The notes beneath the pieces are model-generated. The model did no database searches. It had not been told where the DNA came from and saw only the letters and a program-made list of their open reading frames with translations. This document shows positions 1 to 36,688 of a DNA stretch of 36,688 nucleotides, one piece after another. Positions within the stretch are counted from its first letter, which is position 1. Every line of letters starts with the position of its first letter. The position numbers were made by a program, and so were the translations under genes. The stretch is from a virus, in IMG/VR virus record IMGVR_UViG_3300043427_000721, positions 1 through 36,688 of that record, one strand, 5' to 3'.

Positions 1-127
1 TTATTCTATAAGTGGAATTAGCTTCGTAATCAAATACAAAGTTTGGAATATTATTTAATGCATTATTTCCAGTTGTGGATAAATCATTTGTTAGCTTTTG
101 ATTCAAAATATAAGAAATCCCACCTCC
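1..127. repeat. Left copy of 127-bp terminal direct repeat (assembly overlap)
   Basis: Bases 1-127 are identical to 36562-36688. A length of exactly 127 equals a common maximum k-mer of de Bruijn assemblers, so this is most simply the overlap left when a circular or circularly permuted molecule was assembled. It lies inside a reading frame that becomes continuous once the ends are joined, which also argues against a real physical terminus here. Confidence 0.95.
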
Positions 128-223
128 ACCAGAAGCATTCGCCCATTCAAGTTTGCCCTCATTGCTAACTCTTAGAAACTTACCACTATTATTTGTTTTT
201 GAAGGTATAAATTTGTAACTCAT
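1..223 (-). CDS. Fibre-like virion protein, N-terminal part (gene continues at the right end)
   Basis: This is the start of a protein split by the contig ends. The ATG at 223 lies 4 nt after the stop of the 952-aa tail protein (stop at 228-230). The reading begins MSYKFIPSKTNNSGKFLRVS and continues through a Ser-Gly4 linker into the repeat. Joined with 36230-36688 the protein is 184 aa. The N-terminal pattern (GKFLRV, then GKLEWA) is typical of short fibre or structural proteins that follow tail genes in phages of Bacteroidota, and the C-terminal half looks like a beta-rich, jelly-roll-like domain. Function is inferred from position and composition only. Confidence 0.8.
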   Translation of the reverse strand, partial: MSYKFIPSKTNNSGKFLRVSNEGKLEWANASGGGGISYILNQKLTNDLSTTGNNALNNIPNFVFDYEANSTYRI

Positions 224-227
224 TTTT

Positions 228-3086
228 TTAAACTATATGGTAATTACTTCCATCTGAAACTATTGTCACCGAGTCGTATTGTGTGTTTATTACATAGGTA
301 CCTGCGCCGTCAATAGTCTGCGTTGAGTAGCCATCTATTGTCACCGTGTTTGCGCTTGCATCTACTTTTTTAATGTAGAATAGCTTACCCATTTCATCCT
401 TTGCACTTGCAACAAATCCACTATCCGGTAAATTAATTGTAATATTACCACCGCTTGCATTAACGAGTAAAACAGTATCACTCCAAACTGCATCGTAGTT
501 AGCCGTAACCGACTTTACACGAACACCGGATCCGGTATCTTTAACTGCAAGTCCGTTAATATAAAGCGCTCCGCTTTGAGTAACTGTAGTTCCACTTGAC
601 CCTAAGACCATCGTATATTCAACACCTCCGGCTACAGTCACACCACTTGAGCCTAAAACACTTACTCCTTTTGTGCCTCCTGCAATATAAATATCCGAGC
701 CACTAACCTTTGCTCCTATTGTGCTATCATGAATAAATATATTTTCACCTAAACTTTCACCTCCTTGTACCGTGCCAGTCCTTTGTGTATTATACCAGCC
801 TGTAACATCATCCTCTTTTATTCCATCCCCTACATTGGTAGTGTTTGTTGGCTCAAAAGTTGGATATTCAATAAGTTTAATAAACTCACATTTAGTAACC
901 GACATTTGATTTGGATTGTAATCAAATATTCTGTTTAGCCTCCAATATTCACCTTCAAAATAATAGAAATTCTTAAAGTCTAATTTTGCAATGTCTAAAG
1001 GAGTCAAGTAAAAATATCCGGTAAATATTTTACTATTAATGTCGCTTATTTCTTGTATAAACTTTTTCCAATACTTATTGAATAAATTATTGTTAGTATA
1101 GTTTTGTGTGGTGTAAAACACCTCAACAGGAGCGCCAAAGTTAATATCCAATGTAGGTAACAAAGGATCGTCTAAGTGACCTACATACGGATAAGTAGTG
1201 TAATTAGTAGTTCCTGAAGATGCCACATACGAGTATGGATTTGTTGTAGTTTTAACACCGCCATAATAAAGAATCCTAATATTACCTTGTTTAGGTTTTG
1301 GCTGACCATTGTTATCGACTATAAATATTTTAGGAATAATACGATCAATGCCAATGTAATCAGCCAAAGGAGTCGGTGAAAAAATAAGTTCATTTTTGAT
1401 TTCGCTTTTAAGAAAATCATTCTCAATTTCATAATCTTTATATCCGTAAGTTTCGTTAAATTTCTTTTTGTAAAGTTCGTTATAATAATCATTGTCATCT
1501 TTGTAAGTAAAAATATATGTCTTACTTTCAAGATCTCCCATTGGTTTAGTTTCGTACGCTTTGGAGTAATCTAACTTATAGGACCAATCTAAAGTAGTGT
1601 TACCACTTGAAGCGAAATAGTCATCCCTTGGTTCAATAACTAATTTATTTGTTATCGTCTCATCCTGGTCCACGTAAAGGTTAAACATCTTGAATAAGGA
1701 TGACATAAACTCACTCTGCTTAATATTCTCAGGTAAGACATTGTTCATCTCTAAGTTGTCACCTTCTGTTACTTGAGTATTTGCAAGTTTGGCTGAAAAA
1801 TAACTATTTGTGTCTATATTAATATTTAATCCACCTCCGTTAGTGTATGGACTTAATAACCCACTTGTGGACGTTACATTAGCAGTCCAATGTTCACACC
1901 ATACTTGAGTTCCTGCCGGTATATTAACTAAGGCTTGTATATTAAATAAAGTTGTTGGACTTGTCGATCCTGTAGTAATTGTTCCACTGTAAATTATAGT
2001 TACTGCATTTGCTATTTGTGCCGATGCAAATACTATAGGTACTTGAACATAAATTTGGTTTGCAGACCTTATTCTTAAAGCACCTAAACCAAGGTTTAAT
2101 ATTGTATCATTATTAACCGTATTATTATGCTTTACGTTTATACTTACATTAAAAGATAATAAGTAGTTGCCAGTAAAAGGACTTGTGAATTTATAAGTTG
2201 ACGTGTCATAATTATTACCCGGATCATTATTTGGTGCCGTTGTGTCATTATCAAACACCATTGTAGTAAAACTATTTGTTGCTCCTACAGTCCAAGTAAT
2301 TGTATTAACAGCGTTACCACTTGCTCTAAATTCTCTATTTTGTATTTGTGTTTGACTTATTTTTAAAGTAGTTCCTGTAAACGGAATTACTAAACGCTTA
2401 AAAAATGCGCTATTAAAAAAGTTACTGCTATACTGAAACCCTGCCTGTGCAAATATCTTATCCACAATGGTCTTGACATAAACCGCAGGATAAAAATGCT
2501 TAACATCAAAAGTACTACCATTGGTATTACCATAATCAATAAGAGGATAGAGATAGCCTTCACCTGTAGGATCCCCACTTGAGAAATTGACATAATTACT
2601 TCCGTTTTTTATTATCGACGTGTCCCAACTATTAACTTGATTCTGCCTTGTGTATGTATGATCATATTCCGACAAGTCAATTTCTGACAACTTACTTTCT
2701 CCTATCGTAGTGAAAATATTTGCAAGGTTGCCATAAAATGATAATTCATATTCTACCTTTTCACCTACTACTACAATGTTATCAAGTTTGGCAAATCCTT
2801 TGAATACTTCGTTACCGTCCTGCAATACTAAAACATCCGCTTTTAAGTTAGGATTAAAGTTAGGCGTAAAGTTAGTACCTCCACTACTTGTTAGGTTTAC
2901 ACCTATATCCCAAATATGAGAAAATAAAACATTGTTATTTGACGTACCCGGAATAACTACAGTCTTACTAAAATTAGTATTTCTTTTTTGAGGCTCTCTA
3001 ATATCCGCAATAGCATAGTTTAACGGAACGCTTAAATCCTCGCTTAAATCAATTTGACTGTTATTTATAAATATCTCGGTTACCAT
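228..3086 (-). CDS. Large tail/baseplate protein with fibre-like C-terminus
   Basis: This 952-aa protein is probably a structural tail-tip or baseplate component. The N-terminus (VTEIFINNSQIDLSEDLSVP, then a KRNTNFSKTVVIPGT-type segment) is of a style often seen in the large tail protein of phages of Bacteroidota. The middle is rich in Asn, Thr, Tyr and aromatic residues. The last ~180 residues are Gly/Ser/Val-rich, with short repeats (VLGSSGVTV, VLGSSGTTV around residues 815-850) and a terminal domain resembling fibre tips (TVLLVNASGGNITINLP). It overlaps the preceding 417-aa tail gene by 7 nt, and the fibre gene starts 4 nt after it, so the three are co-translated. It may contact the host receptor. 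No catalytic motif was seen. Confidence 0.8.
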   Translation of the reverse strand: MVTEIFINNSQIDLSEDLSVPLNYAIADIREPQKRNTNFSKTVVIPGTSNNNVLFSHIWDIGVNLTSSGGTNFTPNFNPNLKADVLVLQDGNEVFKGFAKLDNIVVVGEKVEYELSFYGNLANIFTTIGESKLSEIDLSEYDHTYTRQNQVNSWDTSIIKNGSNYVNFSSGDPTGEGYLYPLIDYGNTNGSTFDVKHFYPAVYVKTIVDKIFAQAGFQYSSNFFNSAFFKRLVIPFTGTTLKISQTQIQNREFRASGNAVNTITWTVGATNSFTTMVFDNDTTAPNNDPGNNYDTSTYKFTSPFTGNYLLSFNVSINVKHNNTVNNDTILNLGLGALRIRSANQIYVQVPIVFASAQIANAVTIIYSGTITTGSTSPTTLFNIQALVNIPAGTQVWCEHWTANVTSTSGLLSPYTNGGGLNINIDTNSYFSAKLANTQVTEGDNLEMNNVLPENIKQSEFMSSLFKMFNLYVDQDETITNKLVIEPRDDYFASSGNTTLDWSYKLDYSKAYETKPMGDLESKTYIFTYKDDNDYYNELYKKKFNETYGYKDYEIENDFLKSEIKNELIFSPTPLADYIGIDRIIPKIFIVDNNGQPKPKQGNIRILYYGGVKTTTNPYSYVASSGTTNYTTYPYVGHLDDPLLPTLDINFGAPVEVFYTTQNYTNNNLFNKYWKKFIQEISDINSKIFTGYFYLTPLDIAKLDFKNFYYFEGEYWRLNRIFDYNPNQMSVTKCEFIKLIEYPTFEPTNTTNVGDGIKEDDVTGWYNTQRTGTVQGGESLGENIFIHDSTIGAKVSGSDIYIAGGTKGVSVLGSSGVTVAGGVEYTMVLGSSGTTVTQSGALYINGLAVKDTGSGVRVKSVTANYDAVWSDTVLLVNASGGNITINLPDSGFVASAKDEMGKLFYIKKVDASANTVTIDGYSTQTIDGAGTYVINTQYDSVTIVSDGSNYHIV

Positions 3087-4333
3087 TTTTGCACTTTTGA
3101 ATTAAATGAAGGCATGATCTCAAAGTCATAGTTAAATAAACCGTCCCTTGCGTGTGTTTTCTTAGTATAAGAATCAGTCTTTAAATTAACAGGTACGCAA
3201 ATGTTATTTGTAGTATCTACTACTCTTACATCTTTACTTCTAAATAAACCTTCCATCCATGCGCTTTCTCCCTCAGTTACCCATCCGCTAAACACTTTAA
3301 TTGAGTATTCAATCTCATTGTTAAATTGAGTGTTGGCTCTTTCAGTTGGACTGAATCCGTAAGACGTACCGCTCCAAACATAATTTGATTTTTCAAACAT
3401 TGAACGCTTGTAGTTATACATTTCTTGGAATCCACCGTAACAATTTATTGTATCGTAACCGCCCCATTGATTTAGCCACGTTAAACGTAAGTAGTCAACC
3501 TTTGCGCATTGTCTATCTATTGTGAAAGTAATTGGATCACTTACATACGTCAAAGTAGTATCTGAAATTCTAACCTTATAAGAATAAACACTTGAGTCAA
3601 TTATAGGCTGTGATCCACTGTTTAGTGAAGATATATTCAAGTTTCTTGTTCCTACATACGCCCTGCATCTTTTCTTTGCCCTTGTATTGGAAGGATATTG
3701 ACTATTCAAAAAAGTGTAGGTATTAATTACGCTTCCACTTGCATCAAATGTTTGAATGTCAATAACATAAGTCTCTACAGTATTATCTTGGTAAAAGTCT
3801 AAAACAAAGTCATCATTCTCACCTATTCTAAATTTATCGCCGGCGGTTAAAAATATCATGTCCGGAGTTGCACCATTTAACCTGCCTTCGTCGTATTGAT
3901 GATAATTAAACAAAGGATTGTTTCTGCCTGCATCAATTGTAAATTCATCTAATCCTGCACTTATTGCATATTTGTTTAATGAGCTGCTCAAATTTTGGTA
4001 AGTAACCACACCGGATGCTGGACCGTACTCTTCACCCCAACGTACATCGTATTCTACAATAGAATTAGGACATGTAACCACTCCACTCGATCCTGGCACC
4101 CAAACATCCAAACCAAAATAGTCTTGAATAACTCCCTGCAAGTCAAAGGCTGCATAACCATTGGACGGATGCACCGGTTTTTTAATACGTACATAATCTG
4201 GTGAATTGTTTATATAAACATCCGCAACATACTTAAAATTAGATTGCGTGTTGTTAGTCGAATCTAACGTATAAAGTATTTTATTATATCCCAATGCAGG
4301 ACTTTTAGCCGACTGATTAACTGTTATTGCCAT
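3080..4333 (-). CDS. Tail protein, distal-tail-like
   Basis: This is a 417-aa protein lying between a gp10-like completion protein and the large tail protein. The sequence is beta-rich with many Tyr, Asn and Asp residues, has no signal peptide, and shows no enzyme motif. Gene position suggests a distal tail or tail-tip structural subunit. The start overlaps the end of the upstream gene by 17 nt and the stop overlaps the downstream gene by 7 nt, typical of tightly packed late genes. The assignment as a tail protein rests on neighbours and general composition, not on a recognised catalytic or binding motif. Confidence 0.7.
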   Translation of the reverse strand: MAITVNQSAKSPALGYNKILYTLDSTNNTQSNFKYVADVYINNSPDYVRIKKPVHPSNGYAAFDLQGVIQDYFGLDVWVPGSSGVVTCPNSIVEYDVRWGEEYGPASGVVTYQNLSSSLNKYAISAGLDEFTIDAGRNNPLFNYHQYDEGRLNGATPDMIFLTAGDKFRIGENDDFVLDFYQDNTVETYVIDIQTFDASGSVINTYTFLNSQYPSNTRAKKRCRAYVGTRNLNISSLNSGSQPIIDSSVYSYKVRISDTTLTYVSDPITFTIDRQCAKVDYLRLTWLNQWGGYDTINCYGGFQEMYNYKRSMFEKSNYVWSGTSYGFSPTERANTQFNNEIEYSIKVFSGWVTEGESAWMEGLFRSKDVRVVDTTNNICVPVNLKTDSYTKKTHARDGLFNYDFEIMPSFNSKVQKW

Positions 4334-4925
4334 TGATATTTTCTACTTCGTTTTTTATTACTACTTCGACATCCCTTTTTAATGCTTTGCTAATTTCACT
4401 GCTAATGAATTTATTTAGTTTGTCGTTATTTTCACCTATTACATCCGTTAGCCATTTATTACCTTTAGTACCTTTTTTAAGGATCTTTGTGGCTATTGCG
4501 TAGCTTAGTGACCTTGCCTTTTGTTTGTCGGTTGCATAGGATCCAAACGCGTTTTGTTTGCCCGGACTGATAACCCACTTATAAATGGCAGGTTGTAATT
4601 TATTTCTTTTGCTTTTGTCAAACCCTTCTGCCTTACGTCCTTTGTCTAATTCGTCACCGTACTTATTGTAAAATATCTTTACACTTATTTTTTCTTTTGA
4701 CGATTCACTCGGCTGAGCGACTATTGATTGACTTAACGATCCGGTGGCATTCGATTCTTTTCTAACAAGTGAATCTTGCATCTCAGCCATAACACTCCCA
4801 ACTGCCCTAACTAAAATATCCAACGTATTTGTAAATGATAAATATTCAGCTTGTTTCTTTTTGATATTCTCTAAAGATGACAAACCTCCTTTATATTTAC
4901 TTGCGTTACTAATATTTAGTGCCAC
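4317..4925 (-). CDS. Head-tail/tail-completion protein, HK97 gp10-like
   Basis: This 202-aa protein has an N-terminal helical region (LSSLENIKKKQAEYLSFTN) and a central segment YGDELDKGRKAEGF, followed by an IYKWVISPGKQ segment. This 'alignment to a Gly-Arg-Lys turn then Trp-Ile' layout resembles tail-completion proteins related to HK97 gp10. The C-terminus is basic and helical. The frame opens with GTG at 4925 and no ATG is available near the 5' end, so GTG is the likely start. It overlaps the frameshifted part of the tail chaperone by 17 nt. The family call is moderate, made by eye. Confidence 0.55.
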   Translation of the reverse strand: MALNISNASKYKGGLSSLENIKKKQAEYLSFTNTLDILVRAVGSVMAEMQDSLVRKESNATGSLSQSIVAQPSESSKEKISVKIFYNKYGDELDKGRKAEGFDKSKRNKLQPAIYKWVISPGKQNAFGSYATDKQKARSLSYAIATKILKKGTKGNKWLTDVIGENNDKLNKFISSEISKALKRDVEVVIKNEVENINGNNS

Positions 4926-5187
4926 GGTTTATTTTTTTTCTAAGTTCCTCTAAATGCTTTTCTTTGTCCTTATAAAATGCCAACGTATTTAAAAATTCAA
5001 TCACTCCCATGTTCAAAAAGTAATCCCACTTTGTCCGGTCTGAATTACTCAAAGAATCTAAAACGTTATACCATCCCCATGCTCCCAGTCCTTTGTTTGC
5101 TCCTTCTGTAGCTTTTCCTTCAATTGGTTCATTGTCGAGTTCAAAAAGCTTGGGATAGTTTCGACTAATTTGATTAATAGAGTGCAA
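4909..5187 (-). CDS. Tail assembly chaperone, frameshift (T) segment
   Basis: This 92-codon open frame starts without an ATG: its first codon is TTG directly behind a run of nine T. It is in the -1 frame relative to the 205-aa gene at 5058-5675 and overlaps it by 130 nt. A -1 slip at the T run would fuse the first 163 residues of the upstream protein to this frame, giving a 255-aa product. This is the arrangement of lambda gpG/gpGT tail assembly chaperones, where the minor fusion product recruits tube subunits to the tape measure. Its sequence (GLGAWGWYNVLDSLSNSDRT) reads as a real folded, helical protein. An independent gene is possible but less likely given the absent start codon. Confidence 0.75.
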   Translation of the reverse strand: MHSINQISRNYPKLFELDNEPIEGKATEGANKGLGAWGWYNVLDSLSNSDRTKWDYFLNMGVIEFLNTLAFYKDKEKHLEELRKKINRGTKY

Positions 5188-5675
5188 AAAAAAAGCGTCA
5201 TCGGATATATTTTCTCAACACTTGCCGTTTTTAATACTTCCACTTTTGCATCAAATGTCAAATCAATCTTACGTTTAAACAGCCACCAACCTTTGTAAGG
5301 TGTTACAAATAAAGCAATTAACTTAGGTGTGTTAATTACAATATTCTCGTAGTCCTTTGTAAGTTCCGTTACACTAATATATTCACCTGCTGTTATTTGA
5401 CGGATGTCTAAACGAGGCTTCCATAAATAACCTCCTAACCTGAATGGTTTTGGATTAGTAGCTTTTGGAAATTCATTTACCCATGCAATGTCCTTTTGAG
5501 CTTGCACCCATGCATCCAATGTCATAGACTCTACTTCATCCACACTTAAACCACTTAGAATAGAAAATATACGTATTGACTTATCAAGTTTGTCAATTGA
5601 TGCATCCTGAACAATGTCGTATAATTCGATAAATTCAGTAATTGAAACGTCCTTCCAGCTTTGTGCTATTTTCAT
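5058..5675 (-). CDS. Tail assembly chaperone (gpG-like)
   Basis: This 205-aa protein begins MKIAQSWKDVSITEFIELYD and contains segments typical of chaperone-like tail proteins from phages of Bacteroidota: an N-terminal helical part (SIRIFSILSGLSVDEVESM), a central ITAGEYISVTEL segment and a C-terminal region near MTLFFCTLL. The codons CTT TTT TTT TGC at residues 161-164 contain a slippery T run that leads in the -1 frame into the 92-codon frame downstream. It follows the terminase gene and a terminator-like hairpin. In most siphophages the chaperone sits just before the tape measure; here five tail genes lie between them. Confidence 0.7.
   Translation of the reverse strand: MKIAQSWKDVSITEFIELYDIVQDASIDKLDKSIRIFSILSGLSVDEVESMTLDAWVQAQKDIAWVNEFPKATNPKPFRLGGYLWKPRLDIRQITAGEYISVTELTKDYENIVINTPKLIALFVTPYKGWWLFKRKIDLTFDAKVEVLKTASVEKIYPMTLFFCTLLIKLVETIPSFLNSTMNQLKEKLQKEQTKDWEHGDGITF
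5186..5195 (-). promoter_or_regulatory. Slippery site for -1 programmed ribosomal frameshift
   Basis: On the minus strand the zero-frame codons are CTT TTT TTT TGC, so the heptamer T TTT TTT lies in the correct phase (X XXY YYZ). Slipping back one base makes the next codon TTG, the first codon of the 92-codon frame. A homopolymer of nine is also a place for sequencing or assembly indels, but either explanation joins the two frames. Confidence 0.7.
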
Positions 5676-5704
5676 ATAATTAAGTACTAATTTTTTAAAA
5701 TTGG

Positions 5705-5737
5705 TAAATAAAAAAAGGCAGCCTTACTGGGCTACCC
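5705..5737 (-). terminator. Rho-independent terminator after terL
   Basis: On the minus strand a 7-bp stem (GGTAGCC with GGCTGCC, one G-T pair) encloses a 6-nt loop and is followed by seven T, A, then more T. It lies between the stop of the large terminase (5776) and the start of the tail chaperone (5675). It may separate packaging and tail transcription units or only attenuate read-through. Confidence 0.75.
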
Positions 5738-5775
5738 TTCCAAACAAAACCAAATCAATCGCTCAAATATACAAA

Positions 5776-6981
5776 TTAAAGTAATATGTACCTACCTCCT
5801 TTTGCAAAATCTTTGTATGCCTGATAGCAAATAGCCGTACTCATTACACCGTCATCATGAAATCCTGCCGGAGCTGAGTATTTAATCATGCGACTTTGTG
5901 GATTGTACTCGTAACTAAACACCTCAAATTCTTTTTTAAGCCATTCTAAGTCTAAAATAGTAACCTCCTTATTTTGACTTGCAACTAATAAACTTTCTAT
6001 TATATCCGTTTTGCTTTTAGCCGTCGTAACAAAAGGATGTACATTACAAATACCGCTCAAATCGTATCTAAGCGTCTCTAAAACAATATCGCCTATTGAA
6101 TTGACCTCTACGTACAAATCCGGACGAAAGTCTCTTAAAACGGTTTTAACATTGTTTAATATTTGCGCCCACTCCATTTGTCGCCACCTATCGCAGTAAA
6201 TCATCTGCCCTTTGTCATTCATTATTGTTAGTACCGTGTAGTCATCTGCCCTACCTAAGTCTAACCCGGCAACCATTCTCGATGTACGTTCGCCAACACC
6301 TACAGGAATATTGTTAAACAAATAGTGACCGCCATCAATAAACTCGGCTAAGTATTCTTGCCTGAAAATAATATCCGGCAAAGTCACCCTTGCATCGTCA
6401 ATCTCAGAAGGTGTAATAATTGGATTGTCGTAGGATGTCATCGTAAATGACTTATACTGTGGATTCACCCCATCCAATTGGTATAAATTGTAAAAATGAT
6501 TCTTACCCTTTGGAGTGCTAATTAATAACACTTTTTTACCCTTAACCAATACCGTTGCACGTAGGACCTCAGTCCATGCCTTTGCATCCATAAATGCAAA
6601 CTCGTCACAAACCAAATAGTCAAAAGTAAAACCACGAATATTGTCGTACCTCTCAGCCGAAAAGAATTGAATGGTCGATCCGGTTACATACTCAAGTAAT
6701 AAGTCCGACTGATTTACACTCCGGTAAATTTCAGGTCGTTTAATAAACGCTTTGTGAATATCCTGAAATACTTTTTTGCTTTGCTTGTAAACAGGACTCA
6801 CCCATGCGCATTTAACATTCTTATTGTTTAACGCCCAATACAAAAGTTGATTCGCTGCTAATAACGTTTTGCCAAACTGCCTGCCAATGTTTAAAAGGTA
6901 GTATTTGTGAGGCTCGTTATTGATCGAGTAGTGTATCTTCTCCTGATTCTGATGTGGTGTGTATAGTATCGCTCTTGCCAA
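5776..6981 (-). CDS. terL: Terminase large subunit (ATPase and nuclease)
   Basis: This 401-aa protein is the DNA packaging motor. The ATPase half shows a Walker A-like GRQFGKT (residues 33-39), a Walker B LVCDE (123-127) and a coupling motif ISTP (154-157). The RuvC-like nuclease half shows the first Asp in GLDLGRADD (D241), Glu in VEVNSIG (E292) and the terminal acidic pair in HDDGVMS (376-377). The frame has an upstream stop close by and no ATG before the Walker A, so translation probably begins at TTG 6981. The gene overlaps the small subunit by 65 nt, suggesting coupled translation. It packages DNA into the prohead with TerS and the portal. Confidence 0.96.
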   Translation of the reverse strand: MARAILYTPHQNQEKIHYSINNEPHKYYLLNIGRQFGKTLLAANQLLYWALNNKNVKCAWVSPVYKQSKKVFQDIHKAFIKRPEIYRSVNQSDLLLEYVTGSTIQFFSAERYDNIRGFTFDYLVCDEFAFMDAKAWTEVLRATVLVKGKKVLLISTPKGKNHFYNLYQLDGVNPQYKSFTMTSYDNPIITPSEIDDARVTLPDIIFRQEYLAEFIDGGHYLFNNIPVGVGERTSRMVAGLDLGRADDYTVLTIMNDKGQMIYCDRWRQMEWAQILNNVKTVLRDFRPDLYVEVNSIGDIVLETLRYDLSGICNVHPFVTTAKSKTDIIESLLVASQNKEVTILDLEWLKKEFEVFSYEYNPQSRMIKYSAPAGFHDDGVMSTAICYQAYKDFAKGGRYILL

Positions 6982-7336
6982 ACTCTGCCGTGAATTTCAT
7001 GTTACCTTTAATCTCCAAATTGTGCTGTTCAATATACCCCCTTTTCTTTGCCTTACACTTCAAATAAAAAATAGTGGATAGTGGATTACCCTTTGCTATT
7101 TGTTTGTGTAACTGTGTTTCTGCAAAGTCTAAAGCTACGTTTTCAATTTCTTTTACCCTTGCCTTATATTCTTTGTCGCTACGTAGCCAATGGTAGTGAG
7201 TTTCTCTTCTAATGCCTGCCAATCGGCTCGCACTGGTGACAATGCCTAACGATTTCTCTAAGGCTTCAATCATTTTTTGTTTATTCTCGATAGTCCCATA
7301 CGGATCATCGACCATTTTTTTAATTTCTTTACTCAT
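6917..7336 (-). CDS. terS: Terminase small subunit
   Basis: This 139-aa protein has a helix-turn-helix-like N-terminal half (KMIEALEKSLGIVTSASRLA, then RRETHYHWLRSDKEYKARV) and a helical middle (LDFAETQLHKQIAKGNPLST), the usual build of small terminase subunits that recognise viral DNA. It overlaps terL by 65 nt and the ParB-like gene by 4 nt, so it belongs to the same transcript. The C-terminal tail is acidic and Ser/Thr-rich and could contact the large subunit. The call rests on size, HTH pattern and position directly before terL. Confidence 0.85.
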   Translation of the reverse strand: MSKEIKKMVDDPYGTIENKQKMIEALEKSLGIVTSASRLAGIRRETHYHWLRSDKEYKARVKEIENVALDFAETQLHKQIAKGNPLSTIFYLKCKAKKRGYIEQHNLEIKGNMKFTAEFGKSDTIHTTSESGEDTLLDQ

Positions 7337-7851
7337 AAATTTATACTTAAATAAGCTCCGTCAAATTCTCTATCTAATATTTCTTGTATTTCAGTTTCAG
7401 CTTTTTGCAAGTCTTCCGGTGACTTAAACGTTATTTTCATTGTAGGCTCGTTGATAGGCTCGGCTTCAATTTCAATTTCAGGCTGTTCAAATGGTATATC
7501 CATCCCCCACTCTTTTAAATCAAGTGCCTCCCATTCATTTGCTAACTCATCCCAGTCCCAGTCACCAAACCCTACGTTATCTTTAATAATAAATTCCTTT
7601 TGTTGCTCAGGTGTTAAGTATGATGCATCAATGATAGGTACTTCGATCAGGCCGGCCTCAATACAAGCCTTAAGTCTCATGTTGCCCGCAAGTGCCTCCA
7701 TTTTTTCATTCACCACAATAGGACGTATCTTTAACATTTGCGGAAAATCAATAATAGACTGAACAAGTTTTTTAAACTTTGCATCCTTTATTATACGTGG
7801 ATTACTTGGATTTGGTTTTACCTCACCTATTTTAACTATCTTATAATTCAT
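7333..7851 (-). CDS. ParB-like N-terminal domain protein
   Basis: This 172-aa protein has the ParB/Srx-fold start (VGEVKPNPSNPR-like segment at residues 7-19), a basic FKKLVQSI helix, the RPIVVNEK strand and the ALAGNMRLKACIEAG motif, which replaces the usual DGHxR with AGNMR. The last 60 residues are acidic and Glu-rich. ParB-like proteins of this kind often sit next to small terminase genes and may be DNA binding or CTP-binding switches. It overlaps terS by 4 nt. Its function in packaging or partition is unproven. Confidence 0.8.
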   Translation of the reverse strand: MNYKIVKIGEVKPNPSNPRIIKDAKFKKLVQSIIDFPQMLKIRPIVVNEKMEALAGNMRLKACIEAGLIEVPIIDASYLTPEQQKEFIIKDNVGFGDWDWDELANEWEALDLKEWGMDIPFEQPEIEIEAEPINEPTMKITFKSPEDLQKAETEIQEILDREFDGAYLSINL

Positions 7852-8059
7852 TTTTTTCTTTTAAAAAGTCATATAAAAAAGTATACATTGCTGTTATGCA
7901 TCCACCGCAAAATGTATTCACGTGTCCGTAATTTAAACCCTCTGCAATCCCTTTGTAAAAAAAAGGATCGCCGGGACTGATATTAAATAGCTTCCAATTC
8001 TTGATAGCTTCTTTGTTGTTAATCAACTTGTTAAGCGATGATTCGTATAATTCTGACAT
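7841..8059 (-). CDS. Small protein of unknown function with Cys cluster
   Basis: The protein is about 72 aa from the ATG at 8059; an upstream TTG at 8071 is less likely. It contains ISPGDPFFYKGIAEGLNYGH and a FCGGCITAMYTFLYDF segment whose CxxC could bind metal or be part of a membrane-proximal hairpin. The start lies inside the end of the upstream membrane-protein gene (29-nt overlap) and the stop overlaps the ParB-like gene by 11 nt, so it is translated from the same message. I do not recognise the family. Confidence 0.65.
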   Translation of the reverse strand: MSELYESSLNKLINNKEAIKNWKLFNISPGDPFFYKGIAEGLNYGHVNTFCGGCITAMYTFLYDFLKEKNEL

Positions 8060-8270
8060 AAATAAATTCAATTAGTGAAGCGGTTAATCCCATTATTGAA
8101 GCCGTACCTACAGCCTCAAATATATTCCAAGTGTTATTTAAGTTTACTAATAAGGAAACCCAAAAAGTCATGCAGAGTACACAAGTAAACGGTTTACGTT
8201 TAAAAAACTTAGTGCCCTGTGCAAACTGACTAAATATCATTGCGAATGCTATTATTTTAATGTATGTCAT
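8031..8270 (-). CDS. Small membrane protein with CxxC motif
   Basis: This 79-aa protein has an N-terminal hydrophobic stretch (IKIIAFAMIFSQFA), a polar loop KPFTCVLCMTFW with a CxxC pair, and further hydrophobic segments (SLLVNL; VGTASIMGLTASLIEFIYV), giving two or three membrane spans. It lies at the end of the glycosyltransferase cassette and overlaps the upstream gene by 4 nt. It could be a membrane partner of the glycan-modifying enzymes or a superinfection-exclusion factor; both are inference from context. Confidence 0.7.
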   Translation of the reverse strand: MTYIKIIAFAMIFSQFAQGTKFFKRKPFTCVLCMTFWVSLLVNLNNTWNIFEAVGTASIMGLTASLIEFIYVRIIRIIA

Positions 8271-8980
8271 AATTCTTTAGATAAAAAACAAACTGATTCA
8301 GAAACAGGCTCGTGTCCCGGATTGCCGTAATAAGCAAAGAACGTTGAATGAGGGTGCAATGGTTTAATACCTTCCTTTGCTAAAATAATACTCATTACCG
8401 ACTGATCATGCCTGTGACCTTTAACTCGCATATCTTCACTCACTTGTAACCCTTCATTTGACCAATCACCTTCATAACACCCTTTTAAATTTAATGCATT
8501 ATAATATTGCTCAAATAACTTACAAGCCTTTTCGTTTTTAAAATTAAACCCCATTAAACATGCCATAATCATTGAATGGTTAAATGAATCTTCACGCTCC
8601 ATTTCTAAATTTTGCAAACATTTATCACTTGTATATTGCCCAATGTTAAAACCTATATTGTCAAAAAATGCATATCCGTTTTTTTCAATATGACTTATAA
8701 AATCATTCAATGGTTTTTCAGCTACCAATATTGAATCCGCCCAAATAACAATGTCGTATTTACTTTTTAACTCATTGATAGCGTGTGGTTTAAAAGCATA
8801 GTGTTGATCTTTATGTTTAGGTGCTATTAAGTTATTTTCAGTAAATAAAATAAAGTCACCTTCAAAACCTACTTTAATTAAAGATTGTCGCAACCGTTCT
8901 GCACTCATGAAGTATTTATGAATGTTTGCATTCGGAAATCGAAAACATAAACTTGCGTATGTAACTATCGCGACCTTCAT
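8267..8980 (-). CDS. Putative glycosyltransferase (GT-A-like)
   Basis: This 237-aa protein starts with a typical first strand (MKVAIVTYASLCFRFP) and has a hydrophobic strand ending in IVIWADSILV (residues 77-86), where the Asp-Ser pair sits at the position of the DxD metal/nucleotide-sugar motif of GT-A enzymes. A later segment, RHDQSVMSIILAKEGI, resembles the acceptor-side region of galactosyl/mannosyltransferase-like folds. It abuts a family 2-type glycosyltransferase with a 1-nt overlap. Substrate and acceptor are unknown. It probably acts in the host cytoplasm with the rest of the cassette. Confidence 0.65.
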   Translation of the reverse strand: MKVAIVTYASLCFRFPNANIHKYFMSAERLRQSLIKVGFEGDFILFTENNLIAPKHKDQHYAFKPHAINELKSKYDIVIWADSILVAEKPLNDFISHIEKNGYAFFDNIGFNIGQYTSDKCLQNLEMEREDSFNHSMIMACLMGFNFKNEKACKLFEQYYNALNLKGCYEGDWSNEGLQVSEDMRVKGHRHDQSVMSIILAKEGIKPLHPHSTFFAYYGNPGHEPVSESVCFLSKEL

Positions 8981-9558
8981 TAATATAGCTTATTGTAATT
9001 ACTAAACCTATATTGATAAATAGGCTTGTCTATTTTATATTCAGTTTTAATCAAACCACTTTCTTTTAACTTCATGCAAAAATCAAAGTCTTCTTGGTAG
9101 CTTTTACTTGGGAATCCAATTTGTAAAGATATTGACCGCCTCATCGGTGTTATGTGGTTAGGAGGTCTTAAGTAAACCTCAACACCTGTTGAATAGTCCG
9201 CGCAATATTCCAAGTCCTTACTAATAAACCATTGTCTTAATTTAGTGCCGTTTTCGGTGTAAGTACCATTAATTGCAAATGAATCCGGACTTGTTTTAAT
9301 ACCTTCCAAAATATCTTTAACCGCAGTATCACTAATCCAATCGTCGTCATCTATAAACCAAACATAATCTCCTTTAGCATCATTCAAAAGCTTGTTTCTT
9401 TTCTCACCTGTAGTCATTGATCCAACTGGTGAGGCATCCCAAATAAGTTCAACCTCTTTGTTTATTAATTCTCCAATTTGCCATAATAAGTAAGTTGTAA
9501 GTTCTTTAAAAAGCAATTCACGTTGTGGTACTGTAGGAATCAATATACTAAGCTTCAT
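8980..9558 (-). CDS. Glycosyltransferase family 2-like
   Basis: This 192-aa protein opens with MKLSILIPTVPQRE, the standard first strand of family 2 glycosyltransferases. GEKRNKLLNDAKGDYVWFID leads to the IDDDDW motif (residues 69-74) carrying the DxD metal and nucleotide-sugar site. A downstream YQEDFDFCMKLKESG segment contains the likely ED catalytic base region. It overlaps the upstream FkbM-type methyltransferase by 4 nt. It is short but contains all core GT-A motifs. Donor and acceptor are not evident. Confidence 0.88.
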   Translation of the reverse strand: MKLSILIPTVPQRELLFKELTTYLLWQIGELINKEVELIWDASPVGSMTTGEKRNKLLNDAKGDYVWFIDDDDWISDTAVKDILEGIKTSPDSFAINGTYTENGTKLRQWFISKDLEYCADYSTGVEVYLRPPNHITPMRRSISLQIGFPSKSYQEDFDFCMKLKESGLIKTEYKIDKPIYQYRFSNYNKLY

Positions 9559-10217
9559 AGGTTTTTATTTTTCAATAGTATGTCACCTTGATAATCGCAT
9601 TCAATTTCAAAATCAGGTAATTTGTCTAAAATAGCCTGCAACCCTTTTTCACCTTGGTATAAATTACCAAGTGAGTATTCAGTATAAAAATACCTAACGT
9701 TTTTAAATGCCTTTTTACCTCCATTAATTAACTTTAATTCAGCTCCCTGTATGTCTGCCCAAACAAAGTCTATTATTTCATTTTCTAAATTTTGTTTTAT
9801 GAACGTATCGAATTTAATGGAGGTTGTTGTTTTTTCCTCAAACTTCATTTGATCCCAAAACTTCAAAACATCTTTAGGTTTGTTTATTGAAGATGATCCG
9901 TAATAGTGTTCGGTTACTTCATTGTTTACTATTTTTTGACCTCCCGATTCGTAAAATTTAACTTCACCGTCTACATTACCAATAGCCATGTTATAAATAT
10001 TGAACGTACCATTTGAGTAATTTTTTTTATTTGCATTAACCATGTCGAATAAACTTTTGACTGGCTCAAATGCGAAGTATTTAAACTTTTTGTTTTTTGA
10101 TTCCAATAAGTCTAAAATTTTATAAGAGTGGTATGCATCGCACATCCCAAACTCAAAAAACACTAATTCGTTTTTACTATCAATTATTTCGTTTATGTAT
10201 TCAAATATATCTTTCAT
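9555..10217 (-). CDS. FkbM-family methyltransferase (divergent)
   Basis: This 220-aa protein has a Rossmann-like layout. A strand and glycine loop VFFEFGMCDAYHSYK (residues 19-33) stands where a SAM-binding E/DxGxxxG is expected, followed by FAFEPVKSLF and IDFVWADIQGAELKLINGG, typical of FkbM methyltransferases (motif D-x-x-G-x-E/D). The SAM loop deviates from the usual GANxG. It overlaps a second FkbM gene by 4 nt and a glycosyltransferase by 4 nt. Such enzymes O-methylate sugars; here the target may be the glycan made by the neighbouring transferases. That link is inference. Confidence 0.8.
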   Translation of the reverse strand: MKDIFEYINEIIDSKNELVFFEFGMCDAYHSYKILDLLESKNKKFKYFAFEPVKSLFDMVNANKKNYSNGTFNIYNMAIGNVDGEVKFYESGGQKIVNNEVTEHYYGSSSINKPKDVLKFWDQMKFEEKTTTSIKFDTFIKQNLENEIIDFVWADIQGAELKLINGGKKAFKNVRYFYTEYSLGNLYQGEKGLQAILDKLPDFEIECDYQGDILLKNKNL

Positions 10218-10822
10218 CTCCTTAAAATTACATTCTCATTGTTTATGTGTACGGTCTTAAAGTCAAACACTTTCAAGTATTCCACAATGTCGGCTAACTG
10301 TTTTTGGTTGTGCTCAATGCAAATTAACCTTGTATTGGTTTTGTCTAAGTCTATTTGTTTTAAGATATTAAAGTCATAGCCTTCAGCATCAATAGTAATA
10401 AAGTCAAATGTTTGTGACTTGGTTTTTAATAGCAGTGTTTCAAAATTAACCGATTGTACTTTTACCTTTTGCCAATCAGTTGTTTCCTTCCACTTTTCGT
10501 AGTCTGTAGTCGATGCCGTACTAACAAGTGACGTGTCGCCTTTATTTAAGTGAGTGCCACAATCCCAAAACTCAATCTCACCTACTTGATCCGTTATGGC
10601 TACGTTATGCAAGTACACATCATCATGGTGCATGTAAAGGTCAAGCAACTTCATGTAAGTTACCGGTGATGGCTCAACTAAGTCACCACTCCAACCTAAT
10701 TCAATAAGCCTTCGTGAATTGCTTAAGGTTTGACCATCGTTTGCTCCAATGTCTAATAAGTGACCTTTAAAGTCACCGAAAAAGTCTGTTATTATTTTTT
10801 CCTCGTTATTCTGCGAATACAT
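10214..10822 (-). CDS. FkbM-family methyltransferase
   Basis: This 202-aa SAM-dependent methyltransferase has a clear motif I HLLDIGANDGQTLSNS (residues 21-36), a following acidic VEPSP strand (about 50-54) and a FITIDAEGYDFNIL motif characteristic of FkbM proteins. The start reads MYSQNNEEKIITDFF, common for this family. It overlaps a small gene upstream by 17 nt and a second FkbM gene downstream by 4 nt. Two methyltransferases side by side in a glycosyltransferase cassette suggest capping or decoration of a glycan. Substrate unknown. Confidence 0.9.
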   Translation of the reverse strand: MYSQNNEEKIITDFFGDFKGHLLDIGANDGQTLSNSRRLIELGWSGDLVEPSPVTYMKLLDLYMHHDDVYLHNVAITDQVGEIEFWDCGTHLNKGDTSLVSTASTTDYEKWKETTDWQKVKVQSVNFETLLLKTKSQTFDFITIDAEGYDFNILKQIDLDKTNTRLICIEHNQKQLADIVEYLKVFDFKTVHINNENVILRR

Positions 10823-11006
10823 TTTCTATTTCTTGTTTAACTTTTATATAATAATAGTAATAATAATTATTATTATCAATTAATCTAAGTTGTTCTGATA
10901 TAAGTAATTCTACAGCTATTAAAGCACATAGTTTTGCATTATCACATTCTTTACAGCTAAATGTAAATAATTCTATTAATTTATCTGCTTTTTCTTTTGG
11001 TGTCAT
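10806..11006 (-). CDS. Small helical protein with poly-Tyr tract
   Basis: This 66-aa protein begins MTPKEKADKLIELFTFSCKE with a Cys pair (C18, C21) and an AKLCALIAVELLI helix. Residues 45-52 form an Asn/Tyr run (NNNYYYYY) encoded by a TAT/AAT microsatellite. Short proteins of this layout occur in phages and hosts of Bacteroidota, but I cannot assign a function. The ATG overlaps a TAA in another frame (TAATG). It sits between two cassette enzymes and overlaps the FkbM gene by 17 nt. Confidence 0.7.
   Translation of the reverse strand: MTPKEKADKLIELFTFSCKECDNAKLCALIAVELLISEQLRLIDNNNYYYYYYIKVKQEIENVFAE
10846..10880. repeat. TAT/ATT trinucleotide microsatellite
   Basis: A run of mixed ata/ata-g/att trinucleotides with dyad symmetry encodes the Asn/Tyr tract of the 66-aa protein. 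Such tracts can vary in length between isolates. Confidence 0.7.
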
Positions 11007-11063
11007 TAATTAAGTATTGTGTTAAAAACTAAGTGCTGATCCTTTTTATTAATCACATAAATG

Positions 11064-11726
11064 TCAAAGCGGTAAATTAAACCCGAGTGCCTTTCTTTGG
11101 TGGTAAGTGTTGCCATCGATGGTGTAAAAACTTTCAGTGTGTTTATATTGTAAATCCAAACCAGCCCCGGTATTGTTTGGGTGGTCGTGGTAAAAAAATC
11201 GTTTATCCACATATTTATATTGATTTAATAGTTTTGCTACGTCTGTTTGTTCATTGTCGCACCATAGTGAAACGTATGCCGGATGATAAATATATCCAAA
11301 ACGCTTATAATAGTCCCGGCTCATGATTGACAAAGTTACTAATTTATCATTAGCAAAGCCATCCGGTAAATGAAGTAATCCGTAAAAATCGTTAAACTCG
11401 TCTAAAATTAATTTGTCAAAACCGTACTGAGTAATAACCATGTCATCGGACATATTAAAAAGTACATCCCAGTCATAGCTAATTAAATTAATATCCCTAT
11501 TGATAGCGTGTACTTTTGATTTGCTCGATCCGTAAACAACTGTAATATTACCGTGTGAATTAATATACTCACTTAGTTCTACTTTGTCAATGGTGGTATC
11601 GTCCGCATCCAAACTAAGCAAGATATGAAAGTCACCGACTGCCATTTCAAATATATTGTCTAAGCATTTAAGCATCTTTGCATAGCGCGAACGGCTTGCA
11701 AACTTAATCAGTAATTTCTTTTGCAT
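11064..11726 (-). CDS. Glycosyltransferase, GT-A fold
   Basis: This 220-aa protein starts MQKKLLIKFASRSRYAKMLK and shows LLSLDADD (residues 36-43) and a second acidic motif NMSDDMV (91-97), at the places of the nucleotide-binding and DxD sites of family 2-like glycosyltransferases. A later WCDNEQTDVAKL segment holds the probable acidic base region. It ends with TYHQRKALGFNLPL, a usual end for phage versions. It overlaps the upstream glycosyltransferase by 23 nt. Specificity cannot be read from sequence. Confidence 0.8.
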   Translation of the reverse strand: MQKKLLIKFASRSRYAKMLKCLDNIFEMAVGDFHILLSLDADDTTIDKVELSEYINSHGNITVVYGSSKSKVHAINRDINLISYDWDVLFNMSDDMVITQYGFDKLILDEFNDFYGLLHLPDGFANDKLVTLSIMSRDYYKRFGYIYHPAYVSLWCDNEQTDVAKLLNQYKYVDKRFFYHDHPNNTGAGLDLQYKHTESFYTIDGNTYHQRKALGFNLPL

Positions 11727-12315
11727 AAACTATTTTATTTATTTGCAGTGAGTTCTTAACCTCATCCACACTCAAACTTGGCTTGGCTTCTATTCCGTTG
11801 AATGCTCCATCCAGGTCAAGTGAGTGTATTAATTTTTCCGTTCCGTTCAAAGTCATGTACTTACTCGGTGTTAACCCGGCTTTGTAAATTCTGTGAGTAT
11901 ATCCTGCATGTTCAAATCCGTACCTGCCATAATTCCCAAAATAACCTACTTTATCGACGACTTCCTTTGTTAGGTACATAAACACACCACTACACTCAGT
12001 AAACACTGTATAAACGCCTTTATTGCTTGAAATACCATGATGAGGTTTCATGTATAGTAAATGGTTTAATCCGGATTCAATAAACGGAACGTGCCAATCT
12101 TTAGCAATCGGAAAGCAGTCATCGTCAAACAAGAATATATGTTCGCAATCCTTTAAGGCTTCTAAACATTCATTCTTTGCTTTACTAATGTTAGGGACAT
12201 CCTTTGCAATATACACTTTGCTATTTTCAGGAAGGTATTTTGTTACCTGCTCCAAACATAGTTTAAATATCTCAGGTCTCTGAAACGTAGTTATTCCGAT
12301 GCCAATCTTTCGCAT
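11704..12315 (-). CDS. Glycosyltransferase family 2-like
   Basis: This 203-aa GT-A protein opens with RKIGIGITTFQRPEIFKLCL, followed by ISKAKNECLEAL and the metal-binding FLFDDDCFPI (residues 61-70). Downstream, YGRYGFEHAGYTHRIYKAG resembles the acceptor and catalytic-base portion (GFEHAG) of family 2 enzymes that act on polysaccharides. It overlaps the large glycosyltransferase upstream by 25 nt and the next one downstream by 23 nt. It belongs to the glycan cassette. Donor unknown. Confidence 0.88.
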   Translation of the reverse strand: MRKIGIGITTFQRPEIFKLCLEQVTKYLPENSKVYIAKDVPNISKAKNECLEALKDCEHIFLFDDDCFPIAKDWHVPFIESGLNHLLYMKPHHGISSNKGVYTVFTECSGVFMYLTKEVVDKVGYFGNYGRYGFEHAGYTHRIYKAGLTPSKYMTLNGTEKLIHSLDLDGAFNGIEAKPSLSVDEVKNSLQINKIVYAKEITD

Positions 12316-13367
12316 ACTTGTTTTCTGATTTGGTTTGTTTTTTGTAGATCAAAGTTAGTCAAAATATGTTCATGTAAAATATTAGCCATGTCTTCACGGT
12401 AACTTTTTTCCATTAATTTTTTAGCGTGGTGATAAAAGTCGATAGGCTTGTCGGCATACAATACACCCGGTATATTTTTGTAAGGATCAACATACGATGA
12501 AATAACCGCGCATTTCTTTGTGCCGGCTTCAACTATTTTTAACTCAGACTTGCAAGCGTTAAATTCGTTTGCTTTAAGTGGGACCATTGCAACGTCCACA
12601 TGATCGTACATAGTACCGTAAGTGTTTACAGGTTGCGCCCATAACCTCCGGTATTTCTTAAACATTGAGTAGTGTTCTTGCACTTGAGTGTTTTGTTTTA
12701 AATAATCCACGTAATCCCGATCAAGTGCCCTGTAGCTATCCGTCAACCGTTCTTCTATAAATTGATAGTGCCCTGCGCTATTTGTGTTATAACCCCCTAA
12801 CAATATTTGATAGTCAAGTTTTTGGTGCATTAAAGTTGTCGGTGCTTGCAAAATAGTAGCATCCTCTTTGTGGTGCACTCCGCAAATGTAGGCAAACCTT
12901 ACAAGCGGATGTTCTAATTTAGAAGTCTGCCATTGCTTTTCACGTAAGTCCAAACAGTTAGGTACTACGTAAACTTGTTTATTGTGAACACGTATTTTAG
13001 ATGCTAATCGTTCAGTGGTAGTAAATACCGCATCCGAATACTTAATCGCTTCAATTGTTTGTGTAGTTACCTGGTGAATCCGGTATTTAATCCACTCCGC
13101 GTGTGTTTCAGGTAAGTTCCAATAGTCATCAATTTCAAATATTACTTTAATTCCTTTTGAATGCAGGAAGTCAATATACTCCTTTGTCTTACCTTTTAGG
13201 CTAACAATCCTTTGAAACACTACGATCTTAGTTTCGCTTAAGTCCATGTCCGGACTGAATCCCTGAGCGGACACTACCTTCATGCCTTTGTTTAGTAAGT
13301 CTAAAAAAGGTATAAGCATACGGTGATGCCAAAGCCCACCTTCATGATTTCGAATAAGTAAGATCAT
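12291..13367 (-). CDS. Glycosyltransferase, GT-B (family 4-like)
   Basis: This 358-aa protein has two Rossmann-like halves. The N-terminal half has LIRNHEGGLWHHRMLIP and a FEIDDYWN segment (residues 77-84), then SDAVFTTTERLA and a VVPNCLD linker (134-140). The C-terminal half ends with the donor-site motif CKSELKIVEAGTKKCAVISS (272-291), the E-x4-E-like pattern of GT4 enzymes. It overlaps the sigma-like gene by 26 nt and starts the glycan cassette. It probably transfers a nucleotide-activated sugar in the cytoplasm. Confidence 0.87.
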   Translation of the reverse strand: MILLIRNHEGGLWHHRMLIPFLDLLNKGMKVVSAQGFSPDMDLSETKIVVFQRIVSLKGKTKEYIDFLHSKGIKVIFEIDDYWNLPETHAEWIKYRIHQVTTQTIEAIKYSDAVFTTTERLASKIRVHNKQVYVVPNCLDLREKQWQTSKLEHPLVRFAYICGVHHKEDATILQAPTTLMHQKLDYQILLGGYNTNSAGHYQFIEERLTDSYRALDRDYVDYLKQNTQVQEHYSMFKKYRRLWAQPVNTYGTMYDHVDVAMVPLKANEFNACKSELKIVEAGTKKCAVISSYVDPYKNIPGVLYADKPIDFYHHAKKLMEKSYREDMANILHEHILTNFDLQKTNQIRKQVCERLASE

Positions 13368-13854
13368 ATTTGGTTTTAAGGTATGTTATGTATTCTTTTA
13401 AGTCCTTATTAATTGTCGGACGTGGTATGTTTAGTTTTTTAGCCAGTGACCGTTCTGAGCCTTCCTCAACGTACAAAGCAAGTAACCGTTTTTTGTACCA
13501 TTCGTCCTCGCTATCCGATTTGTAATCATGTGTTTCTGCCTCGATCCACTGTAGCATGTTTTCTTTTTCGAAGTTGTAAGTGTCACCGGATAGCTCTAAA
13601 CCGTTTAATTCCACGTTGGCTACCTTGCCCCATCTCTTGTAATTAATGTCATAAGCCTTTTTAAATTTATCCGAGTTGTAAACCTTGATGGCAAAGGCAG
13701 TAAAAAAATAAATAAGATTTTTAATGGTTGTAAGGTCTATGTTCTTTTCGTAGATGACTATTATTGTTTCTGAGTGCAGATCCTCCCAAAACGAATTGTT
13801 TTTCGTTATATTCTTGCAAATTGTTTTGTATTCCGGATTATAAAATACTTTCAT
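13342..13854 (-). CDS. Sigma-factor-like transcription regulator
   Basis: This 170-aa protein has an N-terminal helical part, CKNITKNNSFWEDLHSETII (residues 13-32), resembling the start of sigma region 2. A C-terminal segment, WYKKRLLALYVEEGSERSLA with KKLNIPRPTINKDLKEY (119-155), is a helix-turn-helix like sigma region 4. The two parts are joined by a polar linker. The layout is that of small sigma-like proteins in phages of Bacteroidota. It overlaps ninG by 4 nt and stands just before the middle/late genes, so it may redirect host RNA polymerase to late promoters. No direct proof of sigma activity. Confidence 0.65.
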   Translation of the reverse strand: MKVFYNPEYKTICKNITKNNSFWEDLHSETIIVIYEKNIDLTTIKNLIYFFTAFAIKVYNSDKFKKAYDINYKRWGKVANVELNGLELSGDTYNFEKENMLQWIEAETHDYKSDSEDEWYKKRLLALYVEEGSERSLAKKLNIPRPTINKDLKEYITYLKTKYDLTYSKS

Positions 13855-14207
13855 TCAAACCTTTGTAATAATTCTTTGAAGTCAAAGTTAAAACTTTTCG
13901 CGGATGTATTTTTAAGCTTTTCTAAAATGTCAAACCTTAATTCGCCTATTTCAATTTTTAACTTATTGCCAAACTCAAACTGCCTGCCATACTGCATGAC
14001 GTTACACGAGTAGCATTGAGGTCTGGCATTATCTTCATGCCACCGTACCGACTGATGTTTCCTGCTCCAAAAGTGACCGCATTGAATCTTAGACACTTCG
14101 TATTGTCGTCCGCAAGTGTAGCATTCAACCATGCCATTCTTTGCGTATTTATTGCGGATGTACTTTGAAAAGGCAACGTCTAACTTTTTAATTTCAACTT
14201 TTGTCAC
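13851..14207 (-). CDS. ninG: NinG/Rap-like recombination nuclease
   Basis: This 118-aa protein has a treble-clef zinc site formed by CYTC (C29, C32) and CYSC (C65, C68), with QCGHFWSRKH (42-51) and VRWHEDNARPQC (54-65) between. This matches the NinG (Rap) family, a structure-specific nuclease acting on Holliday and D-loop junctions. The C-terminal third is helical and basic. It overlaps the sigma-like gene by 4 nt. Upstream, 14208-14279 is a very AT-rich gap that separates it from the primase-helicase gene. Confidence 0.92.
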   Translation of the reverse strand: MTKVEIKKLDVAFSKYIRNKYAKNGMVECYTCGRQYEVSKIQCGHFWSRKHQSVRWHEDNARPQCYSCNVMQYGRQFEFGNKLKIEIGELRFDILEKLKNTSAKSFNFDFKELLQRFE

Positions 14208-14279
14208 GTAACTAATTGATACTTATTTTATTATGTTTATTTTGTTAAAAATTTAACCACATAAATAATTAAATTTTAA
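14208..14279. other. AT-rich intergenic gap
   Basis: This 72-nt gap between the primase-helicase stop and ninG start has no reading frame, hairpin or convincing promoter that I can support. A TTG near its upstream edge has no good TAnnTTTG box 19 nt downstream. Confidence 0.6.
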
Positions 14280-16133
14280 TCAAAACTCATCTTTTTCTCG
14301 CACAATAATATCCAAAAAATCTGAATTAACAATATTTTCGCTAACATTTGCTTTATTTATCTTTTGCACTGCCACCTCTATATAGTCTATTCCAAAGAAT
14401 ATGTAACGTCTTTTTCGCCTATCGTATTCAATTTGAATAGTGCCAGGAATACCTACTATTTTCTGCCTACGTATTTTTTTTGAACTTATTGTGCAAATAG
14501 GACTTGTTTTGTCCTCACCATGAAACGGACGGTGAAAAATTAGTATATTGTCCATTTTATTATTCCACATAGCACCGTCTGCAATGTCAAATACATCCGG
14601 CTCCGGATAGTTTAGTGAATCTTTGTCTTTTCGCATTGCTTTTGGATGCGCCACAATGACAAATAAAGTTTGGTTATTTTGAGCAAACCTCGCAAAGTCT
14701 GCAAGTAAGTACTCAAGGTATTTGTCAGACCTATTACCGTGACTTGCATAATCGTTGGTTAATTGGTTAAACGGATCTATTATGCAACCGTCTATCTTTT
14801 CTTTAATAATAAGCTCTAAGAATCGTTCTTTGATGTATTCCGGTGTTGGTGCAACTGTTTTAGGATAAACGTAGAAGATATGCTGCGAAATAAAGTCGTA
14901 CCAACGTTCGTATTCGCTTTGGTGTACTTTGGATGGATTGTCCGGTGTTAACCTCATGCCTAAACATATTTCAACAAGGTCATGGTAAAATTCAGCAGCC
15001 GGATTATCTTCAGGACTAAATAATGCAAACTTCTTACCTTCATGTAAAACCTGTAGAATAAGTAAGTATTTTAGAAATGTTGACTTACCATAGTTACCTA
15101 TACCGGACAATAGAGTGATTTCACCTTTTTTAAATTTAAACTGATTGTCAAGGTATGGCACGTGAGTAGTCATCGCGGATTCATAACCGTTGTTAAAAAT
15201 AGAAAGTGCCTCACTTTTGACATCCTCACCAAATATTACGTCCTTTGGTTTTATTTCAAGGTTGTAAATTTCATCGTCGATCTCTACTTCCTTGTTTGTG
15301 ATCTTACTTACAAGTGTTTCCTTTTCGAACACAGCCGTTCCAAATTGATTAGCGGATGACTTATATGCGGAGCGGATGCAACGTAAGGTTTCAAGCTTTG
15401 AAAAGTCATTTTCAGATGTTAGGAAGGAGCTATTAAAGTAAACCTCGCAATCACTTTCGTTTATTCCAAACCGGCAACAAGCGGATGCAAGTTTAAACAG
15501 GAATAAGTTACGCTCACCTGTACGAAATGCATCACCACGGTTAGAAAGCCATTTTAGTATGTTTTGAAATATTTCGTTTTGTGAATCTAAAGGTGTTACT
15601 TCTTTTACTTTCGTAACTTTAGTAACTTTCGTAAACGCTTTAACTGTTTGGTTTATAATTATTTGCGGATCATAACTTTCATAACAAACCCGGCTTACAT
15701 TAATTCCTGACTTGTCAACATCCGGGAATAGTTCATGCAATGCTTGGAAGTGTTCACGATGTTTTGAGCCATCTGAAATTAAAACAAGGCATTTCACACC
15801 ATTACCTGATGGGCTTAGCCATGTAGCTTTGACGTATTCGTAACCCGCTAATGTTTCTTTAAGTGCTTGGCATTCATCTACATAGTCAAAGTCTAAAACT
15901 ATGTATTTAGAATGTTCTATAAGGTCTGCATCCTTACGGTCTGCATTAAACTTACCTGAAAAGCAAACAGATGGAAGATTCTTTTTAAGTTCGTTAGCTC
16001 GTTCCTTGTCAATAGCTTGTCTAATTAAGCTAACTTGTTTCTCGCTCTTACCTTCCTTAATTCTTTGTAGTGCTTTATCTACGGTAATGTAGTGAGGTTC
16101 TTTTGAGAATATGTTTTTAAAAATGGTTATCAT
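14280..16133 (-). CDS. Primase-helicase, BT4734/VirE-like primase domain with DnaB-type helicase
   Basis: This 617-aa replication protein has two enzymatic halves. The N-terminal half carries the archaeo-eukaryotic-primase-like signature YIVLDFDYVD (D81, D83) and SPSGNGVKCLV (107-117), as in the BT4734/VirE N-terminal family. A helical middle (about 180-265) follows. The C-terminal half is RecA-like, with Walker A SGIGNYGKST (343-352), Walker B CIIDPFNQL (450-458) and a FVIVAHP strand (sensor region, about 485). It probably primes and unwinds DNA at the phage fork. It overlaps a 97-aa gene by 17 nt. Fused primase and helicase domains are common in phages of this host group. Confidence 0.9.
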   Translation of the reverse strand: MITIFKNIFSKEPHYITVDKALQRIKEGKSEKQVSLIRQAIDKERANELKKNLPSVCFSGKFNADRKDADLIEHSKYIVLDFDYVDECQALKETLAGYEYVKATWLSPSGNGVKCLVLISDGSKHREHFQALHELFPDVDKSGINVSRVCYESYDPQIIINQTVKAFTKVTKVTKVKEVTPLDSQNEIFQNILKWLSNRGDAFRTGERNLFLFKLASACCRFGINESDCEVYFNSSFLTSENDFSKLETLRCIRSAYKSSANQFGTAVFEKETLVSKITNKEVEIDDEIYNLEIKPKDVIFGEDVKSEALSIFNNGYESAMTTHVPYLDNQFKFKKGEITLLSGIGNYGKSTFLKYLLILQVLHEGKKFALFSPEDNPAAEFYHDLVEICLGMRLTPDNPSKVHQSEYERWYDFISQHIFYVYPKTVAPTPEYIKERFLELIIKEKIDGCIIDPFNQLTNDYASHGNRSDKYLEYLLADFARFAQNNQTLFVIVAHPKAMRKDKDSLNYPEPDVFDIADGAMWNNKMDNILIFHRPFHGEDKTSPICTISSKKIRRQKIVGIPGTIQIEYDRRKRRYIFFGIDYIEVAVQKINKANVSENIVNSDFLDIIVREKDEF

Positions 16134-16410
16134 GTGAAGCTTTTAAAAGTCGTTTTGTTTTAAGGTCATTAATTAATATTGATACGGAGTTCTCTTTTTT
16201 AAATATCCGCTTACCTAAAAAATAGTCATCTATAAGTTCAGACAATTCTTTAGAGGTTACATCAGGCAATAGTCTAATTAGTGTTTTAGCCATACCTCCT
16301 ATTAGTTCATCTGAGTATGGGTAGCTAATTATTAGGTTTAACTTAAAAATTTCTTTTCCAATGTTAAATTCCAAATCCGTTAAATTTGGATGAAGGCTTA
16401 TTTTTTCCAT
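16117..16410 (-). CDS. Small protein of unknown function in replication operon
   Basis: This 97-aa protein contains no recognised motif. It has a helical layout with LIGGMAKTLIRLLPDVTSKE and a basic C-terminus (ILINDLKTKRLLKASHD). The gene overlaps the initiator-like gene by 47 nt and the primase-helicase by 17 nt, so its product is made with both and may be a helicase loader or accessory factor. The loader idea comes only from position between an initiator and a helicase. Confidence 0.7.
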   Translation of the reverse strand: MEKISLHPNLTDLEFNIGKEIFKLNLIISYPYSDELIGGMAKTLIRLLPDVTSKELSELIDDYFLGKRIFKKENSVSILINDLKTKRLLKASHDNHF

Positions 16411-17152
16411 TTTTACTATTTTTAATTTGTTCTATTATTTCGTTAAACTTTGAATTAATTACAGGCAAGTCTTTGTCTTTAAACCAATCAGGCAGGTTAT
16501 TTATTATTAGTTCAAACATTGATATCATGCTTTCGTCTGACGTATCGTTGTTTGTTTTTTCTAACAATGTTTTAATCTTGTCAAGTAGTTGTTTTAAGTG
16601 TTTGCCTGACATGCCATTAAATATATAGTTTACATGCAATTTTAACCAACAATCAACTGCAAGTTGATATATAGAATGTTTACTTTCTTTATGTTTACTT
16701 AGTATATCTTTACTTAGTAATTGTTTACTTTGTGTATGTTTACTTTGTAGGTGCGGTTTTACCGTAAGCGGTTTTACCGTTAACGGCTTTTCCGTATACG
16801 GTTTTACCGTTGACGGTTTTTCAGTATACGGTGAATATTGTTTTTCTTTTCTAAATGATTGATTCTTAGCAGGATCGTCATATACTGCATGGTCATATCC
16901 AATCCTTCCATTATTTCTTTTAGTGATTGTTTCAATATATCCCTTGTCTGCAAGTTCTTTAAATAGTTTGTCAAGTTTATCCCTACCAATATTAAGTTGA
17001 GCGTGTAACTGTGTTTTGTAAATTTTCCAATCAGCCGGTAAACTTAGAAAGTAAGTAAGTAATCCTAATGATTCAATTGACAAACCATTTTTAAAAACTT
17101 CATTTGGAATTACAGTGTAATTACTTGTATGTTTTGATTTATAAATAGCCAT
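16364..17152 (-). CDS. Replication initiator-like winged-helix protein
   Basis: This 262-aa protein's N-terminus (residues 15-80, NYTVIPNEVFKNGLSIESLG, then LNIGRDKLDKLFKELADKGY) is a winged-helix DNA-binding domain of the RepA/DnaD type. Residues about 107-158 are a run of five-residue repeats (TVKP/TEKP then SK-containing units) encoded by a 15-bp tandem array that probably forms the origin. The C-terminal part is helical (LAVDCWLKLHVNYIFNG, MISMFELIINNLPDWF), as in DnaD-like helicase-recruiting domains. The arrangement recalls lambda O, whose gene contains the origin iterons. It is preceded by a structured RNA leader whose T run touches the ATG. Confidence 0.75.
   Translation of the reverse strand: MAIYKSKHTSNYTVIPNEVFKNGLSIESLGLLTYFLSLPADWKIYKTQLHAQLNIGRDKLDKLFKELADKGYIETITKRNNGRIGYDHAVYDDPAKNQSFRKEKQYSPYTEKPSTVKPYTEKPLTVKPLTVKPHLQSKHTQSKQLLSKDILSKHKESKHSIYQLAVDCWLKLHVNYIFNGMSGKHLKQLLDKIKTLLEKTNNDTSDESMISMFELIINNLPDWFKDKDLPVINSKFNEIIEQIKNSKNGKNKPSSKFNGFGI
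16677..16751. repeat. 15-bp tandem repeats, array 1 (TGTTTACTT type)
   Basis: Five consecutive 15-bp units begin at 16677, 16692, 16707, 16722 and 16737. They share tGTTTACTT followed by variable bases. They encode the SK-containing pentapeptides of the initiator protein. They continue in the same 15-bp phase into the second array, so together they form a ten-unit iteron-like block. Confidence 0.88.
16752..16831. repeat. 15-bp tandem repeats, array 2 (CGGTTTTACCG type), probable origin iterons
   Basis: Five 15-bp units begin at 16752, 16767, 16782, 16797 and 16812, with a partial sixth at 16827. The core CGGTTTTACCG is palindromic (CGGT, 3 nt, ACCG), as a protein-binding iteron would be; some units are degenerate. 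They encode the TVKP/TEKP pentapeptides. AT-rich sequence follows on the right. Iterons inside an initiator gene are the lambda-type origin layout. Confidence 0.88.
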
Positions 17153-17162
17153 AAAAAAGTAA

Positions 17163-17249
17163 ACCCCAATTACTCATAGCCACCGACCAAAGAGGCGTCT
17201 GAGTAAAAGGGGTAATAATGTTAAATGTTTAATCACTTGGTCGGTAATT
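17163..17249 (-). ncRNA. Kissing-loop leader RNA B (before the initiator gene)
   Basis: In minus-strand RNA, hairpin 1 (17231-17249) has a 6-bp stem (AAUUAC with GUGAUU, one G-U pair) and a 7-nt loop CGACCAA. After a 17-nt linker, hairpin 2 (17163-17213) has a base stem of ACCCC with GGGGU, two mismatches, then seven more pairs, and a GCC/GGC top stem with a 12-nt loop containing UUGGUCGGU. That loop is complementary to hairpin 1 over 9 nt (ACCGACCAA). A T-rich tract follows and abuts the ATG at 17152. A promoter lies just upstream. The fold is the same as element A at 18864-18949 with different sequence. It could be an attenuator, riboregulator or small RNA. Confidence 0.75.
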
Positions 17250-17254
17250 TTACG

Positions 17255-17286
17255 TAAATTTAGTAACTTTCAATTAATTATCAAAA
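17255..17286 (-). promoter_or_regulatory. Bacteroidota-type promoter upstream of leader RNA B
   Basis: On the minus strand TTTTG (TTG at 17284-17282) is followed by 19 nt and then TAAATTTA (17262-17255), close to the -7 consensus TAnnTTTG. The start would fall a few bases before hairpin 1 of leader RNA B. The -33 box lies 1 nt upstream in coordinate terms of the stop (17287) of the nuclease gene. Confidence 0.7.
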
Positions 17287-17649
17287 TTAAATAAAACTTA
17301 ATTTTTTTATTAAATCAATTTCAGTTATTTCTTTATAATCAAAAAAACATTTGCCATCTTCAAAAGATGTATTTTCAAATTGAATAAGATGAAAACCATA
17401 ATAAGTCCAATCTTTATCAATTCCTTTTTTTATCCAATTATGAATATTAATCCACATTAATTTTTGACCTTGTCTAATTTCAGAATTTCTTGTTTTTATT
17501 TCTAAAAACATAACTTTTTTTGTTTTCCAATTCCATAAAATAAAATCTAAATCTGATGCAGAATATCCTGTTTGTGAATCAGGTAATTTTGATCTAATCC
17601 ACTTACTAAAATCTAATGATCTTATTCCTGTTATTTCTTTTCTAGTCAT
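17287..17649 (-). CDS. PD-(D/E)XK-type nuclease-like protein
   Basis: This 120-aa protein has the order expected for a PD-(D/E)XK nuclease. An N-terminal helix (LDFSKWIRSKLPDSQ) is followed by YSASDLDFILWNW with Asp at 33 and 35, then VMFLEIKTRN with Glu50 and Lys52 (E-x-K), and a polar helix RQGQKLMWINIHNWIKKG. It overlaps the methyltransferase gene by 4 nt. It may be a junction resolvase, recombination nuclease or VRR-type enzyme. It could also be the restriction partner of the methyltransferase. Activity is inferred from the motif only. Confidence 0.7.
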   Translation of the reverse strand: MTRKEITGIRSLDFSKWIRSKLPDSQTGYSASDLDFILWNWKTKKVMFLEIKTRNSEIRQGQKLMWINIHNWIKKGIDKDWTYYGFHLIQFENTSFEDGKCFFDYKEITEIDLIKKLSFI

Positions 17650-18842
17650 AAATTAGATTTAGCAATGTTATATGTTTGCTCATTTATTTCAGCACCTATT
17701 ATTCTTCTATTTTTTTGTTTAGCCACAATCATTGTTGTTCCGCTTCCTGCAAATGGCTCTAGAATTAAATCATTTGGTTTAGTAAACATTTCAATTAAAT
17801 AAGCTACTCCACTTTTGCTTTGTTGCCAATCATGACCGGTTTTTTCTCTACTTTCAGAAATAAAATAATCTTGAAATGTATTTTCAATTTTCTTTTTTCC
17901 ATTTTGAAAAATTAAAACAGGTTTCCATCTACACATTAAATTTATTCCATTTACAATTTGTGTTTGACCTTCATGATAAACTGCAAAAGTCCAGTAATAA
18001 TCTAAATTTTCACTCATTCTTTGCATCACTTCAGGTAAATACATTTGACCTGAATAAGCTATACAATATCCGTTTGGTTTTAATACTCTTTTTGCAAATC
18101 TTGATAATTTACTCCAACAATCAATAAATTCATAAGGATATGGTGGATCTGTTATTATACAATCAATACTTCCATTTGGTATATCATTAAATACATCTTC
18201 AAAATCTCCTAATCTAAAATCAATTTCAATTTCTTTTTTTGCTCCTAATTCAGCTAATTGTTTTCTTTCGTTTTCTTTTTGTTCTTTCTTTTCCTCTTTT
18301 TTAATTTCTTGGTAAACTTGATTAATACTTACATCGCCAGTTATTAATTTAGCTTTTATTTCTTCCGGTGCTTTTTCTTGAATTATTTTAACCTTTGCAA
18401 TAGTATCGTGTGAAACATTTGCAACCTTTGCAACTTCTTTTATTGTAACAATAGAGGGTTCTTCAGATTTCTGAATAAGGCTAAATTGATTAATACCTTT
18501 TTCTTGTTTTTCTTTTGCCTTAGTTTTAAATACATCTTCTAATTGTAAAGCTAATACTGAGCGTTGATAATTACTTAAATTACGTCTACCAAATTGGTTT
18601 AATATCATCCACTCTTTAACTTCATTTTCATCTACAAAAGTTTTTTCTATTGTATTAAAAAACAAATTATGTTTGTTTGCTATTTCGTACCTATTGTGTC
18701 CGTCAATGATATAACCATTCCAAGTTATAACAGGCTCTCTAATACCTTCAGCCTTGCAATTTTTCTCTAATTGTTCAAACTCTTCTTTTGTAAGTGGCGG
18801 AATTAACTTTTTAAATTCCTCATTAATTTTTAAATTTTTCAT
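17646..18842 (-). CDS. ParB-domain DNA methyltransferase fusion
   Basis: This 398-aa fusion protein has a ParB-like domain with the GYIIDGHNRYEIANKH motif (residues 43-58), followed by a helix-turn-helix (TIKEVAKVANVSHDTIAK, 133-150) and a charged linker rich in Lys and Glu (180-205). The C-terminal half is an amino-methyltransferase (N6-adenine or N4-cytosine): DPPY at 232-235 precedes the SAM motif FAGSGTT at 364-370, the permuted beta-type order. It probably protects phage DNA from host restriction at a specific site, or regulates genes. It overlaps the nuclease gene by 4 nt. Leader RNA A and a promoter lie upstream. Confidence 0.92.
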   Translation of the reverse strand: MKNLKINEEFKKLIPPLTKEEFEQLEKNCKAEGIREPVITWNGYIIDGHNRYEIANKHNLFFNTIEKTFVDENEVKEWMILNQFGRRNLSNYQRSVLALQLEDVFKTKAKEKQEKGINQFSLIQKSEEPSIVTIKEVAKVANVSHDTIAKVKIIQEKAPEEIKAKLITGDVSINQVYQEIKKEEKKEQKENERKQLAELGAKKEIEIDFRLGDFEDVFNDIPNGSIDCIITDPPYPYEFIDCWSKLSRFAKRVLKPNGYCIAYSGQMYLPEVMQRMSENLDYYWTFAVYHEGQTQIVNGINLMCRWKPVLIFQNGKKKIENTFQDYFISESREKTGHDWQQSKSGVAYLIEMFTKPNDLILEPFAGSGTTMIVAKQKNRRIIGAEINEQTYNIAKSNL

Positions 18843-18863
18843 ATTGTTTTTTTTTAAATAAAA

Positions 18864-18949
18864 AACCCCATCAAGCTTTGGGAGTCCGATTCCTACTCGC
18901 TTAACAGGGTTCTAAAATTTTTTATAAATGTAGCTTATCGGACAAGCTA
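18864..18949 (-). ncRNA. Kissing-loop leader RNA A (before the ParB-methyltransferase gene)
   Basis: In minus-strand RNA, hairpin 1 (18931-18949) is a 6-bp stem (UAGCUU with AAGCUA) with a 7-nt loop GUCCGAU. After a 20-nt linker, hairpin 2 (18864-18911) has a 13-bp base stem including three G-U pairs, a CCAAA bulge on the 3' side, and a GAGU/ACUC top stem closing loop AGGAAUCGG. Loop 1 bases CCGAU pair with loop 2 bases AUCGG (up to 7 bp if extended). A run of six U follows hairpin 2, as in terminators. A perfect promoter ends just before hairpin 1, so the RNA should begin at the hairpin. Element B has the same fold with different sequence. Confidence 0.75.
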
Positions 18950-18951
18950 TG

Positions 18952-18983
18952 CAAATATAATTAAATTATTTTAATTATCAAAA
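18952..18983 (-). promoter_or_regulatory. Bacteroidota-type promoter upstream of leader RNA A
   Basis: TTTTG (TTG at 18981-18979) is followed by exactly 19 nt and TATATTTG (18959-18952). This matches the TTG-N19-TAnnTTTG consensus of Bacteroidota housekeeping promoters. The -33 box overlaps the TGA stop of the SSB-like gene. Transcription would start at or near hairpin 1 of leader RNA A. Confidence 0.85.
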
Positions 18984-19319
18984 TGGCATGTCATCGTCTT
19001 CCTGATAACTTGCTTTTTTTGGAGTATAATTCCTTTTTTGTACTTCAATATCTGCATTGCTATCGTGTTTGGAAATAGCCCAAGCGGTAAGGCTATTATA
19101 GTACCTACCATTGTGCTCACGTCCGTTTATATTAAATTTAACGTTAATCATGTCGCCTTTACGGTATTTGTCAAGTATATCCACTCTATCGTTAATACAT
19201 TGAAAAATAACACGTTGTGGATATTTATCCTCAGTTTCAATTACAAACTCACGCACTCTAAATTTTTCGCTAACTTGTTTTTCATCGTATAGCATAACGA
19301 TTTTACCTGTTGTTTCCAT
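18978..19319 (-). CDS. Single-stranded DNA-binding-like protein (DUF3127-like)
   Basis: This 113-aa protein has a beta-rich OB-fold-like body (residues 1-95), including REFVIETEDKYPQRVIFQCI and a short RYYNSLTAWAI strand, and ends in an acidic tail EDDDMPF, the hallmark tip of bacterial SSB proteins used to recruit partner enzymes. This matches DUF3127-type proteins found in Bacteroidota. The neighbouring ERF, Gp157 and NinG genes support a role in recombination and replication. It is separated from the upstream 58-aa gene by 14 nt; the stop overlaps the -33 box of the following promoter. Confidence 0.85.
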   Translation of the reverse strand: METTGKIVMLYDEKQVSEKFRVREFVIETEDKYPQRVIFQCINDRVDILDKYRKGDMINVKFNINGREHNGRYYNSLTAWAISKHDSNADIEVQKRNYTPKKASYQEDDDMPF

Positions 19320-19333
19320 GTTTACTTTATTTA

Positions 19334-19510
19334 TTATTTTGTTTTTTTTATTTCTTCTAATGTTTTTGGTGGATTAATTATAACATCTGTTAATGTTTCA
19401 ATTGAATGCCGTAGAGTTATCGGAGATTCAGAATTACAACAACTAATGGTTAATTGAATAGTTTGTTTAATAATATTTTTTACTTGTTCTAAATTGTAAT
19501 TAGTTTTCAT
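19334..19510 (-). CDS. Small protein of unknown function
   Basis: This 58-aa reading frame between the Gp157-like and SSB-like genes begins at ATG 19510, 2 nt below the stop end of the upstream gene. It reads MKTNYNLEQVKNIIKQTIQL and ends EIKKTK. It has amphipathic helical segments and a CC pair (C24, C25). The tight placement and in-operon orientation support it as a real gene. I cannot name a family. Confidence 0.7.
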   Translation of the reverse strand: MKTNYNLEQVKNIIKQTIQLTISCCNSESPITLRHSIETLTDVIINPPKTLEEIKKTK

Positions 19511-19512
19511 GT

Positions 19513-20007
19513 TTATTTGATTTGTAGATTATTATTTTCAACTATTCTGCATCCGGGTATTTCTTTACCAAGCTTTAAGCTATCTTTAATTAACTTTTTA
19601 TCTGGTGTTTCAGTTAGCTTAATTGTTTTGTACATTGCAGGCAGGCTATTAATGTCATCTACCTCAACGGATTCAGACTTGCGGAAGCTAAGTTTAATTA
19701 ACGGTGTTTCAATCTTTGGCATGTCGAATAACTCCATAGCCTGCTTAATTCTCGTTTTAAGGCGTTCTGACGCGTTTTCACGTGCCTTCTTAATACTTTG
19801 TAGCCTTTTTATCTCAGCATCGATTATATCGCATTCTGCGTCTATTTTCTTAATTATGTAAGAATATGCCACTCCTTTGGTTTGTAATTCAGTTTGAGCG
19901 ATGTCTAAGGCTTGTTCAAGTTCTGGTGTTAATTCACCTTCTGATTCAATTAATTGATCCGTTAGTAATTGGTACTCTTGTTCGATTTGGAAAAGTGATT
20001 TGTTCAT
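19513..20007 (-). CDS. Siphovirus Gp157-like protein
   Basis: This 164-aa protein starts with a helical coiled-coil-like half (FQIEQEYQLLTDQLIESEGE and AECDIIDAEIKRLQSIKKAR), followed by ERLKTRIKQAMELFDMPKIE and a beta-containing end (LIKLSFRKSESVEV). This is the pattern of the Gp157 family, often encoded next to phage single-strand annealing proteins. It overlaps the ERF gene by 4 nt. Its role in recombination is presumed from that repeated neighbourhood. Confidence 0.88.
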   Translation of the reverse strand: MNKSLFQIEQEYQLLTDQLIESEGELTPELEQALDIAQTELQTKGVAYSYIIKKIDAECDIIDAEIKRLQSIKKARENASERLKTRIKQAMELFDMPKIETPLIKLSFRKSESVEVDDINSLPAMYKTIKLTETPDKKLIKDSLKLGKEIPGCRIVENNNLQIK

Positions 20008-20588
20008 GATTGTTTAGCTTTTAATATTTGTTCGAAATAGTGTAATTGTGTTTCAGTCAAATCGTACTTTTTTTGCACCTGCTGGATAGTACCACCTTTT
20101 TGTAGAAAGTCAACAACTGAATCCGCTTTTGATTCTGGCAATGATGGAAGAGGTTTTGATTCTTTTAAAGATTCTTTAACCTTAACTGGTTGACTTGCAC
20201 TATTCCCGTCGTCGTCGTCAGCTCCTACGTTTACAATAGACTGCAAACCATAACGTCTTGCATAAGTTAATCCACTACCATGCGCTTGAGCATCGTTAGG
20301 ACGTGAACAAACTATTTCTGTTAATCCTGAAATATACTCGCCTGATTCATGCAATAAGATAGTTTTAACGTAGTTTCTGTAGTTATTGTTTTCACCCACA
20401 ATAGTTGGTTGAATTACCGCTATACCATGTTTGTTTAAAACTGGTAGTACCGCTTCACGTATTGCATTTAAGTCTGCATACTTTTTATTAAAGAATGGGT
20501 TTGTTGATTCTTTCTTAGCGTTACCCATTTCCGCTTGAGCCTTAACAAGTGCTGCACTTATTTTGGCAATTGTTTGTGATGTTTCCAT
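20004..20588 (-). CDS. erf: ERF-family single-strand annealing protein
   Basis: This 194-aa recombinase has the N-terminal half of the ERF family: NPFFNKKYADLNAIREAVLP (residues 27-46), a HGIAVIQPT strand, YVKTILLHESGEYI, and the signature GSGLTYARRYGLQSIVNVGA followed by an Asp cluster (DDDDGN). The C-terminal third is a linker plus a helical tail. ERF proteins anneal complementary single strands and help circularise and recombine phage genomes. A promoter with an internal inverted repeat lies 16-45 nt upstream. It overlaps the Gp157 gene by 4 nt. Confidence 0.95.
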   Translation of the reverse strand: METSQTIAKISAALVKAQAEMGNAKKESTNPFFNKKYADLNAIREAVLPVLNKHGIAVIQPTIVGENNNYRNYVKTILLHESGEYISGLTEIVCSRPNDAQAHGSGLTYARRYGLQSIVNVGADDDDGNSASQPVKVKESLKESKPLPSLPESKADSVVDFLQKGGTIQQVQKKYDLTETQLHYFEQILKAKQS

Positions 20589-20603
20589 TGATTTGATTTT
20601 TGG

Positions 20604-20633
20604 CTAAATTATAAAATATTTATAAACTAACAA
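20604..20633 (-). promoter_or_regulatory. Promoter with TTATAA operator upstream of erf
   Basis: TTG (20633-20631), 19 nt, then TAATTTAG (20611-20604), one base from TAnnTTTG. The spacer contains TTATAA, 5 nt, TTATAA (20609-20625), a symmetrical site placed to block polymerase. The same arrangement occurs at 22093-22122, which argues for one regulator acting on both. Confidence 0.65.
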
Positions 20634-20640
20634 AATTATT

Positions 20641-20955
20641 TTAATCTTTTATTTTTTTTACCGGTTGCAGTGCCTTATAGGTTATGTAAATACTTGCTAA
20701 GTGGTCACGTCGGTTTTTCCAAAATATCTTTTCGCTTCCTGTTGACTCTTCGTACAACTCATGAGCGTTGAAAAATAAATCCTCAATACTTTTAATATAT
20801 TCAAGTCTTAAGGTTATAACGTCAAACTTATTATACTTCATCATTATTTTTTCTAAGCAAGTGCTGTATTGGTGGTCTGTCAAGTCACCTTTTATTTCGT
20901 GACGTTCTTTGCCTTCCAGGATTAGCTTTTCGATTTCTTCAAGTGTAATTTTCAT
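20641..20955 (-). CDS. Protein of unknown function in early operon
   Basis: This 104-aa charged helical protein reads MKITLEEIEKLILEGKERHE at the start, with a basic C-terminus (ALQPVKKIKD). No known motif seen. It is the last gene of the first early operon, followed by the erf promoter after about 8 nt, so it is expressed before or separately from erf. It may be a host-takeover factor, as many early phage proteins are; this is only a possibility. Confidence 0.75.
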   Translation of the reverse strand: MKITLEEIEKLILEGKERHEIKGDLTDHQYSTCLEKIMMKYNKFDVITLRLEYIKSIEDLFFNAHELYEESTGSEKIFWKNRRDHLASIYITYKALQPVKKIKD

Positions 20956-20961
20956 GTTTGT

Positions 20962-21141
20962 TTATTTTTGATTGATTAATTTTTTAAGGTACAAAGCTAA
21001 GTCCAACGCTTCTTCGTATGCGTGCTGTAGCCATTCTTTTTCAGTAAGGTCTGTCCTATCCATCGTTGTCCCGTAGGTGTCCAAACCTTTCACCTCTCTA
21101 TCATTGAGGTCTTTAATTACTTCGTTTAGTAGTTTACTCAT
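20962..21141 (-). CDS. Small MazG/NTP-pyrophosphohydrolase-like protein
   Basis: This 59-aa frame runs from ATG 21141. It contains LDTYGTTMDRTDLTEKEWLQ followed by HAYEEALDLALYLKKLI. The E-E-x2-D spacing (HAYEEALD) in a helix after a Trp is the pattern of short all-alpha NTP pyrophosphohydrolase-like proteins of phages, which have Glu and Asp metal ligands. It is far shorter than a full MazG. It sits between two unknown genes in the early operon, 6 nt from the next gene downstream. Function uncertain. Confidence 0.7.
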   Translation of the reverse strand: MSKLLNEVIKDLNDREVKGLDTYGTTMDRTDLTEKEWLQHAYEEALDLALYLKKLINQK

Positions 21142-21142
21142 A

Positions 21143-21394
21143 TTAATTCATCCAATAGTAACCAATTATCTTTTTATCCTGAATCATTTTACAAAATGTA
21201 CTCCAATTCATCCTATACCTTGTTTCCCATTCGTTCATGTCGGTAAATATTAACTCATTTATTTTAGCTGTTATTCCGTCAAAATAAAGTGTTTGTAATA
21301 CTCTTTTACCGTTGGCAGTAATTATAACCAATCGTGATAAATCTTTGCCTGACATGGTTTTAATTAGGTATTCTGGATCGTTAAAATACTTCAT
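21143..21394 (-). CDS. Protein of unknown function in early operon
   Basis: This 83-aa protein starts MKYFNDPEYLIKTMSGKDLS and has a beta-alpha layout with RLVIITANGKRVLQTLYFDG and an aromatic C-terminus (KKIIGYYWMN). It overlaps the upstream 109-aa gene by 4 nt and lies 1 nt before the MazG-like gene. I recognise no family. Confidence 0.75.
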   Translation of the reverse strand: MKYFNDPEYLIKTMSGKDLSRLVIITANGKRVLQTLYFDGITAKINELIFTDMNEWETRYRMNWSTFCKMIQDKKIIGYYWMN

Positions 21395-21720
21395 TGTACT
21401 CTTATTACTTTTATGAAAAATTTACCTTTGTATTCCTCTTTAACCGTCTTAAACTTCTTGTCTGGGTTTTTATCTTGGTAGTGGTATATTGAGCCATACA
21501 AAGATGAATTATTTTCACGGCTATATTCACGAGCGTAGAAAAACTCATTTACTTTTAACGCTTCAAAAGGATAAACTTCACGAAACAATTTAACTCGTGT
21601 ACATTCCAATGGCATGCTTAAGGCTTCGTTAATTGCATCAGTAATGTAATCTTGTGGCTCTGGCATTGGTAGAATGTGATTCTTCTTCCAATGTTTTTTT
21701 AATAATTCTTTTGCGGTCAT
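21391..21720 (-). CDS. Protein of unknown function in early operon
   Basis: This 109-aa protein has an N-terminal helix rich in Lys (MTAKELLKKHWKKNHILPM), a middle part with FREVYPFEALKVNEFFYARE and a basic end (GKFFIKVIRVQ). The ATG overlaps the TGA of the 59-aa gene upstream (ATGA), indicating coupled translation, and the stop overlaps the next ATG by 4 nt. No family recognised. Confidence 0.75.
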   Translation of the reverse strand: MTAKELLKKHWKKNHILPMPEPQDYITDAINEALSMPLECTRVKLFREVYPFEALKVNEFFYAREYSRENNSSLYGSIYHYQDKNPDKKFKTVKEEYKGKFFIKVIRVQ

Positions 21721-21896
21721 ATTCTGCTTATTAGTTGTTTGTAAATTAAGTCTAATTGCTCATGAAGGATGTAACGTTCACGTGCTAATTTCTCCCACTC
21801 TAAACGTATTAAAATTTCTTTTTTATCGCTCTTTAATAAATTACTGATTTGATTATCAATCTCAGCAATCCTATTTCTTATTGGATTCGATTTCAT
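21717..21896 (-). CDS. Small coiled-coil protein
   Basis: This 59-aa frame runs from ATG 21896. It is almost wholly helical with heptad-like Ile/Leu spacing (IRNRIAEIDNQISNLLKSDK, then ILIRLEWEKLARERYILHEQ). The end of the upstream gene overlaps its start by 26 nt and its stop overlaps the next start as ATGA. It could dimerise or bind DNA, but nothing more can be said from sequence. Confidence 0.7.
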   Translation of the reverse strand: MKSNPIRNRIAEIDNQISNLLKSDKKEILIRLEWEKLARERYILHEQLDLIYKQLISRI

Positions 21897-22074
21897 AAAA
21901 TTTAATTAAATGGTTTAAATTTTGTATAGTAATTTCAATTGATGCTGTTAAAGTTCCAATAAGATAATAAACTCCTTCCTCTTTAATAATATTATCTCTT
22001 TCTTTTTTTTGGATAACTTTAGTTAATCTTTCGACTTCTAGATTAATTACGTGGTTTAAAATTTCTGTATTCAT
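21871..22074 (-). CDS. Small protein, first gene of early operon
   Basis: The protein is 67 aa from ATG 22074. A start further upstream at 22122 would lie inside the promoter, so 22074 is preferred. It reads MNTEILNHVINLEVERLTKV, then a Lys-rich stretch (IQKKERDNIIKEEG) and a hydrophobic segment (VYYLIGTLTASIEITI). Helical overall. It is the first gene after an operator-containing promoter, so it is likely expressed very early. No family recognised. Confidence 0.75.
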   Translation of the reverse strand: MNTEILNHVINLEVERLTKVIQKKERDNIIKEEGVYYLIGTLTASIEITIQNLNHLIKFYEIESNKK

Positions 22075-22092
22075 TTGGTTTGTAATTTTAAC

Positions 22093-22122
22093 GCAAGTTA
22101 TAAGTAATTTATAACATAACAA
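22093..22122 (-). promoter_or_regulatory. Early promoter with inverted-repeat operator
   Basis: TTG (22122-22120), 19 nt, then TAACTTGC (22100-22093), a weak -7 box. The spacer holds GTTATAA, 5 nt, TTATAAC (22097-22115), a perfect 7-bp inverted repeat. The core TTATAA-N5-TTATAA and the flanking TTGTTA match the erf promoter. It controls the operon from 22074 down to 20641. Regulator unknown. Confidence 0.65.
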
Positions 22123-22148
22123 GAAAAAAAAGTAAAATTTATACTAAC

Positions 22149-22460
22149 TTACTGATTCTCAGGCTTATTATTTTCAAAGTGCTTTTGGTATTCCGGCACT
22201 ACGTTATTGACAAACCACTCAAAACTATTGCAACTTATTATAGAAGTACCGTCTGAAAAATTAACTTTTGTAGTATTGGCTATAAATTCACCGTCATCAT
22301 CAAACAAAGGAAAATCAATAAAGTCCATAATTGTTTTTTCTGCAGGATCAAAGCAATAGCTAAACCTAACCCAACCGTCCTTTTTGTCTCTAAAACAAAT
22401 AAGGTTATCATCGAATGATGTTACATAGTGCCGTTCAAATATTCTGAAGCAAATCATCAA
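22149..22460 (-). CDS. Protein of unknown function at the end of the late operon
   Basis: This 103-aa protein has aromatic and acidic character (FRIFERHYVTSFDDNLICFR, MDFIDFPLFDDDGEFIANTT) and looks beta-rich. It overlaps the metallophosphoesterase gene by 4 nt and is the last gene before the early promoter. The DDDGEF turn could bind calcium, but no known domain is recognised. Confidence 0.75.
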   Translation of the reverse strand: MMICFRIFERHYVTSFDDNLICFRDKKDGWVRFSYCFDPAEKTIMDFIDFPLFDDDGEFIANTTKVNFSDGTSIISCNSFEWFVNNVVPEYQKHFENNKPENQ

Positions 22461-23437
22461 TACACTTTACCTTTACTGATTCGTAAATTCTGCAAATAAT
22501 AAGTACCGTCTGTTTTTAAGTCTAATGTTGCAAAGCCATGATTCCATTTATTATATGGCATGTAAATAGGTGAAGGTTCGCAAAGATGACCGGTTGAATG
22601 AGTAGTAATTAAGTCACCGTTTAACGTAGTTTCTGTATGGCTTGATGTTTTATGAAAGTGTCCAACTAACAAAGAATCGGAGGCTTTTAAATACATTGAC
22701 CTTGCAGGATTCACTCCACCGGATCCACCCGGAAACTCATGACCGTGTAATATATTTAGTTTGCCGGCACTTATAATTCTTTTATCTTTTACAACCTCAA
22801 CGTGTTTTTCACCGCATTTAAGCAAAGCTTGTAATTCAAACTCTTCGCAGTCTAACAACTCAGGTGCTTTTACAAACATCCACTTTTCGTACCTTTCATC
22901 ATGGTTGCCTAATTTGTAAACTACTTGTTTAAACCATTCACTAACTAAGTCTATAAACATTCTTGCCGAATCAAGTTCTTGTTTAAATGACCTTTTGCGT
23001 GGATCTTTTTCAAATCTACTAAGCTGATAAAAGTCGATTAAGTCACCGTTAATTAGTAACCTATCAAAACCATTCGTAATTCCATAATTTAAAGCCGTTT
23101 TAAGCGCACTTTCGTCATGATAAGGTAAATGTATATCACTAAGGACTAACCAACGTCCTGGAGCCAAAATATAAGGCTCTCTTGTTTCTGCATAACTTTC
23201 AGGAAAATTAGCCCACGGATTCAAAGTTCCTTGTTCAGTTCTTATAAAACTTTTATCTTTTACCTCTTTTAAAGATCTTTTTCCACTTTTACCAGCATAG
23301 TACTTGACAAGCTGTCTAACATTTTCTACCGTTTTAAATGTAGCATTGTGTTCTGAGTATATTTTTTTTGCTAAAGTATGTATTGGTGCTTTAGGGTATT
23401 TAGCCAAATACTTTTTTACTAATTCGCCTTTTGTCAT
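22457..23437 (-). CDS. Calcineurin-like metallophosphoesterase
   Basis: This 326-aa protein begins with about 60 residues that look helix-turn-helix-like (VRQLVKYYAGKSGKRSLKEV), then the classic metallophosphoesterase motifs: SDIH (D101, H103), GDLID (131-135), GNHDE (177-181), HGHE (231-234) and GHFH (259-262). The two-metal site is complete. The substrate cannot be read, but phage relatives act on nucleic acid ends or modified phosphates. Its place beside lysis genes is unusual. It overlaps holin-like and unknown genes by 4 nt each side. Confidence 0.93.
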   Translation of the reverse strand: MTKGELVKKYLAKYPKAPIHTLAKKIYSEHNATFKTVENVRQLVKYYAGKSGKRSLKEVKDKSFIRTEQGTLNPWANFPESYAETREPYILAPGRWLVLSDIHLPYHDESALKTALNYGITNGFDRLLINGDLIDFYQLSRFEKDPRKRSFKQELDSARMFIDLVSEWFKQVVYKLGNHDERYEKWMFVKAPELLDCEEFELQALLKCGEKHVEVVKDKRIISAGKLNILHGHEFPGGSGGVNPARSMYLKASDSLLVGHFHKTSSHTETTLNGDLITTHSTGHLCEPSPIYMPYNKWNHGFATLDLKTDGTYYLQNLRISKGKVY

Positions 23438-23886
23438 TTGCGTTTAATTGCGTGGTACTTTTCGACTCCCCTGCTTCCGAAATAAGCTACCACAACGGTT
23501 ATTAATAAAGTCTCCATCAAAGTTATGTAACTTTCTTTAATTTCAAAGTTAATACTTAGTGAATCAAATATTATCATTAAGAAAAGGAATCCAACCATTG
23601 CTAATAAAACAATTGGTCTGCTATTCTTACTCAGCCATGAATCGGATGACATGTCCGCGTTCCAACGTTCACTTATGTTATTTTCTTCAGCTTCCAATGC
23701 CTTTGCAGTAGCCTCAGCCATACGTGCCTCGTGTTCATTAACTATACGTGCCATTTCAATAGCAGCCGCTTGTTTCTCTTCAGGTGTTTGGATGAATTTG
23801 TCAATGGTATTACCTAAACTTTTAATAAGCTCTCCAGTACTTCCTTTAATTATATTACCAAAAAAGTTCTTAATAGGGTTTGGCAT
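23434..23886 (-). CDS. Holin-like membrane protein (GTA 3TM type)
   Basis: This 150-aa protein has an acidic helical N-terminal half (FIQTPEEKQAAAIEMARIVN, then MAEATAKALEAEENNISERW), the conserved-looking MSSDSWLSKNSRP segment, and two clear membrane spans at about 91-110 and 119-137. This order matches holins of the family found in gene-transfer agents and many phages. It overlaps the 91-aa gene by 17 nt and the metallophosphoesterase by 4 nt. It would permeabilise the inner membrane and release the amidase. Confidence 0.8.
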   Translation of the reverse strand: MPNPIKNFFGNIIKGSTGELIKSLGNTIDKFIQTPEEKQAAAIEMARIVNEHEARMAEATAKALEAEENNISERWNADMSSDSWLSKNSRPIVLLAMVGFLFLMIIFDSLSINFEIKESYITLMETLLITVVVAYFGSRGVEKYHAIKRK

Positions 23887-24145
23887 CGCTTGTTATTTTA
23901 GGTGACTCAGGCAAAGTAGCCGTTCTATTTGCTAATTGTAAATTAAGAATCATGTTTGAATGCCTTTGTACATCCGTCTCAATTCTTGTTAGCCTTGCGT
24001 TTATAAACTTTTCATCTTCTTTACGATATAACACAAGTTCTTTAATATCGCTTTTTAAACTGTAGTATTGAGCAACAAACATAATAGCAATACTAACTAT
24101 TTGTATTACATCCTTAGTGCCAAACTTTAAACTATCTGCCTTCAT
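23870..24145 (-). CDS. Small membrane-anchored coiled-coil protein, lysis-related
   Basis: This 91-aa protein has an N-terminal membrane segment (DVIQIVSIAIMFVAQYYSL, residues 12-30) followed by a coiled-coil-like part (LKSDIKELVLYRKEDEKFIN through TRIETDVQRHSNMILNLQLA) and a short Pro-rich tail. Its place between amidase and holin suggests a spanin-like, antiholin or signal-arrest role. It overlaps the amidase by 4 nt and the holin by 17 nt. The exact role is a guess from position. Confidence 0.65.
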   Translation of the reverse strand: MKADSLKFGTKDVIQIVSIAIMFVAQYYSLKSDIKELVLYRKEDEKFINARLTRIETDVQRHSNMILNLQLANRTATLPESPKITSDAKPY

Positions 24146-24855
24146 AAACTCAATAATAAATCAATTAATTTAGGGTGTGGGTACATATCTACCTTACCAT
24201 TTAAAACATTCGTGTGATTCCATAAACCTGGATTCTTACTTACATAATTAGCGTCGCAAAAGTCAAAAGCTGAAACACCATTTTGTCTAATCATTTCAGG
24301 CAAACCTTTTCTAACATCTATTCCGTCTCTATTTGCAATGTACAAAATAAGTTCTTTTAATATTTGCAATTGCTTATCTGAGTAGTTATGCCAAAACTTG
24401 TGACCTTTAAATGGTTGCTTGAGTTCAATTATTTGGTCTTTTGCAACTTCAACGTTTACATACGTTTTACCATCTTTAATTTGACCGAAATTACAAACCT
24501 CAATACCTACACTGTTTGAGTGCATCGTACCTTTGCCAGTTCCTAAATGCCACCCCCATCCGCCTGCAGGAAAAGCTTGTGCAATAACACCATCGTAAGT
24601 ATTGTCATTACCTTTTACACTTTGACCTCCGAGTACAAACTCAGTGGCTACTTCACCACGTGTATCTCTTGCCCATTGTGTAATCGTATTAAAAGGATTA
24701 TGCCAACCAGCTGTATGATGTAAGAACAACCATTGCTTTTTAGTAGCACCAGCAAAGTATTGACCTTTTGGCAAGTGTGAAATTTTAATATTCAAATCAC
24801 TGACCGCTTTAGTCTCACTTAAGTCTGTTGTTATTTTACCTTTGTTGAAAATCAT
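24142..24855 (-). CDS. N-acetylmuramoyl-L-alanine amidase (endolysin)
   Basis: This 237-aa enzyme starts at ATG 24855, which overlaps the TGA of the preceding 70-aa gene (ATGA); an upstream GTG at 24909 is less likely. The Amidase_2 fold is clear: FLHHTAGWHNP (H46/H47), EFVLGG, QAFPAGGWGWHLG (H103), SVGIEVCNFG (E119) and a C-terminal NHTNVLNGKVDMYPHP with H214 and D223 as the likely third zinc/acid pair. It cleaves the amide between muramic acid and the peptide in host peptidoglycan. No signal peptide is visible, so release depends on the holin encoded downstream. Confidence 0.93.
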   Translation of the reverse strand: MIFNKGKITTDLSETKAVSDLNIKISHLPKGQYFAGATKKQWLFLHHTAGWHNPFNTITQWARDTRGEVATEFVLGGQSVKGNDNTYDGVIAQAFPAGGWGWHLGTGKGTMHSNSVGIEVCNFGQIKDGKTYVNVEVAKDQIIELKQPFKGHKFWHNYSDKQLQILKELILYIANRDGIDVRKGLPEMIRQNGVSAFDFCDANYVSKNPGLWNHTNVLNGKVDMYPHPKLIDLLLSL

Positions 24856-25064
24856 GGTATTGGAGGTGTTGGCGAGACCCATTCTATCAATGGTAAATTT
24901 TTTACCCACATAAATTCAGGATTAACACACAATTCCATTTCCTGTGTGCTGATAATCCAGTTTTCTGATAGATCAGTTATGGGGTTAAAATAACTGTCCT
25001 CATCATATAGCTGACCTACTAAGCTATCTTTTTGTGATTCTGTTAAAAGTCCTACTTCTATCAT
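24852..25064 (-). CDS. Conserved small phage protein of unknown function
   Basis: This 70-aa protein contains LTESQKDSLVGQLYDEDSYF and NPITDLSENWIISTQEMELC, a pattern that recurs in phages of Bacteroidota near fibre genes; the CVNPEFMWVKNLPLIEWV end is also typical. It starts within the last 4 nt of the LamG-like gene (ATGA) and its stop overlaps the amidase ATG. It may be a small chaperone or capsid/tail accessory. No function is known to me. Confidence 0.75.
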   Translation of the reverse strand: MIEVGLLTESQKDSLVGQLYDEDSYFNPITDLSENWIISTQEMELCVNPEFMWVKNLPLIEWVSPTPPIP

Positions 25065-25855
25065 ACTTGTCTACCTAAAGTTGTGTTTAAATTTTGCACG
25101 GCAGTATAAAAATTAGCTGCATCAGTATCTGTCAAGCCATCCCCTAAACTTGCAAAAGCGCATTCTTTACTTGTTGGAAATTGAATTGTAGTGTTATTAG
25201 TATTTCTTGCTCCAATATAATATGGCAATCCAAAGCTTATATTATTATCAGTTGCTGTTGAAGATGCTTGACTTATTCCATTTCGATAACATTCCCTATC
25301 AGAATTATTTCTTTTTGTACCTAACCAAAAACCTCTTGCATCAGCTGTTGTTGTATATGACAAACTATTATTACCAAAAAATACATTTGCTGCAACTCTA
25401 TTTTGAAAAATAGGCAAATTATTATTCCATACCCCCATTTCAATAGCATTACCAACTGTTAAAGTCCTTGAATAAAAAGATATATGACCTGATGAATTTA
25501 TAACTGTATCATTTAAAAATGTATTAGCATAACCATTTACACCACTAAATAAAATTCCTGTACTTGAATGAGTCATACCACCACTAAAAACCAACCTAAA
25601 CGCTCCATTAGTATCTTGCGGATCTTTAAGGTTATATTTGTGCGTTGTACTTGTCCCTCCCACCATTGGATAGATAGCTTTCATCTTAGTCCAAATATTG
25701 TAAGACTTTAAATCCAATACTAACTGATTTACCGCACTTTTTTGTGTTGCATCGGTTATTCCTGTAGCAGTGAAAAAAGCTTCTGCATCTGGGTCGTTAG
25801 CTACACCTCCGGCTTTTCTCGGCTTACTCGGTGAAAATCCAAAACCAATATACAT
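25061..25855 (-). CDS. LamG-like virion surface protein
   Basis: This 264-aa protein has a charged start (MYIGFGFSPSKPRKAGG), a helical AVNQLVLDLKSYNIWTKMKA segment (about 41-60), the VGGTSTTHKYNLKDPQDTNG stretch and a beta-sandwich body (ISFYSRTLTVGNAIEMGV, FWLGTKRNNSDREC). This pattern is common in probable receptor-binding or adhesion proteins of phages infecting Bacteroidota, and resembles concanavalin/LamG sandwiches. It overlaps the next gene by 4 nt. Sugar binding is inferred from the fold type. Confidence 0.72.
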   Translation of the reverse strand: MYIGFGFSPSKPRKAGGVANDPDAEAFFTATGITDATQKSAVNQLVLDLKSYNIWTKMKAIYPMVGGTSTTHKYNLKDPQDTNGAFRLVFSGGMTHSSTGILFSGVNGYANTFLNDTVINSSGHISFYSRTLTVGNAIEMGVWNNNLPIFQNRVAANVFFGNNSLSYTTTADARGFWLGTKRNNSDRECYRNGISQASSTATDNNISFGLPYYIGARNTNNTTIQFPTSKECAFASLGDGLTDTDAANFYTAVQNLNTTLGRQV

Positions 25856-25856
25856 A

Positions 25857-26159
25857 TTACTGATTGTTAGTTACAACTCCAATACAATCACCGCTACTCA
25901 TTGTCAAAGCACTAAACCAACTACCCTGTGGAGCAGTCAATAAGCTACCTTGTTTTACCGTACGTCCTGATAAATTTTGTCCGTACATTGCAGTAGTACC
26001 CAAAGCTGAAATACTTTCTCCGGCTGAAGTTGTAATTGTTAATGTAGTAAACACTGCATCGGTATTAATCAATAGTTGACTAAATTTCTTTCCTGTGTGT
26101 TCAGTGGTAACCTCGCAAAAGTAAGTACCACCGTTTCCTGCTAATCTATCTAAGCTCAT
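25857..26159 (-). CDS. Small virion-associated protein, beta-rich
   Basis: This 100-aa protein reads MSLDRLAGNGGTYFCEVTTE, then TGKKFSQLLINTDAVFTTLT and later MYGQNLSGRTVKQGSLLTAP. It is Gly/Thr/Ser-rich and almost all beta, with a short CIGVVTNN end, which suggests a small trimeric or decoration domain. It lies between a tiny unknown gene and the LamG-like protein. Probably part of the fibre or tail tip. No family name recognised. Confidence 0.65.
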   Translation of the reverse strand: MSLDRLAGNGGTYFCEVTTEHTGKKFSQLLINTDAVFTTLTITTSAGESISALGTTAMYGQNLSGRTVKQGSLLTAPQGSWFSALTMSSGDCIGVVTNNQ

Positions 26160-26165
26160 TTTTAT

Positions 26166-26336
26166 TTATTTTTTAAGTTTATAACCGTATCTAATTATTG
26201 TTTGTGGAAAGTTTAAATCTGTAGCGTAAAATTCAACTGATTCAAGTTCGTTATTAGTGTAATAATAAACATTGTATTTCGGGTAAATTTTACCATCAAT
26301 TTCTACAGGCTCGTATTTTATTTCGTATTCGTACAT
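26166..26336 (-). CDS. Small protein of unknown function
   Basis: This is a 56-aa frame from ATG 26336 to a TAA at 26166-26168. It reads MYEYEIKYEPVEIDGKIYPK and ends RYGYKLKK. It is rich in Tyr and charged residues and looks beta-rich. It fills the gap between the 100-aa and 366-aa genes with a start 2 nt after the stop of the latter, which supports it as real. Confidence 0.65.
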   Translation of the reverse strand: MYEYEIKYEPVEIDGKIYPKYNVYYYTNNELESVEFYATDLNFPQTIIRYGYKLKK

Positions 26337-26337
26337 A

Positions 26338-27438
26338 TTACTCAATATAAATAGTTATTACACAACGTACTATTGTTGGATTTGTAGCCCATGCAGGAGT
26401 AATTAATTTACCATGAATATAATCACCTTCGCTAACTGCAATGTTTGTATTGTAATATAAATTGTTATTATTAGATGTAAATATTATAGTGTTATCTATT
26501 AAATAGTCTGTGGTGTTATTTAATCTTATTAATAACTCTGAAGTCTCATTTGTTCCTGTTGTGGTACATACAAAAGTAGACGCAATCTTTTTTATTATTC
26601 CAGACTTTAAAATATGACCTGCAGGAAAGTTTAAAGCACCTGTTGTTAATGGTCCAGCATTAAAATTTGCTCCAAATGAATAGGTAGATGAATCTGCTAA
26701 ACTCGTCCCTGCAAATCCTAACAATAAAGTATAACCAAGCATCTGTTTATTTTCATAACGAGTGTTACCACTTGACCATACAATAGTATCATTGTCAATT
26801 GGATTAGGAGCGTAAACATCATGCAATTCATTCAATTCATATCCGTTTTGAATCTTAACGAATATCTTACCGTTGTTTGCGTTTACATACTCTACATACC
26901 CCAAAGCAACCGTATGATTTGGAGCAGTTGGTTTTACATTTGTTATCCCTCCGGCAACTGTTGCACTTAAGTACAAAGGATCTCCATCTGTCCATGTTTC
27001 ACCTTGCAAGCTACCTGTGGTGTTAATGTTATTGATTTGACCATATAACATTATATACCCTTCCTGATTGTTTGCTATATCTTCGCTAACAATACCCAAA
27101 GTATCAACGCTAGAAGGGTCATTGTTTGCCTGTGCTAAATTAACTTGCAATCTTTGACCTTGAGCAGTTGTAACCTTTACAACCTTATATTGTGTACGTA
27201 GTAAATTAGACCCTGTTCCATTAATCACTAAAGCAGTTAATTGTGTATCTATTGGTTGATAGTCTAAATTATTCCACGTATCAGTTCCATTGCCTATTTT
27301 AAAACGTGGTTGGTTTGTTTGAGTATATAAGTCATCCGTAGTTACCGCAACCTCACCATTTAACAAAACAGGATTGCTCGATGTCCAATTTGCCTCTGTA
27401 TCTTTTCTTAATTGTATTGTACCTGTTAATATACTCAT
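26338..27438 (-). CDS. Tail fibre-like protein
   Basis: This 366-aa protein's N-terminus (MSILTGTIQLRKDTEANWTS, with PVLLNGEVAVTTD and RFKIGNGTDTWNNLDY) is the standard peptidase/hyaluronidase-type fibre start found in many phages. The middle repeats Gly/Asn/Thr-rich beta segments. The C-terminus (GNTRYENKQMLGYTLLLGF and SELLIRLNNTTDYLIDN) looks like a beta-sandwich tip similar in style to the split fibre at the contig ends. It overlaps the tail-terminator-like gene by 4 nt. It probably binds or degrades host surface polymers; no catalytic motif is certain. Confidence 0.75.
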   Translation of the reverse strand: MSILTGTIQLRKDTEANWTSSNPVLLNGEVAVTTDDLYTQTNQPRFKIGNGTDTWNNLDYQPIDTQLTALVINGTGSNLLRTQYKVVKVTTAQGQRLQVNLAQANNDPSSVDTLGIVSEDIANNQEGYIMLYGQINNINTTGSLQGETWTDGDPLYLSATVAGGITNVKPTAPNHTVALGYVEYVNANNGKIFVKIQNGYELNELHDVYAPNPIDNDTIVWSSGNTRYENKQMLGYTLLLGFAGTSLADSSTYSFGANFNAGPLTTGALNFPAGHILKSGIIKKIASTFVCTTTGTNETSELLIRLNNTTDYLIDNTIIFTSNNNNLYYNTNIAVSEGDYIHGKLITPAWATNPTIVRCVITIYIE

Positions 27439-28061
27439 GATGCCACTATACTATTTGAATAAGTTGTATTTGCTAAACCGCCATCTATACCGCTAAATTG
27501 TAAAACCGAATACGTTCCTCCACATGCAACCGTTGTAATTATTGCACCAGTTGAGCTATCCGTTATCGTTACCACTCCACTACTCAAAGGTACGTCCGGA
27601 GTGTATGTATCGTAGTTAAAACCTAATTGTGGTATTGAACAACGGTCTTGATCGAAAAACTGATTAAACGTCAAAACAAAACGCCAACCGGCTATTTCAT
27701 CATCTCCAAACGCATATCTTACCGGATCAAAGTTTACATTTTGTTGTACCCTCATATTTGGAAAATATGCACCGGATAGAAAGTGAGCCACAACGTCAAG
27801 CGCAACCCTTTGCATATCAGAGTAAACCTCTGCCCAATTAGTAAAACCTTTTGTTAACCTATCAACTAAAAACACCTCAATGTTTGTTTGTTGGATGTCA
27901 TCAACTATATTAGCCGGATTAACATCAACATACATCAAAGGATAGTTAGTCACTCCGCTTGTTGCCAAATCGTAAACCTCACCACTTCCAAAATTGTTAA
28001 TTTGGTAGTGTGCATCCGCAAAGTCGCTAAGGTTTTTTATTATTTGGTTTATCGTTGTCAT
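27435..28061 (-). CDS. Tail terminator-like protein
   Basis: This 208-aa protein has a start MTTINQIIKNLSDFADAHYQ, an NYPLMYVDVNPANIVDD stretch, LVDRLTKGFTNWAEVYSDMQ and YAFGDDEIAGWRFVLTFNQF, a layout often found in tail-terminator or neck proteins that lie after the head-tail connector gene. The last 60 residues form a separate, Ser/Thr/Val-rich beta end. Start overlaps a tiny gene and stop overlaps the fibre gene by 4 nt. Family assigned by pattern and position. Confidence 0.65.
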   Translation of the reverse strand: MTTINQIIKNLSDFADAHYQINNFGSGEVYDLATSGVTNYPLMYVDVNPANIVDDIQQTNIEVFLVDRLTKGFTNWAEVYSDMQRVALDVVAHFLSGAYFPNMRVQQNVNFDPVRYAFGDDEIAGWRFVLTFNQFFDQDRCSIPQLGFNYDTYTPDVPLSSGVVTITDSSTGAIITTVACGGTYSVLQFSGIDGGLANTTYSNSIVAS

Positions 28062-28146
28062 TTAATTTATTTAGGTACTCTTTTAATTTTTTTATTTTAT
28101 CAAAATTGTGACTACCTTTTTTAACTCCTCGTTTTGTATCGCTCAT
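28027..28146 (-). CDS. Possible tiny basic protein (low confidence)
   Basis: This 39-aa frame from ATG 28146 to TAG 28027 spans the gap between the connector gene (ends 28121) and the tail-terminator gene (starts 28061). It overlaps both by about 26-35 nt and is very Lys/Asn-rich (KRGVKKGSHNFDKIKKLKEY). It fills a gap with a start codon but could be an AT-rich chance frame. Confidence 0.4.
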   Translation of the reverse strand: MSDTKRGVKKGSHNFDKIKKLKEYLNKLNDNDKPNNKKP

Positions 28147-28705
28147 TGTTTCGTTGATTCATAAATTGACTATCTCGTCTGTAAAGTCTATTATCATCCT
28201 CCAAATAAATACTACTTGAAAAACTATCTAAGTTTGGAAATATAGTGTCTATTTTGTCTCCAGGATTAGTGTACAAAGGATAACTTGATTCGTACTCTAA
28301 CAAGTAATTGATTAAACGTCTTGTATGGTATTGTGCTTTGTGTTTTACAAACTCCATTAACCTATCCAAATCATTCGCTCCTATTGTGCTCGAATTGTCG
28401 CTATTCTTAGTAACTATATTCTTATTTGTAAACTTGAATGTAAGGAATGGAGCAGCCTCATAAATAACCCACCACTTTAAAGCAGGAATAATATAAGTAT
28501 CTAACAAAGTAGTATTTAAAGCCGTTAGCGTGTTTGTGTCTATTTGCGTAACCAACTCATCATAGAGTCCGCTTCCAATATACTCACGTATGTGGATTTC
28601 TTGAGCTTCTTTGATCGAAACAAGCAAATACTTTTCATCAACATTCTCATCGATGAACGTAAACTCTTTAATATATGTCGCATTTATGAAATAAATATCT
28701 GCCAT
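28121..28705 (-). CDS. Head-tail connector-like protein
   Basis: This 194-aa protein has a helical N-terminus FINATYIKEFTFIDENVDEK, an EAQEIHIREYIGSGLYDELV segment and a long helical middle (IPALKWWVIYEAAPFLTFKF), a pattern typical of the connector protein (DUF6712-like) following portals in phages of Bacteroidota. The last 50 residues are charged (RRDSQFMNQRNNERYKTRS). It starts 4 nt after the portal stop. Function inferred from position and pattern. Confidence 0.7.
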   Translation of the reverse strand: MADIYFINATYIKEFTFIDENVDEKYLLVSIKEAQEIHIREYIGSGLYDELVTQIDTNTLTALNTTLLDTYIIPALKWWVIYEAAPFLTFKFTNKNIVTKNSDNSSTIGANDLDRLMEFVKHKAQYHTRRLINYLLEYESSYPLYTNPGDKIDTIFPNLDSFSSSIYLEDDNRLYRRDSQFMNQRNNERYKTRS

Positions 28706-28708
28706 CTT

Positions 28709-30703
28709 TTATGCTTTTTTTCTTACCACTCTTTGTAACCAAGCGTGCCTGCAATAGTCACGTGTTATGTCCGTTCCTTTTTGTCTCCAATATCCACCTC
28801 TATGTTCCCAAACATCCCATCCAACCTCCGCACTAATTGAATTAATATCTTCACGAGAGTAAAGCAAATTAGCTTGTACAAGTTCCTCGCAGAACGGACG
28901 GCTTGTTTTGAGTAACATTGGACCCGAAACGCTTGGATTCAAACCATACGAATACATTACCTCAACTTTACTAACTGGCTTTTCCTCAAGTATTGTTTGA
29001 GCTTTTTCAGTTAATAGTCTTTCATCTTTTTTAACCTCGATAGCTCCATCTTCAATCATTTTCTCAATAGCCTTTTCAACCGCTTCAACTTCCATCTTTA
29101 AGGCTTTGGCTATCTCTTTACTTTCAAGTGTGGGACTTTCTTTGAGTATTTCGAGGATCTGCTTCCATTTCTTTTTATAGTCATCTGCAAACAAGTCATT
29201 TACAAATTCGTAAGTGTCTGAAGGCTTGCCGTACTTTTTAAATACGTCTAAGGCTTTTAACTCACTTTCGTTAACTCTAAACGTTTCTTTTGCCTTTGCG
29301 TTTTCTTTTTGTTCAACTTGCACCGCGCCATTCACAATACCCATTGCATCTTGCTCAGATAAACCAAACAATAAAATTAATAAGTTTAATTTTTGTGATT
29401 CGCTCAATTCAGGATTTGAAGCAATAGCAACAAGTGACTGAGTTCCACCTACACCTAATCTTTCACTCAATAAACTTTCAGTAGTCATTCCCTCAATCAC
29501 TAACGGATTGTAACCAGCCATTGCCCTTAATTCATCCTTAGTTAAAATTTGAACAAGTGTATTTTCAGTCAATTGATTTGAAATAGGCTCAACCTCAACT
29601 AACTTTATTTTAACCGGACTTCTTTTGTACTCAAATAACTTATTAAAGAATTTCTCAATTTCTAATTGATGCGGACGTACATAAGTATTTTTAAATAACT
29701 CAAAAGCCTCAATCAATTCATTACGCCCCCCAAGTTGCCCGGATGTCTTAACGCCCATTAACATTGGATTCACTACTTTGTGACCAATGAATAATTCTTC
29801 CTGTACGGTCTTATTAAGGATGTCAAATTGTTTGTCAAAATCAGTAGCCTGTAACCTATCAACCGTTGGAGCGTTGTCCTTAGTTTGGTTAAACATTACT
29901 AACAAACTATTTGCTGAATCAGTCCCGGTATATTGATTTTGTAACTTGTCAAATATATCCTGTTTCTCTTCTTCCGTTGGTCGACCATTGTTAAAACTTA
30001 CAATAGTACCTGCATTGAAATTAGACTTTATTCCATTAAGCCAAAAGTTTGAAATTTCATATTCCATTTCAGCGTAAGGAATAGAAGATACATATTCCGG
30101 CAAAGGATAGTATTTTATTCCCGGTCTGTACATCTTCATGCACATTAACTGCCTGCCTGTTGGATTCTCAGGATCAAACTTAGGAATATACTCTAATTCA
30201 GTTTTCTCTGCGTTCTGAGTGGTTTGTGACCAGTCATTAGAATACCAATAACCATCCTCACTTTTGTCCATTCTAATCTTGGTATAGTCAATATTGTAAT
30301 ACTCAAAATCAGTTCCTGCCTTATTCCAAATAACCTCTAAATAAAAACCACCAAAAATAAGCCTATCTAATGTACATTTGTAAACAATGTCGCTTACTGT
30401 TTCACCGTACTTGTTAGCTTGCTTTAAATAGTCTAAACGTATTGACTTACTTGTAGTAGTTGTACCTTCATCTTTAATTGTAACACCATTACCTGCTATA
30501 TAAAAGGCTTTTGAGGTTAGGATAGCATTGTGCTTAGACGAACGATTAAAAAGCTTTAAAAGGTAATCAGGATAACGATTTTTAAACTCTTTGTCATCCG
30601 CACCGTAAATAATCCAATCCTTGTTTTTTTCTTCTTTAAAAACAGGCACTTTGGAAGCATTCAGCTTCAATACCATTAACATATTACTAAGCTCCTGCGC
30701 CAT
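28709..30703 (-). CDS. Portal protein with C-terminal extension
   Basis: This 664-aa protein is the head vertex portal. The core includes LKLFNRSSKHNAILTSKAFY and the long YGETVSDIVYKC..LIFGGFYLEV stretch, then FFNKLFEYKRSP near residue 350. Beyond about 480 it carries extra modules: a winged-helix-like stretch (LEILKESPTLESKEIAKALK...) and a C-terminal domain from residue 601, SRPFCEELVQANLLYSREDI, with CRHAW at the end. The ATG at 30703 overlaps the previous gene by 17 nt; a second ATG seven codons later (30682) is preceded by AGGAG and could be the true start. The extension resembles that seen in minor head proteins. Confidence 0.88.
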   Translation of the reverse strand: MAQELSNMLMVLKLNASKVPVFKEEKNKDWIIYGADDKEFKNRYPDYLLKLFNRSSKHNAILTSKAFYIAGNGVTIKDEGTTTTSKSIRLDYLKQANKYGETVSDIVYKCTLDRLIFGGFYLEVIWNKAGTDFEYYNIDYTKIRMDKSEDGYWYSNDWSQTTQNAEKTELEYIPKFDPENPTGRQLMCMKMYRPGIKYYPLPEYVSSIPYAEMEYEISNFWLNGIKSNFNAGTIVSFNNGRPTEEEKQDIFDKLQNQYTGTDSANSLLVMFNQTKDNAPTVDRLQATDFDKQFDILNKTVQEELFIGHKVVNPMLMGVKTSGQLGGRNELIEAFELFKNTYVRPHQLEIEKFFNKLFEYKRSPVKIKLVEVEPISNQLTENTLVQILTKDELRAMAGYNPLVIEGMTTESLLSERLGVGGTQSLVAIASNPELSESQKLNLLILLFGLSEQDAMGIVNGAVQVEQKENAKAKETFRVNESELKALDVFKKYGKPSDTYEFVNDLFADDYKKKWKQILEILKESPTLESKEIAKALKMEVEAVEKAIEKMIEDGAIEVKKDERLLTEKAQTILEEKPVSKVEVMYSYGLNPSVSGPMLLKTSRPFCEELVQANLLYSREDINSISAEVGWDVWEHRGGYWRQKGTDITRDYCRHAWLQRVVRKKA

Positions 30704-31073
30704 ACGTTTTTATAGTTTGTGTTTTTACGTATTGTTTTTTTGTGATTGTAGGTGTCCCTTTAACATACAACATCCCAACTTCTAACGGTACTTTATTATC
30801 TGAAAGTGACGGATTCAAATTGGAATTACTCAATTGCTCGAATACTCTATAGTCCCATTCACCTTCCTCAGTTAAATTTACCGTTGTGCCTTCAACGATG
30901 TTAAATTGATTAAACCTATCAGGAAATCCACTCACATCTGTTAAGATAACATACACCGGATTCCTTTCAACCTTATTTGTAAACTCAAATAAAAAATAAG
31001 GATTTGTCAATGTCTGCTTTTCCTTTAAGGTAACCACAAACTTATTGCTTTGTCCTTTATTAATTACTTGCAT
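30687..31073 (-). CDS. Small structural protein (possible head completion/tail protein)
   Basis: This 128-aa protein runs from ATG 31073 (MQVINKGQSNKFVVTLKEKQ); a start eight codons earlier at 31097 is also possible. It is beta-rich, with NPYFLFEFTNKVERNPVYVI, DRFNQFNIVEGTTVNLTEEG and EWDYRVFEQLSNSNLNPSLS, a pattern repeated in phages of Bacteroidota near tail-tube genes. It follows a strong terminator-like hairpin at 31107-31133. It overlaps the portal start by 17 nt. Precise role unknown. Confidence 0.7.
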   Translation of the reverse strand: MQVINKGQSNKFVVTLKEKQTLTNPYFLFEFTNKVERNPVYVILTDVSGFPDRFNQFNIVEGTTVNLTEEGEWDYRVFEQLSNSNLNPSLSDNKVPLEVGMLYVKGTPTITKKQYVKTQTIKTYGAGA

Positions 31074-31106
31074 AATAATAAGTACTAAATTTTTCATTTT
31101 GGCTAT

Positions 31107-31133
31107 AAAATAAAAAAGGGGCTAAAAGCCCCC
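31107..31133 (-). terminator. Terminator-like hairpin after the tail-tube gene
   Basis: The minus strand carries GGGGGCTTTTAGCCCC: a 6-bp GC-rich stem with a 3-nt loop, followed by six T, A, then four T. It is a strong intrinsic terminator form, between the 171-aa gene (stop 31157) and the 128-aa gene. Confidence 0.88.
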
Positions 31134-31156
31134 TTTCTAAACAAACAAATATAAAA

Positions 31157-31672
31157 TTACAACAAAGCCGCTATAATTCCACTATTAACAGTGTTTGCAG
31201 GATCCGGCTCATTTACTTGTAAAGTAAGCATTGATCCGTTTTTGTCACCCATAGCTTTTCCAGTGGATTCGCTAACAGTGATGACATCCATACCCCTTGT
31301 TTCTCCTAATAACCAATAAGTCCCTTCTGTTGACTTAACAATAGCCATTAGTCTATTTTGTACTAAAAGTTTAATTATGTTTCTATTCTTTGCACTCATT
31401 TTGAAGATGTCAAAAGTAAGTGTTTGGTTAGAAAAATAACTCTGATTTTCTTTGCTGAATGTTTGTTCTTGAGTAAATGTCGCATTCTCAGGTCTTACTT
31501 TGTACTCAAAGAATTTCTTACCGGATGCCATAGTGATTCCCGATACGATTCCCGATGATGCAGTTACACTTGAAACATTCTCAAACTCAGCCAAGTAAAT
31601 AGTATCAATACCTCCTGCAACTCCTTTGCAGTCGAGGCTTATTCCTTCAATGATAACGCAATTTGCTGGCAT
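31157..31672 (-). CDS. Major tail tube protein candidate
   Basis: This 171-aa protein is beta-rich, with DTIYLAEFENVSSVTASSGI, KFFEYKVRPENATFTQEQTF and NQTLTFDIFKMSAKNRNIIK, then VSESTGKAMGDKNGSMLTLQ near the end. This order is often seen in tail tube proteins of phages infecting Bacteroidota. It is bounded on both sides by terminator-like hairpins (31107-31133 after it, 31682-31708 before it), as expected when a very abundant virion protein is expressed as a discrete message. It follows the major capsid gene. Assignment moderate. Confidence 0.62.
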   Translation of the reverse strand: MPANCVIIEGISLDCKGVAGGIDTIYLAEFENVSSVTASSGIVSGITMASGKKFFEYKVRPENATFTQEQTFSKENQSYFSNQTLTFDIFKMSAKNRNIIKLLVQNRLMAIVKSTEGTYWLLGETRGMDVITVSESTGKAMGDKNGSMLTLQVNEPDPANTVNSGIIAALL

Positions 31673-31681
31673 AAAAAATTT

Positions 31682-31708
31682 ATTTAAAAAGGCGGCTATT
31701 AACCGCCC
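31682..31708 (-). terminator. Terminator-like hairpin between the major capsid and tail-tube genes
   Basis: The minus strand carries GGGCGGTTAATAGCCGCC, with a 5-bp GC stem (GGCGG/CCGCC, extendable) followed by TTTTTAAATAAATTTTTT. It lies between the stop of the major capsid gene (31721) and the start of the 171-aa gene (31672). Confidence 0.85.
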
Positions 31709-31720
31709 TTAGTTATTTAA

Positions 31721-32689
31721 TTAGGTGTTTTTGTATTGAGCAACCGCAGTGAAATCGTGAACAGCAACTCCGATACGACCTGCTAAGAAAAACTTAAGCT
31801 TTCTTGAAGTCTTGTCAAAGAATACATCGAAATCAGTTAAGTCGTTTTCTTGGTCGAATCCGAAAACAAAGTTTTCTTTGTCGAATGCAATCATACGGTC
31901 ATTAACTGCAGTTGGAAGTGATCCAGTCTCAACGATGTCGTTATCGTTATTCAATGCTTGAATACCTACAACTTTAACGTTAGATCCAGGGTAAATCAAT
32001 TCCATAGTGTTGTTTTCACGAGCACCTGGTATGTAGTGATATAAGTTATCAGCCCAAAGTTTCTGTAATAACACACGGAAGTTTTCCATACCCATTGCTA
32101 ACACTGGATTCTTACCAAGTACTCTTGAAGGAATCTTTTGGAAGATCATCTCTTCAACGATACCACGAACAGTCGAAGTAGTCACATCCGCTTGTGAAGT
32201 AGCAGCTACAGCAGTTCCTGCAGTGTCAATCAAAGAAACATATCCGTTCATTAACTTCAACCAAGTTGAGTTAGTATAAGTAGTTTTACCTTGAAACAAA
32301 GTACGTGCTACGTTTTTAGCAATGTAAGCTAATTTACGGTTAACGATTCTGTCTAAAAGTTCAGTTGTTTCAGGTTTAGCTCCACCTGGCAAATAAGCCT
32401 GAGTGAAATAAGCCTCAAGATCCTTCAAACAAATGTGCTCTTCAACTGAGAAATCAACAGTTGACAAAGTTGTTTGAGTGATTGAAGTTGTACCTGATGA
32501 AGTAGGGTTACAACCGTTACCGGATTGTGCCGGAGCAGTTGAATCAAATACTGGTATTTTAGCAGAGCTTTTAATACCCGGTACTTTTGTAAGTAAGTCT
32601 GTTGAGCTGTCTCCTAATAGAGCAGTCTCAAATATCGGTGCAGTCATCTCATAACTGTAAGCCGATAGTGATCCTAATGATAGTGCCAT
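31721..32689 (-). CDS. Major capsid protein (HK97-fold)
   Basis: This 322-aa protein has an N-terminal arm (MALSLGSLSAYSYEMTAPIF), a helix-rich middle (LLDRIVNRKLAYIAKNVART), the strand LGKNPVLAMGMENFRVLLQK (about 190-210), VKVVGIQALNNDNDIVETGS and a C-terminal RKLKFFLAGRIGVAVHDFTA, the P-domain and E-loop order of HK97-fold capsids from phages of Bacteroidota. It is preceded by scaffold and protease genes, as expected. It forms the icosahedral shell. A terminator-like hairpin follows it. Confidence 0.93.
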   Translation of the reverse strand: MALSLGSLSAYSYEMTAPIFETALLGDSSTDLLTKVPGIKSSAKIPVFDSTAPAQSGNGCNPTSSGTTSITQTTLSTVDFSVEEHICLKDLEAYFTQAYLPGGAKPETTELLDRIVNRKLAYIAKNVARTLFQGKTTYTNSTWLKLMNGYVSLIDTAGTAVAATSQADVTTSTVRGIVEEMIFQKIPSRVLGKNPVLAMGMENFRVLLQKLWADNLYHYIPGARENNTMELIYPGSNVKVVGIQALNNDNDIVETGSLPTAVNDRMIAFDKENFVFGFDQENDLTDFDVFFDKTSRKLKFFLAGRIGVAVHDFTAVAQYKNT

Positions 32690-32708
32690 TTTTTTTTATT
32701 GTTTTAAA

Positions 32709-33404
32709 TTAAAGTCCAAATTGTTTTCTAAAATTCGCTTTCACGTCTTCTGCATTTACAAACTCTTTTTTCTTTGAGATAGGCTCCACTGAAGGCTCAC
32801 TGCCTATTTTCTCAATAAGTGCAAATTGCGATTTTTGTGATTCTAATATTTTTTCAAACGAAATAGTTAAATTTCTAAGTGATTTGTTTGTCTCTTCTGC
32901 TGAGGTCATTGAGCCTTCCATTTTAGCTACGATTTCAGCAATAACCGCCTTAAGGTTTTCGATTTCAGCTTTTACCGTTTCAAGTTCATTTGCAGGCATT
33001 TCAGCAGGCATTTCTTCTGTAGGCATGTGCTCTTCCATAACTTCGTCCTCTTTTTTATCGTCGCCACTTTCAACTTCGCCTTCCGGTTGCTCAGTCTCTT
33101 CCATTTCAGGTGATTCCATTTCGGTTACATAACCTGCTGCTACACTTATTTTTATAGGCTTGTCATCAACCATGATTTCATATTCACCATCCATCAATGG
33201 AGCCATAGTTCCGTCGGTATCAACAACGTCAATCTTTGCACCAATACCTAATTCAACATCGGTCTTTACAATAGTTCCATCGCCTAATTTATAGTCGTTA
33301 AACTTTTGTGCTATTCCAAACATTGACTTAAATTCCATCGTTGCAAGTTCTAACTCGCTTTTTAAAGCTTCATATTCTGCTTTGAATTTTTCTCTTAATG
33401 ACAT
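32709..33404 (-). CDS. Head scaffold-like protein
   Basis: This 231-aa protein has a helical start (MSLREKFKAEYEALKSELEL), a short beta part (LGIGAKIDVVDTDGTMAPLM), a long acidic Glu/Met/Pro-rich linker (about residues 95-150) and a coiled-coil C-terminal third (LETVKAEIENLKAVIAEIVA), ending KANFRKQFGL. This is typical of scaffolding proteins that lie directly before the capsid gene and after the protease; the protease encoded upstream probably digests it. Identification rests on composition and position. Confidence 0.8.
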   Translation of the reverse strand: MSLREKFKAEYEALKSELELATMEFKSMFGIAQKFNDYKLGDGTIVKTDVELGIGAKIDVVDTDGTMAPLMDGEYEIMVDDKPIKISVAAGYVTEMESPEMEETEQPEGEVESGDDKKEDEVMEEHMPTEEMPAEMPANELETVKAEIENLKAVIAEIVAKMEGSMTSAEETNKSLRNLTISFEKILESQKSQFALIEKIGSEPSVEPISKKKEFVNAEDVKANFRKQFGL

Positions 33405-33430
33405 AATAAGTGTTTAATAAAAAGTACTAA

Positions 33431-34168
33431 TTATTTGATATTGGCTAATTTAGAACGTAGTGACTTAAATCGTTCCATCAAAGCCTCGATTTGTGTGGCA
33501 TCTTTGTCGACAATAAATTGATGTTCAAATATACCCTCAACGCTAAAACCTCTTATTTCGCCATCCTTTACTTTATTCCAAACCTCCGGATTTTCAACTT
33601 TATAGAATCCAAACCATGAGCCGTCCGGCAAACTTTCATATCCTTTTGGAGGATTCACACCTAACTTACGATTGATGATAAAATCATTAAACATAAACAC
33701 ACCTTGCACCTTTTGATTTGGATCATGCATTAAATTGACGTTCTTGTTGTTTTGTTGGTAGTGATACTTTAAACAAATTTGTTCAATTGTTTTGGAATCA
33801 AACACTACGTAGTATTCACCCAATTTGTCATCCTGCCTGTAAATTGGAAGGTCTGCAATCATTAGAGGACCAGCAATAACCCTTTTTTCCTCATCATGAA
33901 TTTGCATTGAACTTTTATGTTCCTCCTTCCAAACAGAATAACAAATGGCTGCTGCTTGTTCTTGGTCTTTACCTTCATCTACTAAGGTTGAAATACAACG
34001 TGGTATAAACTCATCTTCACGTTCGCCTTTTGAAGGTTTGACAAATTTTTCTTGGTTATTAAAAGCTACCCAATTTTTCATGATTGCAGGGTCATCCACG
34101 AGTGCCACGTATTCAACACCGCTTGTTTCTTCGTCATTAATTAATAGTCTGTAAATAGGTAAGTTCAT
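33431..34168 (-). CDS. Prohead protease, XkdF-like (S78 family)
   Basis: This 245-aa protein has the N-terminal VEYVALVDDPAIMKNWVAFN stretch and DQEQAAAICYSVWKEEH, then the protease body EKRVIAGPLMIADLPIYRQD, VNLMHDPNQKV with the likely catalytic His148 and a conserved GFSVEGIFE with Ser209. This is the order of the XkdF-type serine protease domain. It cleaves scaffold and capsid delta domain during maturation. It lies right before the scaffold gene and 3 nt after the tape-measure stop. Confidence 0.9.
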   Translation of the reverse strand: MNLPIYRLLINDEETSGVEYVALVDDPAIMKNWVAFNNQEKFVKPSKGEREDEFIPRCISTLVDEGKDQEQAAAICYSVWKEEHKSSMQIHDEEKRVIAGPLMIADLPIYRQDDKLGEYYVVFDSKTIEQICLKYHYQQNNKNVNLMHDPNQKVQGVFMFNDFIINRKLGVNPPKGYESLPDGSWFGFYKVENPEVWNKVKDGEIRGFSVEGIFEHQFIVDKDATQIEALMERFKSLRSKLANIK

Positions 34169-34171
34169 AGT

Positions 34172-36229
34172 TTAATTTATTTTAGATCGTTCTTCAATTC
34201 TGTTTACTTGTTGGTTTACGTTTGCCATTTCAGTTTGCACCACCACCGCTTTAACAGGTTGTTGTGTTTGCGTTCCTTGGTTTTGTAAATTCTCTATGTT
34301 AGTAGTCGTATTACCTACTGTTTGCCCCATTGCAGGTACGGTGCTACCAACCGATCCACCACCGCCTGCTCCACCACTTGCAGATTTGCTTTCAAACTTA
34401 GTGTCTTTAATTTGTTTTAACCTAGCTAAACCGGCTGCAATAGACAAACCGGCTGCAATAGTTGCACGAATTGGTGACGTTGGATCACCTGGAACAATTT
34501 GTGAAGCATAAGCTTTTTGAGCGGCTGAATAAGTACCTATAATAGTTTCAGCTATTTGTGCTGCCTTGTTAATTTCAAATGCACGTCTTTGAGCAGCTTC
34601 ACTTTTACCGGCAAAGGCAGTGGTTAAACTTTGTAAGGTTTGTAATGTTTCTTGCGCTGAATCAATTGCAAATTGCTTGTTTCTTGCCTGTCTCTCTTCA
34701 TCTATTTTAGCCTTTGCATCCTGTAATTCATTTAACTTAGTTAGGTGTTCCTCTTCTAATTTTTCCCTTTCTAAATTGTCTAAATACTTATTGTTTCTTA
34801 AAATTTCGAATCGTTGATTTTCAAGTTCAATTTGAGTGTCTAAACTTAAATCGTTAAACCTTTCTTTTTCGCTACGTTCTATTTCTAACAAGGTTAACTC
34901 ATCCGCAATCCTTTTTTCTTCTGCCGTTTTAGCATCTGCTAACTCCTGTTTCTTTTTATCTTCTTGTTCCTTTTTTAAGTCTTCTTCTTTTTTAAGTCTG
35001 TCCTGTTCAAATTTGTCAAGTAGATTAGTTAAATCATTACGGTATTTTCTTTCAAGTTCTAATTGAACGGCATTCTTTGTTTCTTCGCTTGCCTTAGAAT
35101 CCGCATTAGCCTTTTGCGCTTGGTCAAATTGTAGTTTTAGTTTCGCTAATTCTCGCTCTTCATCGTCTTTAATGTTTGCAACCTTAAGATCTGCTAACTG
35201 TTTTATTGCGTTTGTTTCTGCTTGCAATCGTTCGTTTAATAAAGCCTTAGCTTTTTCGTTAGCAGTTTTTTGTCGAGCCTTTTCGTCCTGTTTAGCCTTA
35301 GTGTCAAGTTGAGCTTGTTTAATTCTTGCACTTTGCTCAATGTCAAATATTTCAGATTTGTTTTTGTCTAATAATTTTGACTGCTCACTATATTTAGAAT
35401 TTAACTCTTTTAATTCGTCACCGTCCGCTTCATCTCTTAGTTTCTTTAAGTCTCTTAAATTTTGTCTTACTTTATCGTTTTGTTCTTGTAATTGCTTAAT
35501 CCTTTCGGCATTCATTTTTTGCTCAGCAACAAATATTTCTTGATCCGTTGCACCTCGTGCCTTCATTAAATCAATCCGAGCCTTCATGCCTTTGTTAACC
35601 ATTGCATTCTCTCGATCCATTACTTCCATTGATCGTTCACGTTCTGCAATGTTTGCTTTTAAGGCTTCCGTTTCATCGTCCTCTGCCATCATGAAGGCAA
35701 CAACAGCAGCAGTCAATAAAGTTAACCCTGCAACAATAGCCATTATTGGATTAGCTAACATTGTAGCAAACAATGACCTGAACGCTGAAATAGCACTTTT
35801 TCCAAAGTCTAAAACAACCGTCTTTGCATTTTTAAAAGCATTACCTAAATCCTCTAATTGACTTAAACCCTGTGCAAATGCCATAGCACCTTGCACTTTT
35901 AATAAGGCTTTCTGTACGTCCTCACTTTCACTTCCAAACAAAGCCATAGCACCTTGCGCGGCTGAAAATCCACCGGCAAGTGAAGATCCTAACTTTGCAA
36001 TAGCTTCAAATTTACCTGCTCCGGTTTGTGCTCCAATGGCATCGTTTAAATCGTCTATTTCATCCTTTACATTAGCTAATTCTTGAAGTTTTTGTTTGTA
36101 CTCATCCGTACCAACAACAACGTTATCAAGTTCTTTTTGTAAGTCTTTAAATTCTTGTTTGAGTGTACGTAAACTTTTAGCACCTTCACCTACGTTTACG
36201 TCTATATCTACTGTTGCTTTTTCTGCCAT
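34172..36229 (-). CDS. Tail tape measure protein
   Basis: This 685-aa protein has an N-terminal helical coiled-coil region (about 15-65), a hydrophobic, Ala/Gly-rich stretch with a membrane segment (residues 158-182, ANPIMAIVAGLTLLTAAVVA), then a very long coiled coil (about 190-540) rich in Glu, Lys, Arg and Gln (for example ELKELNSKYSEQSKLLDKNK). A second hydrophobic patch lies near 570-610, followed by a Gly-rich tail and a final coil. This is the usual tape measure profile. At about 1.5 angstrom per residue, it predicts a tail near 100 nm (inference). It ends 3 nt before the protease start. Confidence 0.9.
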   Translation of the reverse strand: MAEKATVDIDVNVGEGAKSLRTLKQEFKDLQKELDNVVVGTDEYKQKLQELANVKDEIDDLNDAIGAQTGAGKFEAIAKLGSSLAGGFSAAQGAMALFGSESEDVQKALLKVQGAMAFAQGLSQLEDLGNAFKNAKTVVLDFGKSAISAFRSLFATMLANPIMAIVAGLTLLTAAVVAFMMAEDDETEALKANIAERERSMEVMDRENAMVNKGMKARIDLMKARGATDQEIFVAEQKMNAERIKQLQEQNDKVRQNLRDLKKLRDEADGDELKELNSKYSEQSKLLDKNKSEIFDIEQSARIKQAQLDTKAKQDEKARQKTANEKAKALLNERLQAETNAIKQLADLKVANIKDDEERELAKLKLQFDQAQKANADSKASEETKNAVQLELERKYRNDLTNLLDKFEQDRLKKEEDLKKEQEDKKKQELADAKTAEEKRIADELTLLEIERSEKERFNDLSLDTQIELENQRFEILRNNKYLDNLEREKLEEEHLTKLNELQDAKAKIDEERQARNKQFAIDSAQETLQTLQSLTTAFAGKSEAAQRRAFEINKAAQIAETIIGTYSAAQKAYASQIVPGDPTSPIRATIAAGLSIAAGLARLKQIKDTKFESKSASGGAGGGGSVGSTVPAMGQTVGNTTTNIENLQNQGTQTQQPVKAVVVQTEMANVNQQVNRIEERSKIN

Positions 36230-36688
36230 TTATATAATTTTTTCTACTAATAAAATTGAATGTGCTTTTAAAGTTACTATTGCTGTTGTTTCAGATCTAA
36301 ACATTAATTGAGCAGTCCCAGTATTTGAACTTGTGTTAATCAATGCTGTAACATAAACAGGAATAATTTGATTATTTGCAGGAGTTCCACTTGTAACTGC
36401 ATAACTTGTTGCATCAATAACTTGAGATCCTCCTGTGATTGTTCCTCCCGTTGCTAATTGATGATAAAATTGTAACCATACATTCGTTACCTCACTGCTA
36501 ACATCAAAAGCAAACCCGCATCCTGCTTGCGTTGATGCCGAACTAATTGCTCCGTATAAATTTATTCTATAAGTGGAATTAGCTTCGTAATCAAATACAA
36601 AGTTTGGAATATTATTTAATGCATTATTTCCAGTTGTGGATAAATCATTTGTTAGCTTTTGATTCAAAATATAAGAAATCCCACCTCC
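36230..36688 (-). CDS. Fibre-like virion protein, C-terminal part (joined with 1-223)
   Basis: The frame is open to the contig end and continues in the copy at 1-223, giving a 184-aa protein in the closed genome. The visible end is beta-rich: NNIPNFVFDYEANSTYRINL, then AGCGFAFDVSSEVTNVWLQF and RSETTAIVTLKAHSILLVEK, a jelly-roll-like layout found in small fibre tips. A TTG at 36667 could be mistaken for its start, but the true ATG lies at 223. The stop lies directly before the tape-measure gene. Possible receptor-binding or tail-tip function inferred from style only. Confidence 0.78.
   Translation of the reverse strand, partial: GGGISYILNQKLTNDLSTTGNNALNNIPNFVFDYEANSTYRINLYGAISSASTQAGCGFAFDVSSEVTNVWLQFYHQLATGGTITGGSQVIDATSYAVTSGTPANNQIIPVYVTALINTSSNTGTAQLMFRSETTAIVTLKAHSILLVEKII
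36562..36688. repeat. Right copy of 127-bp terminal direct repeat (assembly overlap)
   Basis: This is the second copy of the sequence at 1-127. Removing one copy gives a 36,561-bp circle. The frame of the fibre-like gene runs through the repeat without interruption, consistent with closure. Confidence 0.95.

Follow-up and report, generated by a model that had tools for sequence, protein, structure and literature searches.

To our knowledge, structured leaders that gate phage genes are represented by only a few models, namely lambda nut, HK022 put and the P1 and P4 RNAs. In plasmid ColE1, RNA I and RNA II form a kissing complex of fully complementary 7-nt hairpin loops, and in the rep attenuators of pT181 and pIP501 kissing loops decide whether a leader terminator is formed upstream of the replication initiator, the partner being a counter-transcript. 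The P4 CI RNA and the P1 c4 antisense RNA are derived from leaders and use complementary loops and termination to control a replication or an antirepressor operon. Kissing loops also decide on the leader terminator in the antisense-controlled attenuator icsA-RnaG (PMC5394118). HK022 put is a promoter-proximal phage RNA of two hairpins located at operon starts (PMC9378689). The candidate RNA HMP2_4078 of Bacteroidetes, a structured element of about 109 bp found near phage D5 primase domains, was described as palindromic and devoid of an intrinsic terminator (PMC8040213).

The window, i.e. the whole stretch of DNA analysed here, is a virus record of 36,688 bases with almost all genes on the minus strand. 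Leader B occupies positions 17284-17153 of that strand and fills the 134-base gap between an orf of 120 aa (17649-17287) and the gene for a replication initiator/DnaD-like protein of 262 aa (17152-16364; PHROG 1456, 4707, 186, 270 and 428). It starts with a Bacteroidetes-type promoter (sigmaA, −33/−7), TTG-N19-TAAATTTA (17284-17255), in which the final base of the −7 box departs from the consensus TAnnTTTG. Since the sigmaA −7 box of F. psychrophilum lies at −12 to −5 relative to the start site (PMC9723704), transcription of leader B is predicted to start at about 17250, with the first hairpin (HP1) beginning at about +2. HP1, AATTAC-CGACCAA-GTGATT (17249-17231), has a 6-bp stem with one U-G pair and a 7-nt loop (17243-17237). 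An A/T-rich linker of 17 nt (17230-17214) separates it from the terminator-like HP2 (17213-17163), which consists of a CCCC/GGGG base, an ACTCA/TGAGT mid-stem, a GCC/GGC top and a 12-nt apical loop and is followed by the U tract TTTACTTTTTT (17163-17153), which runs right up to the initiator ATG (17152-17150). The strand ACCGACCAA (17245-17237), made up of the seven loop nucleotides and two stem nucleotides of HP1, is the exact complement over 9 nt of TTGGTCGGT (17190-17182) within the apical loop of HP2.

Every element that the earlier note had placed in leader B was present and correct to the base, including the U tract that touches the initiator ATG. The 9-bp pairing of the loops proposed there holds as a 9-nt complement, but a kiss of 9 bp would consume two nucleotides of the HP1 stem, so its loop-loop part comprises only 7 bp. 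HP2, described there as terminator-like, has internal loops and an interrupted U run, and a simple terminator scan did not flag it. In comparison with shuffled sequences the whole of leader B folds better, with z = −3.21, and so does leader A, with z = −4.2, and the predicted energy of the kissing duplex is −13.8 kcal/mol for leader B and −9.2 for leader A, in comparison to −5 to −6 for cross pairs. HP2 folds in silico without kissing, so a role of the kiss in termination is not forced by energetics.

Leader A, also on the minus strand (18981-18856), precedes the gene for a protein of 398 aa combining ParB-like and N6 DNA methyltransferase parts (18842-17646). Its promoter TTG-N19-TATATTTG (18981-18952) is followed by HP1, TAGCTT-[GTCCGAT]-AAGCTA (18949-18931, loop 18943-18937), and by HP2 (18911-18864), which carries a loop-E-like AGUA/AAA internal loop and an apical ATCGGAC (18890-18884) complementary to the HP1 loop. 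With the published spacing of the −7 box (PMC9723704) the predicted +1 of leaders A and B falls at, or inside, the start of HP1. The orf of 120 aa (17287-17649), situated between the methyltransferase gene and leader B, had no Pfam or PHROG match; its adjacent position suggests a nuclease partner of the ParB-methyltransferase.

The initiator gene itself contains direct repeats at 16700-16830 of the window, with GGTTTTACCGTNNNCGG-like units followed by TTTACTT-like units, and the same stretch encodes the protein repeats EKPSTVKPYTEKPLTVKP and SKHTQSKQ. The repeats look like iterons. In some phages the replication origin is located inside the initiator gene, and the match in phage 80alpha is annotated as 'putative replication origin'. 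Downstream of the primase gene the window also encodes a glycosyltransferase-like phage protein (12291-13367; PHROG 7162, E = 4.4e-46).

Among dinucleotide shuffles of leader B, 2/4000 contained a hairpin like HP1 with a complement of 9 nt downstream and 49/4000 one with a complement of 7 nt, so that leader B alone is suggestive at about 5e-4. The decisive evidence came from relatives. A set of 47 sequences was used, comprising the window and 46 viral loci fetched by their initiator and methyltransferase genes. A detector combining promoter, HP1 and a complementary U-tracted HP2 found 22 elements with widely different loops in this set, in comparison to one in the shuffled copies. The complementarity between cognate loops averaged 7.0 nt, whereas 10,000 permutations of the partners gave at most 4.78 nt. 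Judged by these sequence comparisons, the architecture of leader B is not a product of chance.

The same plan was found at the same place before initiator homologues with the HP1 loops GTCAGAT (L002), GTGAAGA (L254), GTCGGAT (L257), GTTGCAG (L258) and GTCGCAT (L260), each of which has its complement in HP2, and it was visible by eye in L259 (GTTCAG) and L261 (GAGTCAG). In the more distant phages L271, L273-L275 and L277, whose hosts are possibly outside Bacteroidetes, the plan occurs with a sigma70-like promoter, and in L269 it has a different geometry. In L273 (from 1357 onward), L271, L274, L275 and L277 HP1 is long (9-12 bp) and separated from HP2 by a third hairpin, and the kissing loops measure 7 to 9 nt. 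Among initiator homologues, L256 and L270 had no leader, and none was seen before the annotated ones of Alistipes AS73P1, PHS3, Bacteroides VA7, V039C and tant8-1, where the gene mostly overlaps or abuts its neighbour. The L003 initiator is preceded by a leader of the loop-E subtype (L003:3900-4000), whereas its homologue in the window follows leader B (17153-17284), and such leaders therefore appear to have been swapped as modules.

The loop-E-like HP2 (AGUA/GAA) is common to several leaders, and a pattern built from it was scanned against viral contigs. It matched 104 stretches, 74 of them distinct, and in 62/74 an apical-loop 6- to 9-mer was exactly complementary to the HP1 region. Among the 73 matches with enough flank, the kiss and the U tract occurred together in 61 and were both missing in 11; the remaining one had a U tract and a kiss with a one-base mismatch. 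The U tract was thus present in all 61 kissing leaders, while 11 of the 12 other matches had neither feature. In 60/60 leaders an ATG follows the beginning of the U run at a distance of 10-46 nt, and the 59 parsed leaders carried 25 distinct kissing sequences. The genes behind them are very diverse (DUF6291, NUMOD4-HNH, methyltransferase, initiator, helicase and orphans), mostly not initiators.

Because HP1 loops of 6-8 nt shift the register in MAFFT, no joint covariance model of HP1 and HP2 was built. The HP2-only model R1 used instead represents the loop-E subtype, with its AGUA/GAA internal loop, covarying stem and U tract; it detected leader A (51.8 bits, E = 7.6e-09) and did not match leader B. 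On sequence grounds leader A is a member of the large loop-E-like subfamily, and leader B represents another subtype, found upstream of homologous initiators. In leader B none of the five parts of the plan (promoter, HP1, HP2 with its U tract, complementary loops and ATG) is missing or out of order, which places it by sequence in a large family of phage leaders. A second subtype, seen at L007:4262, L010:2526, L017:64, L025:531 and L030:404, combines HP1 loops of 12-14 nt with tandem purines in the HP2 internal loop (AUGAAG/CGGAU-like), which replace the loop-E-like module.

Nineteen aligned leaders were examined for covariation. In the kissing helix 133/133 cells were paired and 7/7 pairs had two-sided changes, and the helix surpassed all 500 shuffles both in score and in the number of double-change cells; since the sequences had been selected for an exact complement, the percentage paired is inflated, and the comparison of two-sided changes with shuffles carries more weight. 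When the partner was shifted by 1-3 columns, pairing of the helix fell to 32-39 %. In HP2 stems 92 % of cells were paired and 13/14 pairs had two-sided changes, and the HP1 stems covary too.

The kissing sequences also change between close relatives. The initiators of L257 and L258 share 186/202 residues (92 %), yet 4/7 kissing pairs of their leaders have two-sided changes. Leaders with at least 85 % identity differed at 18 % of kissing positions, 0 % of HP1 stem and 9 % of HP2 stem positions, whereas for distant pairs the order is reversed (29 % at kissing positions versus 44-48 % in stems); the compared pairs are not independent and recombination is possible. From these alignments, loop codes seem to change quickly within a lineage and to reappear in others. 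Covariation in relatives, the partner permutation and these natural compensatory swaps strongly support the selected fold with loop-loop pairing for which the earlier note had argued. The controls named in that note do not speak against the fold: equal complementarity is rare in shuffled leader B, the element is present in relatives, and both the kissing helix and the stems covary there. Leaders A and B, noticed originally for their common plan, belong to one architectural family and are not an isolated coincidence.

Exactly one loop-E leader was found in 27/36 phage records and two in none. An additional leader of another subtype with unrelated loops is present in the window, in G010, G011, G014, G018 and L007 and in the contig of L378; a second candidate in G025 (TCGCAC, long linker) was rejected as probably due to chance. 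Cultured phages have leaders as well, ahead of gp48 and immediately upstream of an HTH gene in Croceibacter phage P2559S and ahead of gp62 in Flavobacterium phage 11b. Flavobacterium phage snusmum6-1 (L389, NC_048841) carries three, at 9722, 13648 and 14697, with three unrelated kissing sequences, located before a helicase gene, an HNH endonuclease gene and a small gene upstream of the helicase-primase module. The family is essentially absent from cellular genomes: the only real pattern match in 84,980 species genomes was on a phage-like contig of 12.9 kb from a Lacinutrix MAG, and the same contig accounts for the 1/397 Flavobacteriaceae genomes with a leader.

Sequence and covariation establish the hairpins HP1 and HP2, the helix between their loops, the U tract and the location of these elements between promoter and gene. 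On this basis leader B is considered, with moderate confidence, to be a promoter-proximal, self-contained transcription attenuator in which kissing sets the read-through into the downstream gene. The host-type promoter would give an RNA beginning with HP1, and during transcription of HP2 the HP1 loop would pair with the apical loop to form a kissing complex. HP2 with its U tract would act as an intrinsic terminator just before the ATG, where RNA polymerase would either release an RNA of roughly 98 nt or continue into the initiator and primase genes. The kiss, formed co-transcriptionally, would set the ratio of release to read-through by affecting how fast HP2 closes, and either direction is possible. 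Every transcript must pass the U-tracted hairpin that separates the gene from its promoter, and control of termination by the leader fold is plausible. The earlier note had suggested that the fold might in addition govern ribosome access and thereby replication. We infer that HP2 terminates, that the kiss alters termination and that the expression of replication or modification genes is thereby delayed or limited, such attenuators being placed where replication and modification operons begin.

The fully complementary 7-nt loops of ColE1 have their counterpart in L257 and L260, where both loops are 7 nt long and all seven bases are complementary, and L258 has the same 7-bp kiss. Unlike in ColE1, both loops of the phage leader are on one RNA, the partner hairpin carries the U tract and no antisense transcript is needed. 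The partner loop in cis likewise distinguishes the leader from the antisense attenuators of pT181/pIP501 and icsA-RnaG; in the search for opposite-strand promoters beside leaders A and B, the plus strand yielded relaxed matches only, at 16968, 18021 and 19111, and no site of full consensus lay close upstream. An attenuator of the riboswitch or T-box style was rejected, as mutually exclusive antiterminator pairing, sought between the upstream RNA and the HP2 arms, was no better than in shuffles (0/50 and 2/50 at p<0.05), which leaves the kiss as the sole conserved long-range contact. By these sequence features the leader would work like a leader attenuator using ColE1-type kissing loops, and it fails the tested c4/P4 and riboswitch-like features.

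Fast loop divergence among close relatives is a hint at specificity in trans. Fast switching combined with recurrence resembles the behaviour of specificity determinants, and this underlies a tentative second proposal, rather doubtful at present, that the loop pair is a private intermolecular recognition code by which phages, for the most part not seen as prophages, sense the dose of their own RNA while ignoring, or being isolated from, co-infecting relatives whose code is different. Terminated leader RNAs would then build up as the number of phage copies rises, and would kiss HP1 or HP2 of the same kind while these are being transcribed.

The attenuator reading has also to be weighed against other roles. 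The compact unit of promoter, RNA and terminator and the very diverse genes behind the leaders would suit a stand-alone gene for a small RNA of ~98 nt, the downstream gene being expressed otherwise. It is unlikely, since the ATG is never far behind the U run (60/60 leaders), mutual pairing of the loops would hide a seed, and a phage may have two to three units with unrelated loops.

A put-like element, in which the folded nascent RNA docks on RNA polymerase so that terminators are then ignored, would agree with the position of a two-hairpin RNA right downstream of the promoter at phage operon starts, as in HK022 putL (PMC9378689), and the conserved loop-E-like module AGUA/GAA could serve docking or bending. 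Compared by description, put acts on distal terminators and no terminator at its own end is described. Its copies are alike in sequence (PMC9378689), whereas the leader subtypes share none, the U tract is constant in kissing leaders and leader B is without the loop-E module, and this role is accordingly held improbable.

A role of the HP1-HP2 kiss in stabilising the mRNA at its 5′ end or in gating the loading of ribosomes, with no termination involved, is equally improbable. In its favour, HP1 lies at about +1, HP2 of leader B ends 11 nt from the ATG, and initiation in Flavobacterium prefers low structure at −20 to +20 (PMC6847099). A constant U tract would be needless for such a role, and the distance between U run and ATG varies from 10 to 46 nt, so no fixed geometry is kept towards the ribosome site.

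RNA immunity of the P4 CI or P1 c4 kind, in which a short RNA of the resident phage stops transcription of an incoming relative, shares with the leader the derivation from a phage leader, the complementary loops and the position ahead of replication genes, and loop specificity does change between close relatives. P4 CI and c4 are trans-acting RNAs of temperate elements and are not based on a U-tracted hairpin, whereas the leader contains its complementarity in one RNA and is nearly absent from prophages; the single genome match and 1/397 family genomes led to rejection of prophage carriage, making such immunity very improbable. For a DNA-level dyad (operator or origin) or coincidence it can be said that complementary loops are inverted repeats in DNA too and that leader B precedes an initiator gene. 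This reading has next to no credibility: most downstream genes are not initiators, the repeats sit in the loops of hairpins whose stems covary and which are accompanied by a U tract, slid and shuffled controls collapse, and the covariation already contradicts it.

The kissing-leader family is apparently undescribed. Rfam 15 at the gathering threshold gave 0 matches in the window, and a permissive Rfam search of 17100-19000 gave one chance-level match, located elsewhere. Nothing was found when the 15-20 kb region was compared at the nucleotide level with annotated phages, BLAST of the leader alone against phages gave chance-level matches only, and the open-access literature searched contained no description of such a family. 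HMP2_4078 differs by its description, having no intrinsic terminator where the leader has a U-tracted hairpin.

A family spread over many Bacteroidetes phages, with a kissing code that changes and always matches itself, would be a new architecture of regulatory RNA and would offer a natural library of orthogonal kissing-loop switches. Its occurrence in cultured phages makes it directly testable. It would give a handle on gene timing in phages of a host phylum in which phage regulation is little studied, and if the intermolecular reading is true, the loop code would be a means of recognition between molecules that separates co-infecting relatives.
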